From: Actinomycetota bacterium
GTDB taxonomy: Bacteria; Actinomycetota; Acidimicrobiia; Acidimicrobiales; MedAcidi-G1
DNA length: 64,000 nt
Direction of reading: 5' to 3'
Assembly (NCBI GenBank): GCA_014381745.1
Contig: JACNLA010000015.1
Location: 1 to 64,000 of the forward strand
Below are positions 1 through 64,000 of this stretch, in pieces; positions within the stretch are counted from its first letter, which is position 1, and each line of letters begins with the position of its first letter. Both the position numbers and the translations under genes were made by a program. The notes below the pieces were generated by a model. It ran no database searches and was not told where the DNA came from. It was given only the letters and a program-made list of their open reading frames with translations.

Positions 1-1166
1 GGCTCGAGGCGGGCGGCCTTGGTGGACGGATACAGACCTGCCAACACTGCGACGGCAACCGAGAGCAGCGCCCACCCGGCCAGCCCCACAACCGAGAGAA
101 CCATCACATAACCGCGCAACTCCGAGGTGAGCCAGACCACCCCTGCACCTGCTGCTGCCCCCAGGATTCCGCCCAGAACGCCAACTACGAGGGCCTCCAG
201 CAGAAATTGGATGGCGATGGTGCCTCGGCTGTGTCCCAGCGCCCGCCTGATACCGATCTCGGTGGACCTCTGAATGACCGAGATCGACATGACGTTGGCT
301 ATACCGACCCCGCCCACGATCAGTGCCAGGCCGCCCATCATCTTCGTCAGGTTGTTGAGGTTCTCGTCGACCTGGGACTGTGCGTCGAGCAGGTCAGTCG
401 GGACCGAGGTGTTTGCGCCGTCGGGTCCCCCGAGGCTGATGACCGTGGGGACCTCCTGAGCCACCAACTCGGTGTTGGTCGGCGCCCTGATGTACAGCCG
501 GCTGGGGTCACGGGAATCCATCCCCAGGTCGGCCTCGGCGTTGGCGAAGGTCAAGAACACCGCCGAGTCCATGGCGGGCTCAAGGAGCACGTAGTCGAGC
601 ACCCCGACGACCCCGTAGTCGATGCCGTTGAGTTGGATCGTCCGTGCCTCTCCGCGCAGATAGCCGTACTCGTCAGCCAGGTCGCGTCCAATGACAACCG
701 TCCTCGCTGCGGTGGATACATCGAACTCGTTGAGGAAGCGGCCGCTCACCAGCGGCACCTCGAGGGTCCCGGGAAGGTCCAGGCCCGTGGCTATCACCGG
801 CACCGGAAACGCCCGATAGAAGTCCTCGGCATCCTGAAACGGCAGCGTGACTATGTCAGACATCTGGAGCGTGCCTGTCACCGCCACCACATCGGGGAGG
901 CGGCCCACCCGGGCAGCGGCTGCTTCTGGAATGCGCGGGTCGCGGCTGAAGCCACCGAGGGATCCCTGTGCGTTCGCCACGATCAGATCGGTTCCGAGGT
1001 CGGAGAGGACGGCCTTCAGGTGTCCCTTGGAACTCTCGTTGATCCCGATGGCCGACACGATCGCAGCTACCCCGAGGATGGGACCGAGCATGATCAACGC
1101 GGTCCTCACCTTGCGGGCCCGGAGGCCCCCGAGGGCGACTCCAACCAGTTCCCGCATGCGCCTCAT
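1..1166 (-). CDS. MacB-like ABC transporter permease (3' end beyond window)
   Basis: Inner-membrane permease of a MacAB/FtsX-type transporter. It opens [14 protein letters not shown], followed by a first membrane segment (about residues 20-42), a long extracytoplasmic domain, and three further hydrophobic segments towards the C-terminus. The last visible residues (LAGLYPSTKAARLEP) are the usual end of MacB permeases, so only a few residues lie beyond the edge. Its ATG (1164-1166) overlaps the ATPase stop in an ATGA, which indicates translational coupling. In this family such permeases do not pump through the membrane; they work mechanically with an adaptor on extracytoplasmic substrates. The substrate is unknown. 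About 388 codons are visible. Confidence 0.9.
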   Translation of the reverse strand, partial: MRRMRELVGVALGGLRARKVRTALIMLGPILGVAAIVSAIGINESSKGHLKAVLSDLGTDLIVANAQGSLGGFSRDPRIPEAAAARVGRLPDVVAVTGTLQMSDIVTLPFQDAEDFYRAFPVPVIATGLDLPGTLEVPLVSGRFLNEFDVSTAARTVVIGRDLADEYGYLRGEARTIQLNGIDYGVVGVLDYVLLEPAMDSAVFLTFANAEADLGMDSRDPSRLYIRAPTNTELVAQEVPTVISLGGPDGANTSVPTDLLDAQSQVDENLNNLTKMMGGLALIVGGVGIANVMSISVIQRSTEIGIRRALGHSRGTIAIQFLLEALVVGVLGGILGAAAGAGVVWLTSELRGYVMVLSVVGLAGWALLSVAVAVLAGLYPSTKAARLE

Positions 1167-1867
1167 GAAACCTCCACCTGGTCACCGAGGCGTTCGTCAG
1201 CGACGATTCCGCCGTCGAGCATGGTGATCCGCCGCTCTGTTCGAGCAGCTACCTGAAGATCGTGGGTCACCACGCAGATGGCACGGTCTGGCGACTGAAG
1301 GTCGGCGAAGATGTCCATCACTTTGGATGCATTCTGGGAGTCGAGCGCACCGGTCGGCTCATCTGCCAGCACCATCAGGGGATCGGTGACGATGGCCCTG
1401 GCTATGGCGACCCGCTGCTGTTCACCGCCGGAGAGCTGAATGGGCGTGTGCCCGTACCGGTTGCCGAGGCCGACCTGTTCGAGGGCACCCATGGCACGAC
1501 TGCGGCGCTCGCCGGCCGAGAGACCCCGGTAGAGAAGAGCGGTCTCGACGTTTCCAAGGGCCGTCAGGTGTGGAATCAGGTGAAACTGCTGGAATACGAA
1601 GCCGATGGAGTCACCGCGCATACTGGAACGCTCGGCATCGCCCAGTTCGGCCATGTCAGTTCCACGGATTCGTACTGCCCCGCTCGTGGGCAGGTCGAGG
1701 ACACCCAGGAGGCCGAGAAGCGTCGACTTTCCGGATCCAGACGGCCCCACGATCGAGAGGAGGTCGCCTGCCCTGATCTCGAGCGACACGTCACGCAGTG
1801 CGTAGACCTTGACCTCGTCGCCGAACACCCGTGAGACGCCATCCAGAGACAGCAGAACCTCGCTCAC
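1163..1867 (-). CDS. ABC transporter ATP-binding protein, MacB/LolD type
   Basis: Cytoplasmic ATPase that powers the adjacent permease. Walker A (GPSGSGKST), ABC signature (LSGGEQQR) and Walker B (MVLADEPTG, followed by ALDS) are intact, and the switch histidine is in CVVTHD. I place the start at the GTG at 1867 ([10 protein letters not shown]), which gives 234 aa, the normal length for this family, with a GGGGA upstream. The frame stays open to a TTG at 1927 that would overlap the adaptor gene by 14 bases, so that start is an alternative. It sits between the adaptor and the permease in one operon. Confidence 0.93.
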
Positions 1868-1913
1868 CTGGGGGTTTCCCCAGACCGTCCAGGTGCCTGC
1901 GGATACCGTCGGG

Positions 1914-4682
1914 TCACGATCGGTCAATCTCCAAGATCACGTACTCGCCGACCGACAGGCCCGAGACGATCTCGACGTAGGCGCCGTCCAGCATCCCCGT
2001 CCGGACGATCCTGCGCTCTATCACCCCCGCTGGCGTCACTACACGAACCTTCTGGTCGCCGCCATCTGACAGCACCGCTGCGATGGGCACGACGACGGCA
2101 TCCAGAGATTCGGCCACCACCACGTCGATGGTCACCACGGCACCGTCCACCCCGACCAGATCACCATCGGTCTGAACCACACCCTCGTAGGTCTCGCTAC
2201 CACCCTCGCTGCTTGCCGAGTCCTCGATTTCAGAGATGACACCACCCACCTCCTGGTCGCCGGCATCCATGTTGACGGTCGCCACCTGACCAACATCCAA
2301 CTTGGCCCTGTTGGTTGGGCTGGCGAACAACTTCACCGTGAAGGTGGGTTCGGTGAGGGTAAGAAGCGGGGTCCCGCTCTGTATGAACTGGCCGGCATCC
2401 ACGTGAACCGAACCGACCCGGGCGGGCCAGGCTGCGACAATCATGTCGCCGGGAAGGAACACCACGTCGTCGGCAATCGTACGGACCGGTATGTCCACCG
2501 AACTCTCGCCGGCAAGCAGAATCGCCGTTCCGGTGAGGACCTCGAAGTCCTCTCCGGCCCTTGCGCTGCCGCCAACGGAGTAGTTGATCGACGTGTCAAC
2601 GGTCGCCGCCTGATCGGCCAGGACGGTGACCGTTGAGATGTCTCCCTCGGAGACACGACCTCCACCGCTGAGACCCAACTCCGGCAGGTCTACCGACACC
2701 ACCTTGATGGTGGCCTCCGACCTGTGGCTGAGCAGGTAGTTGCCACCGGGATCGTCAAGGAGGCGAACGGTGATGCTCTCATCTTCTTCGACGAGGTCAT
2801 CGGGCCTGAGTTGAACCGTGATGACCACGGCTTCCTGTCCGGCGCGCAAGATGACGTCGCCGTCGGGTTGGTTGTAGTCGGATCCGGCGGTCGCAGACCC
2901 GACCGTCTCAAAGAAGATTTCAAGGTCCTCGACGAGCGGGTCGGGAGTCTCGACTGTGAATGATGCCAGCCCGGACTCACCCACCGTCTCGCTGTCGGAC
3001 CTCAACACCAGCGTCGGCGCATCGGCAACATCTGGATCGTCGACGATCACCACAGCGGTGTCCTGATCTCCTACCAGGTAGCGGGAACCCTGACCGACCC
3101 GCAGTTCCTCACGCTTGGCGCCCAGGCTGAAGTTGAGCCTCTGTTGTTCATCCAGCAGGCCGGCGACCGCTGCATCGACCGAGGTGAGCGTGTCGGCCAG
3201 GTCAGCTTCGGCCACCCCGAGCAGAAAGCTCAGCCTGTCGTCTTCGCGTTCGAGGGCGGAGAGGGCATCTCGGGCGGTGGTCAGCTCGGCCGAGATCTCG
3301 AGCGCTGCGCTGAGGGCATCGTTGTAGGCATCAAAGGCCTGGGTGCGTGCTGCGACGGTGATGTTCTCGGCATCCAGGTCGCTGTTGGCATCATCAAGGG
3401 CCTCGTCCAGCGAGATGAGGTTGGCGGCCTCGGTAGGTGTGAGATCGCGCTCGGCGGCCTGCGCGTAGGTGATGATGCCCTTGTCGATCAGCTCCTGTTC
3501 AACGTTCGTCGTCTCCTGCTGACGAGATTCAAGGCCGGTCACCTCCGCTCCCGCTTCAGCCAACTCTGCCACCAGCTCGCTACGTCTCTCGATCAGGTCG
3601 TCGATTTCTGCCTGAAGGTCGAAAAGCCTGAGATCCTCGGGTGCCGTCTCGGATGCGGCGATCTCGTCCACCAGATCTGCCTGTCGTTCCAGCAACACAT
3701 TGACGGCCTCCTGAATGTCAAAGATCAGCAGGTCCTGGGGCGCAAGGCTGGCGGCGTCTGGGAAGTTGCCGGTCACTATGACCTCCATGTCCTCGTTGGC
3801 CTCACGTAGGTCATCAACGAGGGTGGAAACCACCAGAGACGCTGTGGACGACCCCGCTGGGATCACGACGGTGTCGTCGATCCCCTCGAAGTCGTCGGCA
3901 TTCACGTCACCACCAACACGTACCGCCACCACCAGATCGCTGGTCGGCACCGGATCAGCTGAGATGGTGAACACCACCTGTCCGCCTTCGGCAACGATGG
4001 CGTCGGCCACCCGGACCGTGACTACAGGCACGTCACCGGTGGCCTCGGCCGTGACCCTTCTGGCCTTGCCGGCTGACCGTGACGAGCTTCCGATCCGGAC
4101 CGACACGCTGTTCAAGGCGCCAACCGTGTAGCCAGCGGGATTTGCCTGCAGCGAGATCGTCACCACCTCGTCCACCTCGGTGGTCGTGCTCCCGTAGTCG
4201 TGGTCGGCCTGCCATGCAGCCAGACCGCCACGGGTCTCCTCGGTGTAGTACCGGTCGACTGTTCCAACCGGGTAGCCGGCGGCGCTTAGAATCGATTCCA
4301 ACTGCAGCACGTCAGGGCCGTCTGAACCCACATCGAGTTGCCTGTAGAAGTCCATGTCCCCGGTAACGGCAACGGCTCTGCGCCCATCCACAGAAAAGAG
4401 CTCATCGCCTTCCTGCACCGTGTCACCATCTTCAAGCTTCATGCCGGAAATGCGGCCGGATGCCGCCGAGTTGATGGTTCTGAGCTCATCACGCCTCAAC
4501 TCACCGCGGACCGTCAGCTCCTCTGTGAGGGTTCTGGTGGTCACGGCCTCGGCAATGGCTCGGTCCTGTGCCGGGTCCACTGCAGCTGCGCCGTCGTCCC
4601 ATGGTTTCCACACGGTCACGGCAGCCACTACCGCCACGGTCACCGCCAGCCCGACAATGCGTACGGGCATCCTGGTGTTCAT
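1914..4682 (-). CDS. Periplasmic adaptor (HlyD/MacA-like) with peptidoglycan-binding and Calx-beta-like domains
   Basis: A 922-residue membrane-anchored adaptor for the downstream ABC exporter. Residues 7-26 form a signal anchor. Residues 60-95 are the first half of a lipoyl-like domain, and 113-163 a PG_binding_1-type domain (LDVGSDGPDVLQLES). Residues 220-305 are a Calx-beta-like beta-sandwich, 322-530 a long heptad-rich helical hairpin, 557-665 and 670-735 two further Calx-beta-like domains (e.g. TAGSDYN, ARAGEDF). Residues 742-780 complete the lipoyl fold and 780-920 form the beta-barrel and membrane-proximal domains. Actinobacterial adaptors with a PG-binding insert are common and about 350-500 aa; the Calx-beta modules on both sides of the hairpin are what makes this one long. 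Domain assignments are by eye. Confidence 0.82.
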   Translation of the reverse strand: MNTRMPVRIVGLAVTVAVVAAVTVWKPWDDGAAAVDPAQDRAIAEAVTTRTLTEELTVRGELRRDELRTINSAASGRISGMKLEDGDTVQEGDELFSVDGRRAVAVTGDMDFYRQLDVGSDGPDVLQLESILSAAGYPVGTVDRYYTEETRGGLAAWQADHDYGSTTTEVDEVVTISLQANPAGYTVGALNSVSVRIGSSSRSAGKARRVTAEATGDVPVVTVRVADAIVAEGGQVVFTISADPVPTSDLVVAVRVGGDVNADDFEGIDDTVVIPAGSSTASLVVSTLVDDLREANEDMEVIVTGNFPDAASLAPQDLLIFDIQEAVNVLLERQADLVDEIAASETAPEDLRLFDLQAEIDDLIERRSELVAELAEAGAEVTGLESRQQETTNVEQELIDKGIITYAQAAERDLTPTEAANLISLDEALDDANSDLDAENITVAARTQAFDAYNDALSAALEISAELTTARDALSALEREDDRLSFLLGVAEADLADTLTSVDAAVAGLLDEQQRLNFSLGAKREELRVGQGSRYLVGDQDTAVVIVDDPDVADAPTLVLRSDSETVGESGLASFTVETPDPLVEDLEIFFETVGSATAGSDYNQPDGDVILRAGQEAVVITVQLRPDDLVEEDESITVRLLDDPGGNYLLSHRSEATIKVVSVDLPELGLSGGGRVSEGDISTVTVLADQAATVDTSINYSVGGSARAGEDFEVLTGTAILLAGESSVDIPVRTIADDVVFLPGDMIVAAWPARVGSVHVDAGQFIQSGTPLLTLTEPTFTVKLFASPTNRAKLDVGQVATVNMDAGDQEVGGVISEIEDSASSEGGSETYEGVVQTDGDLVGVDGAVVTIDVVVAESLDAVVVPIAAVLSDGGDQKVRVVTPAGVIERRIVRTGMLDGAYVEIVSGLSVGEYVILEIDRS

Positions 4683-4727
4683 GGTCGCCTCCCTGTGTAG
4701 TTCACGGTCGCCGTCGAACGGTTCAGA

Positions 4728-5480
4728 TCAGCCTCCACCTCCGGCACCTCCCTGACCACCACCGGGCTGCCCTCCGCCGAAGCCACCACCACCGAAAAGG
4801 TTCGCCTCGCTTGCACATTCTCGAATGTCGGGGCCGTCGATCTCCTCAGCGGCATCACGAAACAGCGAGCGTGGGCTGAGAGCACCGGTTTCATCGGGAG
4901 TGGGTTCCTCAACCTCCCAGCCCCTGCCGCGGAGGCAGGCCACGACTGAGAGAAGTTGCTCGTTGTTCTCGCGGACCTGTTCCGGGGAGCGTTCCTCCCT
5001 GGACGACCGGAACTCCTCAACAGCATCGGCGATTCCGCTCTCGGCGTTGCATCGCTCGACTGCCTCGACGTATCCGGGCTGGTTGACGGGATCGTCGTCA
5101 TTGGACTCCTCGCCAGGTGGACCCCTGAAGGTGAAACCCTCGGCTGCAAGACAGTCGCTGAACGCCTGCCTGGTGCCTCGGAAGGCCTCGCCAGGATCCT
5201 CTTCTGGAAGCGGCACGGTGTCCTTGGGCGGCTCGCTGGAGGTTGGGGCCTCCGTCGGGGCCGGAACCGTCGTGGTGGCGACCTGCGTTGTGGTGACTCG
5301 TGCGGTGGTGGTCTCTACAACGTTCAGGAAAGCGTCGGCCGGCACCACCAGCTCGGGTGCCTCGTCGGCTGTCAGCACGGTGATCGAGCGTGTCTGCTCG
5401 GCCTCGCTGCCCGAACAGGCTGCCGCAGCCAACACGACCAGCAGCAGCGTTGCCTTGTGGGGGGTGACGGTATTGGTCAA
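4728..5480 (-). CDS. Four-Cys lipoprotein with Thr-rich linker and Gly-rich tail
   Basis: Predicted exported lipoprotein (250 aa). The N-terminus has a hydrophobic stretch ending in a lipobox, AAAAC, with the lipidated Cys near residue 22. A Thr/Pro-rich linker (about 55-95) leads to a globular domain with four cysteines in the contexts FSDCLAAEGF, VERCNAES, VVACLRGRGW and IRECASEA. The C-terminus is a run of Gly with Gln. It is a clear paralogue of the upstream gene, sharing the C..C..C..C pattern, the RxxNE(Q/D) segment and the TPDE(T/N)G motif. It lies 45 bases upstream of the adaptor gene, so it probably supplies an accessory or substrate-binding component. No known family was recognised. 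Confidence 0.8.
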   Translation of the reverse strand: MTNTVTPHKATLLLVVLAAAACSGSEAEQTRSITVLTADEAPELVVPADAFLNVVETTTARVTTTQVATTTVPAPTEAPTSSEPPKDTVPLPEEDPGEAFRGTRQAFSDCLAAEGFTFRGPPGEESNDDDPVNQPGYVEAVERCNAESGIADAVEEFRSSREERSPEQVRENNEQLLSVVACLRGRGWEVEEPTPDETGALSPRSLFRDAAEEIDGPDIRECASEANLFGGGGFGGGQPGGGQGGAGGGG

Positions 5481-5582
5481 CTCGGCTCCATTCCAGCTCT
5501 GACGCGTTTCGTGTCAGCGAAGCATCCCAGCGCCATGTTACGAACCTGTTAGGAACGGGAAGTCGCTGCCGGCACAGACGCA

Positions 5583-6311
5583 TCAACTCTCACCCCCACG
5601 GTCTCTCTCGAGTGCGATTTCGCCCACACAGTTCCTGATCTGATCGGTGTCGAACTCGCCGTCGGCGCTGGCGAAGCCGTCCGCCGGGCTGAGCAGGCCG
5701 TTCTCGTCCGGCGTCAACTCAGAGATCTCCCACCCCTTGCGGCGTAGGCAGTCCGTCAGGTCGAGGAAGTCCTCGTTCTGTTGCCGGATCTCATCGGGGT
5801 CGAGGCCTGTCCTCGAGGTGAGGAACTCCTCGTAGACCGTCGAGATGTGGGTGCGGCTGTTGCACAGGATCAGGGCGGCCACGTACTCGGAGTTGTTCTC
5901 TGGAGCATCGGCGCCGGCCTCCATGCTGGGCATGCCGATCCAGGTGTGGCCCTCGGTGCTGAGGCACGAGTTGAAGCGGTCCAGTGCATCGAGCAGCTTC
6001 GCTCCGGGGCTGAGTTCCTCTTCTTCCAGCGGAACCGTCGTGCGGGGTGGCTCTGTGGTCGTGGTGGTCGCCTCGACCGGGGGGCTCGTCGTCGTGGTTG
6101 TTGGCCTGGCGGACGTCGTCGTTTCTTCGGCTGCGGTGGTGGTCACGTCGACCACCTTGTCGAAGGCGTCGGCAGCGACCACGATCTCAGAGGCGGCGTC
6201 GGGGCTCAACACCACGATGGACTTTGTGGCGTCGTCTGCGCCTCCGCTGGAACAGGACACCACAAGCAATCCGAGCACGGGCAGGAGCATTGCCGGCAGA
6301 CGTCGATACAA
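5583..6311 (-). CDS. Four-Cys lipoprotein, paralogue of the downstream gene
   Basis: Predicted lipoprotein and first gene of the exporter operon. I chose the TTG at 6311: it is preceded by GAGGGG at good spacing and gives a classic signal sequence, YRRLPAMLLPVLGLLVVSC, with the lipidated Cys right after. The reading frame remains open to an ATG at 6365, but that adds a polar stretch before the signal. A Thr-rich linker (ATTTTTEPPRTTVP) leads to a domain with cysteines in FNSCLSTEGH, LILCNSRT, LTDCLRRKGW and IRNCVGEI, matching the neighbour one for one. The function is unknown; the operon position suggests a role with the ABC exporter. Confidence 0.78.
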   Translation of the reverse strand: MYRRLPAMLLPVLGLLVVSCSSGGADDATKSIVVLSPDAASEIVVAADAFDKVVDVTTTAAEETTTSARPTTTTTSPPVEATTTTTEPPRTTVPLEEEELSPGAKLLDALDRFNSCLSTEGHTWIGMPSMEAGADAPENNSEYVAALILCNSRTHISTVYEEFLTSRTGLDPDEIRQQNEDFLDLTDCLRRKGWEISELTPDENGLLSPADGFASADGEFDTDQIRNCVGEIALERDRGGES

Positions 6312-6420
6312 CGGGATCCCCTCACGGTTGGCAGGGTGAACGGTAGCCACACCGGCACCTGACATGAAAACCCATGGACCGGGCGGGGACCCGGGGAATC
6401 TGGCCGCCTAACCTGAGCCG

Positions 6421-7638
6421 ATGGCGGACTTCTCCCAGCACGGCACGATCGCAACGCTGCACCACCTTGGCGACAGGTCGCTCGAGTCGCTGGAGACGGA
6501 GTTGTCCTCGTGGAGCACTGACAGGCCGATGTCGCTCATCATTCCCTGTCTCGCTGCGGAGATGGATGGTCCGGCGCTGCGTGGCATTGTCGACGAGTTG
6601 GCGTCTGTCCCCTACCTGGCCGAGGTGATTATCGGCCTCGACTGCGCAGACCACAGCGACTTTCTGCGGGCCCGGGAGTTCTTCTCCCGGCTTCCACAAC
6701 ACCACCGGATCATCTGGGGTGACGGTCCCCGCCTCGGCTCCATCGAGGCGACTCTCGGCGATCAGGATCTGGCTCCGTCAGAGTCCGGCAAGGGCCGCAA
6801 CGTCTGGTGGTGCCTCGGCTACTTCCTGGCATCGGGCCGCGGGCACTCGGTTGCCCTGCATGACGCCGACATCCTCACATACGACCGTTCCATGGTGGCG
6901 AGGCTCCACTACCCGATCGCCCACCCCACGTTCGGCTACACCTTCGCCAAGGGCTTCTACTACAGGGCTTCACCTGACGGTGGCCGTCTGAACGGACGGG
7001 TCACACGACTGTTCGTGGCACCGCTGGTTCGTGCTCTGGCGCTCACCTTCGGCCGGTCCGACTACCTGGACTTCATCGACAGCTTCAGGTACCCGCTGGC
7101 CGGTGAGTGCGCCATGGACCAAAGCCTGGCGGGGTCCATCAGAATCCCCGCCGACTGGGGCCTCGAGATCGGAGTTCTGGGCGAGGTATTCCGAAGGGAC
7201 GGTGGCACGAGGGTCTGTCAGGTGGATGTTGCCGACATCTATGACCACAAGCATCAGGAGCTCTCACCCGACGACGCCTCGGCGGGCCTTCACAAGATGA
7301 GCGTCGACATCGCCAAGGCCATGTTCAAGAAGTTGGCTGCCACGGGCGTGGTACTCACCCCTGAGAGCTTCCGCACCCTCGAGGCGACCTTCTTCCGTTC
7401 AGCCCTGGACCTGATCGACGGCTACAACGCCGATGCCGTCCTGAACGGCATTCCCTATGACCGACACGACGAGGAGGCCACGGCCAGCGTGTTTGCCCAT
7501 GCGATCATCCGTGCCGGCGGCGACTACCTGGAGGACCCAGTGGAATCACCGTTTATACCCAGTTGGGCACGGATCAACTCGGAACTGCCCCGCCTGGCCG
7601 AGCATCTCGCCAAGGCCGTCGAGGCCGACAACGCCTGA
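6421..7638 (+). CDS. GT-A glycosyltransferase, glucosyl/mannosyl-3-phosphoglycerate synthase-like
   Basis: Cytoplasmic nucleotide-sugar glycosyltransferase of 405 aa. The N-terminal half shows the GT-A pattern: MSLIIPCLAAEM, then VIIGLDCAD, then the metal-binding ALHDADILTYD. A downstream stretch (HPTFGYTFAKGFYYR) and GECAMD resemble enzymes that join a sugar to 3-phosphoglycerate for the solute glucosylglycerate (GpgS/GT81 type) or mannosylglycerate. No dedicated phosphatase gene is adjacent, so the product is not settled. It is transcribed away from the lipoprotein operon. I am confident of the glycosyltransferase fold, less so of the acceptor. Confidence 0.7.
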   Translation: MADFSQHGTIATLHHLGDRSLESLETELSSWSTDRPMSLIIPCLAAEMDGPALRGIVDELASVPYLAEVIIGLDCADHSDFLRAREFFSRLPQHHRIIWGDGPRLGSIEATLGDQDLAPSESGKGRNVWWCLGYFLASGRGHSVALHDADILTYDRSMVARLHYPIAHPTFGYTFAKGFYYRASPDGGRLNGRVTRLFVAPLVRALALTFGRSDYLDFIDSFRYPLAGECAMDQSLAGSIRIPADWGLEIGVLGEVFRRDGGTRVCQVDVADIYDHKHQELSPDDASAGLHKMSVDIAKAMFKKLAATGVVLTPESFRTLEATFFRSALDLIDGYNADAVLNGIPYDRHDEEATASVFAHAIIRAGGDYLEDPVESPFIPSWARINSELPRLAEHLAKAVEADNA

Positions 7639-7668
7639 GCGTTGTCCTTCAGCAACCGGTGGGCACGG

Positions 7669-7742
7669 TGGAGGTGATGAGAATCGAACTCACGACCTCT
7701 ACGTTGCGAACGTAGCGCTCTAGCCAACTGAGCTACACCCCC
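7669..7742 (-). tRNA. tRNA-Ala (anticodon CGC)
   Basis: Read on the minus strand, a 7-bp acceptor stem GGGGGTG/CACCTCC (one G-T pair) closes a canonical cloverleaf. It has a D arm with GCTCAGTTGGCTAGAGC, an anticodon arm CTACG-TTCGCAA-CGTAG, and a T arm around TTCGATT. The anticodon CGC (plus-strand GCG at 7706-7708) reads the alanine codon GCG. The discriminator is A at 7669. The bases that follow read CCG, so the CCA end is not encoded and must be added after transcription. Confidence 0.95.
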
Positions 7743-7802
7743 GTGGGCGGGGGTGAGCGTAGCGGGGGCCCCGACCGGTCTGTCGGCCGGGAACCTGGTC
7801 TG

Positions 7803-8261
7803 TTAGTTGGCCTGTCTGCGCAGCACTGCTTCGTCGGCCATTGCGATTGACGCTTGCTCGCCCGCAAGGAAGGGATTTGCGGGCCGGAGCGGCACAACGG
7901 TCGCACGACGCTCGCTTTCGTTCTGGTGACGGTTCGTGAGCATCACGGCGTAGCCGACCAGAACCACGTCTACGAGGAAGTTGACCATCCAGAGGATCCC
8001 ACCGACTGCCACTGCTCCAAGGAGGGTGAAGGTAGCCACCCCGCCAAGGGCGATGAGGACGTCTCTGCGGCGACGGCGCGCGGCGGATGCTCCGCTGGGG
8101 ACCGCCTTGGCGGACTGCTGCAGCGCACGCAGGCCGTTGGCGTCGAATCGACCCATCGCTGAGAGGCTCCCGACGGGTCGCATCGCCGGCCCCTCTCGAC
8201 GCAACAGGGGGGGCACCAGCACTGCTGCCCACAGGACTCCAAGACCCAACAAGATCAACAC
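7803..8261 (-). CDS. Small membrane protein, candidate GlpR/SepX homologue
   Basis: 152-aa protein with an N-terminal membrane segment followed by basic residues (LGVLWAAVLVPPLLRR), an Arg-rich patch (RRRRRD near residue 65), and two closely spaced membrane segments (about 68-105). It starts at GTG 8261 with GAGGAGGG upstream. The layout, one N-terminal helix ending VPPLLRR and a basic patch before a helical pair, resembles the actinobacterial protein called GlpR or SepX. That protein binds the gephyrin/MoeA-like Glp and acts in cell division; in mycobacteria the homologue is also encoded near moeA. Here moeA lies in the same block. The known proteins are longer, so this would be a minimal version. 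The assignment is from memory of the pattern and of gene order. Confidence 0.55.
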   Translation of the reverse strand: MLILLGLGVLWAAVLVPPLLRREGPAMRPVGSLSAMGRFDANGLRALQQSAKAVPSGASAARRRRRDVLIALGGVATFTLLGAVAVGGILWMVNFLVDVVLVGYAVMLTNRHQNESERRATVVPLRPANPFLAGEQASIAMADEAVLRRQAN

Positions 8262-8335
8262 TGTCCGGTTTCCCTCCTCGCCGATCCACCGTGGTCGGCG
8301 TGTGGCGTCACCGTACAGCCTTATCCCTTTCAGAT

Positions 8336-8398
8336 GGTGGATTTACTCGCGCTGTCCGCGCGAATGATCGCGCGGCCAGCGCGAGGGATAAATCCACC
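8336..8398. repeat. Long imperfect palindrome (27-bp stem, 4-nt loop)
   Basis: Left arms 8336-8345, 8346-8354 and 8356-8363 are exact reverse complements of 8389-8398, 8377-8385 and 8368-8375. They are interrupted only by a 3-nt bulge (GGA, 8386-8388) and one T/C mismatch (8355/8376). The loop is ATGA. It lies between the moaC stop and the start of the GlpR-like gene, both on the minus strand. There is no T-tract, so it is not a standard intrinsic terminator. A REP-like or MITE-like palindromic unit, an RNA-stabilising hairpin or a terminator variant are all possible. Confidence 0.9.
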
Positions 8399-8409
8399 GA
8401 TTCCGGGCC

Positions 8410-8895
8410 TCAGCCCTCCCGAGTCCAGGGACCCGACCTGCCGCCGGACTTCTCCCAGAGAGCAACCTCTGTGACGCTCATTGAACGGTCCATCGCCTTG
8501 CACATGTCATAAACGGTGAGAGCCGCCACCGAACAGGCCATGAGAGCCTCCATCTCCACCCCGGTGCGCTCAACGGTCTCGGCCACCGCCTCAATGTCCA
8601 CCCACGCCTCGCCAACCGTCAGATCTACCGAAACCGAACTCAGCATCAGCGGGTGACACAAGGGAATCAACTCAGAGGTCCGCTTGGCAGCCTGAATGCC
8701 GGCCACCCGTGCGACAGCGAGAACATCGCCCTTGGGCACGGTCCCGCCGACGAGCGCCTGCGCAGTGTCGACAGCCATGTCAACCCGGGCCCGTGCGACA
8801 GCCCTGCGGCGGGTGGCCTCCTTGTCGCCCACGTCAACCATCCTGGCCCGACCCTCGGCATCCAGATGGGTGAAGCCCTCCGAACCGTCGCTCAT
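8410..8895 (-). CDS. moaC: Cyclic pyranopterin monophosphate synthase MoaC
   Basis: Second step of molybdenum cofactor synthesis: it converts the MoaA product 3',8-cH2GTP to cyclic pyranopterin monophosphate in the cytoplasm. The 161-aa protein has the family length. Signatures are [12 protein letters not shown] near the N-terminus, [39 protein letters not shown] and [10 protein letters not shown]. It starts 14 bases after the moaA stop, so the two are probably co-transcribed. No moaD, moaE or mog-type gene is in the window. Confidence 0.97.
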
Positions 8896-8909
8896 TCCCC
8901 CACCCGCCC

Positions 8910-9938
8910 CTATCCGCCGATCTGGGACATGGAGCGTGCCGGCCTAATGAAGTTGACCGTTCCGATTCCGTGTCCGGCCCACTTGGCCCCGACGGCCCTC
9001 TCAAACATCTCACCTATCTCGGCGTCGGCCGCCCCGCTTCGCAGCAGGCCACGCAGATCGAACTCATCCACGGCGAACAGACAGTTCCGAAACTGGCCGT
9101 CAGCGGTCAGACGGACCCGGTCGCAGGTATCGCAGAACTTCCGGGTGACGCTCGCCACGACACCGAACTCGCCGGCACCGTCCTCGTACCTGAATCGGGT
9201 CGCCGGCGCAGAGGTCCGCTCCACCGGAACGAGCGGGAACTCCTCGCCAATGATCCCGACGATCTCTTCCTGGGTGACAACAGCGCTATCGGACCATGCC
9301 TCGTCGGCATCAAGCGGCATGAACTCGATGAACCTCACAACGACCCCGTGCTCCCGGCCAAACCTGGCAAAGGAGAGAACCTCATCGTCGTTGACCCCCC
9401 TCATGACGACCACATTCACCTTGACAGGATCCAGGCCCACCTCAATGGCCCCGTCGATGCCGGCCAGCACGGCAGGCAGGCCATCGCGCAAGGTCAACTC
9501 CTCGAAGCGGTCACGCCGCAGCGAATCCAGCGACACGTTGATCCTCTTCAGGCCAGCCTCAGCCAGCGGTGCAGCCATGGTCTCGAGCGTCGCACCGTTG
9601 GTGGTGAGACACAGGTCGGCCGGAAGCCGCGACAACATGCCCACAAGGGTGGTGAGCCGCGCCCGGACCGTCGGTTCTCCACCTGTGAGGCGAATGCTCT
9701 CAACGCCGTAGTCCTCGACCAGCAGTCGGGCCACGCGTTCGATCTCCTCAAAGGTCAACAGCTCCTCGCGCGGGAGCCATTCCAGGCCCTCAGCGGGCAT
9801 GCAGTACCTGCAACGGAAGTTGCACCGGTCGGTAACCGAGATCCGCAGATCCCGGTGCACCCGCCCGAAGGAGTCAATCAGCCGGCCGCTCACAGGCCAC
9901 AGCGTAGGGCCAGACCGGGGCCTACGGGCCACCGGCAC
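8910..9938 (-). CDS. moaA: GTP 3',8-cyclase MoaA (radical SAM)
   Basis: Radical SAM enzyme that cyclises GTP in the first step of molybdenum cofactor synthesis. The N-terminal SAM cluster motif is CNFRCRYC. The C-terminal cluster motif includes CDTCDRVRL and a later RNCLF. The protein ends in the essential di-glycine (SQIGG). The listed start is a GTG at 9938, 5 bases from the moeA stop. An internal GTG at 9893 ([11 protein letters not shown]) would match the usual N-terminus better, so the first 15 residues are doubtful. It is followed by moaC and preceded by moeA, forming a compact Moco operon. Confidence 0.96.
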
Positions 9939-9943
9939 CAGCC

Positions 9944-11137
9944 TCAGCGCAACAACAGGACCTCAACCGCACCGCCGTCAACAACACCGTCACCATCCGG
10001 CAGCACCGCAAGGCCATCGGCCGAGGCCATCGCCGTCAACTGATGGGACCCCTGACCTTTGACCGACGCGACCATGTAGGTGCCATCGGAGTAGTCAACA
10101 GTCACCCTGGCGAAGTGGACCTTGCCGTCAGGGTGACGATCCAGCCCCCCCTCGCTTACAGCCACCACACGCCGGCGCTCAAGATCGGTATGGCCGGACA
10201 TCGACCTCAACGCCGGTCGGGCAAAGAGTTCGAAGGAGACCATCGACGAGACCGGGTTGCCCGGCAGTCCGAACACCGGGGTTCCGTCAACAAGGCCAAA
10301 CGCCAGCGGCTTCGCAGGCCTGATCGCCACCTGCATCCAACGCATGTCGCCGATCCGGTCCAAGACGGCCTTCACGTAGTCGAAGTCGCCCATGCTGACC
10401 CCGCCAGACGTCAGGACGGCGTCGCACCCGGCCACCCCGGCCAGGATCGCACCCTCGATCGCCTCCTCGTCGTCTGACACCAGCCCCAGGTCGACCCCGA
10501 TCATCCCCGCGGCCTCAAGGAGGGCCAGCAGGGCATCGCGGTTGCTGTCACGGATCTGCCCGGGACCGGGCGTGCCCATGACCAGCTCATCTCCGGTTGA
10601 GAGAACCCCGACCCGTAGGCGCCGGTAGGTCGGCACCTGTCGACATCCGATGCTGGCGAGCACCCCGATGTGGGCTGGCCCCAGAACTGTCCCTGCAGCG
10701 AACACCTCCTGACCCGACCGAAGGTCCTCACCGGCTCCCCGGACATGGTTGCCCACCTCGACCCGAATCTCGATCGTCACGGTCGTGTCATCGGCTGAGG
10801 CCTTAGTTCGTTCAACCATGACGACGGCGTCAGCACCTGGCGGCATCGGGGCACCGGTCATAATCCGCATGGCTTCGCCGACACCGACCTCTCTGTCAGA
10901 GACCGACCCGGCTGCGAGGGTCCCGATGATGCTCAGGTCCACGGGTGCATCGGCTGTATCGGCGGCCCGCACGGCAAAGCCGTCCATGGCGGTGTTGTCA
11001 AAGGGCGGCACCGACTCAACGGCCTCTACCGGTTCGGCCAGAACCAGCCCCAGTGCCGAACGCAGGTCGACGTCGGCAGGCACGGGTGGAGGACACCTGT
11101 GGAGAACGAACGCCCTGGCTTCCTCGAGGGGGATCAC
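9944..11137 (-). CDS. moeA: Molybdopterin molybdenumtransferase MoeA / gephyrin-like Glp
   Basis: Inserts molybdate into adenylated molybdopterin. The start is set at GTG 11137 (VIPLEEARAFVL), giving 397 aa; the frame is open upstream to 11239 but that part looks non-coding. Motifs include PPFDNTAMDGFAV, RIMTGAPMPPGADAVV, the MPT-binding STGDEL, TSGGVSMGDFD, RPAKPLAFG and GLPGNPVSS. In actinobacteria one MoeA paralogue (Glp) instead works with the membrane receptor GlpR in division. The GlpR-like gene downstream makes that alternative or dual role worth considering. It lies 64 bases downstream of plsY. Confidence 0.95.
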   Translation of the reverse strand: MIPLEEARAFVLHRCPPPVPADVDLRSALGLVLAEPVEAVESVPPFDNTAMDGFAVRAADTADAPVDLSIIGTLAAGSVSDREVGVGEAMRIMTGAPMPPGADAVVMVERTKASADDTTVTIEIRVEVGNHVRGAGEDLRSGQEVFAAGTVLGPAHIGVLASIGCRQVPTYRRLRVGVLSTGDELVMGTPGPGQIRDSNRDALLALLEAAGMIGVDLGLVSDDEEAIEGAILAGVAGCDAVLTSGGVSMGDFDYVKAVLDRIGDMRWMQVAIRPAKPLAFGLVDGTPVFGLPGNPVSSMVSFELFARPALRSMSGHTDLERRRVVAVSEGGLDRHPDGKVHFARVTVDYSDGTYMVASVKGQGSHQLTAMASADGLAVLPDGDGVVDGGAVEVLLLR

Positions 11138-11201
11138 CCGGCGAGGATACCCACGAGCATGAGACCACCATCTCGGAACCGAGGGCCGACCGTGTGACCC
11201 G

Positions 11202-11798
11202 TCACGAACCCGACTTCCATGATCGCTCACCACCGGCAAGCAGGCGCCGGATGTTGGACTGGTGCCTCACGATTACCAGTGCGGTCAGACCCACCACCAC
11301 CAACGCCTCGCCAAGTGGCACGCCGCTGAAGATAATCATGGTGGCCATAGAGACCGCCATGACCATCGACGCCACCGACACCTTTCGGGTGAGCCCGGCC
11401 ACAACGAAGAAGATCAACATGCCCACGATGGTGAAGAACCCGAAGAGCACACAGGCGCCACCGCCTGCCGTGGCAACCCCCTTGCCCCCCCTCAGACGAC
11501 GTGTCGCCGGCAGTACATGGCCGAGGACCGCTGCAACCCAACAAGCCGTGGCCAGCGGCCGGCCGGCTACCGCCAGACCAGCAGCGGTTGCCACCGCCCC
11601 CTTGCCGAGATCGGCAACAAACACGGTCATGCCGGCGCGCCTCCCGGCTACCCGGAAGACGTTGGTCGCACCTGGGTTTCCGGAACCCTCACGGGTGGGA
11701 TCAAGGCCCTTACGGCCCGCCACATAGTGGGCTGAGGGAAGCATCCCGAGCGCGTAGGCGCCGGCAATCAACAGGATGTAGACGACGATCACCCCCAC
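11202..11798 (-). CDS. plsY: Acyl-phosphate:glycerol-3-phosphate acyltransferase PlsY
   Basis: Integral membrane enzyme making lysophosphatidic acid from acyl-phosphate and glycerol-3-phosphate, the first acylation in phospholipid synthesis. The 198-aa protein has the family size and about five membrane segments. Hallmarks are GSGNPGATNVFR, the active-site loop GHVLPATRRLRGGKGVAT, and RHQSNIRRLLAG. It starts at ATG 11798 and diverges from the FmdB-like gene. It may be the first gene of the minus-strand run that continues into moeA, moaA and moaC. Confidence 0.96.
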   Translation of the reverse strand: MGVIVVYILLIAGAYALGMLPSAHYVAGRKGLDPTREGSGNPGATNVFRVAGRRAGMTVFVADLGKGAVATAAGLAVAGRPLATACWVAAVLGHVLPATRRLRGGKGVATAGGGACVLFGFFTIVGMLIFFVVAGLTRKVSVASMVMAVSMATMIIFSGVPLGEALVVVGLTALVIVRHQSNIRRLLAGGERSWKSGS

Positions 11799-11928
11799 AG
11801 CATCACCCCTTCCAGCACGGTTCGTGTGGACTCAGGTAGATGCTTGCACATCCAACGGGGCCCGATCCCCCGGTAGGCTTCCTCCCCGGCTTCCCGAACC
11901 ACCCGATTACGCCAGAAACCCTCCTGCC

Positions 11929-12300
11929 ATGCCCACCTACCAGTACCGCTGCCCTGACTGCGCACACGAGTTCGAGGTACGCCAGTCCTTCAGCGACAAC
12001 CCGCTCACCTCCTGTCCCACCGAGGGATGTGCCGGCACGGTTCGCAAGGTCTTCAGCGGCGTCGGCATCTCTTTCAAAGGTGACGGCTTCTACAAGAACG
12101 ACCACGGGTCCAGCGCCGCCGGCAGGAAATCCGAGAAGAAGCCTGAGCAGAAGACCGCATCCTCCGAATCGGGCACTGGAGACTCCCAGTCGAGTTCCAA
12201 CGGCTCAAAGGACACCTCCAGCGACAAGGGTTCCAGCAACTCCAAGGACACCTCCACCGACAAGGGTTCCAAGGCCAAGGAAGCCAAGACGTCCTCCTAG
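11929..12300 (+). CDS. FmdB-family zinc-ribbon protein with disordered tail (Ruc-like)
   Basis: The reading frame is open upstream, but the ATG at 11929 (MPTYQYRCPDC) is the universal FmdB start, giving 123 aa. Cys8/Cys11 and Cys29/Cys34 form the zinc ribbon (residues 1-42), ending VFSGVGISFKGDGFY. From residue 60 on the chain is disordered and repetitive: Ser, Lys, Asp, Thr with recurring KDTSSDKGS-like units. The mycobacterial relative Rv0991c (Ruc), also encoded close to moeA, has this same architecture and is described as a redox-activated chaperone. That role here is inference; older annotations call the family a formamidase regulator. Confidence 0.88.
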   Translation: MPTYQYRCPDCAHEFEVRQSFSDNPLTSCPTEGCAGTVRKVFSGVGISFKGDGFYKNDHGSSAAGRKSEKKPEQKTASSESGTGDSQSSSNGSKDTSSDKGSSNSKDTSTDKGSKAKEAKTSS

Positions 12301-12357
12301 TCGGGTTACCGAACCGACCCACCTCCCCCATCTGACCCACCCACTCCGGGAGGAACC

Positions 12358-12777
12358 ATGGGGTACATGCTCGCCCGCCTCAGGCACTGGGCCGCCCACC
12401 ACAGGCTGGCATGGTGGAGTGGCGCCGCAGCCCTCGCCGCCCTGTCAGGGATCACGGTTCAGTCCGCCGCCGCACCCCGGGCCTGCCCGGCCGTGGTCGA
12501 GTCGTCACCGGACACCCCCGCAGGCTCACTGGTCGAAGGCGAGCGGGGCGTCGCCCTCGACAGGGGATCCGACTCGCTTCCACTCGCAGTCGGTGACCGG
12601 GTTGACCTGATAGCAGTAGACGACTTTTCACCCGACGGACGCCTCCTCGTGGCGGCAGCCCGTGTTCTGGACATCGAAAGGGACACCGTCACCGTGGCCG
12701 TGCCGATGGACGGCGTTGCCGAGCTGGCTGCTGCGAGACGTTGGGGCGACGTAGCCCTGGCGCTGGTCCCGGGTTGA
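12358..12777 (+). CDS. SAF-domain-like secreted or anchored protein (CpaB/RcpC-like)
   Basis: 139 aa, starting at ATG 12358 with a strong GGGAGGAACC site. Residues 20-38 form one hydrophobic segment. A compact beta-rich domain follows with LPLAVGDRVDLIAVDD and a valine-rich segment, the pattern seen in SAF/RcpC domains of Flp pilus assembly protein CpaB. Such small proteins recur beside FmdB genes in actinobacteria, and no pilus gene is near. The function is unknown. Confidence 0.6.
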   Translation: MGYMLARLRHWAAHHRLAWWSGAAALAALSGITVQSAAAPRACPAVVESSPDTPAGSLVEGERGVALDRGSDSLPLAVGDRVDLIAVDDFSPDGRLLVAAARVLDIERDTVTVAVPMDGVAELAAARRWGDVALALVPG

Positions 12778-12800
12778 CCCTGACCCTCCGGCGCAGTGAC

Positions 12801-13622
12801 TCAGCGAAATGATGAGGCCAGCAGCACAAGCACTCCGACCCCGACCGCCACCCGGTAGACGGCAAAGCCACCGAACCCGACGCGGGCTACAAATCGCAGC
12901 ATCCAGTGGACTGCAAACCATCCGCTGACAGCTGCGGCGAGCGTGCCCCAGATGAACGGCCCCCACCAACCTGCGGGAACCACCAGGTCCGATGCCTTGA
13001 CCAGGCCGGCCCCGGCGATGACCGGCAGGCTCATCAGGAACACCAACCTCGTAGCTGCCTCGCGTTCGATACCGACCCCACGGGCCACCGTGAGGGTTAC
13101 ACCTGAGCGCGACACGCCAGGCTGAAATGCCAGACCCTGAGCTACACCAAGCAGGAGGGCGTCGCGAAGTCGAATGTCATTGAGACCACGATCTGACGGC
13201 CGACGGTCAGCCAGGTAGAGGACAAGACCAAAGACGATCAGGCTCACGGCGACCAACCATGTGCGGTCACCGAGGTCGTCGGTGACCGCCACCACTAGCA
13301 GGCCCAGGATCCCGGTGGGAACCGCTGTGGCCGCCAGCAGCCAGGCCACCCGGGCATCGCCTGAAAGTGGCCCGCGCTTCTTCAACCAACCCATTCCAGC
13401 GGTGCCGTAGCGGATCACGTCGGAACGCAGGTACACGATCGAACCCATGAGGGTCCCCAGGTGGAGCGCCACGTCGAACGCATTCTCGAGAACATCGTCG
13501 CCACCGAAGTGGTCCCAACCGAACAGCCACGGCACGAGCGCCAGATGGCCGCTGGATGAGACGGGCAGAAACTCGGTCAGCCCCTGCACCAGGCCCAGGA
13601 TGATCGCATGCAGGGTCGACAC
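12801..13622 (-). CDS. uppP: Undecaprenyl-diphosphate phosphatase UppP/BacA
   Basis: Integral membrane phosphatase that recycles undecaprenyl pyrophosphate for cell-wall synthesis and gives bacitracin resistance. The 273-aa protein has the family length. The first catalytic motif is GLTEFLPVSSSGHL near the N-terminus and the second is PGVSRSGVTLTVARG. About eight membrane segments are visible. It lies 10 bases after the tldE stop and probably shares its transcript. Confidence 0.97.
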   Translation of the reverse strand: MSTLHAIILGLVQGLTEFLPVSSSGHLALVPWLFGWDHFGGDDVLENAFDVALHLGTLMGSIVYLRSDVIRYGTAGMGWLKKRGPLSGDARVAWLLAATAVPTGILGLLVVAVTDDLGDRTWLVAVSLIVFGLVLYLADRRPSDRGLNDIRLRDALLLGVAQGLAFQPGVSRSGVTLTVARGVGIEREAATRLVFLMSLPVIAGAGLVKASDLVVPAGWWGPFIWGTLAAAVSGWFAVHWMLRFVARVGFGGFAVYRVAVGVGVLVLLASSFR

Positions 13623-13632
13623 AGTCTGGTTC

Positions 13633-14973
13633 TCAGGTCCCGGAGATGGTGAGCTCGCCGATCACGAGGGTCACCCCTGCAGCCTTCATCGGAAGCCACT
13701 GGAGATCGCTGCCTATGGCTTCCATGTCCAGGAGCATCCGTTGAATCGTCGAGGCAATGGTGAACTCGCGTACCGGCTCAGCCAACTCGCCACCCCGAAT
13801 CCGCAGTCCTTCGGCTCCGGTGGAGAAGTCACCGCTGACCGGGTTCACACCCGAGTGGAGTCCGCTGACCCCCTGGATGAGAAGTCCATCGTCGATACCG
13901 GCAACCAACTCGGCCTGGCTGAGCTGGCCGGGCAGAAGGGAGACGGCCCGCACGCCCACCCCGGGTGTCGACGAATAGCCGCGCACAGCCGAACCGGTCG
14001 AGACGGTTCCAGCGCGGCGGGCAGTCTGGCTGTTGTGGACGAACCGGTCCAGGCGCCCACCCTCTATGAGCAGGTTTCTTCGTGTCGCAAGCCCCTCACC
14101 GTCGGTGGATGAGGCCGTGAATGCACGTGCATCGGTCGGATCGTCGATGAGCGTCACGCCGGGAGCCGCCACCTCGTCGCCGAGGCGGTCGGCGAACAGC
14201 GACCGGCCCTTCTGGACCATCTCAGCGCTGAGGGTTCCGCCCACGATTCCCAGGAACTGGGCGCTTACCCACGGATCGAGCACCACCGTCAACCTGCCCG
14301 ACGGCGGCTTCACGGCACCCAGCATGCGCGTGGCACGCTCAGCCGCATCATCGGCAGCGGTCGACATGTCCAGGTCGGCCGGGTCGCGACCCAGGGAGAA
14401 GCCAAAGCCTGTCTGGGTCTCGCCGTCCTGTTCGGCCAGGGCATAGGCCGACAAAAAGCAGCCTGTCTCGCGGCTGGTGGCCCGGATACCGGTCGTTGTT
14501 GCCACGGCCGACTCGGTGATCGAATCTGAGTACTCGGCCGACTCGATACCGGAGATGCGTTCGTCAGCGGCACGGGTCAGGCGCTCCAGCTCGAGGGCCA
14601 TGGCCACCTTGGCGTCCGTCGGGTAATCGGCCAGGGAAGCCCGGAAGAGGTCCATGTCAGCGGGCTCGACACCATCGGGCTCGGCGACCCCGCAGTACTC
14701 GTCGGGCGTGGCAAACGACAGGTTGTCGCGTGCCTCGGCCAGCGCCTCGCCCACGGCTGCCTCGTCGAGGGTTCCCGTGTAGGCAAAACCCTGCCGGTTT
14801 CCGAAAACGACCCGCACACCGACGCCACGTGACTCTGCGACGGTCAGGGATTCAACCTCGCCCTCGTAGGCGCGAACCTCGGTTTCGTGCTCGTGGACCA
14901 CAACAACCTCGAGTTGTTCGGAGCCTTCAGCCAGGCCCACCACCCTCTCCGCCAGGTCAAGAAGTTCGCCCAT
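13633..14973 (-). CDS. tldE: TldE/PmbA subunit of the TldD/TldE protease
   Basis: 446-aa partner of TldD; the heterodimer is a zinc metalloprotease that degrades or matures small peptides. It has the common TldD/PmbA fold with VESLTVAESRGVGVRVV near the N-terminus and GLHSGVNPVSGDFSTGA near the C-terminus. As expected for the E subunit, it lacks the HExxxH zinc motif. It starts one base after the tldD stop, so the two are coupled. No RiPP precursor gene was seen nearby, so a general proteolysis or maturation role is likely. Confidence 0.93.
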   Translation of the reverse strand: MGELLDLAERVVGLAEGSEQLEVVVVHEHETEVRAYEGEVESLTVAESRGVGVRVVFGNRQGFAYTGTLDEAAVGEALAEARDNLSFATPDEYCGVAEPDGVEPADMDLFRASLADYPTDAKVAMALELERLTRAADERISGIESAEYSDSITESAVATTTGIRATSRETGCFLSAYALAEQDGETQTGFGFSLGRDPADLDMSTAADDAAERATRMLGAVKPPSGRLTVVLDPWVSAQFLGIVGGTLSAEMVQKGRSLFADRLGDEVAAPGVTLIDDPTDARAFTASSTDGEGLATRRNLLIEGGRLDRFVHNSQTARRAGTVSTGSAVRGYSSTPGVGVRAVSLLPGQLSQAELVAGIDDGLLIQGVSGLHSGVNPVSGDFSTGAEGLRIRGGELAEPVREFTIASTIQRMLLDMEAIGSDLQWLPMKAAGVTLVIGELTISGT

Positions 14974-14974
14974 C

Positions 14975-16408
14975 TCAGGCCGCCGTTCCGCCGACGGTCA
15001 GCCGTGTGACCCTCAGGGTCGGTGTTCCGTCGCCGACCGGAACGCCCTGGCCGTCCTTGCCGCAGGTGCCGGGCGACCCCATGGCGAAGTCGCCTGCAAT
15101 GGCGTCAATGTCGAGGAGGGTCTGGGGGCCGTTGCCGATCAGGTTGCCGTCGCGGATCGGGTTGGTGAGGCGTCCGTCCTCGATCATGTAGGCCTCGGTC
15201 ATGCCGAACACGAAGTCCCCGGTGGCGGTGTTCACCTGTCCGCCACCCAGTTGGGCCACATACACACCGTGATCGGTGCCGGCAATGATCTCATCGGGGT
15301 CGGCGTCGCCGGAACCCAGATAGGTGTTGGTCATGCGCACCATGGGCAGGTGGCGGTACCCCTGACGGCGGCCGTTGCCGGAGCTTGGACGGCCCTCCCT
15401 GCGTGCCCTGAGGTGGTCCCACATGTAGTCGGTCAGCACCCCATCCTTGATGAGGACGTTGCGTTGCGCCGGCCTTCCCTCGTCGTCGATGGCGTAGCGG
15501 CCCCATTCACCCGGCATGGTGCCGTCGTCGATCAGGGTGACGATGGGTGCAGCTACCACCTCACCGCGCCGACCGGCGAACACAGAGGCGGACTTGGCCA
15601 CCAGGTCGGCCTCGAGGCCGTGGCCGCAGGCCTCGTGGAACAGGACCCCTCCGCCACCGGGACCGATTACGACCGGCATCTCTCCGCTGGGTGCGGGAAC
15701 TGCATCCAACTTCAACAGTGCCCTGCCTGCAGCACGGCGTGCCAGCTCTTCGACGTCGACGCTGTCAAAGACCTCGAATCCAACCGTGTGGCCGATGGAC
15801 TCCCGGCCGGTCTGCATGCCCATGTCGCCGCTGGCCACACACGACACCGAGAACAGGGTGCGAACCTGCCTGTCACCGGTAAGGAGGCCGTCGCTGTTGG
15901 CCACCTGGATCCTCCGGTGGCTGTCGGCATACCTGACCGCAACCTGGGTGATCGCTCCGTCGCTGCCCCTGGCTGCGGAGTCGGCGCGCTCGAGGAGTGC
16001 GACCTTGCGGGCCTTGGACACATCGCGGGGCATGATCTGGACCGGGCCCGGGGCAGGGCCGGACACAGCCCCAAGGGCAACCTCGCGTACGCCACCGCCA
16101 CCACCCCGGGCAGCGGACGCAGCGGCTTCGGCGGCGACCCTGAGACCGGCCGGGCTGAGGTCGGCGGTGTGGGCAAAGCCGGTCGTGTCACCTACCACCA
16201 CCCTGAGGCCAGCGCCACGGTCACGTCCGCTCGTGAGTTCCTCGACACGACCGTCGTCAAAGAGCGCCGAGATGCTGCGCCGATCCTCTACAAACACCTC
16301 GGCAAACTCGGCGCCGGTGCCCATGGCCGAGGTGAGGGCTTCTTCAAGCACGTCGGGCTCCACGATGGGCGCACCAGCGTCTGCATCACCGTTCAACTCA
16401 TGGTCCAC
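14975..16408 (-). CDS. tldD: Metalloprotease TldD
   Basis: 477-aa catalytic subunit of the TldD/TldE protease. The zinc-binding HExxxH is present as His258-Glu259...His263 in FHEACGHGLE. Other family stretches are RNVLIKDGVLTDYMWD, SSGNGRRQGYRHLPMVRM and the C-terminal GTCGKDGQGVPVGDG, followed by PTLRVTRLTVGG. It is the upstream gene of the tldD-tldE-uppP run and diverges from the thioesterase gene. Confidence 0.96.
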   Translation of the reverse strand: MDHELNGDADAGAPIVEPDVLEEALTSAMGTGAEFAEVFVEDRRSISALFDDGRVEELTSGRDRGAGLRVVVGDTTGFAHTADLSPAGLRVAAEAAASAARGGGGGVREVALGAVSGPAPGPVQIMPRDVSKARKVALLERADSAARGSDGAITQVAVRYADSHRRIQVANSDGLLTGDRQVRTLFSVSCVASGDMGMQTGRESIGHTVGFEVFDSVDVEELARRAAGRALLKLDAVPAPSGEMPVVIGPGGGGVLFHEACGHGLEADLVAKSASVFAGRRGEVVAAPIVTLIDDGTMPGEWGRYAIDDEGRPAQRNVLIKDGVLTDYMWDHLRARREGRPSSGNGRRQGYRHLPMVRMTNTYLGSGDADPDEIIAGTDHGVYVAQLGGGQVNTATGDFVFGMTEAYMIEDGRLTNPIRDGNLIGNGPQTLLDIDAIAGDFAMGSPGTCGKDGQGVPVGDGTPTLRVTRLTVGGTAA

Positions 16409-16516
16409 TGCTGCTCACCTTCTGTCTGGCCGATTGCATTGTCCGGTCGTCGGCTGTTTCGAACCGGGTTGAGGCCCGTGCCTCCCGCGGTCCGGGTGGA
16501 TGCGTATGGTACCCGT

Positions 16517-16894
16517 GTGCCTCTTACCCCGGGGTTGCGCGCAAGCGTCACCCTCACCGTCTCCGATGCCGATACGGCAATCGCCATGGGATCCGGCGAC
16601 GTGCCCGTTCTGGCCACCCCACGTCTGGTTGCCCTGTTGGAGGAGGCCTCGGTTCTGGCCCTGGTCGGACACCTCGAGACCGGCCATACCTCGGTGGGCA
16701 TGCGCGTTCACATCGACCACCTGGCCCCGACCGGCACAGGTGGAGAGGTGCTCGCCGAGGCGCTTCTCGAACAGGTCGACGGAAGGCGCCTCACCTTCTC
16801 GGCCACAGCCACGTGTGAAGGCCAGACGATCTCGACCGCCTCGATCACGAGGGTCGTGGTTGAGGCAGCACCGTTTATGGAGCAGATCGACTGA
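16517..16894 (+). CDS. FlK-like hotdog thioesterase
   Basis: 125-aa hotdog-fold protein, starting at GTG 16517 (VPLTPGLRASVTL). It resembles the fluoroacetyl-CoA thioesterase FlK family: VPVLATPRLVALLEEAS supplies the conserved Thr and Glu, and SVGMRVHIDHLAPT the conserved His, the residues that form the FlK catalytic triad. Most members of this family are not specific for fluoroacetyl-CoA; an acyl-CoA hydrolysing housekeeping role is more likely. It lies about 100 bases before dxs and diverges from tldD. Confidence 0.8.
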   Translation: MPLTPGLRASVTLTVSDADTAIAMGSGDVPVLATPRLVALLEEASVLALVGHLETGHTSVGMRVHIDHLAPTGTGGEVLAEALLEQVDGRRLTFSATATCEGQTISTASITRVVVEAAPFMEQID

Positions 16895-16994
16895 TGCACA
16901 CAGGCCCCAGGCCCGGCGCCACCCCGAATGCCGCACGCGACAGGTACCGTTGACCCGGCCCCCACCAGACACCTGACCCAACCCAGGACGGCAC

Positions 16995-18824
16995 TTGCTC
17001 CTCGACTCGATCCGGTCCCCCCGCGATCTCCGCAATCTGGACTCCACCCAACTAAGCCAGTTGGCCGACGAGATCCGCACAAGGGTTGTCGATGCCGTCG
17101 ACCGCACAGGCGGCCACCTCGGTTCCAACCTGGGTGTCGTTGAGCTCACGCTGGCCCTCCACAGGGTGTTCGAGAGCCCCAGGGACATCATCTTGTGGGA
17201 TGTCGGTCATCAGGCCTACGTCCACAAGATGCTGACCGGGCGCCTCGACGACTTCTCGGGCCTCCGCCAACCGGGGGGACTCTCGGGCTACCCGTCACAG
17301 GCCGAATCCCCCCACGACTGGATCGAGAACTCCCATGCCTCGACCGCGCTCGGCTACGCACACGGCCTGGCAACGGCCAATGCGGCAACCGGCGAGCAGA
17401 GGCGTGTCGTTGCCGTGGTCGGCGATGGCGCCCTTACTGGCGGCATGGCCTTCGAGGGGCTCAACAACCTCGGAGACAGCGGGCTGGCCGTGACGATCGT
17501 GTTGAACGACAACGGCCGGTCATACGCCCCCACCGTGGGTCGCCTCTCCGAAAGCCTCATCCACATCAGGTCCAACCCGACCTACATGCGCAGGCAACGT
17601 CGGTTGGAGGAACTTGCCGAGCAACTCCCCTGGGTAGGCGAGTTGTTGGAACGCGGCATCAGCGCCACCAAGGCCGCCATCCGTGAAATGTTTGAGCCCA
17701 CGGCATTCTTCGAGGCTCTAGGCGTCCACTACCTGGGGCCGTTCGACGGCCACGACGTCGCCGAAATGGAAGAGGCCCTGACAAACGCCTCCGAGTTCGA
17801 CGGGCCGGTTGTCGTCCATGTGCTGACCCAGAAGGGACGTGGCTTCGAGCCTGCCGAGCAGGACCCGATCAAGCACATGCACGACACCTCCGGGGTCAAG
17901 CCGGGCAGCTACACCGAGGCCTTCACCGAGTCACTCGTGAAGGCGGCCGAATCCAGGCCCGAGGTCGTTGCCATCACGGCGGCCATGCCCGACTCGACAG
18001 GGCTGTTGCCATTCAGGGACCGCTTCCCTGATCGATGCTTCGATGTCGGTATAGCCGAACAGCACGCCGTGACGGCCTCGGCTGGAATGGCACTCGGCGG
18101 ACTGCGGCCTGTGGTGGCGGTCTACTCCACGTTCCTCACGCGTGCTATCGACCAGGTCAACCTGGATGTCTCCCTCTACGGGCTGCCGGTCGTGTTCTGC
18201 CTGGACAGGGCGGGCGTAACCGGCGACGACGGGCCGTCACACCACGGCCTTCTCGACATGGTGCTCCTGTCCAAGGTTCCCGGCATGACCATTCTGGCGC
18301 CGTCGTCGTACCAGGAACTCCAGCAGATGCTCGATGATGCCCTCGACATCACCGACGGTCCCGTGACCATCCGATGGCCCAAGACAGCTGCCCCCCAGAC
18401 GCCTTGGGATCAGGTCGGAAGCGGCGTCAACGCCCGCCTCGTCAGCGACGACCCCGAAGCCCGGGTGTGTCTGCTGGGTGTCGGCAAGATGCTGACGGTG
18501 GCAGAGGAGGCCGCAGCCCTGTTGGCTGCCCAGGGAGTCCCGTCGGCAGTATGGGATCCACGGGCAGTGCGCCCACTTGACCCTGAGATGCTCTCCCACG
18601 CAGGCGGACACGAACTGGTTGTGACGATCGAGGACGGCTACCGCGAGGGCGGGTTCGGTAGTTCTGTTCGCGACGCTCTCGCCGATAGCGCTCCGAAAAC
18701 GAGGGTCGCCGTGCTCGGTGTTCCGATAGGACACCACACCCATGGAAGACCCGAGGACCTGCTGGCGTCGTTCGGCCTTGATGCCGCCGGGATCGTGGCC
18801 TCGGTGCTGGAACGCCTGCCGTGA
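16995..18824 (+). CDS. dxs: 1-deoxy-D-xylulose-5-phosphate synthase
   Basis: Thiamine-diphosphate enzyme that condenses pyruvate and glyceraldehyde-3-phosphate, the entry and main control step of the MEP isoprenoid pathway. It starts at TTG 16995 (LLDSIRSPRDLRNL), the usual N-terminus in actinobacteria, and has 609 aa. The TPP motif runs from VVGDGALTGG to LNDNG. GGHLGSNLGVVELT, DVGHQAYVHKMLTGR and DVGIAEQHAVTASAGMALGG are hallmark blocks, and the C-terminal transketolase domain is intact. Confidence 0.97.
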   Translation: MLLDSIRSPRDLRNLDSTQLSQLADEIRTRVVDAVDRTGGHLGSNLGVVELTLALHRVFESPRDIILWDVGHQAYVHKMLTGRLDDFSGLRQPGGLSGYPSQAESPHDWIENSHASTALGYAHGLATANAATGEQRRVVAVVGDGALTGGMAFEGLNNLGDSGLAVTIVLNDNGRSYAPTVGRLSESLIHIRSNPTYMRRQRRLEELAEQLPWVGELLERGISATKAAIREMFEPTAFFEALGVHYLGPFDGHDVAEMEEALTNASEFDGPVVVHVLTQKGRGFEPAEQDPIKHMHDTSGVKPGSYTEAFTESLVKAAESRPEVVAITAAMPDSTGLLPFRDRFPDRCFDVGIAEQHAVTASAGMALGGLRPVVAVYSTFLTRAIDQVNLDVSLYGLPVVFCLDRAGVTGDDGPSHHGLLDMVLLSKVPGMTILAPSSYQELQQMLDDALDITDGPVTIRWPKTAAPQTPWDQVGSGVNARLVSDDPEARVCLLGVGKMLTVAEEAAALLAAQGVPSAVWDPRAVRPLDPEMLSHAGGHELVVTIEDGYREGGFGSSVRDALADSAPKTRVAVLGVPIGHHTHGRPEDLLASFGLDAAGIVASVLERLP

Positions 18825-18833
18825 ACCACTACG

Positions 18834-18853
18834 TCTGAGGCACTGGCCTCAGA
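18834..18853. terminator. Hairpin between convergent dxs and Fe-S protein gene
   Basis: A perfect 7-bp stem, TCTGAGG/CCTCAGA, with a CACTGG loop lies in the 38-base gap between two convergent genes. There is no clear U-tract on either strand, so termination is inferred from position only. Confidence 0.4.
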
Positions 18854-18862
18854 GGGACCGCT

Positions 18863-19519
18863 CTAGGTGAAAAAGGGGTTGTCGCCAGCCGAATGGTCGG
18901 TGGCATCGACCACGTCGGTGATCTCGGGTATGGCATCGAGAATCGCCGCCCGGATTCCGTCGGTGAGGGTTGCCTGGCTCATTGCGCAGCCCTGACAGCC
19001 GCCACCCATCGTGACGTAGGCCGTGTGCTCCTCGACACCTACCAGGGTGGCGAAACCACCATGTGAGGCCAGCGCAGGGTTGATTCGCTGTTCGAGCAGC
19101 TGGGTGACCTTCTCGGGCACCTCACCCACAAGGTCGAGGGTGCCGATGTCGCCGAGCGGGTTCGGCCGGTTGGGGTTGCGCACCACCAGCCCGCCCTGAC
19201 CGGGATTGCTGGGAAGGTCCAGGGTGGAGCCACCGAGACGGTCACGGCTGTCAGCCGGCACCAGGACCGTCAGATCACCGTTGCTCCACCTGTGGTCGTC
19301 GTCCTCGGCCTCGGCAAGCGGGACGAACGCCAGGTCGTAGACGAAGTCGATACCCGACACGCCGGTAACTGCGATGCGCAGCGCCAGAGAATCGGAGTCG
19401 TCCTCGCCGTCGAGGATCTCGATCACCTTGGCGAGAGCCGCTTCGGTGATCTCGATCACCTGACCAGACTGTTCGTCGGCAGCATCGCCAATGGGGTCCT
19501 GTGTCAACTGGTCGCTCAT
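18863..19519 (-). CDS. nfuA: NfuA-like Fe-S cluster carrier (NifU C-terminal domain)
   Basis: 218 aa. Residues about 20-105 resemble a degenerate A-type (HesB/IscA) scaffold that lacks the usual Cys. Residues 130-200 form the NifU domain with the cluster-binding CxxC in GGGCQGCAMS. The combination is the NfuA arrangement: a carrier that delivers 4Fe-4S clusters to target enzymes in the cytoplasm. It is the likely supplier for MoaA and the Fe-S nuclease of this window, but they are not co-transcribed. It is convergent with dxs. Confidence 0.88.
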   Translation of the reverse strand: MSDQLTQDPIGDAADEQSGQVIEITEAALAKVIEILDGEDDSDSLALRIAVTGVSGIDFVYDLAFVPLAEAEDDDHRWSNGDLTVLVPADSRDRLGGSTLDLPSNPGQGGLVVRNPNRPNPLGDIGTLDLVGEVPEKVTQLLEQRINPALASHGGFATLVGVEEHTAYVTMGGGCQGCAMSQATLTDGIRAAILDAIPEITDVVDATDHSAGDNPFFT

Positions 19520-19588
19520 GGCACGAGCCTACAGTCGCTGCCGTCGTACGCTTCGGCCCGACACGGTACGCGAGGTAGGTTCCGGCCC

Positions 19589-20311
19589 ATGAACGAAACC
19601 TCTCAGGGACCGAACCAGCCGGCGACAATCCAGATCGACGACGGAATTGCCGTAATCGACTTCGACGATGGCAAGGCAAACGTCCTCGGCCACGAGTCCA
19701 TTGCATCACTTCTCACAGTCCTCGACACCGCAGAGGACGAGGGAGCAGACGCCGTGGTGATCGTCGGCCGACCCGGCCGTTTCTCTGCCGGCTTCGACCT
19801 GAAGGCAATCAACGCGGGCCCCGACGAGGCCCAGGAGATGCTCAGACGTGGCGTCGACCTTTTCCTGCGCCTCTACATGTTTCCCCGGCCCGTGGTCGCA
19901 GCATGCACCGGACACGCCATCGCCGCCGGAGCGATAATCCTCTTGACCTGTGACCTCCGGGTTGGCGCCGGAGGCGACTTCAAGATCGGCCTGCCAGAAC
20001 TCACGATGGGGATGTCCCTACCGTTCTTCGCTACGGAACTGGCCCGAGACCGGATCTCCAAGCGGCACCTGACACGGGCCACAGCCCTTGGAACCACCTA
20101 CGACCCGGTCGGAGCCGTCGACTCCGGGTTCCTCGACGAGGTGGTCGATCCAGACGAGGTCCTATCCACCGCCATTGAGCGGGCGGCGGCGCTGACCGGA
20201 ATCAGTCGGGGCGGGCTGGTCCTGACCCGCGGCACCACTCGCGGCGCTATCGCCGACTCCATCCGCGCCGGCCTCGACGAGGACCTGTCCCACTTCTCGG
20301 TCGGGGCCTGA
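19589..20311 (+). CDS. Crotonase-family enoyl-CoA hydratase/isomerase
   Basis: 240-aa crotonase-fold protein. The frame is open far upstream, but ATG 19589 (MNETSQGPNQ) gives the normal size. The oxyanion-hole regions are visible as GRFSAGFDLKAI and CTGHAIAAGAIIL. The usual first catalytic Glu is not evident: the segment reads LPELTMGM, so only one acidic residue is in place. The substrate cannot be named. It lies 28 bases upstream of the ferrochelatase gene. Confidence 0.85.
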   Translation: MNETSQGPNQPATIQIDDGIAVIDFDDGKANVLGHESIASLLTVLDTAEDEGADAVVIVGRPGRFSAGFDLKAINAGPDEAQEMLRRGVDLFLRLYMFPRPVVAACTGHAIAAGAIILLTCDLRVGAGGDFKIGLPELTMGMSLPFFATELARDRISKRHLTRATALGTTYDPVGAVDSGFLDEVVDPDEVLSTAIERAAALTGISRGGLVLTRGTTRGAIADSIRAGLDEDLSHFSVGA

Positions 20312-20339
20312 AGCCCTGTCCCACGGTCGGCTGAATCAG

Positions 20340-21365
20340 GTGGCAGCGGTCAGCAGTTACGAGGCCCTCCTCCTTGTGGCCTTCGGCGGCCCCGAGTCAC
20401 CAGATGAGGTGGCACCCTTCCTTGAGAGGGTCACGTCCGGGAGGCGCATCCCCGCGGATCGCCTCGCCGAGGTCGCCGACAGGTACAACCAGATGGGCGG
20501 CGTGTCACCCATCAACGGCCGGCTTCGGTCCCTGATGTCATCGGTAGCCGACGAACTGACCGCATCCGGCAGCGACCTTCCCGTGTACTGGGGAAACAGG
20601 AACGCCGCTCCCCTTCTGGCAGACACCGTGGCCGAGATGAGAGATGCCGGCGTCAAAACCGCCCTGGCCTGGGTTGCCTCCCCCTACAGCTCCCACTCCA
20701 CGTGCCGCCGGTACCGCGAAGACATCGAGGGCGCCTGCACCCAGGTGGGAGCCGGGGCACCTCAGATAGACGTCATCCGCCCACACCACGACCATCCCGG
20801 TCTGATCCAGCCGGCCGCAGACCGGTTGGCCGAGGCCCTCTCGTTGCTACCGGCAGGCAACGCCCGGGTCCTGTTCAGCGCCCACAGCCTCCCCGTCGAC
20901 CTTGCCGCCACATGCGACTATGAGGCCCAGGTCACAGAAGCGGCAAGCCTGATCGCTGACCGGGCCGGGCTGACCGAGTCCCACACATGGGAGGTCGTCT
21001 GGCAATCAAGAAGTGGACACCCGGGGACCCCGTGGCTGGAACCCGATGTCTGCGACCGAATCGACCAGTTGGCTGCCGAGGGCGCCCCTGCCGTCGCCGT
21101 ATCACCCATCGGATTCCCGGTGGAGAACTTCGAGGTCGCATGGGATCTCGACATCGAGGCGGCTGACCGGGCCCACCAGGCCGGAATGGCCTTCGCCCGT
21201 GCCCGCTGCATCGACGACGATCCCCGTTTCACCGCGATGATCACAGATCTGGTCGCCGAACGAACCGACCCCACCAGAACCCGACGAAACGCCCTCGGAG
21301 AACTCGGAGTCCGGCCGGACCGCTGCCCACAGGGCTGCTGTCCCGGCCCCGCACCTAGCGCCTGA
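20340..21365 (+). CDS. hemH: Ferrochelatase (coproporphyrin type, actinobacterial)
   Basis: Inserts ferrous iron into a porphyrin; in actinobacteria the substrate is coproporphyrin III (CpfC). It starts at GTG 20340 and has 341 aa. Recognisable blocks are LLVAFGGPESPDEV near the N-terminus, YWGNRNAAP, FSAHSLPVD with the catalytic His, WQSRSGHPGTPWLEPDV and SPIGFPVENFEVAWDLD. The C-terminus is rich in cysteine (RCPQGCCPG), which fits the [2Fe-2S] cluster known from mycobacterial ferrochelatase. Confidence 0.95.
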   Translation: MAAVSSYEALLLVAFGGPESPDEVAPFLERVTSGRRIPADRLAEVADRYNQMGGVSPINGRLRSLMSSVADELTASGSDLPVYWGNRNAAPLLADTVAEMRDAGVKTALAWVASPYSSHSTCRRYREDIEGACTQVGAGAPQIDVIRPHHDHPGLIQPAADRLAEALSLLPAGNARVLFSAHSLPVDLAATCDYEAQVTEAASLIADRAGLTESHTWEVVWQSRSGHPGTPWLEPDVCDRIDQLAAEGAPAVAVSPIGFPVENFEVAWDLDIEAADRAHQAGMAFARARCIDDDPRFTAMITDLVAERTDPTRTRRNALGELGVRPDRCPQGCCPGPAPSA

Positions 21366-21417
21366 CCGGCGCCGGGGTCCACTACCCGCGAATCCCTGAT
21401 GGGTACCTTGGAGGGCA

Positions 21418-21735
21418 ATGAACCACGCCAGAATCGCTGCCGAGGCGCTCCGTTTCAGACTCGGGACGCTGTCTGACACCAGCGCCGGGGGCACGACCAT
21501 GGTCGACACCAGCGAGGCAGGTGAAATCCTTGCAGCATGCGGCGATCCGGGCGTCGACTCGGCTCTGCGCATGCTGGGCGACACATGGCGGGCGGCGGGT
21601 CTCGAACCAACCACCATCGACCGGCCGTGGACCGCCGGCGACACCGCCCGCCTGCGCACCGTTGGTGGCGTGAAGCTTCTCGACACCCTCGACCAACTGG
21701 TGACCGGCGTGTCCCGCTGCCGCCTTCCCCGCTGA
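21418..21735 (+). CDS. Small hypothetical protein
   Basis: 105-aa reading frame starting at ATG 21418 with GGAGGG just upstream. It begins MNHARIAAEALRFRLGTL and has no signal or membrane segment. The reverse strand is also open over this stretch; I prefer the plus strand because of the ribosome site and the direction of both neighbours. No family was recognised. Confidence 0.5.
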   Translation: MNHARIAAEALRFRLGTLSDTSAGGTTMVDTSEAGEILAACGDPGVDSALRMLGDTWRAAGLEPTTIDRPWTAGDTARLRTVGGVKLLDTLDQLVTGVSRCRLPR

Positions 21736-21881
21736 CCATCCCGGGCCTGTCACAGGCGATGGGCACCATTGCGACAGACTCCGGGAAGGTAACCCCCGGA
21801 AAGAAACGTGTTGCCGCCAGATTCCCCTCCCGACCGACGGTCGGTGAGCAGAGAAACCAGTAGAGAACCCGGACAGAAACC

Positions 21882-24299
21882 ATGGGCAGACAACAGCAGC
21901 TACTACCCGACGAACCAGCCTTCGCCCACCATGTGGTCGACGTGCCCGTCGACGAGGAACTCAAGGAGTCCTTCCTCGCCTACTCCCTCTCCGTAATCAC
22001 CTCACGGGCCATCCCCGACGTACGCGACGGCCTCAAGCCGGTTCAACGCCGAATCCTCTACGCCATGCTCCGAATGGGGATCCGCCCCGACACCCCACAC
22101 CGCAAGAGTGCTCGGGTCGTCGGCGACACCATGGGCCGCTACCACCCACACGGCGATGCAGCCATCTACGACGCCCTCGTCCGGATGGGCCAGGACTTTG
22201 CCCGCGGCATCACCATGGTCGACCCGCAGGGAAACTTCGGCTCGCTCGACGACCCTCCCGCCGCACCCCGCTACACCGAATGCCGCCTCACCGAAGCTGC
22301 CATGGCAATGGTCAGCGAGCTCGACGAGGGCACCGTCGACTTCCGCCCCACCTACGACGGTGAATCGGAAGAACCCGTTGCGCTGCCGGCACTGCTCCCC
22401 GGCCTGCTTCTCAACGGAACCACCGGAATCGCCGTCGGCATGGCCACGAACATGGCCCCGCATAACCTCGCCGAAGTCCACGCCGCCATCTCGCTGGTAA
22501 TGAAGAAGCGTCGGCCAAAGCCGACAATCGACGAGCTTCTGGCGGTGCTACCTGGGCCCGACTTTCCAAGCGGCGGCATCGTCATAGACGACGGAATCCG
22601 CCAGGCCTACGAAACCGGCCGGGGCACCATCCGGGTAAGGGCCCGCGCACACGTAGAACAGGCCGGCAGGGGCAAGCAGGCCATTGTCGTCACCGAACTC
22701 CCCTATCAGGTCGGCCCAGAGCGAGTAATCGCCAAGCTGAAGGAACTTGTAGAAACAGACAAGGTCCAGGGAATCTCCGACTTCAAGAACCTCTCAGACC
22801 GCTCAACGGGCCTCCGGATCCAGATCACCGTCAAGTCCGGTCACAACCCGCAGGCGGTACTCGGCGAGCTCTACCGCTTCACGCCACTAGAGGAGACCTT
22901 CGGCATCAACAACGTCGTGCTTGTCGACGGCGAACCCCGCACGCTCGGCATCTACGACCTGTGCAACGAATACATAGGGCACCGCCTCACGGTCATCGTC
23001 CGCCGAACCAGGCACCGAATCGGCAAGGCCGAGGACAGGCTCCACATAGTCACAGGTCTCCTTACGGCTCTCGACTCAATCGACGAGGTTGTCGCCATCA
23101 TCCGCGGCTCCGAAGACACCGCAGCGGCCCGCAAGCAGCTCATGAAGGCCTTCAAGCTGAGCCTCACTCAAACCGACCACATCCTGGACATGCCCCTCAA
23201 GCGCCTCACGGCCCTTGAAACCAGACGCCTCGAATCCGAACGCGACCAACTCACAGCCGACATCGCCGACCTCAAGAAGCTCCTGAGTTCAGAGCAGAGA
23301 CGACGCACGCTGGTACTGACCGAACTGGCCGACGCCGTAGAGCAGTTCGGGCACCCCCGCCTCACCGAGATCACCCACCCCGACGACCTACCGGTCTTTG
23401 AGGTGAGCGAGGTCGCCAACGACATCGCCGACGAGGCCTGCGTAGTCACGCTCACCACCTCGGGACAGATCGGGCGACTACCCGTGGATGGAGCCCGTAG
23501 GGCCACCCCTGGTCGCCACGATGTCCTCGTCGCCTCCACCGTCACAAGGACCACATCAAGGATCACGGCGGTTACCTCCGAAGGGCGAGCACTTCAGATG
23601 CTGGTGGCCGAACTCTCCGATGGCGGCGGCCGGGTCCGCGGCGGCTCAGCATCGCAGCTGTTCGGCACCAACAGGGGCGAGACGATCCTCACGATCGTGT
23701 CCGGCGGCGAGGAACCTCTCGTTGTCGTGAGTGCCGCCGGAGTGGCAAAGCGCCTCACCCCCGACGAGGTCCGCGACACCCAGGGCGGAAAGCCGTTGAT
23801 CAAGCTGAAGCAGGGAGACCGGCTGGTAGCCGCGTTCCGGGCACCAGCCGAGGTCGACATGGTCATGGTCGCCTCAGACGCACAGGCTCTGCGCACACCA
23901 ACCGGTGCCGTCAGCATCCAGGGGCGCGGAGCATCCGGGGTTGCCGGAATGAAGTTGCGGGGAGACGCCACGGTGGTTGGCGCAGCCGCGACCATCGGTG
24001 ACGAAGCTCTCATCACCGTCACCAGTGACTCGTGTGCCAAGGCCACCCCCATGGCCGACATGGAGACGAGAGGCCGTGGCGGCGTCGGGGTGAGGGTCAC
24101 CAAGTTGGGGGATGACACGGCGCTGACCCTCATGGACGTAGGCGAACCCCTGAGCCTGCTGGCGGTGATGGCCTCAGACGACGACCCCCGAAAGCCAGAC
24201 CCCAACCCGGTTCCCCTCATGTTGGAACCCGGCCGACGAGACCTTGTAAGCACCTCGACCGAGCGGCAGGTACTCGCCCTCGGACCGGCCAGGTGGTGA
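21882..24299 (+). CDS. parC: Type IIA DNA topoisomerase subunit A (ParC-like, topoisomerase IV)
   Basis: DNA-cleaving subunit of 805 aa. The catalytic tyrosine is Tyr131 (APRYTE); the breakage-reunion domain (about 30-500) is complete, with SVITSRAIPDVRDGLKPVQR and HPHGDAAIYDALVRM. Residues Ala93 and Ala94 sit where E. coli GyrA has Ser83 and Ala84. The C-terminal beta-pinwheel is present, but I find no canonical GyrA box (QRRGGRG-type), which argues for topoisomerase IV over gyrase. The B subunit follows with a short overlap. Short GC-rich dyads (e.g. 21830-21844) precede it in a 146-base untranslated region. Confidence 0.85.
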   Translation: MGRQQQLLPDEPAFAHHVVDVPVDEELKESFLAYSLSVITSRAIPDVRDGLKPVQRRILYAMLRMGIRPDTPHRKSARVVGDTMGRYHPHGDAAIYDALVRMGQDFARGITMVDPQGNFGSLDDPPAAPRYTECRLTEAAMAMVSELDEGTVDFRPTYDGESEEPVALPALLPGLLLNGTTGIAVGMATNMAPHNLAEVHAAISLVMKKRRPKPTIDELLAVLPGPDFPSGGIVIDDGIRQAYETGRGTIRVRARAHVEQAGRGKQAIVVTELPYQVGPERVIAKLKELVETDKVQGISDFKNLSDRSTGLRIQITVKSGHNPQAVLGELYRFTPLEETFGINNVVLVDGEPRTLGIYDLCNEYIGHRLTVIVRRTRHRIGKAEDRLHIVTGLLTALDSIDEVVAIIRGSEDTAAARKQLMKAFKLSLTQTDHILDMPLKRLTALETRRLESERDQLTADIADLKKLLSSEQRRRTLVLTELADAVEQFGHPRLTEITHPDDLPVFEVSEVANDIADEACVVTLTTSGQIGRLPVDGARRATPGRHDVLVASTVTRTTSRITAVTSEGRALQMLVAELSDGGGRVRGGSASQLFGTNRGETILTIVSGGEEPLVVVSAAGVAKRLTPDEVRDTQGGKPLIKLKQGDRLVAAFRAPAEVDMVMVASDAQALRTPTGAVSIQGRGASGVAGMKLRGDATVVGAAATIGDEALITVTSDSCAKATPMADMETRGRGGVGVRVTKLGDDTALTLMDVGEPLSLLAVMASDDDPRKPDPNPVPLMLEPGRRDLVSTSTERQVLALGPARW

Positions 24300-26413
24300 C
24301 GGTGGCAGCCAAGACCACCAAAGCCAAGGCAACAAGGGCATCCGGAACCGTCAAACCCAATCGGACAGCCGGTACCAACGGAAGCGGCAACGGCTATGAC
24401 GCCGACGCCATCAAGACCCTCGAGGGCCTCGAGGCCGTACGCAAGCGACCCGGCATGTACATCGGTGGAACCGGTAGCCCGGGGCTGATGCACCTCGTCT
24501 GGGAACTGCTCGACAACGCTGTCGATGAGGCCGCCGCCGGGTTCGCCACCAGAATCGACATCACCCTCCACCGTGACCGTTCGGTCGAGGTCGCCGACAA
24601 CGGACGCGGCATCCCCATCGACACCCACTCCAAGCGCAAGGTCTCAGCGCTCGAGGTGGTTCTCACCGAACTCCACGCCGGCGGCAAGTTCGGCGGCGGC
24701 GCCTACGGCGCATCTGGTGGCCTGCACGGTGTAGGGGCGTCGGTTGTAAACGCCCTCTCCACCAAGCTCGTGGCCCAGGTCGACCGCGACGGCCACACCC
24801 ACGAGCTGGCATTCAAAGACCGGGTAGCCGGACAGTTCAGCGGCTCCTCGTTCAAAGCCGGACACCAACTTGCCAAGGTGAAGCGCATAGCCAAGACCAA
24901 ATCCGGCACCCGCGTCCGTTTCTGGCACGACCCCGACATCTTCGACGCTGATGCCACGATCGATGCCGAGCTGATCCGCCAGAGGGTGATCCAGGCGTGT
25001 TTCCTGGTCCCCGGGGTGAAGGTCCGAATCACCGACAAGCGGGCCGGCGGCGGTGAACCGTTCGAGTTCATCTCACGCGGCGGCCTGGCCGACCTAGTCG
25101 ACCACAACTCCAGCGGAGGCAACACCACCGAGATCATCACCCTCTCGGGCATCGATACCTTCACCGAACGTGTTCCCGTAGACGGCAAGATGAGCGACGT
25201 CGAGCGCGAGTGCACCGTCGAGGTGGCAATCCGGTGGGTCGACGGCTTCGACACCAGCCTTCAGTCGTTCGTGAACACCATCCCCACCAGCCAAGGTGGC
25301 ACCCACGTCGCCGGTTTCGAGCGGGCCGCGACACGTGCGGTCAACGACATTCTCCTCAAAGACACCCGCAAGCTGGCCAAGTTGGCCAAGGACAACAAGA
25401 ACAGGGCCACAAAGGACGACATTCAGGAGGGCATGGTTGCGGCGATCAAGATCACCGTTCCGGAACCCCAGTTTCGCGGCCAGACCAAACAGGAACTTGG
25501 CACCCCGGCCGTCGAGAAGATCGTCTACGACATCGTCAAGCAGGGGTTCGCCGACTGGTTCGGTGGCGGAGGCCCCAAGACACACATCACCGCCATCCGC
25601 GACAAGTTGGCCAACGCCGTCATCAACAGGGTCAGCTCCAAGCAACTCCTGGAGACAAAGCGTCGGGCCGCCAACATGGGTTCCACCGGCATGCCCGACA
25701 AGCTCGCCGACTGCCGTGAGCACGGGCCCGGTTCTGAGCTGATCATCGTCGAGGGCGACTCGGCCGCAGGGCCGGCCAAGGCCGGTCGTGACTCCAGGTT
25801 CATGGCGATCCTGCCTCTCCGCGGCAAGGTCGTAAATGCCGGCAAGGCAACCCTCAAGCAGGTTCTCGACAACACCGAGGCACAGGCACTCTTCACAGCT
25901 GTCGGCGCAGGCGCAGGCAAGGAGTTCAACATCGACGACTCCCGCTACGGGCGCATCATCATCCTCTGCGATGCCGACGTCGACGGTAGCCACATCCGCT
26001 GCCTCCTGTTGACCCTCATCCACGAGTTCATGAGACCCCTCCTTGAAGAGGGCCGCGTCTACGCCGCCCAGCCTCCCCTCTTCACGTGCCGGGTAGGCGA
26101 CACGATCCACAGGGCGTTCAGCGACGAGGAGCGGGACGCCATCACCGCCGAGTTGACAAAGGGAAGGCGAAAAGCCGAGAACCTGGTCTGGCACAGGTTC
26201 AAGGGCCTTGGCGAGATGAACGTCGACGAGTTGGCTGAATGCGCCCTCAACCCAGACACCCGCATACTGAGACGCCTCACCATCGACGATGCCAAGGCTG
26301 CCACGCGTGCCGCATCTCTCTTTGAGACCCTCATGGGGTCCGATGTGGCAAAGCGCCGCGACTACCTGATCGCCAACAGCTCCCTTCTTGACCCGGCGGC
26401 CCTCGACATATGA
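24293..26413 (+). CDS. parE: Type IIA DNA topoisomerase subunit B (ParE-like)
   Basis: ATPase subunit of 706 aa. The GHKL ATPase domain has LLDNAVDEAAAGF (near residue 72), ADNGRGIPIDTH and GGLHGVGASVVNALS. The TOPRIM domain has IIVEGDSAAGPAKAG (near 485) and CDADVDGSHIRCLLLT (near 560). EGDSAAGPAK followed by GRDSRFMAILPLRGK is closer to the ParE style than to GyrB's EGDSAGGSAK. The first GTG (24293) overlaps the A-subunit stop; GTG 24296 and 24302 are alternatives. The basic, Thr/Lys-rich first 25 residues look unstructured. Confidence 0.9.
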   Translation: MVTVAAKTTKAKATRASGTVKPNRTAGTNGSGNGYDADAIKTLEGLEAVRKRPGMYIGGTGSPGLMHLVWELLDNAVDEAAAGFATRIDITLHRDRSVEVADNGRGIPIDTHSKRKVSALEVVLTELHAGGKFGGGAYGASGGLHGVGASVVNALSTKLVAQVDRDGHTHELAFKDRVAGQFSGSSFKAGHQLAKVKRIAKTKSGTRVRFWHDPDIFDADATIDAELIRQRVIQACFLVPGVKVRITDKRAGGGEPFEFISRGGLADLVDHNSSGGNTTEIITLSGIDTFTERVPVDGKMSDVERECTVEVAIRWVDGFDTSLQSFVNTIPTSQGGTHVAGFERAATRAVNDILLKDTRKLAKLAKDNKNRATKDDIQEGMVAAIKITVPEPQFRGQTKQELGTPAVEKIVYDIVKQGFADWFGGGGPKTHITAIRDKLANAVINRVSSKQLLETKRRAANMGSTGMPDKLADCREHGPGSELIIVEGDSAAGPAKAGRDSRFMAILPLRGKVVNAGKATLKQVLDNTEAQALFTAVGAGAGKEFNIDDSRYGRIIILCDADVDGSHIRCLLLTLIHEFMRPLLEEGRVYAAQPPLFTCRVGDTIHRAFSDEERDAITAELTKGRRKAENLVWHRFKGLGEMNVDELAECALNPDTRILRRLTIDDAKAATRAASLFETLMGSDVAKRRDYLIANSSLLDPAALDI

Positions 26414-26443
26414 GCCCACCACCTCCTGATTCAGGGCCCGAAA

Positions 26444-27268
26444 TTGGCTGACCTTCCGCGTTCGTTCTCGCCATCGGCTGCTTCCACCTACGACAAGTGC
26501 CCGCGCAGGTGGAAGCACCGTTACGTGGACAAGCTGCCCGATCCCCCAGGCGAGGCTGCGCTCGTCGGCACCTTCGCCCACCGGGTGCTGGAGCTCCTCT
26601 GCGGCGAAGAGCCGTCCCTCCGCACGGTCGACAGGGCTAGAGAGCTGGCCGGTGAGGTCTGGCCCTCCGTCTCGAAACAGAAGGATTTTCGAGCCCTGGA
26701 TCTGGAGCCCGAGGCAGAGCGGGAGTTCCGCTGGCGGTCCTGGCGGGCGATCGAAGGGCTCTGGGCTCTGGAGGACCCGGCCACGGTCAACGTCCGCTCA
26801 ACCGAACAGCGCCTCTCTGCAGAGGTCGCCGGCGTTCCGTTCCGTGGAATCGTCGACCGCATGGACAACGTCGAGGGTGGCCTCGCCATTACCGACTACA
26901 AGTCCGGAAAGGCACCCAGGCCTGACCGTCGCCGAGAGGCCCTCTCCCAGGTTCTCCTGTACGCGGCTGCGGTCGAGGCTGACACCGGTGAACGCCCCAC
27001 TCAGGTCCGGTTGCTCTACCTTGCCCAGGCAACCATCGAAGAGCAGGTCAGCGACGAAGGCATGGCTGAGGCCACCGATGGGCTGGCCTCGTCCTGGGCC
27101 AGCCTGGGTAGAGACTGTGCGTCGGACCAGTTCGAAGTACGGCCCGGTCCGCTCTGCGGCTGGTGCCCCTACGTCACGATCTGCGACGAGGGGCGGTCCG
27201 AGGTGACACGGCGTGTTCGGTCTGGCCGGATACCCAATGCCCCTGCAAGGGCTGCACTCGGCATCTGA
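26444..27268 (+). CDS. PD-(D/E)XK exonuclease with 4Fe-4S cluster (Cas4/AddB-like, RecB family)
   Basis: 274 aa from TTG 26444. His46, Asp138 (GIVDRMD), Asp151 and Lys153 (ITDYKSGKA) make the RecB-type nuclease active site. Cys19 together with Cys238, Cys241 and Cys247 (LCGWCPYVTIC) form the N- plus C-terminal iron staple typical of Cas4 and AddB. It is a stand-alone nuclease domain with no helicase and no CRISPR genes nearby. It follows the topoisomerase genes by 30 bases, so a role in DNA repair is inferred. Confidence 0.88.
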   Translation: MADLPRSFSPSAASTYDKCPRRWKHRYVDKLPDPPGEAALVGTFAHRVLELLCGEEPSLRTVDRARELAGEVWPSVSKQKDFRALDLEPEAEREFRWRSWRAIEGLWALEDPATVNVRSTEQRLSAEVAGVPFRGIVDRMDNVEGGLAITDYKSGKAPRPDRRREALSQVLLYAAAVEADTGERPTQVRLLYLAQATIEEQVSDEGMAEATDGLASSWASLGRDCASDQFEVRPGPLCGWCPYVTICDEGRSEVTRRVRSGRIPNAPARAALGI

Positions 27269-27283
27269 ACCCCGACGGGCGGT

Positions 27284-27613
27284 TCAGGACCTCCGGCGAC
27301 GCCAGGCCGTGAGCAGCACCACGAAAGCGATCACGGCACCCAGCACTGCGAGACGTTGCAGGCGATCGGCGTTCTCGTCAGTCATCTCCACCGGTGGGGT
27401 GTCAAATGGCCTGTCAGCAGGAGCATCGGAGTGGTCGACCATGTCCGCTACTGAGGAAGCGACTGACTCAGCAGCAACCAGCGGTAGTTCGGACTCAACA
27501 GGTGCTGGGGCGCCGGCCGGTTCCACCGGCAGGTGGCCGAGCAGGTCATCGACAGGGCTGTCACCATCGACTGCGGGACGTGTCCGTCCGGACTGTGGGT
27601 CGTAGCCGGCCAT
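27284..27613 (-). CDS. Small C-terminally anchored membrane protein coupled to ParA
   Basis: 109 aa. Residues 1-85 are acidic and Pro/Ala-rich without clear structure. Residues 87-104 are a single hydrophobic helix (AVLGAVIAFVVLLTA) followed by WRRRR at the C-terminus, a tail-anchor pattern. Its ATG overlaps the last base of the ParA stop codon (TAATG), so it is translated with ParA. A membrane receptor or partner for that ATPase is an inference from the coupling; no family was recognised. Confidence 0.7.
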   Translation of the reverse strand: MAGYDPQSGRTRPAVDGDSPVDDLLGHLPVEPAGAPAPVESELPLVAAESVASSVADMVDHSDAPADRPFDTPPVEMTDENADRLQRLAVLGAVIAFVVLLTAWRRRRS

Positions 27614-28437
27614 TAGATGTCTCCTTCTGGGAGGGATTCTGTTGTTGGCGGGGCATCGGCTGTCACGGGCCTGAGCAGAATGTCGAGCAGGACATCGAAC
27701 TCACCGGCGGCCTCGGCCGCCCCTGCACGGCTTCCGAGTGAATGGATTGGCCTTGACTGGGCGGCAGCTTCGGACACCGCCGCCCGCAGGTGGACCGGCG
27801 GAAGGCACTTCTCGGGGTATGCGGAGTCGAGTTGTTCATGCCAGTAGCGACCGTCGCGGGTGCGCCCAAGCCTGTTGACGGCGATGCCACTCACCTCTGG
27901 CCCGCCATCGGGACGGCGTGTTCTGATGCGGTCAATCGTCTGGAGCATCCGGCCCACACCGTCCACGGCCCAGGCGCCTGGCTCGGTCACCACGAGCACC
28001 GCATCCACTGCAAACAGGGCATTGATGGTCAACAGCCCGAGGGATGGTGGGCAGTCGACGAGAACCAGAGGAACCGAACAGCCCTGCATCGCCACGCTAA
28101 GCCGGTCCTGCGCCCCCAAGGGATCGCTGGCCAACTGGGGTTCTCTGGCCGCCAGTGCGGGTGACGACGCCGCAACCAGAGGACGTCGACCACTATCGTC
28201 GGTCCAGCCGGTCGTCTCAACGACTGAGTTGATCCCACCAGGGCGTTCCTCTATGAGCACGGAGTCGATGCTGCGTGTCGGCTCAAACACCCCGAGCCCC
28301 GTCGTGGCATTTCCCTGAGGGTCGATGTCGACCACGAGCGTCTCAATGCCGCGATGGGCCGCCGCCGAAGCCAGGCCAAGCACGACCGTTGTCTTGCCGA
28401 CACCACCCTTCTGGTTCACCACCGCTATCGAAGCCAC
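27613..28437 (-). CDS. ParA-family ATPase (orphan)
   Basis: 274-aa deviant Walker ATPase. It begins MASIAVVNQKGGVGKTT, with both lysines of the deviant Walker A motif, followed by VVDIDPQGNATTGLG and LVLVDCPPSLGLLTINAL. ParA proteins form dynamic dimers that position chromosomes, plasmids or protein clusters. No parB-like gene or parS cluster is next to it; the only partner is the coupled membrane protein. That points to cargo positioning or a cell-pole function instead of plasmid partition, though the main chromosomal parB elsewhere is possible. Confidence 0.92.
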   Translation of the reverse strand: MASIAVVNQKGGVGKTTVVLGLASAAAHRGIETLVVDIDPQGNATTGLGVFEPTRSIDSVLIEERPGGINSVVETTGWTDDSGRRPLVAASSPALAAREPQLASDPLGAQDRLSVAMQGCSVPLVLVDCPPSLGLLTINALFAVDAVLVVTEPGAWAVDGVGRMLQTIDRIRTRRPDGGPEVSGIAVNRLGRTRDGRYWHEQLDSAYPEKCLPPVHLRAAVSEAAAQSRPIHSLGSRAGAAEAAGEFDVLLDILLRPVTADAPPTTESLPEGDI

Positions 28438-28505
28438 AGGGGCAACCTAACCCAACCGGTCCGGCCAGCCGGGTGCTCCCCCCGGCCGCCCGGTACGTTG
28501 ACACG

Positions 28506-29324
28506 ATGCCCGAGTTGCCAGAGGTGGAAACGGTCAGGCGCCAACTGGAACCCCTCATCGTGGGTGCCCGCATTGTCGAAAGCGAGGCGCACCCGTCAGC
28601 AAAGTTCTCCCAGGCAACGTTGGCAACCGGTTACAGGGTTGAGGGGATCGATCGGCGGGGCAAGTACCTGCTGATCGGTCTGGGCGACGGGATGGCCATG
28701 GCTCCCTCCATGGAGCTGATAGTCCATCTGGGCATGACGGGCGGGGTCCACGTCGTCGACTCCATTCCAGACGACCCGTACCTGCGCGCATGGTGGTCGC
28801 TCAAGGATGGCCGCTTCATCATGTTCCGTGACGTCCGACGCTTTGGCCGGCTTGCTGTGGTTCCCACCGGCGAATACTCCTCGCTCCCGACCCTGCACGC
28901 TCTGGGGCCTGAACCGTTCGACCCGGCCCTTGATGGTCGCTCCTTTCATGCCGCCCTCGCTCGTAGCCGCCGACACGTCAAGACGAGCCTTCTGTCTCAG
29001 CGCCCCGTTGCGGGGGTTGGCAACATCTACGCCGACGAGGCCCTCTGGAGGTCCCGGATCAACCCGGCGGCCAGACGCGTCGGCCCGGACCGGTCGGAGC
29101 GTCTACTCGCCGCCATAAGGGAGGTGCTGAGCGAGGCCCTGGCCAACAACGGCACGACGCTGCGGGACTACCGGACCCCTGCCGGCGACTCGGGAAACAA
29201 CCAGGAGTTCCTGGACTGCTACGGGCGGGGCGGCCAACCGTGCCGGTCCTGTGGGTCGACGCTTTCGACAAGACAACTGGACCAGCGGACAACCACGTGG
29301 TGTCCGACATGTCAGGTGCGGTGA
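28506..29324 (+). CDS. mutM: Formamidopyrimidine-DNA glycosylase (MutM/Fpg)
   Basis: Removes oxidised purines such as 8-oxoguanine and nicks the abasic site. The start at ATG 28506 gives MPELPEVETVRR, where Pro2 is the catalytic nucleophile and Glu3 is conserved. FRDVRRFGRL and AGVGNIYADEALWR are family blocks. The C-terminal zinc finger is complete (C-x2-C-x16-C-x2-C, ending WCPTCQVR). Length is 272 aa, as usual. It diverges from parA. Confidence 0.97.
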   Translation: MPELPEVETVRRQLEPLIVGARIVESEAHPSAKFSQATLATGYRVEGIDRRGKYLLIGLGDGMAMAPSMELIVHLGMTGGVHVVDSIPDDPYLRAWWSLKDGRFIMFRDVRRFGRLAVVPTGEYSSLPTLHALGPEPFDPALDGRSFHAALARSRRHVKTSLLSQRPVAGVGNIYADEALWRSRINPAARRVGPDRSERLLAAIREVLSEALANNGTTLRDYRTPAGDSGNNQEFLDCYGRGGQPCRSCGSTLSTRQLDQRTTTWCPTCQVR

Positions 29325-29378
29325 GCAGGCCCATCGGGTGCACCTACCGACCACCGGGTACAACCTACGCTCCTGCCT

Positions 29379-30953
29379 GTGCGTCGTTCCCGCTTCCTGA
29401 CCTTCCTTTCGTTCGCCCTGGTCCTCTCTGCTGTCACGGTCGGGATCGTCGCGGCAGGGCCATTTGACGAAGAGATCGCCGCCAACGTCGAAAAGATCGA
29501 CAGCCGCCATGACGAGATCGCTGCGAGCTACGACAGGATTGCCTCGCTCCAGGAGGAGCTGGTGGCCATCGACGAGCGGATCGCTGCCGCCGAGGACGCC
29601 CTGGCCGACGGAGACGACGAGCTCCTCCTGCTTCCCGTGCAGATGGAACTGCTCGCGGACGAGTTCGTTGACATCGTGTTTTCCCGCAACGAGCCGGCGA
29701 CCCTGCGCCACAAGATGGCGATCGACTCATATGTCCGAAACAACGACCGACTCAACGCCGTCCTGAACCAGTCTTCCCAGTTCTCCGAACAGGCCCTCGA
29801 AGATGCCCGTAACCGCCTTCTGTACGACTCGGTCATCGAGTTGGCCCTCAGCCGGCTCGAGGTGGTTGATGCCCGGCTACGGCTCGCTGCCGACAAGGTC
29901 GACGGGATCAAGGGTGTGATCACCGAGGCCGAAGACCGCCAGAGGGTGTCGGTCGACAGGCTTGAGGCGGAAAAGGCGGCCATCCCCGCGGTCGCGGCCA
30001 ACATCGTCGACGTCCGCGACCAGATCAGGGTTCTTGAGGACGAGATCAGAGGCCTCGAAGACGACATTGGGCGCCTCGAGGCCATGTCCATAACAACCAG
30101 GTGGACCGGAATGCAAGGCACTGATGTCGGCCGGCCTGTCCTGGCGGTGAAGATCGACAACGTAACGAGGGCCCATCCGCAGGCCGGCATCAACCAGGCT
30201 GACGTCGTCTACGAGGAACTGGTCGAGGCGGGAATAAGCCGTCTCATCGCGGTGTTCCAGTCGGCCGGTGCTCCAGTCGTTGGTCCGGTCCGATCAGCCC
30301 GGACCTCCGACCCGCCGCTGCTGATCGGATTCGACCGTCCCCTGTTTGCCTACTCAGGTGCCAACCGTGGAACCCAGGAGGCGGTCGACGCCTCTTCTCT
30401 GCTTGACGTGGGCCACGACGCGGAGCCTTCCCTCTTCTGGAGGTCAACAGACCGCCGGGCACCACACAACCTGTTCACCTCCACCGAAGGGCTCTGGGCG
30501 GTCCACCCCGATCGCACCTCGGTTCCACCGGCGCCCTTCCTGTTCAGGTTTGAGGGCGAGGCGCTCCCGGACTCCGCTGAGCCGGCAGCGGGCGTGTTCA
30601 TCGACTTCGGTCGAACCGAGGTCGACTACGAGTGGAACGGAACCGGGTGGCAACGCACCCACAACGGGAACCCCCACATGGACGACCAGGGTGTCCGTGT
30701 GGCGCCGGCCAACATGGTCATCTTGTTCACCGAATACGGGACAAGTGCCGCAGATTCCAGGTCTCCAGAGGCGATCACGGCTGGCTCCGGAACGGCATGG
30801 GTGTTCACGGACGGCCACCTAATCAATGCCGAATGGAGACGCACCGACAGTTCCCTGCCAGCGAAGCTGACCGCCGGCGGTGACCCGGTCCTTCTTACGC
30901 CCGGCAGGACATGGGTGGCCCTCGCCCCACCAGATTCTGCAACCTGGCGCTGA
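29379..30953 (+). CDS. Secreted DUF3048 (YerB-like) protein with N-terminal coiled coil
   Basis: 524 aa from GTG 29379. Residues 5-27 are a signal peptide or anchor with no lipobox Cys. Residues 30-235 are almost wholly helical heptads rich in Glu, Asp and Arg (e.g. VRDQIRVLEDEIRGLEDD). Residues 250-524 are a DUF3048 domain: RPVLAVKIDNVTRAHPQAGI, ADVVYEELVEAGISR, VGPVRSAR. The family is extracytoplasmic, related to YerB, and of unknown role. The long coiled-coil module in front is unusual and suggests oligomerisation or spanning of the wall. Confidence 0.85.
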   Translation: MRRSRFLTFLSFALVLSAVTVGIVAAGPFDEEIAANVEKIDSRHDEIAASYDRIASLQEELVAIDERIAAAEDALADGDDELLLLPVQMELLADEFVDIVFSRNEPATLRHKMAIDSYVRNNDRLNAVLNQSSQFSEQALEDARNRLLYDSVIELALSRLEVVDARLRLAADKVDGIKGVITEAEDRQRVSVDRLEAEKAAIPAVAANIVDVRDQIRVLEDEIRGLEDDIGRLEAMSITTRWTGMQGTDVGRPVLAVKIDNVTRAHPQAGINQADVVYEELVEAGISRLIAVFQSAGAPVVGPVRSARTSDPPLLIGFDRPLFAYSGANRGTQEAVDASSLLDVGHDAEPSLFWRSTDRRAPHNLFTSTEGLWAVHPDRTSVPPAPFLFRFEGEALPDSAEPAAGVFIDFGRTEVDYEWNGTGWQRTHNGNPHMDDQGVRVAPANMVILFTEYGTSAADSRSPEAITAGSGTAWVFTDGHLINAEWRRTDSSLPAKLTAGGDPVLLTPGRTWVALAPPDSATWR

Positions 30954-30960
30954 GTTCTCC

Positions 30961-31902
30961 TCAGGCAGACGCCTGTAGCACAAGGGCCTCGGCGGGAACG
31001 GTTCCGTCGCCGAGAACCGTGAGAAGTTCCACGCCCTCCTCAAGAACCAGGAGAGTGTGTTCGAACTGGGCCGTCCGGCGACCGTCCAGCGTTACAGCAG
31101 TCCAGTCGTCGTCCCAGAGAGCACACGCCGGATCCCCGAGGGTGAGCATCGGCTCAACCGTGAAAGTCATGCCCGGCTCCATGATCGTTCGTGCCCGCGG
31201 GTCGTGGTAATGGGGAATCTGGAGGCCGCTGTGGAACTCGGTACCGATCCCGTGCCCGATGAACTCCCGCACCACGCCAAGACCCTGCCTACGGGCATGA
31301 CGTTCGATGGCTCGCCCGATCACGTTTACCGGCTTGTCCGGTTGGATGGCTGCAATCCCCTCGTTCATCGCGACATAGGTCTGCTCGATGAGGCGTCGGT
31401 CGTTCGGGTCGACCTCACCCACCGGGAACGTGACAGAGGTGTCACCGTGCACGCCATCGAGGTAGATGGTCACGTCCACGTTGACGATGTCGCCGTCTAC
31501 AAGGGACCGACTGTCGGGTATTCCATGGCAGATGACCTCGTTCACCGAGGTGCATACCGACTTCGGGTACCCCCGGTAGTTGAGCGGGCTCGGATAGCCG
31601 CCCCTTGCGATGGTCGCCTCGTGCACCACCTCGTCGATGCGATCAGTCGTGACACCCGGGACCACATGCGGTGCTACCTCAAAGAGGATCTCGGCCGCTG
31701 CGGTACCGGCTCGCCGCATCAGGGCGATCTCGTCATCTGTCCTGAAGTTGGATGAGGTCGTCGGACCCGGATCTCCGGTAACGGCATAGGGCGGCAGCCC
31801 TATATGGGAAGGCACGCTGCGGGTCGGGCTGAGAAGCCCTGGCCGGACCGGGGGCTCGGACCGGGGAGCCTGATCCTGGAGTCTGGTCTTGCGCTTCGCC
31901 AC
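30961..31902 (-). CDS. map: Methionine aminopeptidase, type I with N-terminal extension
   Basis: Removes the initiator methionine. Metal ligands appear in VNVDVTIYLDGVHGDTS (two Asp), GHGIGTEFHSG (His), FTVEPML (Glu) and FEHTLLV (Glu). About 50 Pro-rich residues precede the catalytic core (PRSEPPVRPGLLSPTRS), like the SH3-binding-type extension of mycobacterial MetAP1c, thought to contact the ribosome. Length is 313 aa. The start of the next minus-strand gene is convergent-free, with a palindrome in the gap. Confidence 0.95.
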   Translation of the reverse strand: MAKRKTRLQDQAPRSEPPVRPGLLSPTRSVPSHIGLPPYAVTGDPGPTTSSNFRTDDEIALMRRAGTAAAEILFEVAPHVVPGVTTDRIDEVVHEATIARGGYPSPLNYRGYPKSVCTSVNEVICHGIPDSRSLVDGDIVNVDVTIYLDGVHGDTSVTFPVGEVDPNDRRLIEQTYVAMNEGIAAIQPDKPVNVIGRAIERHARRQGLGVVREFIGHGIGTEFHSGLQIPHYHDPRARTIMEPGMTFTVEPMLTLGDPACALWDDDWTAVTLDGRRTAQFEHTLLVLEEGVELLTVLGDGTVPAEALVLQASA

Positions 31903-31921
31903 CCGGAGAGGCTACCGGGAC

Positions 31922-31935
31922 GTCACCCGGGTGAC
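31922..31935. repeat. Perfect 14-bp palindrome GTCACCCGGGTGAC
   Basis: The exact self-complementary 14-mer lies in the 43-base gap between the maoC-like stop (31946) and the map start (31902), both on the minus strand. It could be an operator for map, or the core of a hairpin closing the upstream transcript. There is no U-tract. Confidence 0.6.
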
Positions 31936-31945
31936 CGGGGCCTGT

Positions 31946-32431
31946 TCAGCGCATGAACCTGCTGACGCTCTCCACGACACAGACCGGCCGGTCGCTGCCC
32001 TCTACCTCGATCGTGATCTTCATGACGGTCTGGTAGCCGCCGACAACCTCGACCACCTCCAGGATCTCGGCTCCTGCCCTGACCTTGGAACCGACCAGAA
32101 GAGGAGCCGGAAAGCGAACCTTGTTGGTGCCGTAGTTGATGCCCATCGAGATCCCCTTCACCTGGATCAACTCGGGCATGAACATGACGGTAAGCGACAG
32201 CGTCAGATAGCCGTGGGCAATGGTCGTGCCGAACGGTCCGGCCGCTGCACGCTCCGCATCCAGGTGAATCCACTGATGGTCGCCGGTGGCATCTGCGAAC
32301 AGGTTGACGCGTTCCTGGTCGATGGTTATCCACTCGCTGTAACCCAGGTGTGTGCCTACTGCGCCGGGTAGTTCGTCTGGGCTTTCGAAAACGGTCGTCA
32401 CTGGAATGCTCCTGATCATCGCTGTCGGCAT
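31946..32431 (-). CDS. MaoC-like (R)-specific enoyl-CoA hydratase
   Basis: 161-aa hotdog hydratase. The hydratase-2 motif is FADATGDHQWIHLDAERAA, with catalytic Asp and His, and is followed by GPFGTTIAHGYLTLSL. The family hydrates trans-2-enoyl-CoA to the R-alcohol in fatty acid, PHA or mycolate-type metabolism. Several in-frame starts are close together (ATG 32431, ATG 32419); I list the first. It diverges from the CDF transporter, whose ATG is 85 bases away. Confidence 0.9.
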   Translation of the reverse strand: MPTAMIRSIPVTTVFESPDELPGAVGTHLGYSEWITIDQERVNLFADATGDHQWIHLDAERAAAGPFGTTIAHGYLTLSLTVMFMPELIQVKGISMGINYGTNKVRFPAPLLVGSKVRAGAEILEVVEVVGGYQTVMKITIEVEGSDRPVCVVESVSRFMR

Positions 32432-32516
32432 CGTCGGCCGCTTCAGGCGACACTACGCTGCGACCGGTCCCACCGGCGGGTCGGACCTACCAGACCCCCA
32501 GACGACAGGAGCCCGA

Positions 32517-33452
32517 ATGGCCGCCGCTGGTTCGAAGGCAGTGCTGACGGCCCTGTTGGCCAATGCCGGCATCGCTGTCGCCAAGTTCGCCGGGTTCCTT
32601 TTGACCCGGTCGACCTCAATGCTGGCCGAGAGCCTCCACTCGGCCACCGACTCGACCAACCAGCTGCTGCTCCTGTTGGGCGCCAGAAGGGCCAAGCGGC
32701 CACCCAGCCCCATGCACCCCTTCGGGTACGGCCGCGAACGCTATTTCTGGTCGTTCGTCGTTGCCCTCGTGCTGTTCTCAGCGGGTGCTGCGTTCGCCGT
32801 ATTCCAGGGCATCGCAAAGATCCGTAGTCCCCATGACCTCGACAACGTGGGCTGGGCTATCGGCATTCTCGTGGTCGGCATAGCCCTTGAGTCCTGGTCG
32901 CTTCGCATCGCCGTCCTTGAAGCCAGACCCTTTCGGGGCGACTCATCCTGGAGTCGCTTCATCGTGACCTCCAAGCAGCCTGAACTGCCGGTGGTGCTGC
33001 TCGAGGATGCCGGCGCCCTGTTGGGCCTGTTCATTGCGCTGGCTGCGATCGGCGTGGCCGATCTGACCGGTGATCCACGCTGGGACGGGGTGGGGACCCT
33101 GGCGATCGGTGTTCTGCTCGCCGCAATCGCCACGGTCCTGGCACGTGAAATGCAGAGCCTCCTCATCGGTGAGGCCGCCGACCCGGACGATCTTGTGGCA
33201 ATCGAGGCGGCCATCGGATCGGTTGCGGCTGTCGACCGTCTCATCAACCTCAAGACCCAGCATCTGGGTCCCGACCAGATCCTGGTCGGCGCCAAGATCG
33301 CCTTTGGCGAGGGCCTTGACACGGCCGGAATCGCTGCCGCCATTGACGCTGTGGAGGCTGAGATCAGGAGGGTCGTACCCAATGCGGGTCCGATCTACGT
33401 GGAGCCTGATCTGGACCGGGGCTCAGACCATCAGGGTTCCGGGCTCAGGTGA
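32517..33452 (+). CDS. Cation diffusion facilitator (CDF) transporter
   Basis: 311-aa inner-membrane divalent metal exporter. The frame is open upstream, but ATG 32517 (MAAAGSKAVLTALL) has AGGAG before it. Membrane helix 2 carries the metal-binding HxxxD (ESLHSATDST); helix 5 reads LLEDAGALLGL, with an Asp in place of the usual His and no second Asp at +4. The C-terminal cytoplasmic domain (about 225-305) is present. Zinc or manganese are likely substrates; the altered helix 5 site argues against a classical zinc-only carrier. Confidence 0.9.
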   Translation: MAAAGSKAVLTALLANAGIAVAKFAGFLLTRSTSMLAESLHSATDSTNQLLLLLGARRAKRPPSPMHPFGYGRERYFWSFVVALVLFSAGAAFAVFQGIAKIRSPHDLDNVGWAIGILVVGIALESWSLRIAVLEARPFRGDSSWSRFIVTSKQPELPVVLLEDAGALLGLFIALAAIGVADLTGDPRWDGVGTLAIGVLLAAIATVLAREMQSLLIGEAADPDDLVAIEAAIGSVAAVDRLINLKTQHLGPDQILVGAKIAFGEGLDTAGIAAAIDAVEAEIRRVVPNAGPIYVEPDLDRGSDHQGSGLR

Positions 33453-34149
33453 CCGAGGCTCCCAGGAGGCCACCTATCAGGTAGGTGGTCGAGCAGGCTC
33501 CGGCTGCGACCAGCACCTGACGCATCACGGTGCGGATCATCGAGCGTTCAGTCAGGCGGGCCAGGAGGCCACCTACAACCGCTGCTGCTGCCACGCCCAG
33601 AATCGCCGATGCCCAGACAGCCCCGGTACCGCCACCGCCCAGCCATGGAACCAGCGGCACGAAGGCTCCGAGGACGAATGCCAGAAAGCTGTAGATCGCC
33701 GCCTGGATGGGGCTACCCAGGTTGTCGGGATCAACCCCAAGCTCCTCGCGTGCGTGGACCTCGAGTGCCACCTCAGGGTCAGACATGAGGTCACGTGCAA
33801 CACGTTCGGCGTGTTCGAGGTCGAGCCCACGTTCCACGTAGATGGCGGTCAACTCGGCGGTTTCCAACTCGGGATCCTCGGCGATCGAGGCCCGCTCAAT
33901 TGTCAGCTCTCGCTCAACCAGTTCGGCCTGGGCCTTGAGGGAGATGTACTCGCCGGCAGCCATAGAGACAGCTCCGGCCAGGAGGCCCGACACGCCCGCA
34001 ACTCGGACGAACGCAGGGTCGGTGCTGGCTCCGGCAATTCCGAGGATCAGAGCCACGTTGGAAACAAGACCGTCGCTCACCCCGAATACGGCGGCGCGTG
34101 CCGCGCCGCCCTGGACATCTCGGTGTCTGTGAACCTCGGGTTTCTCCAT
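33445..34149 (-). CDS. VIT1/CCC1-family iron/manganese transporter
   Basis: Membrane transporter of 234 aa, taken from ATG 34149 (MEKPEVHRHRDVQGG); a GTG at 34173 would add eight residues. Helix 1 block is GVSDGLVSNVALILGIAG and helix 2 GAVSMAAGEYISLKAQ, the metal-binding signature. A Glu-rich cytoplasmic loop follows (about residues 75-140), then three helices. The family moves Fe(II) or Mn(II) out of the cytoplasm. Its 3' end overlaps the CDF gene by 8 bases in convergent orientation. Confidence 0.93.
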   Translation of the reverse strand: MEKPEVHRHRDVQGGAARAAVFGVSDGLVSNVALILGIAGASTDPAFVRVAGVSGLLAGAVSMAAGEYISLKAQAELVERELTIERASIAEDPELETAELTAIYVERGLDLEHAERVARDLMSDPEVALEVHAREELGVDPDNLGSPIQAAIYSFLAFVLGAFVPLVPWLGGGGTGAVWASAILGVAAAAVVGGLLARLTERSMIRTVMRQVLVAAGACSTTYLIGGLLGASVT

Positions 34150-34280
34150 CGGCTCGAACCTAGCGGGAGCCACATGTCTGTCGGTGTTTCGATGTGCCGG
34201 GCAGGTTCGAACAGGCCGCCAGACGCTGGCCCACGAAGGCGTGTGGTGCTAGGAACTGCGGCGATGGGTAGGGGCCAACG

Positions 34281-36320
34281 ATGAACGATCCGCTATTGCA
34301 GCCGCTGACCGTCGGCGGCGCGACCCTGCGCAACCGGATTTTCTCGAGCAGCCACGCACCGGGATACACGGTCGACGGTCTGGCCACCGACCGCTACCGC
34401 CTCTACCACGAAGAAAAAGCCCGTGGCGGAATCGGCCTCACGATGATCGGTGGTTCCACGAACGTGGCGCCCGACTCTCCCTCGGTCTGGGGTCAACTGT
34501 ACGCCGGAGACGATTCGGTGATCCCCGGCCTGACAAAGCTGGCCGAGGGCGTCCACTCCCACGGAGCGTCGGTCATGTGCCAGATCACCCACATGGGTCG
34601 GCGAACAATCTGGGATGACGGCGACTGGCTTCCGACCATCTCACCGTCAAGGGTCCGCGAACCGATGCACCGGAGCTTTCCGAAGATCATGGAGGAATCC
34701 GATATCAGCCGTGTCGTTCAGGCCTACGGAGATGCAGCCCGCAGGGTCAGGACCGCCGGCCTTGATGGGGTGGAGCTGATAGCAACCGGCCATCTCATAG
34801 ACCAGTTCTGGAGCCCTGCGGTGAACCGCAGAACCGATCGCTACGGGGGTTCGCTGGACAACAGGATGCGCTTCAGCATGGAGGTGCTTGAGGCCGTGCG
34901 GTCGGCGGTGGGTGACGGGTTCGCCGTTGGGGTCCGGATGACGGGCGACGAGAACCTCGACGGTGGCCTGACTGCGGCCGCCTGCTCCGAGATCGGCAGG
35001 CTGCTCGCCAGCTCAGGTCTGATCGACTTTGTCAACGTGATCGGCGGCAACCTGATCACCCACAAGGGCCTTGCAGGTGCGATCCCACCGATCGGAACCC
35101 CACTGGCGGAGCAGCTACCGGTGGCCGCGGCCATCAAGGAGACCCTGGACCTCCCGGTATTCCACGCTGGCCGCATCCCCGATGTCGCCACCGCCAGGCA
35201 TGTGATCGCCGAGGGAATCGTTGACATGGTCGGCATGACCCGTGCACACATCGCCGACCCCCACATCGTCGCCAAGGTGGAACGCGGCGAGGAGGACCGA
35301 ATCAGGACATGCGTAGGTGCCTCGTACTGCATCAACCGCCTGTACCTGAGTCAGGAGGCCCTCTGTGTACAGAACCCGGCAACGGGAAGGGAGGTCACGA
35401 TCCCCCATCTGACGGTTACATCGACGGGGCCGGCTGAATCGGTGGTTGTGGTGGGAGCGGGACCGGCCGGGCTTGAGGCTGCCCGGGTCTGTGCGGAGCG
35501 GGGACACACGGTGACGCTCTTTGAGGCACAGCCTGAGACCGGAGGACAGGTTCGTCTGGCCGCCCGTGCATCCGGCCGTACCCGTGACATGGTCGGAATC
35601 GTGGACTGGCTGGACCGGGAAGCCAGGGTCGCCGGAGCAGATATCCGGCTGAACAGTCCGGTGGAGGCTGAAGAGGTACTCGAGTGCGATCCCGATGTGG
35701 TGATCGTGGCAACCGGCGGGTGGCCAGACACCGATGTGCTTCCGTCTGGTGCTGCCGGTGTCGACCTTCTGGTCAGCGTCGCCGAGGTGATCAGCGGGCA
35801 CGTGGCTGTCGGGCCACGGGCCCTGGTGTTTGATGACCACGGGAATCTCCAGGCTCTGTCCTGTGTCGAGTACCTGTTGGACCGCAACGTCGAGGTCCAG
35901 CTGGTAACCCCTGACCGTGCCATCGGCCACGAACTGAACGGAACACTCCACCCCGCTTATCTCGAGCGATTCCACTCCGATGGTGTCGACATGCTGGTCG
36001 ACCACCGCCTTGTCGGGGTTGTCCGGTCAGGCGGCCGCCTCGAGGCAGTGCTGCGCAACGTCTACACGGGCAGCGAACAGACCTCGACAGTCGACCAGGT
36101 TGTTGTCGAACACGGCGTCGTCCCAGCCGACGACCTCTACCTGCAACTGCGGGGACACTCCGCCAATGGTGGGCATCTGGACTTGGACGCCTTCATCAAC
36201 AACAACCCCCAACCCAAAACCGAGAGCGGATTCCGCCTGTTCCGGATCGGTGACGCCGTTGCCGGTCGTGATATTCACGCCGCCATCTATGACGCCCGGC
36301 GACTCTGCCAGGTTCTCTGA
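34281..36320 (+). CDS. Trimethylamine-dehydrogenase/dienoyl-CoA-reductase-like flavoprotein
   Basis: 679 aa. Residues 1-375 are an Old Yellow Enzyme-type FMN barrel (LQPLTVGGATLRNRI, QITHMGRR, AVNRRTDRYGGSLDNRMRF); residues 385-679 are an FAD/NAD-binding part beginning VVVVGAGPAGLEAARV (GAGPAG at 392-397). The linker normally holds a 4Fe-4S cluster as CxxCxxCx11C. Here the positions are Cys344, Ala347, Cys350 and Cys362, so one ligand is missing. Relatives demethylate trimethylamine, dimethylglycine or N-methylproline, or reduce dienoyl-CoA. The substrate is undecided; a methylated-amine role is favoured by the cluster at 59-64 kb. Confidence 0.85.
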   Translation: MNDPLLQPLTVGGATLRNRIFSSSHAPGYTVDGLATDRYRLYHEEKARGGIGLTMIGGSTNVAPDSPSVWGQLYAGDDSVIPGLTKLAEGVHSHGASVMCQITHMGRRTIWDDGDWLPTISPSRVREPMHRSFPKIMEESDISRVVQAYGDAARRVRTAGLDGVELIATGHLIDQFWSPAVNRRTDRYGGSLDNRMRFSMEVLEAVRSAVGDGFAVGVRMTGDENLDGGLTAAACSEIGRLLASSGLIDFVNVIGGNLITHKGLAGAIPPIGTPLAEQLPVAAAIKETLDLPVFHAGRIPDVATARHVIAEGIVDMVGMTRAHIADPHIVAKVERGEEDRIRTCVGASYCINRLYLSQEALCVQNPATGREVTIPHLTVTSTGPAESVVVVGAGPAGLEAARVCAERGHTVTLFEAQPETGGQVRLAARASGRTRDMVGIVDWLDREARVAGADIRLNSPVEAEEVLECDPDVVIVATGGWPDTDVLPSGAAGVDLLVSVAEVISGHVAVGPRALVFDDHGNLQALSCVEYLLDRNVEVQLVTPDRAIGHELNGTLHPAYLERFHSDGVDMLVDHRLVGVVRSGGRLEAVLRNVYTGSEQTSTVDQVVVEHGVVPADDLYLQLRGHSANGGHLDLDAFINNNPQPKTESGFRLFRIGDAVAGRDIHAAIYDARRLCQVL

Positions 36321-36329
36321 CTGGACCCG

Positions 36330-37220
36330 TCAGGAACCGACCCGGCTGGTCAGCCAGACACCTCCGAGGAGGACGACTCCGCCGGCCACCTGCCACGGAG
36401 ACAGGGTCTCACCAAGCACAAACACACCCAGGGCGGCAGCCACGACGGTCACCAGGTACGTGACTATCGACATCCGTACTGGACCCACCCGGCCAATGAG
36501 GGTCGCGGCCGCAAGGAAGGCGAGGCCCGTTCCGCCCACTCCGACTGCCACGTTGGATGCCACAGCGCTCCACGCCCACGTCGACGAGGAGAGCCCGTAG
36601 ACCCCGAAAGGCAGGGTCGCCACCGTCGCCACGGCCAGAACACGTGATAACACCGCCGGGGACCCGTAGCGCCGTTGAAGCGGCCCTGCGATATGGGCTG
36701 CGACGCCGTAGGAGGTGACCGCCGCCACCACGAGGGCCACACCCAACGCGTTGGTACCACCGGTCGTAGCAGTCGGCAGACCCAGGAGAAGGATCCCAAC
36801 CAGGCCCACCAGAACGCCCGCTATCTGGATCCTTCCCGTGCGTACACCAAAGAACACCGCTCCGGCCACAACGGTCGCCACGGGCATGGCGCTGTTGAGC
36901 ATCCCCGTGAGCGAGGAGTCGATCCACTGCTGGGCTAGCGGGAACATCGTGAGGGGGAAGGCCATCCACGTGATACCGAGCAGCAGCAGTCGCCCCCGGT
37001 CGGCCCGATCCACGGGCCTGCGAGCCGAAGGGAAGGGCAGGATCGCCAGGAGGCCCAGGGCAGGCCTCAGGAAGGTAATCAAGCCCGGATGCTCCGTGTC
37101 GAGAGCCACGTCCATGAATAGAAACGAGGCACCCCAGATTCCGGCAGCCGACGCCAGGAGCAACCAGTCCATGGGGGCGAACGGGCGGCTTTCGGCTTTC
37201 GGACCGGTCTGTTCCTGCAC
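36330..37220 (-). CDS. EamA-family (DMT) permease
   Basis: 296-aa polytopic membrane protein with about ten hydrophobic helices in two EamA repeats (residues about 20-150 and 158-292). Typical stretches are AAGIWGASFLFMDVAL, LNSAMPVATVVAGAVFFG and LGETLSPWQVAGGVVLLGGVWL. The family exports or imports small metabolites, often amino acids; the substrate is unknown. It is convergent with the flavoprotein gene. Confidence 0.93.
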   Translation of the reverse strand: MQEQTGPKAESRPFAPMDWLLLASAAGIWGASFLFMDVALDTEHPGLITFLRPALGLLAILPFPSARRPVDRADRGRLLLLGITWMAFPLTMFPLAQQWIDSSLTGMLNSAMPVATVVAGAVFFGVRTGRIQIAGVLVGLVGILLLGLPTATTGGTNALGVALVVAAVTSYGVAAHIAGPLQRRYGSPAVLSRVLAVATVATLPFGVYGLSSSTWAWSAVASNVAVGVGGTGLAFLAAATLIGRVGPVRMSIVTYLVTVVAAALGVFVLGETLSPWQVAGGVVLLGGVWLTSRVGS

Positions 37221-37306
37221 AGCGGCACGCTATCGGTCTCCGTGCGCGTGTCAGGAAGCCGATTAGGCCAGACTGCTCACCAGATCCATATCCGGAAGGC
37301 CTCCAC

Positions 37307-38578
37307 GTGTACTGCAATCCCCGACTGTCATCCATGCTGGTCGCCTCGGCCCTGATTGCCGCCTCGTGTTCGTCGACTGGGACCGCGGCTCCTGTCACGA
37401 CCGCCGTGCCACCGACAACCACGGCTCCACCAGCGACGACAACAACGACTGCTCCACCAGCGACGACAACAACGACAACAACGACAACCACCACCCTTCC
37501 ACCAACGACCACCTCGCCGCCCACGACCACAGCCGCGCCTACCGGAACCCTCCTCTCCAGCGAGCCCGTCGACATCGGCTCGATCGGCGTGGCCTGGCGT
37601 GTCACCTACAGCTCGGTCTCGGTCGCCGGGGACCCGATCGAGGTGACCGGCGTAATCGCAGCACCTGACACAGACGCCACGGCACCACGCCCGGTTCTCT
37701 CGATAGCCCACGGCACGACCGGCCTTGCCGACCAGTGCGCCCCATCGGAATCCTTCCCCGACATCTTCAGCCTGGCGGCCCTCACACCCTTTCTGGAGCG
37801 CGGCTGGGTTGTGACGGCCACCGACTACGAGGGCCTCGGAGGACCGGGCCTGCACGCCTACATGGTCGGAGAGAGTGAGGCACGAGGTGTGTTTGACATT
37901 GTCCGGGCCGCCCGCAACATCGAAGGCGTCGGCGCCGACGGACCCCTTGTGGTCTGGGGTCACTCGCAGGGTGGTCATGCCGCCATACACGTGTCCCAGC
38001 GGTGGCAGGACCTGGCCCCCGATCTGGATCTCGTCGGCGTGGCAGCAGGCGCACCACCTTCACAGTTGGACCTGCTGTCGACGTTCCTTCAGGGTTCCGA
38101 GTTCCAGGGCTACCTCATAATGGTCGGCGCCGGACTTGCGGTCTCCTACCCGGAACTGGACCTGAGCTCAGTAACCAACCCCGACTACCACCACCTGCTT
38201 GACGAGTTGGAGAACGGCTGCACCGGGTACGTGATGGACCTCGTCAACCCGATCCCGTTTGTGGACCTGTTGTCTGTACCGGACATCTTCGCTGTCCCGG
38301 AGTGGAGCGCCAGGCTCACCGAGAACGACACGAACCAACTGCCGAATCAGGCGCCGGTGATTATCCTCCACGGCGACCAGGATGAGCAGATCCCGATCAT
38401 CAGCAGCGAGTTCCTGCTCAGCCAACTCTGCGACATGACCGACCACGCACCTCTGGAACGCCGCGTGTACCCGGGGGCGACACACGCATCAGCGGTTCTT
38501 GACTACTTCGACGACCTGATTGCCTGGCTGGAGGCACGTGTCGGCGGCGAGCCTGCTGTTGACCAGTGCGGCGCCTGA
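37307..38578 (+). CDS. Secreted lipoprotein lipase/esterase with Thr-rich stalk
   Basis: 423-aa exported alpha/beta hydrolase. The signal sequence ends in a lipobox (LIAASC, Cys near residue 21). Residues 28-80 are a Thr/Pro stalk containing TTTTTTTTTTTL. The hydrolase domain has GTTGLADQCAPSE, the nucleophile elbow WGHSQGGHA, then HGDQDEQIP (Asp) and PGATHASAV (His). The pattern fits secretory lipases of the LIP family. The start is GTG 37307 with GGAAGG upstream; ATG at residue 10 is an alternative. Confidence 0.88.
   Translation: MYCNPRLSSMLVASALIAASCSSTGTAAPVTTAVPPTTTAPPATTTTTAPPATTTTTTTTTTTLPPTTTSPPTTTAAPTGTLLSSEPVDIGSIGVAWRVTYSSVSVAGDPIEVTGVIAAPDTDATAPRPVLSIAHGTTGLADQCAPSESFPDIFSLAALTPFLERGWVVTATDYEGLGGPGLHAYMVGESEARGVFDIVRAARNIEGVGADGPLVVWGHSQGGHAAIHVSQRWQDLAPDLDLVGVAAGAPPSQLDLLSTFLQGSEFQGYLIMVGAGLAVSYPELDLSSVTNPDYHHLLDELENGCTGYVMDLVNPIPFVDLLSVPDIFAVPEWSARLTENDTNQLPNQAPVIILHGDQDEQIPIISSEFLLSQLCDMTDHAPLERRVYPGATHASAVLDYFDDLIAWLEARVGGEPAVDQCGA
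37424..37476 (+). repeat. Tandem 27-bp repeat in the Thr-rich stalk
   Basis: Two copies with a 27-base period (37424-37450 and 37451-37476, identical over 26 bases) encode APPATTTTT twice, followed by ACN-rich sequence to about 37500. Such in-frame repeats can change copy number by slippage and so vary stalk length. Confidence 0.9.
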
Positions 38579-38579
38579 T

Positions 38580-39278
38580 CTAGCGGTCTGAGGCCGGAAA
38601 CAGCGCCTTCACGAGGACCACTGCCAACCCAACGCCGACTACCTGCATGACGACGAACATCGGCGCCGACGAGGGTTCAATGCCGGTGAAGGTGTCTGAC
38701 AGGGTGCGGGCCACGGTCACTGCCGGATTGGCGAAGCTGGTCGACGAGGTGAAGTAGTAGGCGCCACCGATGTAGGCGCCGACCACATACGGAATGGCCG
38801 TATGCCGTTTCGTCCTGACAAGGCTGAAGACCACGAGCAGGAGTCCCAGGGTGGCCACCACCTCGGCCAGCCAGAGGTGGCTTCCGCTACGTGTGTTCGT
38901 GGAGAGATCCACCCACGCCAGATTGAACATGAGGTTCGCCAGGACCGTGCCCAGAGCGCCGCCGAGCACCTGAGCAGCCAGCATTGCCGGAACCTGGTTT
39001 CCCTTGCGATGGCCGAGAAGCCATGCAGCGATAGTCACCGCCGGGTTGAAGTCAGCAGATATGGACCCGAAGATCGAGATGATGGCGATGAGCACCGCCG
39101 CCGTCGCGGCCGCGTTCTGGAACAACTGCAGCCCCACGTCGGTCGGGCTGAGCCGCGCGGCCATGATGCCGGAGCCGACAACTCCTATCAGGAGGAACAT
39201 CGTTCCCAGGCCTTCAGCCAGCAGGGTGCGGCGGAACTCCCGCGATGAAATCTTGGTCTTAGCTGCCGGATCGGTCAC
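38580..39278 (-). CDS. MIP-family channel, Ars-type aquaporin (AqpS-like)
   Basis: 232-aa membrane channel. The open frame runs into cimA, but GTG 39278 (VTDPAAKTKI) lies just after the cimA stop with GAGGT upstream. Both NPA boxes are intact (SADFNPAVTIA and SFANPAVTVAR, with the selectivity-filter Arg). The sequence matches the subgroup often found with arsC in ars operons, where it passes arsenite: LGTMFLLIGVVGSGIMA, then TSSTSFANPAV. Here it is the last gene of a branched-chain amino acid operon, 17 kb from arsC. The solute is inferred. Confidence 0.87.
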   Translation of the reverse strand: MTDPAAKTKISSREFRRTLLAEGLGTMFLLIGVVGSGIMAARLSPTDVGLQLFQNAAATAAVLIAIISIFGSISADFNPAVTIAAWLLGHRKGNQVPAMLAAQVLGGALGTVLANLMFNLAWVDLSTNTRSGSHLWLAEVVATLGLLLVVFSLVRTKRHTAIPYVVGAYIGGAYYFTSSTSFANPAVTVARTLSDTFTGIEPSSAPMFVVMQVVGVGLAVVLVKALFPASDR

Positions 39279-39282
39279 TTGA

Positions 39283-40899
39283 TCAGACCTCGGTGTGGAG
39301 CAGGCCATAGACGATCGAGTCCACAAGCGCCTGCCAAGAGGCTTCGATGATATTTTCTGAAACCCCGATTGTCGTCCATGTCTGGTCTCCGTTGGTCGTG
39401 TCGATGAGAACCCGTGTAACAGCACCGGTTCCCTTGCGGGTCTCAAGCACCCTCACCTTGAAGTCGGTGAGGTGCAGCCGGTCGAGGGAAGGGTGACTGT
39501 CACCAAGGGCACTTCTGAGGGCGGAATCGAGGGCGTTGACGGGGCCGTTGCCTCTGCCCGTCGCCTCCCTCTGCTCTCCGCCGACCACGATCCTGACAAC
39601 AGCCTCGGTGTCCACATCGACGGCAACCTCGTTCCAGGCGCGGCTGCCGCTTCCGGATCGGTGCCCGACCTCGACGGTGAAGGAGTCCAGCTCGAAGTAG
39701 TCCTGTTGCCATCCTCCGGCGGCACGCATCAACAGCTCAAGCGATGCATCGGCAGCCTCGAAGTGGTAGCCGGCGTGTTCAAGGACCTTCATGGTGTCGA
39801 CGATGTCGCCCATGGTCCCGCTATCCAGATCAAGACCCAACTGTCTGGCCTTCAGGTCGATGGTGGACCTTCCCGACATTTCCGAAACGAGGAACCTGGT
39901 CCCGTTGCCGACGAGGTCGGGCGCAATGTGTTCATAGGCGTCGGGGCGTCTCGAGATTGCGCTGGTGTGTAGGCCAGCCTTGTGTGCGAAGGCGGTCGCA
40001 CCCACGTAGGGCTGCTGGGGGTCGACGGTGAAGTTCACCAGTTCCGCCACATGGTGGGCAACTGCGGTGAGTTGGCTGATGCCCTCCGTCGGGATGGTGT
40101 CGACACCCATCTTGAGGGTCAGGTTGGCGATTATCGGCACCAGGTCACAGTTGCCGACCCTCTCGCCGTAACCGTTGATGGTTCCCTGGACATGGGTCGC
40201 TCCACCGCGTACGCCGGCAAGTGCGTTGGCGATGCCACAACCAGTGTCGTTGTGGAAGTGGACGCCGATCGGGGTATCGGTGGCTGCTGCAACCTCAGAC
40301 ACGATCGCCTCCACGTCAAACGGGAGGCAGCCACCGTTGGTGTCACAAAGCACGAGGCAGTCGGCTCCGGCTTCGGCAGCACCGTCAAGAACCCGCATCG
40401 AGTACTCGGCGTTGGCCTTGTACCCGTCAAAGAAGTGCTCGGCGTCGAAGAACACCGTGAGACCACGACCCTTGAGAAACCTGATCGAATCGGCGACCAT
40501 CGCCACGCCCTCATCGAGAGAGGTTCGCAACGCCTCGGTGACGTGGTAGTCCCATGCCTTGCCGACTATGCAGACGACCTCGGTGTCGGAGGCCACAAGG
40601 TTGGCGAGGGTCGGATCGTCGTCGGCGCTCCCGCCGACGCGTCGTGTGGACCCGAAGGCGACCAGCCGGGACTGCTTCAGTTCCAGCTCGGTCCGCGCAC
40701 GCTCAAAGAACTCCTCATCCTTGGGATTGGCGCCCGGCCATCCGCCCTCAATGAAGTGGACCCCGAGCAGGTCCAGCTGGCGGGCGATCCGCAGCTTGTC
40801 AGCGACGGTCAGGGAAATTCCCTCCAACTGCGCGCCATCGCGCAGGGTGGTGTCGTAGATGTCTACCGATGCAGGCAGGTCAGGCGTCGACATGCTCAT
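39283..40899 (-). CDS. cimA: Citramalate synthase CimA
   Basis: Condenses pyruvate and acetyl-CoA to (R)-citramalate, the threonine-independent entry to isoleucine. 538 aa from ATG 40899 (GGAGTGGA upstream). The start overlaps the ilvE stop. The HMGL-like barrel has YDTTLRDGAQLEGISLT, VLCDTNGG, GVHFHNDTGCGIANAL and YGERVGNCDL. HKAGLHTSAI precedes the LeuA-type dimer domain with DFKVRVLETRKGTGAVTRV. The length above 500 aa and the YDTTLRDG motif separate it from LeuA. It fits the Val/Ile leader upstream. Confidence 0.94.
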   Translation of the reverse strand: MSMSTPDLPASVDIYDTTLRDGAQLEGISLTVADKLRIARQLDLLGVHFIEGGWPGANPKDEEFFERARTELELKQSRLVAFGSTRRVGGSADDDPTLANLVASDTEVVCIVGKAWDYHVTEALRTSLDEGVAMVADSIRFLKGRGLTVFFDAEHFFDGYKANAEYSMRVLDGAAEAGADCLVLCDTNGGCLPFDVEAIVSEVAAATDTPIGVHFHNDTGCGIANALAGVRGGATHVQGTINGYGERVGNCDLVPIIANLTLKMGVDTIPTEGISQLTAVAHHVAELVNFTVDPQQPYVGATAFAHKAGLHTSAISRRPDAYEHIAPDLVGNGTRFLVSEMSGRSTIDLKARQLGLDLDSGTMGDIVDTMKVLEHAGYHFEAADASLELLMRAAGGWQQDYFELDSFTVEVGHRSGSGSRAWNEVAVDVDTEAVVRIVVGGEQREATGRGNGPVNALDSALRSALGDSHPSLDRLHLTDFKVRVLETRKGTGAVTRVLIDTTNGDQTWTTIGVSENIIEASWQALVDSIVYGLLHTEV

Positions 40900-41800
40900 T
40901 CCACTCCGCATACTCGGGACGCTTGCCGCGGACAGCCTCGAAAAAAACCTCCTGAATGGCCCGCGTCACTGGCCCAGGGTCGCCGATGTCGCGCTCATCG
41001 ACCGAGCGGATCGGCACGATCTCGGCCGCTGTGCCGGAAAGGAACGCCTCGTCGGCGGTGTAGAGGTCGCTGCGCAGCAGGTTGCCCTGCACATACGGGA
41101 TACCCAGATCGTCTGCGATCCGATGGACGGCATCCTGGGTAATGCCCTCGAGGGCACCAGCACTCGTTGGCGGCGTGATGATCGTGCCGCCACTAACGAT
41201 GAACAGGTTCTCGCCGGTGCATTCGGACACGTTCCCCTGGGGAGACAGCAGGATGGCCTCGTCGTAGCCGGCCTTGATCGCCTGGACCTTGGCCATCTGC
41301 GAGTTGATGTAGTGACCACACCCCTTGGCGGCCGGCGGCATCGCGTTGGCGTCGTGACGCTGCCATGAGGAGATCATCATGCGCACGCCGTTCCTGATGC
41401 CGTCGTCTCCGAGGTAGGAGCCCCACGGCCAGGTGGCGATGGACACGTCGACGTCACATGGAATCGGGTTTAGACCCATCTCGCCGTACCCGAGGTACGC
41501 GAGCGGTCGGATGTAACAAGATGGAAGGTCGTTGACGCGAACCGTGTCCTTGACCGCCTCGACCAGTTGGTCCACAGTCCACGGAATGTCGATGAACAAG
41601 ATCTTGGCTGACCTGAAGAAACGCTCGATGTGGGGTGTGAGCCGAAAAACAGCCGGACCGCTGTCGGTCTCATAGGCCCGAATCCCCTCGAACACGCCGT
41701 TGCCGTAGTGGAGCGTGTGGGTGAGCACGTGGATCGTGGCGTCGTCCCAGTCGACGAGCTCGCCGTTCATCCAGATCTTGTCTGCCTTCTCGATCGGCAT
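40880..41800 (-). CDS. ilvE: Branched-chain amino acid aminotransferase IlvE
   Basis: PLP-dependent class IV aminotransferase (306 aa), last step for Leu, Ile and Val. The N-terminus IWMNGELVDWDDATIHVLTH and LHYGNGVFEGIRAY are typical. The PLP lysine is likely in AAKGCGHYINSQMAK. GNVSECTGENLFIV and GITQDAVHRIA follow. A good ribosome site (CAGGAGAGGT) precedes the ATG, 58 bases after leuB. Confidence 0.97.
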   Translation of the reverse strand: MPIEKADKIWMNGELVDWDDATIHVLTHTLHYGNGVFEGIRAYETDSGPAVFRLTPHIERFFRSAKILFIDIPWTVDQLVEAVKDTVRVNDLPSCYIRPLAYLGYGEMGLNPIPCDVDVSIATWPWGSYLGDDGIRNGVRMMISSWQRHDANAMPPAAKGCGHYINSQMAKVQAIKAGYDEAILLSPQGNVSECTGENLFIVSGGTIITPPTSAGALEGITQDAVHRIADDLGIPYVQGNLLRSDLYTADEAFLSGTAAEIVPIRSVDERDIGDPGPVTRAIQEVFFEAVRGKRPEYAEWNEHVDA

Positions 41801-41858
41801 GTCCTGCTACCTCTCCTGCGCTGTCTTGTTCAGTGGATGTTGTTGTTGCTGGTTCTGA

Positions 41859-42842
41859 TCAGCCCTGCACGCGTACGGCAATGGCGTCGCCTATTGCTGC
41901 TGTGCCTTCAAGTTGCGTGTCGGGGTCGGCACAGGCTGCCCGGATTCTGTCTGCGGCACCGCCCTCGCCGAGGAAGTCCAGCATCATCGCACCTGAGAGG
42001 ATCGCAGCCGTGGGGTTGGCGAGACCCTTCCCGGCTATGTCGGGCGCCGAGCCGTGAACGGGTTCAAACATTGAGGGCCCGGTACGCGCCGGGTTCAGGT
42101 TGGCCGATGAGGCAATGCCGATCCCACCTGACACGGCACCACCCAGGTCGGTGAGGATGTCGCCAAAGAGGTTGTCGGTGACGATCACGTCGTAGCGGTC
42201 GGGCGAGTCGACGAAGTAGATGCAGGCGGCGTCTACATGGTTGTAGGCGGTCTCAACATCTGGATACTCGAGGGCCACCTCGTTGAACGTTCTCTCCCAG
42301 AGGTCCCCGGAAAAGGTGAGGACGTTGGTCTTGTGCACGAGCGTCAGGTGGCTCCGGCGGCCACGTGCCAGGTCGAACGCAAAACGGATTGCCCGCTCGA
42401 CACCCATCCGGGTGTTGACCGAGCCCTGTGTGGCTACCTCATTCGGAGTGCCCTTGCGGAGAAACCCACCCTCTCCGGCATAGGTGCCCTCTGTGTTTTC
42501 TCTGACGACCATGAAATCGATGTCCGAAGGTGGGTAGAGGAACGGCCGCAGGTTCACGTACAGGTCAAGGTCAAAGCGCATCTTCAACAGGAGACCGCGC
42601 TCGATCACCCCGGGTGGAACCTCCGGCGTACCGACCGCTCCCAGGAACAGGGCATCCAGGTCACGCCACTCATCGAGGACCTCGTCGGGCAGCACGACGC
42701 CGTCGCGCAGGTAACGCGAGCCACCAAGGTCGTAGTCGACAGTGTCGATGGCAACGCCTGCGGCAGCAATCACCTTGAGGCCCTCGGCGAGGACCTCGGG
42801 GCCGATGCCGTCGCCGCCGATGACGCCGATTCGATGTGCCAC
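41859..42842 (-). CDS. leuB: 3-isopropylmalate dehydrogenase LeuB
   Basis: Oxidises and decarboxylates 3-isopropylmalate in leucine synthesis; related enzymes also serve citramalate-derived isoleucine. Taken from GTG 42842 ([17 protein letters not shown]) with AGGAG upstream, giving 327 aa. Blocks include [47 protein letters not shown] and [15 protein letters not shown]. First structural gene after the attenuator. leuC and leuD are not in the window. Confidence 0.95.
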
Positions 42843-42919
42843 TTCTGACTGCTCCTTACTGTGGTCGTGTAGTTGGGGGGCTGTTTCGCCGGGATGGTCG
42901 GTCCAGATGCTCCATGCAA

Positions 42920-42950
42920 CCAAAAAACCGCCCACCTGGGTGGACGGTTC
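42920..42950 (-). terminator. Intrinsic terminator in the leuB leader (attenuator)
   Basis: On the minus strand, an 11-bp stem (AACCGTCCACC/GGTGGGCGGTT, one G-T pair) with a two-base loop is followed by a run of six T. It lies 78 bases upstream of the leuB GTG and downstream of the leader ORF. This is the only clear stem plus U-tract of the window, and its position before an operon's first gene marks it as an attenuator. Confidence 0.85.
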
Positions 42951-42952
42951 GG

Positions 42953-42975
42953 GCGCACACCGGGATGGCGTGCGC
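42953..42975 (-). promoter_or_regulatory. Leader hairpin at the leader-ORF stop codon
   Basis: RNA on the minus strand can form a 9-bp stem GCGCACGCC/GGTGTGCGC (one G-T pair) with an ATCCC loop. Its first base is the last base of the leader ORF stop codon. In known attenuators such a hairpin pauses polymerase and is opened or covered by the translating ribosome. Confidence 0.6.
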
Positions 42976-43010
42976 TAGGTAATGGCGATCACCATGAATC
43001 CGGTACTCAT
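42975..43010 (-). CDS. Leader peptide of the leuB-ilvE-cimA operon
   Basis: A 12-codon frame reads MSTGFMVIAIT and stop. Codons for Val, Ile, Ala and Ile sit just before the stop, and the hairpin and intrinsic terminator follow at once. This is the layout of ribosome-mediated attenuation for branched-chain amino acids. A modest site (GGTAGG) precedes the ATG; an internal ATG gives MVIAIT. Confidence 0.65.
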   Translation of the reverse strand: MSTGFMVIAIT

Positions 43011-43034
43011 GAATGCGAGCCTACCAACTGCCCC

Positions 43035-43050
43035 CGGAGCATTATCAACC
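43035..43050 (-). promoter_or_regulatory. Candidate -10 element for the leuB leader transcript
   Basis: The minus strand reads GGTTGATAATGCTCC; GATAAT (43041-43046) differs from TATAAT in one base. Initiation a few bases downstream would leave about 25 bases before the leader ATG. No convincing -35 box was found. Confidence 0.3.
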
Positions 43051-43083
43051 GACTTTCGGCGGGCCGCTGGCTACGCTCCGGGA

Positions 43084-43557
43084 ATGGCCGACGAACACCA
43101 CCTGTCGCAGGTCGCTCACGACCGCCTCCTTGCCGAGTTGACGGACCTGACCACCCGCGGACGAATAGACATTGCCCGCAAGATCGAGGTAGCCCGCGAG
43201 ATGGGTGATCTCTCCGAGAACGGCGACTACCACGCCGCCAAGGAGGAGAAGGGCAAGATGGAGGGCCGCATCATGCACCTGGAGCGCCTCCTCGAAAACG
43301 TGGCGATCCTCGAGAGTGCGCCGACCGGTTCCGACACCGTCGTTCCAGGTTGCATCGTCTCCCTCGTCTACGGGGACGACGACGAGCCTGAGCGGATGCT
43401 CTTTGGCTCGATTGAGGAACGCCACGACGACATTGGCGTCGTCTCCCCCGGTTCCCCGCTGGGCGAGGTTCTCCTCGGCTGTGCCGTGGGCGACGAGGTC
43501 TCCTTTGAGGCCCCTGGTGGCGAGTTGACGGTTCGGGTGACCGGCATAGAGCACTAG
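43084..43557 (+). CDS. greA: Transcription elongation factor GreA
   Basis: Stimulates RNA cleavage by backtracked RNA polymerase. Taken from ATG 43084 (MADEHHLSQVAHDRL), 157 aa. The N-terminal coiled coil includes GDLSENGDYHAAKEEKG, whose acidic tip is the functional DLSENGDY, and the C-terminal FKBP-like domain has VSPGSPLGEVLLGCAVGDEV. It diverges from the branched-chain operon leader. Confidence 0.95.
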   Translation: MADEHHLSQVAHDRLLAELTDLTTRGRIDIARKIEVAREMGDLSENGDYHAAKEEKGKMEGRIMHLERLLENVAILESAPTGSDTVVPGCIVSLVYGDDDEPERMLFGSIEERHDDIGVVSPGSPLGEVLLGCAVGDEVSFEAPGGELTVRVTGIEH

Positions 43558-43580
43558 GTGCAGATGGATCCGTCGGCGAG

Positions 43581-44474
43581 ATGACTGATCTGGATTCCCC
43601 GCCGGAGACTCCTCCGGAGAGCACCCTGCCACCGTGGAGGATCGTCGACCTGCCTGGCCGAGGTCCGCTCAGGATCAGAGACTCGGGGTCACCTCCGGGA
43701 GGAGGCCCTGCCACACCGGTCCTGTTTCTTCTTCACGGGTGGACCGTCAGCTCCGACCTCAACTGGTGTCGTGTCTATTCCGGTCTCACCGAACGGTTCC
43801 GGGTTGTCAGCTGGGACCAGCGAGGACACGGCCGCCACGGCCTCCGGCCGCGGAAGAGGTTCCGACTTGAGGACTGTGCCGATGACGCCGCCGCAGTCAT
43901 CGGTCAGCTGGACGTGCAGAAGGCCATCGTGGTCGGCTACTCAATGGGGGGAGCCGTGGCACAACTCCTGTGGCGGCGACATCCACACATGGTGTCCGGG
44001 CTGGTGCTCTGCGCCACCGGCATGAGGTTCCGCCAGACCATTGCCGAGTACCGGGACTTTGCCCTCATTCAACTCGCCTCCCGGCCCGCCGGTCTGTTCC
44101 CCGAGACAGCGTGGCACCTGGCTGAGCGTGTGGCCGCCGCCAGAGCACCAGCGGGCTCTCTGATCGACGCCGACTTCGATCGGTGGGCATCTGGAGAGGT
44201 GCGGGCCGGAGACCTGGCCCAGATTCTCGGTGCCGGGGTGGCTCTGGGTGGCTTTGACTCGAGCCCGTGGGTGGGGAGCGTCACCATCCCGACAGCGGTG
44301 CTGGTCGGAGTATCAGATCCGGTGATTCCGACCGCCCGACAGCGGCAGCTGGCAACCGCACTCCCCCAGCCGTTCATCATCGAGTTCTCCGGAGGCCATT
44401 CGGCGCCAGTCACGCGACCGGAGCACTTCACCGAACAGCTTCTGACCGGCATAGACACCGTTGCCGGGGGGTGA
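43581..44474 (+). CDS. Alpha/beta hydrolase
   Basis: 297 aa. Oxyanion region FLLHGWTVSSDLNW, then DQRGHGRHG, nucleophile elbow VVGYSMGGAVA (Ser), VLVGVSDPVIP (Asp) and GGHSAPVTRPEHF (His) make a complete triad. No signal peptide. The substrate is unknown. It precedes the TIGR01777-type gene by four bases. Confidence 0.9.
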   Translation: MTDLDSPPETPPESTLPPWRIVDLPGRGPLRIRDSGSPPGGGPATPVLFLLHGWTVSSDLNWCRVYSGLTERFRVVSWDQRGHGRHGLRPRKRFRLEDCADDAAAVIGQLDVQKAIVVGYSMGGAVAQLLWRRHPHMVSGLVLCATGMRFRQTIAEYRDFALIQLASRPAGLFPETAWHLAERVAAARAPAGSLIDADFDRWASGEVRAGDLAQILGAGVALGGFDSSPWVGSVTIPTAVLVGVSDPVIPTARQRQLATALPQPFIIEFSGGHSAPVTRPEHFTEQLLTGIDTVAGG

Positions 44475-44478
44475 CCAG

Positions 44479-45387
44479 ATGGAGATTGCGGTAACCGGAT
44501 CGTCAGGGCTGATCGGCGCTGCCCTGTGTGCCCGCCTGGAGGGACGCGGCGACACGGTCAGGCGCCTTGTCAGAAGGCAACCCGGCACCGACCTCGAGAT
44601 CCGCTGGGATCCCGAGCGGGGTCTGTTGGATCCGGGTTCCCTGGAGGGCGTCGAAGCGGTGGTCCACCTGGCCGGAGCCGGAATAGCGAACCGACGATGG
44701 ACGCGATCCCGGATGGATCTGATCCTCGGAAGCCGCACCCGTGGCACGCACCTGATCTCATCGGCAATGGCTGAGGCCGCTGAGCCCGACGGCGGACCCG
44801 TTGTGTTGGTCAGCGGCTCGGCCATCGGCTACTACGGCGACCGTGGCGACGAGCTCCTTGATGAGACGAGCGTCAGGGGCGGGGGCTTTCTGGCCGATGT
44901 CTGCGCCGCGTGGGAGGAAGCCACCCGTATGGCTGAACTGGCCGGCATCCGGGTCGTGCACGCCCGAACCGGAGTTGTCGTGTCAGCCCGGGGAGGCCTG
45001 TTGGCGGCGCAGTTGCCGTTGTTCCGGCTGGGACTGGGAGGGCCCCTGGGACCGGGCACACAGTCGATGAGCTGGATCTCCCTCGAAGACGAGGTGGGCG
45101 CACTTTGTTGGCTTATCGACAACGAGGTCAGCGGTCCGGTAAACCTCGTAGCACCGGAGCCAGCGACGAATGCGGAGTTCGCAGCGTCCCTTGGAGCAGC
45201 GCTCGGTCGCCCGGCACGTATCCGGACGCCCGCCGCCCTGCCGTCGGTGATCTTCGGGAAGAAGTTGGTGCGGGAGTTGATGCTGTCGAGCGCGGTTGTC
45301 CGCCCCGGAGTGCTCGTTGAGGGCGGCTACCGCTTCACCGATCCCTCCCTTGAGGAGATGCTCAAAACAGAGTTACGCCTGCCCTGA
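44479..45387 (+). CDS. TIGR01777-family NAD-dependent epimerase/dehydratase-like protein
   Basis: 302 aa from ATG 44479. Rossmann motif AVTGSSGLIGAALCARL, then VVHLAGAGIANRRWT, VLVSGSAIGYYGDRGDE with the YYG in place of the SDR Tyr region, and RTGVVVSARGGLL. The C-terminal DUF1731-like segment (PAALPSVIFGKKLVREL) marks the YfcH/SulA-like family, whose reaction is not known. Confidence 0.92.
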   Translation: MEIAVTGSSGLIGAALCARLEGRGDTVRRLVRRQPGTDLEIRWDPERGLLDPGSLEGVEAVVHLAGAGIANRRWTRSRMDLILGSRTRGTHLISSAMAEAAEPDGGPVVLVSGSAIGYYGDRGDELLDETSVRGGGFLADVCAAWEEATRMAELAGIRVVHARTGVVVSARGGLLAAQLPLFRLGLGGPLGPGTQSMSWISLEDEVGALCWLIDNEVSGPVNLVAPEPATNAEFAASLGAALGRPARIRTPAALPSVIFGKKLVRELMLSSAVVRPGVLVEGGYRFTDPSLEEMLKTELRLP

Positions 45388-45392
45388 TCGGG

Positions 45393-46949
45393 TCAGTCGG
45401 GCCACCGCGAACATCCGTCGCCGGCCCAGATCTGCAACACCCGACCGTTTTCGCTGATGTGGCTGGTCACACCGCGCATTCCGTCGCTCACCCCCAGAGC
45501 GTCGATGCTGAACAGTCCGGCTGTATCACCGTCAACCGGGTTCGAGATGCTGAGCCCGTCACCGTGAATCTCGCCCAGGTCGGCGACCGATGAACCGACG
45601 CCAACCCGGTCAAAAGTCCACAGCGACGTCTGCGGTGCGTCATCGCCCCCTGCGAACCACTGAGTGAACGTCGCGGCGGTTCCGGGTTCACCATCTGTTG
45701 CATCCTCATCACCGAGGACCACCTCAAGGCCGCCGAACGTGGCCCTTCTGACAAGGTCGCCGAGGCAACGGTCATCAACAACCCATCCGGTGTCGGTGCC
45801 GGGGTTGCCCATGAGCGTGGTGAGTACGGCCACCACGACGTCGGCGCTGTCACCCAACCCCAGCAGGGTCTCAGCACCAGTGGCGGCGTTGGTGACCACT
45901 CCTGCCGACGACAACGTCAACACGCCGAGTGGTGGCCTCGTTGTTGTGGTCGTGACCTGAACGGTGGTGGTTGTCTCGGGGACCTCGGTGGTGGTGGTCA
46001 CGGCGGCCGGAAGGGTTGTTGACACGAGGACCCCGGGCACCGTGGTGGGGGCCGGAGCAGCAGTGGGGGCTGTGACCGGTGGCGTGGTGGAGGTGGTGGT
46101 TACGGGCGCCGAAGTGGTGGATTCAATCGGGGAAACAGTCGTCGCCGCCACGGGATTCGGAACCGGTTCAGGCACTGTGGCATCGCCCCACGGGAACAGA
46201 AACCATCCAGCCAGTGCCAAACCACCCAGCACGACAACGGCCACCAACAAACCGGGTCTGAGCCGTCTGTCCCCCATGTCTATACCAGAGGCCTCATGGA
46301 ACACCGAGCGGGGGCCGATCGACATGACCGACGGTTCGGTGGGGATCCGGGCAGGCTCGCTGGAGACGACCCCAAGGTCCTCGCGGGTCACGATCGGCTT
46401 GGGCGCTGGTGGGCCGTCGCCATGCCTCTTCCAAAAGAGTGCACCAAGGGCTCCAGCCAGGTCGGGGTCCAGGTCCCCTGGCCCGTGGGCGCTCATTGCC
46501 GCCCATGACCGGGTCTCATCCACCAGGGTGACCTCACCCAGCCGAGCCCGCTCGGCAGCGGCTGCGTAGACCGCAGCCTCGGGGCCACCGGCAGTCAGAA
46601 CAACGAGCACCTCATCTGGTACGCGGTCGAGGACAACGACACAACGTGAGTATGCGTGGGCCAGGAGGTGAGCGATGATCGTCTCGGCAGTGAGAACCCG
46701 ACCGGAAACCTCCAAGTTGTCGGACTCGAGAAGGCGCCCAACCACGTTGTCGATGGTGCCATCGGGTTCGTTCCGAGACATCTGCTGAGCCTCTGATCCG
46801 ACCGAGACTGTGCCGTCGGTCGAAACATGGAGAACCACGGGCATGTGGGCGGTTCGCTCCCCGAGGGCGAGCAGGTCAATGCGGCCATCACTGTCGACCG
46901 CAGCGTGGGCAAGTGTTGGTCCCAGATGGATTGAGAGAACGGTTGGCAT
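45393..46949 (-). CDS. Hsp70/actin-fold membrane protein with Thr-rich linker and external domain
   Basis: 518 aa from ATG 46949 (MPTVLSIHLGPTLAHAAV). Residues 1-165 resemble the start of an Hsp70-type ATPase domain (LSIHLGPT phosphate loop, VVGRLLES, ETIIAHLLAHAYS, LTAGGPEAAVY, VTLVDETRSWAA). The second half of the ATPase fold and the peptide-binding domain are missing. One membrane helix is at 233-254, then a Thr/Pro stalk (260-340) and an external domain (340-518) with two Cys (CLGD and GCSRW). Related Hsp70-like membrane proteins occur in actinobacteria; the role is unknown. Confidence 0.72.
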   Translation of the reverse strand: MPTVLSIHLGPTLAHAAVDSDGRIDLLALGERTAHMPVVLHVSTDGTVSVGSEAQQMSRNEPDGTIDNVVGRLLESDNLEVSGRVLTAETIIAHLLAHAYSRCVVVLDRVPDEVLVVLTAGGPEAAVYAAAAERARLGEVTLVDETRSWAAMSAHGPGDLDPDLAGALGALFWKRHGDGPPAPKPIVTREDLGVVSSEPARIPTEPSVMSIGPRSVFHEASGIDMGDRRLRPGLLVAVVVLGGLALAGWFLFPWGDATVPEPVPNPVAATTVSPIESTTSAPVTTTSTTPPVTAPTAAPAPTTVPGVLVSTTLPAAVTTTTEVPETTTTVQVTTTTTRPPLGVLTLSSAGVVTNAATGAETLLGLGDSADVVVAVLTTLMGNPGTDTGWVVDDRCLGDLVRRATFGGLEVVLGDEDATDGEPGTAATFTQWFAGGDDAPQTSLWTFDRVGVGSSVADLGEIHGDGLSISNPVDGDTAGLFSIDALGVSDGMRGVTSHISENGRVLQIWAGDGCSRWPD

Positions 46950-47072
46950 GGTTCCACGGGTCTGCTCGGCCGGGGTCTCGTGGGTGACCGTCGTTGGAGT
47001 CGACACTAGAGCCTGATTGGTCCAAGCGGCCGGACGATGGCTGATCGCTGAGATAGTCGAACATCTACCGCC

Positions 47073-47095
47073 GGCCATGTCCCGCACATATGGCC
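47073..47095 (+). promoter_or_regulatory. LysR-type T-N11-A dyad
   Basis: The inverted repeat GGCCAT-N11-ATGGCC contains the LTTR box T-N11-A exactly. It ends 7 bases before the LysR gene start and overlaps its ribosome site region. Autoregulation, or control of the divergent Hsp70-like gene, is likely. Confidence 0.5.
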
Positions 47096-47102
47096 AAGGG
47101 TC

Positions 47103-48038
47103 ATGGCATCCTTGTTACCGATGGATCTGCGTCAACTCAACCACCTCCTGGCAGTAGCCGACCACCACAGTTTCTCTGCCGCTGCCAGGGCACTGCACAC
47201 AGTTCAGTCGAACGTGTCGACCCATGTGGCAAAACTGGAAAAGGAACTTGGGGTCACGCTCATGGACAGGGCCACGATGCAGCCCACCCCCGAAGGTCAG
47301 GCGGTCATCGAACGGGCCCGCCGCATCAGCGCGGAATTGCAGTCCATTTCCGATGACATCGCCTCAATTCACGACAAGGTGGCCGGCTCGGTGAGGATCG
47401 GATGCATAGGGACCACAGCCCGCTGGATTGCCACGCCACTGCTTCGTCGTCTCAAGGAGACCGCTCCGGGCCTCCACCCGATTCTGGTTGACGCAACCAC
47501 GGCGTCCCTGACGCCGAGGGTCGGAACAGGCGACCTTGACCTCGCTGTCGTCAACACCCCGGTTGTCGACGCCGGTCTCGTTACCGAACCACTTTTTGAT
47601 GAGGAGCGCATCGTGGTCGCACCCCATGGTCATCCTCTTGCCGAACACGACACCGTGGGAATCTCCGACCTCGTTGATCACGAGATCATGCTCACCCCTG
47701 TTGGAACCGCCTTTCGAGATGCCGTCGACGAGGAGTTGGCAAGTTCCGGTCTTCGACTCAGGGCCGCCGCTGAGATCGACGGATTGCGGCTGTTGACCTC
47801 GCTCGCATACCAGGGATACGCGCCAGCCCTGTTGCCTGCCAGCGCCGCCTCCGGGTACTCCGACGACATCTGGGCGATTATCCGGATCGAAGGCCTGGCC
47901 CGGCGATCAGTTGGACTAACGCGCAGCGCCCGGACCACACCATCCACCCCGGCCAGAGCGGTAAGAGAGACCCTGCTCGACGTGATCCGCGAGATCGGGC
48001 CCCATCAGCCCGGTATTCATGTAACTCTGGGAGCCTGA
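47103..48038 (+). CDS. LysR-family transcriptional regulator
   Basis: 311 aa. Winged helix-turn-helix at the N-terminus: MDLRQLNHLLAVADHHSFS, AAARALHTVQSNVSTHVAKLE, then LGVTLMDRATMQPTPEG. The substrate-binding domain spans about 95-305 with VRIGCIGTTARWIATPLL. ATG 47103 has AAGG upstream; the ATG at 47121 gives the more usual N-terminus. The inducer is unknown. It reads toward the carboxyltransferase gene, 40 bases on. Confidence 0.93.
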   Translation: MASLLPMDLRQLNHLLAVADHHSFSAAARALHTVQSNVSTHVAKLEKELGVTLMDRATMQPTPEGQAVIERARRISAELQSISDDIASIHDKVAGSVRIGCIGTTARWIATPLLRRLKETAPGLHPILVDATTASLTPRVGTGDLDLAVVNTPVVDAGLVTEPLFDEERIVVAPHGHPLAEHDTVGISDLVDHEIMLTPVGTAFRDAVDEELASSGLRLRAAAEIDGLRLLTSLAYQGYAPALLPASAASGYSDDIWAIIRIEGLARRSVGLTRSARTTPSTPARAVRETLLDVIREIGPHQPGIHVTLGA

Positions 48039-48078
48039 TGATGCTGTTCGAACCAACGGAGCCAACGGAGATCAGCCC

Positions 48079-49431
48079 ATGACGGGTAACGGCCCTCTGG
48101 TAGGACTGCGGTCCCGCACCGGCGGATCTGTCTCTTTCGGCGTGGACGAGATCCACGGACGATCGGTGCTGAAGATCGAGATTGCGGGTGACGACCGTGG
48201 TTCCCTTCGACCCGCAGACGGCGAGAACCTCGCCATTGCAGCGCGGACGGCCTTCCAGCAGCGAGTTCCCCTGGTCTGTTTTGTCGCCTCAAGTGGTGCG
48301 GCTGTCGACGAGGGAATCGGCGCCGTCCACGGATGGGGTACTGCCGCCCGGGAGTTCGTCGCCTGTTCCGGCGTTGTCCCGATAATTTTCTGTGTCACGG
48401 GGCCAACCGTCTCAGGGCCTGCCCTGCTGTTGGGCCTTGCGGACGTCGTCGTGATGATCGACGAGACCTTCGCCTTCGTGAGCGGGCCACGCATGGTCAA
48501 CCAGTTCACCGGTGAGGACCTGTCCAACGAAGGCCTCGGTGGCGCCAGCATGCATTCACGCACATCTGGTGTAGCCCACTTCACCTCCGCCGATCGCGAG
48601 GGTGCGGTCGACCTGATCGGCGAACTCCTCTCCTACCTTCCGGACCACACCGACACCACGCCACGTCTCTGGCCATGCGCCGATCCGGCAGACCGCTCGA
48701 CTCCCGAGGCAGGCGATCTGATCCCCACCACTGCGACCGGTAGTTACGACGTTCGTGACGTGTTGTCGTGTGTGGTCGACGACGGCCACCTGCTTGAGCC
48801 GCGGGCGCAGTGGGCAACCAACCTGATCACGGCATTTGCCACGATCGCCGGTCGCCCGGTGGGCCTGGTAGCGAACCAGCCGCAGTCGATGGCCGGCACG
48901 CTCGACATACCGGCATCGCAGAAGGGGGCACGTTTCGTGGCGTTCTGCGACGCCTTCAACCTGCCGCTGGTCACCTTCGTGGACACCTCCGGCTTCTACC
49001 CCGGAAAGGACCTCGAGTGGAGGGGCATGATCCGCTACGGCGCCCAGTTGGCGTTCGCCTACGCCAGAGCAACAGTGCCCCGGGTCTGCGTGACCCTTCG
49101 CAAGTCGTACGGCGGTGCCTACATAGTCATGGATTCCCGCTACATGGGCAACGACCTGATGCTGGCCTGGCCGACCGCTGAGATTGCGGTGATGGGAGCC
49201 AAGGGAGCTGTCGAGATCCTCCACCGCAACGCTGATGCCGACGAGAGGGCCGAGTTGGAGTCGTCCTACGAGGATCGCCTGCTGAATCCCTATATCGCAG
49301 CAGAGCGGGGCTCGGTCGACAGGATCATCGAGCCGGCCGACACCCGATCAGAGCTGGCGTCGGCCCTCGAGATACTTGCTGGGAAAAGAGAGAGAATTCC
49401 GCGTCGACGCCACGACAACGGTCCACTCTGA
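48079..49431 (+). CDS. Acetyl/propionyl-CoA carboxylase carboxyltransferase-like subunit
   Basis: 450-aa crotonase-fold carboxyltransferase. The N half has GAAVDEGIGAVHGWGTAA, VTGPTVSGPALLLGLADVV and GPRMVNQFTGEDLSNEGLGG; the C half has NQPQSMAGTLDIPASQKGARF, TFVDTSGFYPGKDLEWRGM and RKSYGGAYIVMDSR. The family transfers carboxyl from biotin to acyl-CoA. It is shorter than typical PccB/AccD5 (about 520 aa), with a reduced N-terminus, and no biotin carboxylase or carrier gene is adjacent. The acyl-CoA substrate cannot be told. Confidence 0.85.
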   Translation: MTGNGPLVGLRSRTGGSVSFGVDEIHGRSVLKIEIAGDDRGSLRPADGENLAIAARTAFQQRVPLVCFVASSGAAVDEGIGAVHGWGTAAREFVACSGVVPIIFCVTGPTVSGPALLLGLADVVVMIDETFAFVSGPRMVNQFTGEDLSNEGLGGASMHSRTSGVAHFTSADREGAVDLIGELLSYLPDHTDTTPRLWPCADPADRSTPEAGDLIPTTATGSYDVRDVLSCVVDDGHLLEPRAQWATNLITAFATIAGRPVGLVANQPQSMAGTLDIPASQKGARFVAFCDAFNLPLVTFVDTSGFYPGKDLEWRGMIRYGAQLAFAYARATVPRVCVTLRKSYGGAYIVMDSRYMGNDLMLAWPTAEIAVMGAKGAVEILHRNADADERAELESSYEDRLLNPYIAAERGSVDRIIEPADTRSELASALEILAGKRERIPRRRHDNGPL

Positions 49432-49572
49432 GGGCCAGACTCCCACATCTGCGTCTCAGAACACGAAGAATCGAAGATCTTCGCCTCGGCCCGGCTGTAC
49501 CGGCGACCCCTGCCGCAGGTACATTCAAGGTGTCAGGGGGCCCCAGCGCCCCGAACCTCCAGAAGGGTCAAC

Positions 49573-50841
49573 GTGGGCGAGAGCATCACGATCACCGACA
49601 ACCGCACAGGTGAGTCGATCGAGATCCCCATTAGCCGGGGCGGAATCGACGCAAAGGCCTGGGGTTCGCTGCTGCCCGGAATCTGGTTCGACGACCCCTC
49701 CTTCACCGCCACCTCCGGCGCCGACAGCGCCATCACCTACCTCGACGGAGGCAAGGGCCTGCTCCGCTACCGCGGCTACCCCATTGAGCAACTGGCAGGA
49801 TCAGCCAGCTTCCTCGAGGTAGCCCACCTGATCGTCTTCGGAGAACTGCCCAACAGGACCCATCTGACCGCCTGGGCCGACGAAATCTCAAACGCTGCGC
49901 CGATACACGAGAACTTCCACAAGCGCATCCTCGAGGGCTTCCGCGACGACGCCCATGCCATGGGGGTTCTGGTCTCTGGAATCGCCGCCATGTCCACCTT
50001 CTGGCCCGACGGCAAGAACGTTGAGGACCCGATCAGTCGACACACACAGATGATCCGTCTAATAGCCAAGATGCCCACGTTGGCGGCAAGCGCATACCGC
50101 CGAAGCGTCGGCACCCCCTACGTGCAGCCGGACCCCGACCTCGACTACACGGCCAACTTCCTCTCCATGATGTTCTGCCACGGAGACCGCCCCTACGAGG
50201 TCGACCCTGTGCTTAGAGACGCCCTCGACCTGCTCTTCGTGCTGCACGCCGACCATGAGCAGAACTGTTCAACCACGGCGGCGAGGGTTGTGGGGAGCGC
50301 CCATACAGACCCCTACCTGACCGTCGCATCGGCGGCAGCCGCCCTGTCAGGACCCCGTCACGGCGGTGCCAACGAAGCCGTCGTACGCATGCTCGAAGAC
50401 ATCGGCTCCTACGAGAACGTGGACGACTTCATCACAGGGGTCAAGGCCGGCGAACAGAAGTTGATGGGCTTCGGACACCGCGTCTACAAGAACTACGACC
50501 CCAGGGCCCGCATAATCAAAGACGCCGCCCACAAGGTGTTCGAGGTGACCGGCCGCAACCCGCTGCTCGACATAGCCCTCAAGTTGGAAGAGGTCGCCCT
50601 GGCCGACGAGTACTTCATCAGCCGCAACCTCTACCCGAACGTGGACTTCTACTCGGGCCTCATCTACCAGTCGATGGGCTTTCCCGTCGAGATGTTCACG
50701 GTGCTGTTCGCAATCGGCCGGACGCCAGGGTGGCTGGCCCACTGGGACGAGCTCCTCGTCAACGAGTCACGAATAGCCCGACCGAGGCAGACCTACAGCG
50801 GCAAGCCTGAGCGCACGGTCCCCCACATCGACCAGCGCTGA
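49573..50841 (+). CDS. gltA: Citrate synthase, type II
   Basis: Condenses acetyl-CoA and oxaloacetate. 422 aa from GTG 49573 with AAGGG upstream. Catalytic residues: His near 262 (LSGPRHGGANEAVV), His near 302 (MGFGHRVYKNYDPRA) and Asp near 357 (NVDFYSGLIYQSMGF). The N-terminal beta-rich part (residues 1-50, GLLRYRGYPIEQLA after it) is the feature of the hexameric gram-negative-like type. A 141-base upstream region probably holds its promoter; no clear box was seen. Confidence 0.97.
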   Translation: MGESITITDNRTGESIEIPISRGGIDAKAWGSLLPGIWFDDPSFTATSGADSAITYLDGGKGLLRYRGYPIEQLAGSASFLEVAHLIVFGELPNRTHLTAWADEISNAAPIHENFHKRILEGFRDDAHAMGVLVSGIAAMSTFWPDGKNVEDPISRHTQMIRLIAKMPTLAASAYRRSVGTPYVQPDPDLDYTANFLSMMFCHGDRPYEVDPVLRDALDLLFVLHADHEQNCSTTAARVVGSAHTDPYLTVASAAAALSGPRHGGANEAVVRMLEDIGSYENVDDFITGVKAGEQKLMGFGHRVYKNYDPRARIIKDAAHKVFEVTGRNPLLDIALKLEEVALADEYFISRNLYPNVDFYSGLIYQSMGFPVEMFTVLFAIGRTPGWLAHWDELLVNESRIARPRQTYSGKPERTVPHIDQR

Positions 50842-50853
50842 CCCGGTCAGCTG

Positions 50854-52041
50854 TCACCTGCTCCGCTTCAACTCGGAGTACGGCGTGTCCCTGTCGACGC
50901 TCGGCTCGCGGGGAAGGCCCAGCACCCGCTCTCCCACGATGTTGCGCTGCACCTCGTCGGTACCACCCCGAATCGACATCGAGGGGCCCGTCATGAAGCT
51001 CAGGTGCCCCGGTGAACCGACCAGCATGCCGGCAGCCCCAGCGAGGTTCTTTCCGAGGTAGGCACGAGCCTTGAATGCGGCGACGCTCCGCAACTTGGAA
51101 CCTGACCCCTCCGGCCCGGGCGAGCCCCCATGGGCCAGATGGGTCGCCCGAAGGGTGGTGAGCTGGTTCACCCGGTGGAGCACGTAGGCCCTCATTGCGG
51201 CCTGTCGGGCAACCGGATCGCAAAGGTGACCAGCAGCGTTCCATGCCTCCAGCCATGAGGGCAGACCCCCCTCGGAGTCGTCGCCACCGCCGAACGCCCG
51301 ACCACCGATTGTGGCGCGCTCGTGGGCCAGAGTCTCAACGGTGATTCCCCAACCGTCCCCCAGCTCACCCAGACGGTTCGTGTCTGCCACCCTCACATCG
51401 GTGACAAACACCTCGGTGAAGTGCCGGTCTCCGTTCATCTGCTCAAGGGGCCTCACCTCGATTCCCGGGGACGACATGTCGACAGCGAACATGGTCAGAC
51501 CCTGGTGCTTGGGCTGGGCCGCATCGGTTCTGGCCACACACATTCCCCAGGTGGAGTAGGTGCCACGTGAGGTCCACACCTTTGAGCCGTTCAACACCCA
51601 CTCATCGCCGTCACGCTCCGCTCTCATCCCGGCGTTGGCAAGGTCAGAGCCGGCATCAGGCTCGGAAAACATCTGGCACCAGATCTCCGAGCCATCGGCG
51701 ATCGGCCGCAGCCACCGATGCTGTTGCTCAGCTGATCCACGGGCCAACAGGACGGGACCGACAAGGTTTAGGCCAACCCCGTACGGGTACAGGTCGGCAA
51801 CCTCGTAGTCGACCAGAGCTCCAGAGATCATGGACGCCTCGTCAGGGTCGGCATCGCGGCCCCCATGTTCGGATGGCCAGTCGGGAACCATCCAGCCCCC
51901 ATCAACGAGGCTGTGGAGAAATCTGCGTCCGGACTCAAGGTCGTCGCTTCCGGCTCCGAGGACCGTCGAGTGGGAATCCGCGGCACGCTTCTCGAGCAGG
52001 AGGCCGAGCGCCTCATGGATCTGCCCGGTGGTGAGCGACAT
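50854..52041 (-). CDS. Acyl-CoA dehydrogenase
   Basis: FAD enzyme of 395 aa, from ATG 52041 (MSLTTGQIHEALG). Family blocks: CQMFSEPDAGSDLANAG, WVLNGSKVWTSRGTYS, TEVFVTDVRVAD and SIRGGTDEVQRNIVGERVLG. This is the branch seen in sterol and long-chain acyl-CoA catabolism in actinobacteria (FadE type, with GVGLNLVGPVLLARGS). It diverges from the amidohydrolase by 66 bases. The substrate is unknown. Confidence 0.94.
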   Translation of the reverse strand: MSLTTGQIHEALGLLLEKRAADSHSTVLGAGSDDLESGRRFLHSLVDGGWMVPDWPSEHGGRDADPDEASMISGALVDYEVADLYPYGVGLNLVGPVLLARGSAEQQHRWLRPIADGSEIWCQMFSEPDAGSDLANAGMRAERDGDEWVLNGSKVWTSRGTYSTWGMCVARTDAAQPKHQGLTMFAVDMSSPGIEVRPLEQMNGDRHFTEVFVTDVRVADTNRLGELGDGWGITVETLAHERATIGGRAFGGGDDSEGGLPSWLEAWNAAGHLCDPVARQAAMRAYVLHRVNQLTTLRATHLAHGGSPGPEGSGSKLRSVAAFKARAYLGKNLAGAAGMLVGSPGHLSFMTGPSMSIRGGTDEVQRNIVGERVLGLPREPSVDRDTPYSELKRSR

Positions 52042-52107
52042 CCGACAAGTCTGACAGACAGCTTGCCGGGTCGGACAAGGCGGCCACAGGTCGGCCATGA
52101 TTACGCC

Positions 52108-53280
52108 ATGCATGAGATCCTGGAAGCAGCAACCGAACTGGCCGGCGATGCTGTCGCCCTCCGAAGGGACATCCACCGCCACCCCGAGTTGGGGCTGCAC
52201 AACCCCGACACCCAGCAGCGAATCATTGCCGCTCTTGACGGCCTCCCGCTTGAGATCACCGAAGGAACCGGCATCACATCTGTCGTGGCAGACCTTGAAG
52301 GTGCGGCCGACGGGCCGACCGTTCTGCTTCGTGCCGACACCGATGCCCTGCCCATGACCGAAGACTCCGACGAGGACTACTGCTCCACCCTGCCCGACCG
52401 GGCACACGCCTGTGGCCACGACGCCCACGTAGCAATGCTGGTCGGTGCCGCCCGACTGCTCTGTGACAGGCGAGACGAAATCTCAGGCCGGGTCAGGTTC
52501 ATGTTCCAACCCGGGGAGGAGGGAGCCGGCGGAGCTGCCGTGATGATCGACGAGGGAGTGCTTGACGGGGTCGACAGGGCATTCGCAATCCACATCACCC
52601 CCAACCTGCCCGTGGGTCACGCTGCCTGCCGGCCCGGCCCACTCCTGGCATCGGCTGACACCTTTCATGTGACCGTCACCGGAAGGGGCGGGCACGCCTC
52701 GACGCCCCACCTCTGCGCAGATCCTGTTCCACCCATGGCAGAGATGATCAGCACGGCACAGACGGTCGTGACCCGTCAGATAGACGCCTTCAAGCCCTCC
52801 GTGGTGACGATCACCCACGTGGATGCCGGCACGACAACCAACGTGATCCCCGAGACGGCCTTCTTTGAGGGGACCATCCGCGCTGTCTCCGAGGAGACGA
52901 GAAGCCTCGTGTCCGATGGTCTGCGGACCGCCTGTCGCCGCATTGCCGAGGCCCACGGCTGCAGCGCCGACTTTCGCCTTGAGGCCGGATACCCGGTGAC
53001 CGTCAACGATGCCGACCAGGCCGCCCTGGTGGCGAGCACGTGCGAGAACACGCTCGGACCGGGCTCGTATCTTGAACTTCCGGCTCCGTTCATGGGGGCA
53101 GAGGACTTCTCCTACGTGCTCAATAAAGTGCCCGGTGCCATGGCCTTCCTAGGCGTCTGCCCAGACGACATCACCGACTCGCTTGCGGCACCCCCCTGCC
53201 ATTCGAACCGCATGCGCCTCAACGAAGCTGGCCTCGTCCACGGAATTGCACTCCACACCGCCATGGTGCTTGGAACGTGA
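52108..53280 (+). CDS. M20-family amidohydrolase
   Basis: 390-aa metallopeptidase-fold hydrolase from ATG 52108 (MHEILEAATELAGDAV). Metal-site residues occur in LRRDIHRHPELGL, LRADTDALPM, HACGHDAHVAML and MFQPGEEGAGGA. The lid domain has GRGGHASTPH, and FMGAEDFSYVL is near the C-terminus. The group hydrolyses N-acyl amino acids, hippurate or indole-conjugates; the substrate is open. The stop overlaps the start of the thioesterase gene (GTGA). Confidence 0.95.
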   Translation: MHEILEAATELAGDAVALRRDIHRHPELGLHNPDTQQRIIAALDGLPLEITEGTGITSVVADLEGAADGPTVLLRADTDALPMTEDSDEDYCSTLPDRAHACGHDAHVAMLVGAARLLCDRRDEISGRVRFMFQPGEEGAGGAAVMIDEGVLDGVDRAFAIHITPNLPVGHAACRPGPLLASADTFHVTVTGRGGHASTPHLCADPVPPMAEMISTAQTVVTRQIDAFKPSVVTITHVDAGTTTNVIPETAFFEGTIRAVSEETRSLVSDGLRTACRRIAEAHGCSADFRLEAGYPVTVNDADQAALVASTCENTLGPGSYLELPAPFMGAEDFSYVLNKVPGAMAFLGVCPDDITDSLAAPPCHSNRMRLNEAGLVHGIALHTAMVLGT

Positions 53281-54104
53281 CCGGGATGTCTCCCCTCGAT
53301 CCGGCCGATCTGGACTTCAAGGCGCTAATGGCACTCCAGGCCCACGGACCTGACGTCTACGTAGGGATCAGCCCGGAGTACCCGTGGGGTCGCGTCTACG
53401 GCGGCCAGGTCGTGGCCCAGGGCCTCCGTGCGGCAGCCGCCACGGTCGACGACGACCGCCACGTCCACTCGCTCCACGCCTACTTCATCAGGGGCGGTAC
53501 CAGCAGCGAACCAATTCGCTACGAGGTGGACAGAATCCGAAATGGCCGTTCGTTCACCACCAGAAGGGTTGTGGCACGCCAGTCGGACGGCGCCATCTTG
53601 AACCTTTCGTGTTCATTCCAGGTGGTTGAGGACCAGGTAGACGTCCAGGAGTCAAAGGCTCCAGACAGCCTTGTTTCTGCTGAGGACGGGATCAATCAGG
53701 ACTGGGGCCTGATGGGACACCGCCGTGTACTGCAGGAGACCGGGCATTCGACAAGCTGGCTCAGGATCCTCACCGACCTGGGCGACGACCGCGTCCTCCA
53801 GGACTGTGCGCTGGCGTTCCTCTCAGACGACCTTCCGAGCAACGCCTCGGTCAGCTCACATCCACGGGTCATCGAGATGGGGATGGACCGCGAGGAGCGA
53901 CACCAGAGCTTCATGGGGGCCAGCCTCGACCATGCGATCTGGTTCCACCGGCACGCACCGGCAGACAAGTGGCAGCTCCATGACCTCAGGTCCCACGGGC
54001 TGACAGGCGGCCGCGGCCTCGCGAACGGTGAGATCTTCTCCGAGGACGGACTCCACGTGGCGAGCGTGGCCCAAGAGTTCCTGTTCCGGGAACTCTCCCG
54101 CTGA
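53277..54104 (+). CDS. tesB: Acyl-CoA thioesterase II (TesB)
   Basis: 275-aa double hotdog thioesterase from GTG 53277, coupled to the amidohydrolase. The N-terminal hotdog has GRVYGGQVVAQGLRAA and SLHAYFIRGG; the C-terminal hotdog has MGASLDHAIWFHRH, which carries the catalytic Asp, and HGLTGGRGLANGEIF. It hydrolyses medium and long acyl-CoA. Confidence 0.94.
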   Translation: MTGMSPLDPADLDFKALMALQAHGPDVYVGISPEYPWGRVYGGQVVAQGLRAAAATVDDDRHVHSLHAYFIRGGTSSEPIRYEVDRIRNGRSFTTRRVVARQSDGAILNLSCSFQVVEDQVDVQESKAPDSLVSAEDGINQDWGLMGHRRVLQETGHSTSWLRILTDLGDDRVLQDCALAFLSDDLPSNASVSSHPRVIEMGMDREERHQSFMGASLDHAIWFHRHAPADKWQLHDLRSHGLTGGRGLANGEIFSEDGLHVASVAQEFLFRELSR

Positions 54105-54133
54105 TAACGACCAGAACGGCAACAGGTTCCACA

Positions 54134-55078
54134 ATGGGGGGCGATTCGACGACGGTGCTGGTTCATTCAAAAGGATGGGGTCGGCACATGGAGGAACTGG
54201 AATCCGGTTTCCCCGATGTCAGCTTCGTCAGGGTCGACCCGGATGATCCCGTCCCGGCGGACCTGTCAGGCGACGTCCTCTTCGCCCAGACCTTCCGACC
54301 CAGCAACGTCGCAGATGTGTTGGAACGTGGAGTGCGCTGGGTGCACAGCATCGGCCACGGCGTGGACCACCTCCCACTGAACCTCATGGGCGACCGACTG
54401 GTGACGTGCTCGCGCGGAGCGTCCGCGACGCCGATCGCCGAATGGGTTGTTGCGATGATCCTGACAGCCGTCAAGAACCTGCCCGGGAGTTGGGCCCACG
54501 AACCCCCCGAGCGGTGGAGCTGGGCCAGCCTTGGATCCGTCGAGGGCCAGACCGTCGCGCTGGTCGGCTTCGGGTCGATCAACCGTGCGGTTGCCGACAG
54601 GCTCCGACCCTTCGGAGCCGATCTGGTGGCCGTACGCCGCTCACGGACCGGCACCGAGACCGGTGTGTCCCTTACGGATTCCCACAAAGAGGCTGTCCGC
54701 AATGCAGACCATGTGGTTGTCGCCGTCCCGGTCACGAACGAGACACACCATCTCGTCGATGCGGACCTCCTGGAGTCGATGAAGCCGGGTGCCCACCTCA
54801 TCAACGTCGCCCGGGGGTCGGTCGTGGACCAGGATGCCCTCCGCCTAGCGCTCGACGAGGGTCACATCGGCCTCGCCTCGCTGGACGTCACCGAACCGGA
54901 GCCGCTCCCCGCCGACCACTGGCTCTACACGCACCCCCGGGTGAGGCTCAGCCCCCATATCTCATGGTCCAGCCCCGACGCGATACAGCAGCTGTTCGAC
55001 ATGTTCGCCAACAACCTGACACGCTGGCTGAAGGGTGACTCCCCCGAGGGCATTGTCGACCTGGAAGCCGGATACTGA
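54134..55078 (+). CDS. D-isomer 2-hydroxyacid dehydrogenase
   Basis: 314 aa. The NAD site is VALVGFGSINRAVADRL. Catalytic Arg is in NVARGSVVDQDAL, Glu in VTEPEPLP and His in SPHISWSSPD. The N-terminal catalytic half is short and hydroxyacid specificity cannot be assigned; phosphoglycerate dehydrogenase is unlikely since no ACT-type C-terminus exists. It lies between tesB and the nucleoside hydrolase, all on the plus strand. Confidence 0.92.
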   Translation: MGGDSTTVLVHSKGWGRHMEELESGFPDVSFVRVDPDDPVPADLSGDVLFAQTFRPSNVADVLERGVRWVHSIGHGVDHLPLNLMGDRLVTCSRGASATPIAEWVVAMILTAVKNLPGSWAHEPPERWSWASLGSVEGQTVALVGFGSINRAVADRLRPFGADLVAVRRSRTGTETGVSLTDSHKEAVRNADHVVVAVPVTNETHHLVDADLLESMKPGAHLINVARGSVVDQDALRLALDEGHIGLASLDVTEPEPLPADHWLYTHPRVRLSPHISWSSPDAIQQLFDMFANNLTRWLKGDSPEGIVDLEAGY

Positions 55079-55095
55079 CCAATGGAGACGAGAAC

Positions 55096-56025
55096 ATGAG
55101 CGAGCACCTGCGGCCCAGGATGATCCTTGACTGCGATCCGGGCGTAGACGACGCGATCGCCATCATCACCGCTGCCCGGTGGGCCGACCTGGTTGGTATC
55201 ACGACGGTGGCAGGCAATGTGTCGGGCCTCCAGACTGCAAACAACGCTCTGCGAATGCGTTCCCTGTTGGGCCTCGACGTGCCGGTCCACCGGGGGGCCG
55301 ACGGTCCGATGGCCGGCGAGTTGGAAGATGCCAGCCACGTCCACGGCGCCGACGGTCTGGCCGGGGTGAACCTTTCGGACCCGGATAGTGAACCCGATTC
55401 CTGTGACGCTGTCGAATACCTGGTGGAAGCCACCAGAGCCGAAGAAGGCCTCCACCTGGTCCCAATCGGCCCCCTCACCAACATCGCCCTTGCCCTCCAG
55501 GCTGACCCAGGGCTCGCTCGCCGGGTTGCATCCATAACCCTCATGGGAGGTGGAGCCGGCTCCGGCAACGTGACCGCAGCCGCCGAGTTCAACATCTTCG
55601 TGGATCCAGAGGCGGCCGACATCGTGTTCCGCTCCGGCGGGCCGGTGCACATGATCGGGCTGAACCTGACCAACCAGGTCCGCATGGGCCCGGACCACGC
55701 CGCCACATGCAGGGACATGGGCACCCCTGTAGGAGACTTTGTAACGCACCTGCTGGACCATCTCATCGACATCCACTTCCAGTGGGAGGGTTCCGACACC
55801 AGCGCAATGCACGACCCGAGCGCGATCTTGGCCGTTACCCACCCCCACCTGATCAACTCCGAGCCCCGTACGGTCGTGGTCGAGTTGGACGGAACACACA
55901 CCCGCGGTCAGACCCTTGTCGACGAACGTGGCCCCGCTGCCGGTGAGCCCAACTGTCGGGTCGGCTACGGGGTCGATGTTGACTCTGCCGTGGACCTGAT
56001 CATGCAGGCGATCAGCGAAGCCTGA
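55096..56025 (+). CDS. Inosine-uridine-preferring nucleoside hydrolase family
   Basis: 309 aa. The calcium-binding signature is LDCDPGVDDAIAI at the N-terminus; LTNIALALQ, LMGGGAGSGNVTAAAEFN and AMHDPSAILAV (active-site His-Asp) follow. It cleaves ribonucleosides to base and ribose in salvage. It lies 17 bases after the dehydrogenase gene, so they may be co-transcribed. Confidence 0.95.
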   Translation: MSEHLRPRMILDCDPGVDDAIAIITAARWADLVGITTVAGNVSGLQTANNALRMRSLLGLDVPVHRGADGPMAGELEDASHVHGADGLAGVNLSDPDSEPDSCDAVEYLVEATRAEEGLHLVPIGPLTNIALALQADPGLARRVASITLMGGGAGSGNVTAAAEFNIFVDPEAADIVFRSGGPVHMIGLNLTNQVRMGPDHAATCRDMGTPVGDFVTHLLDHLIDIHFQWEGSDTSAMHDPSAILAVTHPHLINSEPRTVVVELDGTHTRGQTLVDERGPAAGEPNCRVGYGVDVDSAVDLIMQAISEA

Positions 56026-56043
56026 CCCGGCCCGAAACCGCGC

Positions 56044-56514
56044 TTAGCGCGGCCTGTTCAGCGTGGCAGTCCAGAAGCCCTCGACCTGAAGCGGGCAGAG
56101 AAAGGCGGTCCCTTCCAGCAAGAGAGTCGCCACCGCTTCGGCATCAACATTCTGGGGGTGCAGTTCCCACACCAGGCCGGTCTTTGGGTGGTCCTGTTTC
56201 AGCACCCATCCTTTAGGGGCGTCGACTCCACCGGCCGTTAGCCGATCTCCGGCGCCGCGCCCGGTGCCGTGATCGAGACCTACCGATGCCGGCATCTCTG
56301 GCCCGCCCGAATGAAAAGTCCCCACCGGAACCTGTGGTCCACGGGCCGAGAACCAGGCGAATATCCCGGGGACCTCGATCCGATCCGAGTCGTCGACAAC
56401 CGGTTCCACGTTCACCCAGGCACCGTTGCTTGACGACACGGACCTGATGGCCGCTGTCAGGGCTGCGTGCTCCATTGCCTCGACCTGAAATACCTCGGTT
56501 GAGTAGCTGGCCAT
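56044..56514 (-). CDS. Hypothetical protein
   Basis: 156 aa, MASYSTEVFQVEAMEHAAL at the start, no signal peptide or membrane helix. Trp-containing segments (PKGWVLKQDHPKTGLVWEL and VEGFWTATLNRPR) look globular. Convergent with the nucleoside hydrolase and 45 bases downstream of arsC on the same strand. No family was recognised. Confidence 0.6.
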   Translation of the reverse strand: MASYSTEVFQVEAMEHAALTAAIRSVSSSNGAWVNVEPVVDDSDRIEVPGIFAWFSARGPQVPVGTFHSGGPEMPASVGLDHGTGRGAGDRLTAGGVDAPKGWVLKQDHPKTGLVWELHPQNVDAEAVATLLLEGTAFLCPLQVEGFWTATLNRPR

Positions 56515-56559
56515 GTTCTCCTGCCCAGTCGATTTGCAGGCGACGCTAACCGCCTCTGG

Positions 56560-56973
56560 TCAGGCGAGGGGCTCGATCTCCATCTCAACCAGCAAACCGA
56601 GAACACGACTGCGGATCTCGTCACGGGCTCCGCGCACCATTGCGAGGCCCTGTCCGGCAGGATCGGAGATCGGCCAGTCCAGGTAGCGCTTCCCCGGATA
56701 GACAGGACAGGCGTCTCCGCACCCCATCGACACGACAATGTCCACGTCTGCGAGCATCTCCTCGGTCCACGGGGTCGGCTCAGCGCCTGTGATATCGATA
56801 CCGACCTCGGCCATCGCCTCCACGGCAACAGGGTTGACCGACTCCGCTGGTTCAGACCCGGCCGAGTGAACCCTTACGGATCCACCTCCCAGGTGGCGCA
56901 ACCAACCGGCAGCCATCTGGGAACGGCCGGCATTGTGGATGCAGAGAAAGAGGACTCCGGGCGTGGCTGTCAC
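56560..56973 (-). CDS. arsC: Arsenate reductase / low-molecular-weight phosphatase ArsC
   Basis: 137 aa from GTG 56973. The P-loop is CIHNAGRSQMAAGWL (Cys11, with Arg at +6). The second conserved region reads VSMGCGDACPVYPGKRY, followed by DWPISDPAG, the ArsC type of the LMW phosphatase family. It reduces arsenate with thioredoxin- or mycothiol-linked systems. No arsR or arsB is next to it; the Ars-type aquaporin lies 17 kb away. Confidence 0.93.
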   Translation of the reverse strand: MTATPGVLFLCIHNAGRSQMAAGWLRHLGGGSVRVHSAGSEPAESVNPVAVEAMAEVGIDITGAEPTPWTEEMLADVDIVVSMGCGDACPVYPGKRYLDWPISDPAGQGLAMVRGARDEIRSRVLGLLVEMEIEPLA

Positions 56974-57015
56974 AGCAGGGACGGTAGTCGTCCGTCAGTG
57001 GTGAACCGTGAGCTG

Positions 57016-58848
57016 TCAGGCGCGGGCGTTCTTTAACTTCTTGAGGCTTCTGGCCCGTTCGCCTGCGTCGAGCACGACCTTGCGGAGGCGGATGGTCTCA
57101 GGGGTCACCTCGACGCACTCGTCGTCGGCGACGTACTCGAGCGCCTGCTCAAGAGAGAGGCGACGTGGAGGCGTGAGGCGAATGGTGTCGTCGGAAGCAG
57201 AGGCCCTCACGTTGGTGAGCTTCTTCTCACGGCAGATGTTTACGTCCATGTCCTCGGCCCGCGGGTTCTCACCGACGATCATTCCGCCGTAGACCTTCTC
57301 TGTCGGTCCCACGAAGAGCGTGGTTCGCTCCTGGAGGGAGGTGATTGCGTATGCGGTCGTGGCACCCACCCGATCGGCCACGATGCTGCCGGTCTGGCGG
57401 GTCCGGAGCTCACCCTTCCAGGGCTCCCAGCCCTCAAAGACATGGTGGAGTAGGCCGGTGCCACGGGTCTCGGTTAGGAACTCGGTACGAAATCCGATCA
57501 GCGCCCTGGCAGGGACCACGTAGTCGAGGCGCACCCAGCCTGTGCCGTGATTGGTCATGTCCTCCATGCGGGCCTTGCGTTCACCCAGCAGCTGGGTGAC
57601 TGCACCCATGTGTTCCTCTGGCACGTCCACCGAGAGCCTCTCGGTGGGTTCGTTGAGAACTCCATCAACCTCACGTAGAAGAACCGCAGGCTTTCCGACC
57701 GTCAGCTCGAACCCCTCGCGGCGCATCGTCTCGACAAGTATCGCCAACTGGAGTTCTCCGCGGCCCTGGACCTCCCAGGTGTCGGGCCTCTCGGTGGGCA
57801 GGACCCGAATGGACACGTTTCCGATCAACTCGACATCAAGCCTTGCCTTGACCTGACGGGCGGTCAGCTTGTCACCGTCTGCGCCGGCCACAGGCGAGGT
57901 ATTGACCCCGATGGACATCGAGAGGGTCGGCTCATCGACTGTGATCTCGTGCATCGGCCTGGGGTCGTCGGGGTCGGCGAGGGTTTCGCCGATCGTGACC
58001 TCCTCGATGCCTGACACGTACACAATCTCGCCGGGTCCGGCTTCTTCGACGTCCACCTGGGTCAGTTCCTCGGTGACGGTGACGGTCCCGACCTTGGCCG
58101 GCTGGATGGACCCGTCGGTGCGACACCAGGCGACGGTTGAGCCGCGACGCAGCGTGCCGCTGTCGACCCGGCAAATGGCGATGCGGCCCACATAGGGGGA
58201 TGCGTCAAGGTTCGTCACATGGGCACGCAGCGGCGCATCGGGGTCAAACGACGGGGGTGGAACGTGTTCGAGCACCACATCGAAGAACGGGTCCATGTTG
58301 GTGCCGGGGACATTGGGGTCGTGGGTGGCGATACCGGACCTGGCGTCGGCATAGACGATGGGGAACTCGATCTGTTCGTCGGTCGCATCGAGATCCATGA
58401 ACAGCTCGTAGACCTCGTCGACCACCTCGGTCAGGCGTGCGTCGGGTCGGTCGATCTTGTTGACGACAACAACGATCGTGAGACCGGCCTCGAGCGCCTT
58501 GCGCAGCACGAACCGGGTCTGGGGGCGAGGCCCCTCGGCGGCATCGACCAGCAACAGGACCCCGTCGACCATGTTGAGGGCCCTCTCGACCTCACCGCCA
58601 AAGTCGGCGTGACCGGGGGTGTCGACGATGTTGATCTTGACGTCGCCGCGTCGGACCGCCGTGTTCTTGGCGAGGATCGTGATGCCCTTCTCGCGCTCCA
58701 GGTCCATGGAGTCCATGACACGTTCTGTGACCTGCTCGTTGGCCCGAAAAGCGCCTGACTGGCGTAGAAGGGCGTCGACGAGGGTGGTCTTGCCGTGGTC
58801 GACGTGGGCGATTACGGCAATGTTGCGAAGGTCTGAGCGAGTGGCCAC
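57016..58848 (-). CDS. typA: Ribosome-associated GTPase TypA/BipA
   Basis: 610 aa. G1 is [10 protein letters not shown]3 [16 protein letters not shown], and G4 [11 protein letters not shown]. The EF-G-like domains III and V and the BipA-specific C-terminal domain are present ([50 protein letters not shown]). It assists ribosome assembly and stress adaptation. Confidence 0.97.
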
Positions 58849-58936
58849 CCGGGAACGCTACGGCCCTGCCGGCGTAGGCGTGTGGACATGTGACCGATGG
58901 CTTGTCGCTCCCAAACCGCCGCTGGGCTCTCTGTGG

Positions 58937-60250
58937 CTACTTTCCGGGTATCCAGTCGGTCCCGGCCAACGGAACCCCGGCCATAGCTGCCGCCTCAACG
59001 GTTAGCGCCGCCAGGTCCTCGGGTTCTAGGTTGAGGACGTGGGACTTGCCGCAGGCGCGGGCGAGCGTCTGAGTCTCGAGCGTGAGAACCTGGAGGTAGT
59101 TGGCCAGGCGACGCCCTCCAACAATCGGATCCAACCGGGCGGACAGCTCCGGATCCTGAGTTGTGATGCCGGCCGGATCCGTACCGTCCTGGAAGTCCTC
59201 CCAGAAGCCTGCCGCCGACCCCAGCGCCCTGTACTCCTCGTCGTAGGCGGGGTCGTTGTCACCGATGGCGATCAGGGCTGCAGTACCGATGGAGACGACG
59301 TCAGCCCCCAGGGCGAGCGCCTTTGCGACGTCGGCACCAGACCTGATGCCTCCAGCGACGATGAGCTTGACATCGCGGTGGACCCCCAGCTCTCGCAGGG
59401 CTCTGACCGCCTCGGGTATGGCAGCCAGGGTCGGGATGCCTACATGTTCGATGAACACGTCCTGGGTGGCGGCGGTTCCCCCCTGCATCCCGTCGACAAC
59501 AACGGCGTCGGCCCCGGCCTTTACGGCCAGTGCCGTGTCGTAGTAGGGACGGGCAGCTCCGAGCTTCACGTAGACGGGCACCTGCCAGTCGACGATCTCA
59601 CGTAGCTCGATGATCTTGATCGCCAGGTCGTCGGGACCTGTCCAGTCCGGGTGCCGGCAGGCCGACCGCTGGTCGATTCCCTCGGGCAGGGTTCGCATCT
59701 CGGCAACCCGCTCGGTGATCTTCTGGCCGAGCAGCATTCCGCCACCACCCGGCTTGGCGCCCTGGCCGACCACCACCTCGATTGCGTCGGCCCGACGCAG
59801 GTCGTCGGGGTTCATTCCGTACCTGGAGGGCAGGTACTGGTAGACGAGCTTCGTGGAATGACCGCGCTCCTCTTCGGTCATGCCCCCGTCACCGGTGGTG
59901 GTCGACGTTCCGGCGGCCGAGGCACCCCGACCGAGGGCCTCCTTGGCCTGGGCCGACAGAGATCCGAAGCTCATTCCGGCGATGGTGACCGGGATGTCGA
60001 GGCGAACCGGGCGCTCGGCGTTGCGCTCACCGATGACGATGTCTGTACCGCAGGCCTCGCGGTATCCCTCAAGCGGGTAGCGGGACATGGAGGCACCGAG
60101 GAACACCAGATCGTCGAGGGTTGGGAGAACACGCTTGGCTCCCCAACCGCGGATCCGGTAGATACCGGTGTTGGCGGCCCTCCTTATCTCGGCGATGGCG
60201 TTCCTGTCAAAGGAGTGGGACTCGCGCTGGTGCCAGGTGTCTGAGGTCAT
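58937..60250 (-). CDS. mgsC: FMN-binding glutamate-synthase-like subunit (N-methylglutamate synthase MgsC / GlxD)
   Basis: 437 aa with the FMN/synthase domain of glutamate synthase: [44 protein letters not shown] and [18 protein letters not shown]. The cysteines that bind the 3Fe-4S cluster in GltB are absent; the segment reads [20 protein letters not shown] and later [12 protein letters not shown]. That pattern, from memory, is typical of the GlxD/MgsC branch, which makes N-methylglutamate from methylamine-derived gamma-glutamylmethylamide. Its ATG overlaps the upstream gene stop by four bases. Ordinary glutamate synthase activity cannot be excluded. Confidence 0.85.
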
Positions 60251-60948
60251 TTCGCCCCTCCGGCATCCGCAGCGAGCTCGGCGTCGATGTCATCTACGTG
60301 GAAGCTGTAAAGCTGTCGTGCAGAGCCGTAGCGTCTGAAGTCGCCGGGCGAGGCGGTCATGTCAGCCGTTTCCAGGAGGCGCTCCACCACGGCGAGGTGT
60401 TCGGGCCCCATCTCCTTTTCGATGCAGTCGGAGCCGAGAGACTCGACCTCGCCTCGCACAAACAGCGTCGCCTCGTAGATGGAGTCGCCCATGTCAGCGC
60501 CGGCATCTCCGAGGACGACCATGTTTCCTGCCTGGGCCATGAACGCACCCATATGGCCGATGCTGCCACCAACGACAATGTCCACCCCCTTCATCGAGAT
60601 GCCGCACCTGGCGCCGGCGTCTCCCTCGATTACGACGAGGCCGCCACAGCCCGTGGCCGCTGCCGACATCGAGGCATTGCCGGTGGTGCGGACGGTTCCC
60701 GACATGATGTTCTCGGCGAGACCGGGCCCGGAGTTGCCGCGCACCACAACGGTTCCGACCTGGTGCATCCCGGCGCAGTAGTAGCCGACAGAGCCATCCA
60801 CCTCGACGACCAACCCCGCTGTCATGCCACACGCAACTGCATGGGCTCCCCGCGGGTTGAGGATCTTGAACACACCGTCTTCGGCATCGTGGAGCATCTC
60901 GTTGAGATGTCGCAGGGAAACCTCGGCAAGGTCGATGGTGGTGCTCAC
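60247..60948 (-). CDS. mgsB: GXGXG-motif glutamate-synthase-like subunit (MgsB / GlxC)
   Basis: 233 aa right-handed beta-helix domain, the separate form of the GltB C-terminal GXGXG domain. GNSGPGLAENIMSGT, GCGGLVVIEGDAGARCGIS and GSIGHMGAFMAQAGNMVVLGD show the repeats. It holds the enzyme complex together between amidotransferase and FMN subunits. Overlaps both neighbours by four bases (ATGA), so the three subunits are translationally coupled in order amidotransferase, GXGXG, FMN. Confidence 0.88.
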   Translation of the reverse strand: MSTTIDLAEVSLRHLNEMLHDAEDGVFKILNPRGAHAVACGMTAGLVVEVDGSVGYYCAGMHQVGTVVVRGNSGPGLAENIMSGTVRTTGNASMSAAATGCGGLVVIEGDAGARCGISMKGVDIVVGGSIGHMGAFMAQAGNMVVLGDAGADMGDSIYEATLFVRGEVESLGSDCIEKEMGPEHLAVVERLLETADMTASPGDFRRYGSARQLYSFHVDDIDAELAADAGGAK

Positions 60949-61844
60949 GCCGCCAGACTCCAGGTGTAGACCCGTGCCGGTTCGGGTTCCCAGACCTCGG
61001 CATCGGCGACACCGGGAAGGCGTGCGATGGCCCGGTACTCAGATGACATTGCCACCCAGTCGTCGGTCTCGGCGACCACTGCCGGCTTGCATGAGATCGG
61101 GTCACGCAGGATGGCGAAACCGTCGATCGTGCCGACTGCGAAGGTATAGAAGCCGTCGAGATCCGTGAGCGCCGCCTGGAGTGCCTGTTCGAGGGAGTCG
61201 CCGGAGTTGAGCCGCCATGAGACGTAGCCGGCTGCCACCTCGGAGTCGTTGAGGGTCTGGAAGGACTCGCCGTTCTGCTCGAGGCGGAGGCGGAGCTGGT
61301 TGTGGTTCGAGAGCGACCCGTTGTGAACGAGGCATGTGTCGGAGCCGGTTGAGAAGGGATGGGACCCGTTTGCGGTCACGGCTGACTCGGTGGCCATCCG
61401 GGTGTGTGCCACGGCGTGGGTTCCGGTGCGCGAGGCCAGGCCGTAGCGGGTTGCCAGCAGGTCGGGGTCGCCGACTGACTTGTAGAGCTCGATCTGGGAG
61501 CCGTAGCTGAGAACCTCGACGTCGGTCAGGTTGTCGATGATCCACTGCCGGGCGATGCGGCCATCGCCCGTGGTCTCAAACACGGCGTGGTCGTGAAGGG
61601 GGCGAACACCGACGGAGGCCTCCAGAACCTGCTCGAGAGCCTCGACGGTCGGGCTCCAGTCGGGCTCCCTTCCGTCTGCCAGCACTGTTATCCGGGTCGT
61701 GGCGTCGTCGCCTCCGTCAAATGTGGCCACGCCGGCGCTGTCGAGTCCGCGGTCGCGCACCTCATGGATCATGTCCGCTGTCAGGCGACCGAGCTCTCCG
61801 CGATGGGTCGATGTCTTCAAGAAGAGACCCACGATTCCACACAT
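60945..61844 (-). CDS. mgsA: Class II glutamine amidotransferase-like subunit (MgsA / GlxB)
   Basis: 299 aa, N-terminal nucleophile type: MCGIVGLFLKTS, so Cys2 is the catalytic residue after Met removal. RDRGLDSAGVATF, TRMATESAVTANGSHPF and CLVHNGSLSNHNQLR complete the class II signature. In the synthase it releases ammonia or methylamine from the glutamine-like donor. It is first in its operon and diverges from the glutamine-synthetase-like gene across 158 bases. Confidence 0.9.
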   Translation of the reverse strand: MCGIVGLFLKTSTHRGELGRLTADMIHEVRDRGLDSAGVATFDGGDDATTRITVLADGREPDWSPTVEALEQVLEASVGVRPLHDHAVFETTGDGRIARQWIIDNLTDVEVLSYGSQIELYKSVGDPDLLATRYGLASRTGTHAVAHTRMATESAVTANGSHPFSTGSDTCLVHNGSLSNHNQLRLRLEQNGESFQTLNDSEVAAGYVSWRLNSGDSLEQALQAALTDLDGFYTFAVGTIDGFAILRDPISCKPAVVAETDDWVAMSSEYRAIARLPGVADAEVWEPEPARVYTWSLAA

Positions 61845-61883
61845 GTAGACCCCCCTTTCCTTCCACGTCTGGGTGCTGGGTAC

Positions 61884-61943
61884 AGTGAACCAGGTGCCGG
61901 CACCTTCTACACCAGTGAAGGCTCTTCACCTATAGTAGTGAAC
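61884..61943. promoter_or_regulatory. Repeated GTGAA/TTCAC half-sites between divergent operons
   Basis: GTGAAG-GCT-CTTCAC (61915-61929) is a perfect 6-bp dyad. Its right half also pairs with GTGAA at 61938-61942 across eight bases, and another GTGAA is at 61885. A TATAGT (61931-61936) lies between the last two halves. The position between two divergent operons, near an XRE-type regulator, makes an operator likely. Confidence 0.5.
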
Positions 61944-62002
61944 ATTCATTGTGGGGTCGACACCGTGTCGGACCTGCTGAAGACATTTTCTAGGGGGATT
62001 CC

Positions 62003-63361
62003 ATGGGCGCACTCGAAGACATCGGGGCGAAGGTCGAAGCCGACGGCGTGGAGTTCATCTACGCCATGTACGTGGAGATGCACGGCAAGCCGTGCGCCAA
62101 GCTTGTTCCCGTGAGCGCCCTCGAGGGCCTCATGACCGACGGTGCCGGATTTGCAGGCTTCGCGTCGGGCCCCATGGGTCAGGACCCGTCCAGCCCGGAG
62201 ATGATCGCCGTTCCTGATCCAGCCACCTACACACAGCTCCCGTGGCAACCCAACGTCGCCGTCATGCAGTGCAACCCGACCGTCGAGGGGGAGCCCTGGC
62301 CCTACGCCCCACGCGTGATCCTGAGTCGAGCCCTGGAGGCTCTGGCCGACCGCAACCTGGTGCTCAAGACAGGGGTGGAGGCCGAGTACTCGCTTGTGAC
62401 ACGCAACGCCGACGGCACCATCACCGTGGCCGACGAGCGCGACGTCGACACCCTCCCCTGTTACGACGCCAAGGGCCTCACCCGAATGCTGCCCCACCTC
62501 ACCGAGGTGTCAAAGAACCTCGACGCCATGGGGTGGGACAACTACGCCAACGACCACGAGGATGCCAACGGACAGTTCGAGCAGAACTGGCAGTACGCCG
62601 ACGCCATGACCACTGCGGACCGCCTCATCCTGTTCCGCCTGATGATCCACACCATGGCCCAACGCGACGGCCGGTACGCCACGTTCATGCCAAAGCCATT
62701 CTCCGACAAGGCCGGAAACGGGCTGCACGCACACCTCAGCCTCTGGACCGCCGACACCGACGAACCGCTCTTCATCGGTGGCGACGACGACCCGAAGGGA
62801 CTGGGCCTCAGCCAGCTGGCTTACCGGTTCACCGCCGGGCTGATAGCCCACGCTCCGGCGCTCGTGGCCGTTGCGTGCCCGATAGTCAACTCGTACAAGC
62901 GGATGGGCGTCAGCGCTCCCACCTCAGGTGCCACCTGGGCCCCGGCCTATGCAGCCTTCGGAGGCAACAACCGCACCCAGATGATCCGGGTGCCCGAACC
63001 GGACCGCATAGAGGTTCGCCTGGGTGACGGCGCAGCCAACCCCTACCTGATGTTCGCAGCGATGCTGGCCTGTGGGCTGGACGGTGTCGACAACGACATG
63101 GATCCCGGTGAACCCAACACCGACAACCTCTTTGCGATGTCGGCAGACGAGGTGGCGGACCGCGGAATCGTTGTGCTTCCCCCGACCCTGCTCCACGCAG
63201 CAGACAACCTCGCCACCGACCAGGTCCTCGCGGACGGCCTTGGCATGACCGCCGACGGCCCCTACCGGGACTACTTCGTGAAGGTGAAGCGCGACGAGTT
63301 CCTGGCCCATCACCACGAGGTCACCGTCGGTGAGATCGACCGCTACCTGACCCTGTTCTAG
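62003..63361 (+). CDS. gmaS: Type III glutamine-synthetase-like enzyme (gamma-glutamylmethylamide synthetase / GlnT)
   Basis: 452 aa from ATG 62003 with AGGGGG upstream. The glutamine synthetase catalytic domain shows VEAEYSLV, GQFEQNWQYADAMT, GNGLHAHLSLW and SYKRMGVSAPTSGATWAP. It lacks the GlnA adenylylation tail. The short N-terminus (FIYAMYVEMHGKPCAKLV) is like GMAS and GlnT. Beside the mgsABC-like operon and an XRE-cupin gene it most likely ligates methylamine to glutamate; ammonia is the alternative substrate. The family split between GMAS and GlnT cannot be made by eye. Confidence 0.85.
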   Translation: MGALEDIGAKVEADGVEFIYAMYVEMHGKPCAKLVPVSALEGLMTDGAGFAGFASGPMGQDPSSPEMIAVPDPATYTQLPWQPNVAVMQCNPTVEGEPWPYAPRVILSRALEALADRNLVLKTGVEAEYSLVTRNADGTITVADERDVDTLPCYDAKGLTRMLPHLTEVSKNLDAMGWDNYANDHEDANGQFEQNWQYADAMTTADRLILFRLMIHTMAQRDGRYATFMPKPFSDKAGNGLHAHLSLWTADTDEPLFIGGDDDPKGLGLSQLAYRFTAGLIAHAPALVAVACPIVNSYKRMGVSAPTSGATWAPAYAAFGGNNRTQMIRVPEPDRIEVRLGDGAANPYLMFAAMLACGLDGVDNDMDPGEPNTDNLFAMSADEVADRGIVVLPPTLLHAADNLATDQVLADGLGMTADGPYRDYFVKVKRDEFLAHHHEVTVGEIDRYLTLF

Positions 63362-63379
63362 GCCGGGACCCCGAAACCG

Positions 63380-63997
63380 GTGGCCGCTGCCCAAAACACC
63401 CACGAGTCACTCACCGCCGACGAGGTCTGCCGGGTCATAGGTGAACGGGTCCGCGAGCTACGGCTGGGGCTGGGTCTGACCATGGAACGGTTCGCAGAAC
63501 AGGCCGGCCTCTCGCTCGGGATGCTCTCCAAGATCGAACACGGCCAGACCTCACCAAGCCTGACGACGCTGACCAGCCTGGCCAATGCCGCCGATGTCCC
63601 TTTCACCGCCTTCTTCCGCGGCCTGGACGAGGAACATGACGCCGTGATCGTTCCTTCCGGCAGGGGACTCGAAATTGCTCACGAGGGAGACGGAAAGGGG
63701 CGTTCCTACAGTGATCTCGGCGCCCTGCGTGGGCCGCGCCGCCAGATTGAACCGGTGCTCGTGACGATCACCGAACCCAACGAGGTGTTCCCGCTATTCC
63801 AACACGCCGGGGTTGAGTTCATCCACGTATTGGAGGGCACGCTCGAGTACGGCTACGGCTCCAAGCGCTATGTGCTCTCGCCCGGCGACACTATGCAACT
63901 CCACGGAGAGGTAGCCCACGGCCCCACCGCCCTGATCGACCTGCCGATCCGGTTCCTGTCCCTGAAGGTTCACCCAATGCCTGAAGGCACCACCTGA
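63380..63997 (+). CDS. XRE-family regulator with cupin sensor domain
   Basis: 205 aa from GTG 63380. Residues 18-75 are a helix-turn-helix domain (LRLGLGLTMERFAEQAGLS, then MLSKIEHGQTSPSL). Residues 120-200 are a cupin (HAGVEFIHVLEGTLEYGYG, then LSPGDTMQLHGEVAHGP). Regulators of this type commonly sense small metabolites. It lies 18 bases downstream of the glutamine-synthetase-like gene and probably controls the shared intergenic region. Confidence 0.92.
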   Translation: MAAAQNTHESLTADEVCRVIGERVRELRLGLGLTMERFAEQAGLSLGMLSKIEHGQTSPSLTTLTSLANAADVPFTAFFRGLDEEHDAVIVPSGRGLEIAHEGDGKGRSYSDLGALRGPRRQIEPVLVTITEPNEVFPLFQHAGVEFIHVLEGTLEYGYGSKRYVLSPGDTMQLHGEVAHGPTALIDLPIRFLSLKVHPMPEGTT

Positions 63998-64000
63998 TCG

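Follow-up and report, generated by a model that had tools for sequence, protein, structure and literature searches.

The question raised by this locus is how the citramalate–isoleucine operon leuB-ilvE-cimA of an Acidimicrobiia genome is controlled, and whether the short reading frame, hairpin and terminator that precede it act together as an attenuator. The window, i.e., the whole stretch of DNA that was analysed, comprises 64,000 nucleotides. An earlier note, made from the letters of this DNA, had described an ORF ending in MVIAIT, a 9-bp hairpin starting at its stop codon, and a stem followed by a six-T terminator before leuB, and each of these is present on direct reading.

Layout of the leader ahead of leuB-ilvE-cimA

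The features of the locus, with the basis on which each was assigned, are the following.

43043..43048, minus strand: −35-like promoter element TTGATA (sequence reading; a TTGA-type element stands here in most family leaders)
43018..43023, minus strand: −10 element TAGGCT (sequence reading; TANNNT 6–8 nt 5' of the start in family leaders)
42975..43010, minus strand: leader ORF MSTGFMVIAIT, 11 codons plus TAG (sequence reading, family alignment)
42981..42992, minus strand: control codons GTG ATC GCC ATT, positions −5 to −2 from the stop (codon statistics)
42953..42975, minus strand: hairpin P1, 9 bp, beginning with the G of the TAG stop (folding, covariation)
42922..42950, minus strand: predicted intrinsic terminator T, an 11-bp hairpin (42950-42925) plus a U6 tract (sequence, folding, conserved core)
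41859..42842, minus strand: leuB, 3-isopropylmalate dehydrogenase (NF002898, 480 bits against a cut-off of 393)
40880..41800, minus strand: ilvE, branched-chain aminotransferase (TIGR01122, 413 bits against a cut-off of 245.55)
39283..40896, minus strand: cimA, citramalate synthase (TIGR00977, 662 bits against a cut-off of 450)

The whole leader, including its promoter, occupies 43048-42922 of the minus strand. TTGATA and TAGGCT are spaced by 19 nt, and TAGGCT stands 7 nt from the leader ATG at 43010. The ORF reads ATG AGT ACC GGA TTC ATG GTG ATC GCC ATT ACC, followed by the TAG at 42977-42975, and two unpaired bases lie between P1 and T. The GTG start of leuB at 42842, with AAGGAG just 5' of it, is reached 79 nt after the end of the U-tract of T (42922), while cimA starts at 40896 or 40911 and overlaps ilvE. 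The greA gene is divergent from the operon, on the plus strand. The longest plus-strand ORF at this place (42982-43557) corresponds to greA prolonged upstream across the leader; since the GreA match starts about 36 residues into it, the true greA start is probably the ATG at 43085.

The leader is predicted to fold at −55.1 kcal/mol, compared with −42.4 (sd 4.0) for dinucleotide shuffles (z −3.2; three of the 200 shuffles fold as well). By itself, the terminator pattern is weak, two being found in the region against 1.0 expected; this is near chance, so that conservation is needed as the deciding evidence.

Conservation, control codons and gene contexts

With regard to relatives, a search for leuB covered 48 family genomes, and the DNA upstream of 41 leuB loci was examined. 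The leader is present at 35 of these (33 distinct sequences), and the six loci devoid of it all belong to one genus. A covariance model made from the 33 distinct leaders matches 208 of 397 genomes of the order Acidimicrobiales and 132 of 247 genomes of the class Acidimicrobiia; searched phylum-wide, it matched 19 of 297 genomes, 15 of them inside the class. By the same model, about half of the genomes of the order, including 44 of 80 named leuB loci, carry no leader at leuB, a point that counts against the attenuator reading. Outside the class, similar leaders were also noticed in other families of Actinobacteria, ahead of leuB (L257) and ahead of ilvB (L258, L260). Conservation of the leader ORF in relatives had been set beforehand as one of the points on which the attenuator reading could fail, and ORF, control codons, P1 and T are all kept class-wide. 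The comparison of these sequences confirms that the observed element is real and conserved.

The ORF is exactly 11 codons long in all 33 distinct family leaders, starting with ATG or GTG; its seventh codon is one for Val and its tenth is ATT. A TANNNT element lies 6–8 nt 5' of the start in 33 of 33, against 2.8 expected, and a TTGA-type −35 element accompanies it in 68 of the 132 leaders having a −10 match. Given that only 7 nt separate the −10 element from the start codon, the leader mRNA is probably leaderless.

Codon −2 is Ile in 136 of 137 leuB leaders, with mostly Ile or Val at positions −3 to −5; by this count, the strictest-kept control codon is the Ile at −2. GTA makes up 52% of the Val codons in leaders and 4.4% in neighbouring genes, and ATT 42% of the Ile codons compared with 12.5%. 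In the leuB leaders, the third base is A or T in 80% of cases at −2 against 10–23% at −1, −6 and −7, so that this skew towards rare synonyms is not general AT-richness. Studies of other attenuators tie such a choice to sensitivity (PMC1183508).

Leaders of like design precede cimA in some genomes and ilvB in others. Before cimA, all 11 leaders have Ile at each of −2, −3 and −4; before ilvB, Val stands at −2 and at −3 in 10 of 13, with Val or Leu further 5'. Across the leaders compared, the control-codon content follows the downstream gene. In one genus of the family (L270-L274), leuB has been relocated from greA, and the leader, with VIII before its stop, remains beside greA directly before ilvE-cimA; it thus tracks the isoleucine-specific genes. 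Regarding the third base of codon −2 (42981-42983 in the window), T is found in 80–85% of leaders before all three genes, with ATT at −2 before leuB and cimA and GTT before ilvB, though GTA is preferred at other Val positions. This T may reflect codon choice or an RNA constraint.

The hairpin P1 is held at a fixed place relative to the ORF. In 154 of 162 leaders its first pair lies inside the stop codon, and the distance from the first base of codon −2 to that pair is 6–8 nt, likewise in 154 of 162. In an alignment of 97 matches, which was fitted to the covariance model and leans towards the model structure, 98.6% of cells are paired, and for eight of the nine P1 pairs there are one or more leaders in which both partners are replaced. 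The covariation score reaches 0.241, whereas shuffling gives 0.130 (none of 500 shuffles as high). Across the class, the 3' arm of P1 varies from GUGCGC to GUUCGC and GUCUGC, with T unchanged.

The core of T, CCGUCC/GGRCGG, is unchanged in nearly all of the 97 aligned leuB leaders, five of its pairs being without any change while P1 varies freely. The central U-G pair of the core is retained in 82 of the 97. T cores before cimA and ilvB differ from that of the leuB leaders. A search bias was considered as the source of this invariance, and a scan that made no use of the model was run over the 44 leuB loci without a model match; no leader of this kind turned up at 41, and the remaining three are in line with the background seen in control windows (46 of 480), so that the invariance does not stem from missed diverged leaders. 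The idea of T as a DNA operator used elsewhere was likewise discarded, the inspected sites away from leuB being the five displaced leaders before ilvE-cimA and two unrelated ones.

Pairing of the terminator and the proposed switch

In 161 leaders, the 5' arm of T was examined for pairing with the RNA that runs from codon −9 up to T, shuffled arms serving as the reference. Uninterrupted helices to this arm reached at most 3 bp in 14 leaders and 4 bp in 113, while 32 leaders had one of 5 bp and two had one of 6 bp; duplex energies were weaker than those of shuffled arms (mean z +0.67). By contrast, six E. coli attenuators submitted to the same computation as a control gave helices of 5–9 bp and z from −0.6 to −4.0, his being the weakest (−0.6). 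When the 5' arm of P1 was made unavailable, to imitate a ribosome standing at the stop, the RNA thus released was less structured than shuffles and T stayed intact in 95–99% of predicted folds, whereas the corresponding segments of the E. coli leaders pair with the terminator arm. These tests are equilibrium folding predictions, with which weak or kinetic antiterminators, pseudoknots and protein factors would possibly be compatible. The doubt raised in the earlier note about a missing strong antiterminator therefore extends to 161 leaders, in which the T 5' arm pairs below the level of shuffled arms while the E. coli controls do the opposite. Its suspicion of a non-classical switch stands as well, no recognisable pairing of the T 5' arm being found in these leaders. 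Compared with the classical trp/his/ilv type, the ORF with pathway codons and a predicted terminator before the first gene are in place, but an antiterminator is not.

Individual candidates for such a pairing fared no better. The GGTG/CACC alternative given in the earlier note is not conserved among family leaders. GGUG before the Val codon, considered as an antiterminator or Shine-Dalgarno-like element, was dropped since the preceding G varies (C in L019 and L032; A in L022, L023 and L042). The pairing of CGCCC with GGGCG does not survive in the ten family leaders that have GGACGG, although the pair within the terminator persists there as U-A.

A ribosome-mediated Ile/Val leader-peptide attenuator of the citramalate–isoleucine operon is what we consider likely, and the earlier proposal of a Val/Ile attenuator ahead of leuB-ilvE-cimA remains the best reading. 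Sequence comparison supports its parts, namely, the class-wide conserved ORF, gene-matched codons, covarying P1 and conserved T, together with the lack of a recognisable paired antiterminator; we infer translation of the ORF, the direction of control, readthrough of T and the ribosome footprint. The attenuator would sense charged Ile-tRNA, and also Val-tRNA. RNA polymerase would initiate on the start codon of the leader or close to it, with ribosomes loading on the leaderless mRNA. When Ile and Val are ample, the ribosome would reach the UAG, its leading edge would melt P1, and T would form and end transcription. When they are short, the ribosome would stall on the Val/Ile codons −5 to −2 with P1 intact at the mRNA entrance, and the polymerase would then more often pass T into leuB. 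The step in which P1 is intact or melted is proposed tentatively, as a serious possibility short of a probable one.

If pairing of the RNA is possible from roughly position +12 relative to the P site, the point of action of the ribosomal helicase, P1 is calculated to keep 99–100% of its stability for stalls at −5 to −2, 52% at −1 and 24% at the stop. The control codons would thus occupy positions that spare P1, which melts at the next steps. With a wider, toeprint-type edge, 82% is kept at −3 and 40% at −2, the break coming one codon earlier, so the distinction between intact and melted P1 depends on the footprint. P1 and T share no base, and because an antiterminator is absent, the link from P1 to T is missing. 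Blocking of T by plain adjacency of P1 is weakened as an explanation, as predicted folds of some untranslated E. coli leaders contain equally close helices. It is possible, though we regard it with some doubt, that the switch works class-wide without a base-paired antiterminator, the position of the ribosome being read solely from the intact or melted state of P1, and that this state acts directly on the polymerase or on T formation, an action that may go via the exit channel, pausing or a factor.

A first alternative is a classical four-region attenuator. In such a scheme, a stall would mask the 5' arm of P1, and the 3' arm thus freed (GUGCGC) would pair with the 5' arm of T (GUCCAC) as a weak antiterminator; in the family consensus these segments pair at five of six positions, one G-U and one C-C mismatch included, and if the footprint is of the toeprint type, P1 would be opened at its base by a ribosome stalled at −2. 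The scheme is nevertheless unlikely, given that the helix to the T 5' arm is at most 4 bp in 127 of 161 leaders and weaker than shuffled arms where all E. coli controls are better, that masking P1 leaves T intact in 95–100% of predicted folds, and that the P1 arm changes across the class while T stays the same. The constancy of T could instead point to a protein or small molecule which, in place of the ribosome, would recognise the core (CCGUCC...GGGCGG) and control termination. The five fixed pairs beside a free P1, the different cores before cimA and ilvB and the exclusion of a search artefact are in keeping with recognition of this kind, but it leaves the gene-matched codons, the rare-codon enrichment and the fixed spacing from ORF to P1 unexplained, and no Rfam family matches; as a replacement for the ribosome we find it quite improbable, although it could operate alongside it.

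A constitutive terminator placed after a chance or non-regulatory short ORF would be in keeping with the missing link from P1 to T. The exact ORF length in 33 of 33 family leaders, the gene-matched and rare codons and the class-wide conservation of the entire arrangement make it very unlikely. There is scarcely any probability that a starved ribosome traverses P1 and T by stop readthrough or hungry-codon frameshift, its translation unfolding T: the leader of the window is in frame with leuB, the frame is open, and each of the frames is slightly more open than its shuffled counterparts, but the frame from leader to leuB is mixed among relatives, against readthrough, and no single frame is favoured, against frameshifting.

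Relation to known leaders

The Ile/Val attenuator proposed here would be a variant of a known actinobacterial leader-peptide type, well supported as a conserved element and a candidate as a switch. In a 2005 survey, Seliverstov et al. reported ilvB leader peptides and terminators in Corynebacterium, Mycobacterium and Streptomyces, with no evident antiterminator, and left the mode of regulation unclear (PMC1262725). The leaders studied here share with that ilvB type a short ORF with Ile, Val or Leu codons and a terminator with a U-run before a biosynthetic gene (PMC1262725). However, the ORFs of the survey stand before ilvB and were described as overlapping the terminator (PMC1262725), whereas the Acidimicrobiia leaders are found before leuB-ilvE-cimA, cimA or ilvE (also ilvB) and have a separate P1 between ORF and terminator. 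In S. coelicolor, mutations of the ilvB leader codons left regulation unchanged (PMC1262725), which counts against the Ile/Val attenuator reading. Conversely, a precedent for it comes from the M. tuberculosis ilvB1 leader, where replacing the LVVI codons with Ala abolished induction (PMC13236596). That leader also has branched-chain codons including GUA followed by an intrinsic terminator, with the ribosome position as the deciding factor; a mutually exclusive antiterminator was proposed for it, whereas P1 of the Acidimicrobiia does not overlap the terminator, and P1 takes the logical place of the stall-formed structure of the M. tuberculosis model (PMC13236596).

Ribosome-mediated leader-peptide control of a branched-chain operon is likewise represented by the three-hairpin attenuator of C. 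glutamicum ilvBNC (PMC11857589) and the ilvB-II motif (PMC10272879). In both, terminator and antiterminator share bases, as supported by mutations, but no overlap was found in the Acidimicrobiia. In the E. coli thr, leu, his, trp, phe and ilv attenuators, too, a leader peptide with cognate codons is followed by an intrinsic terminator that precedes the first gene; unlike the Acidimicrobiia leaders, each of the six shows a helix between upstream RNA and the 5' arm of its terminator. IlvL and LeuL2 of Streptomyces lividans likewise consist of a short leaderless ORF (12–13 codons) followed by one or more hairpins and a U-rich stretch, but they belong to other genes (ilvBHC, leuS), encode other peptides and come with no described class-wide geometry (PMC8079986). 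The LEU element, a pseudoknot before leuA in which a Leu run pairs with the leuA Shine-Dalgarno, does not fit, as the present leader lacks a Leu run, precedes leuB and has a terminator. Rfam gave no match to the window leader at E ≤ 5 and none credible in related leaders. In the literature searched, which falls short of most subscription journals, no such leader was described for cimA or Acidimicrobiia.

Ever since ilvB/leuA were mutated in S. coelicolor and the survey of 2005 appeared, it has been asked how branched-chain leaders of Actinobacteria can switch when no antiterminator is evident. The roughly 160 leaders, in which the geometry from codon to hairpin is fixed, make this question testable, together with the three gene contexts and their matching codons and the natural relocation of leuB. 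The proposed attenuator also predicts that the citramalate pathway is under isoleucine/valine control throughout this class, most of whose bacteria are uncultured. As to the ilvB position that marks the leaders of the survey, the leader in the window precedes leuB, and sisters of like design precede ilvB, also in the same genome. This second leader of the window's own genome (contig C26, L266:1336-1455) encodes the peptide MMHMPTTEVQVLR and ends in GTA CAG GTA TTG CGC TAG, with a hairpin at the stop and a terminator following.
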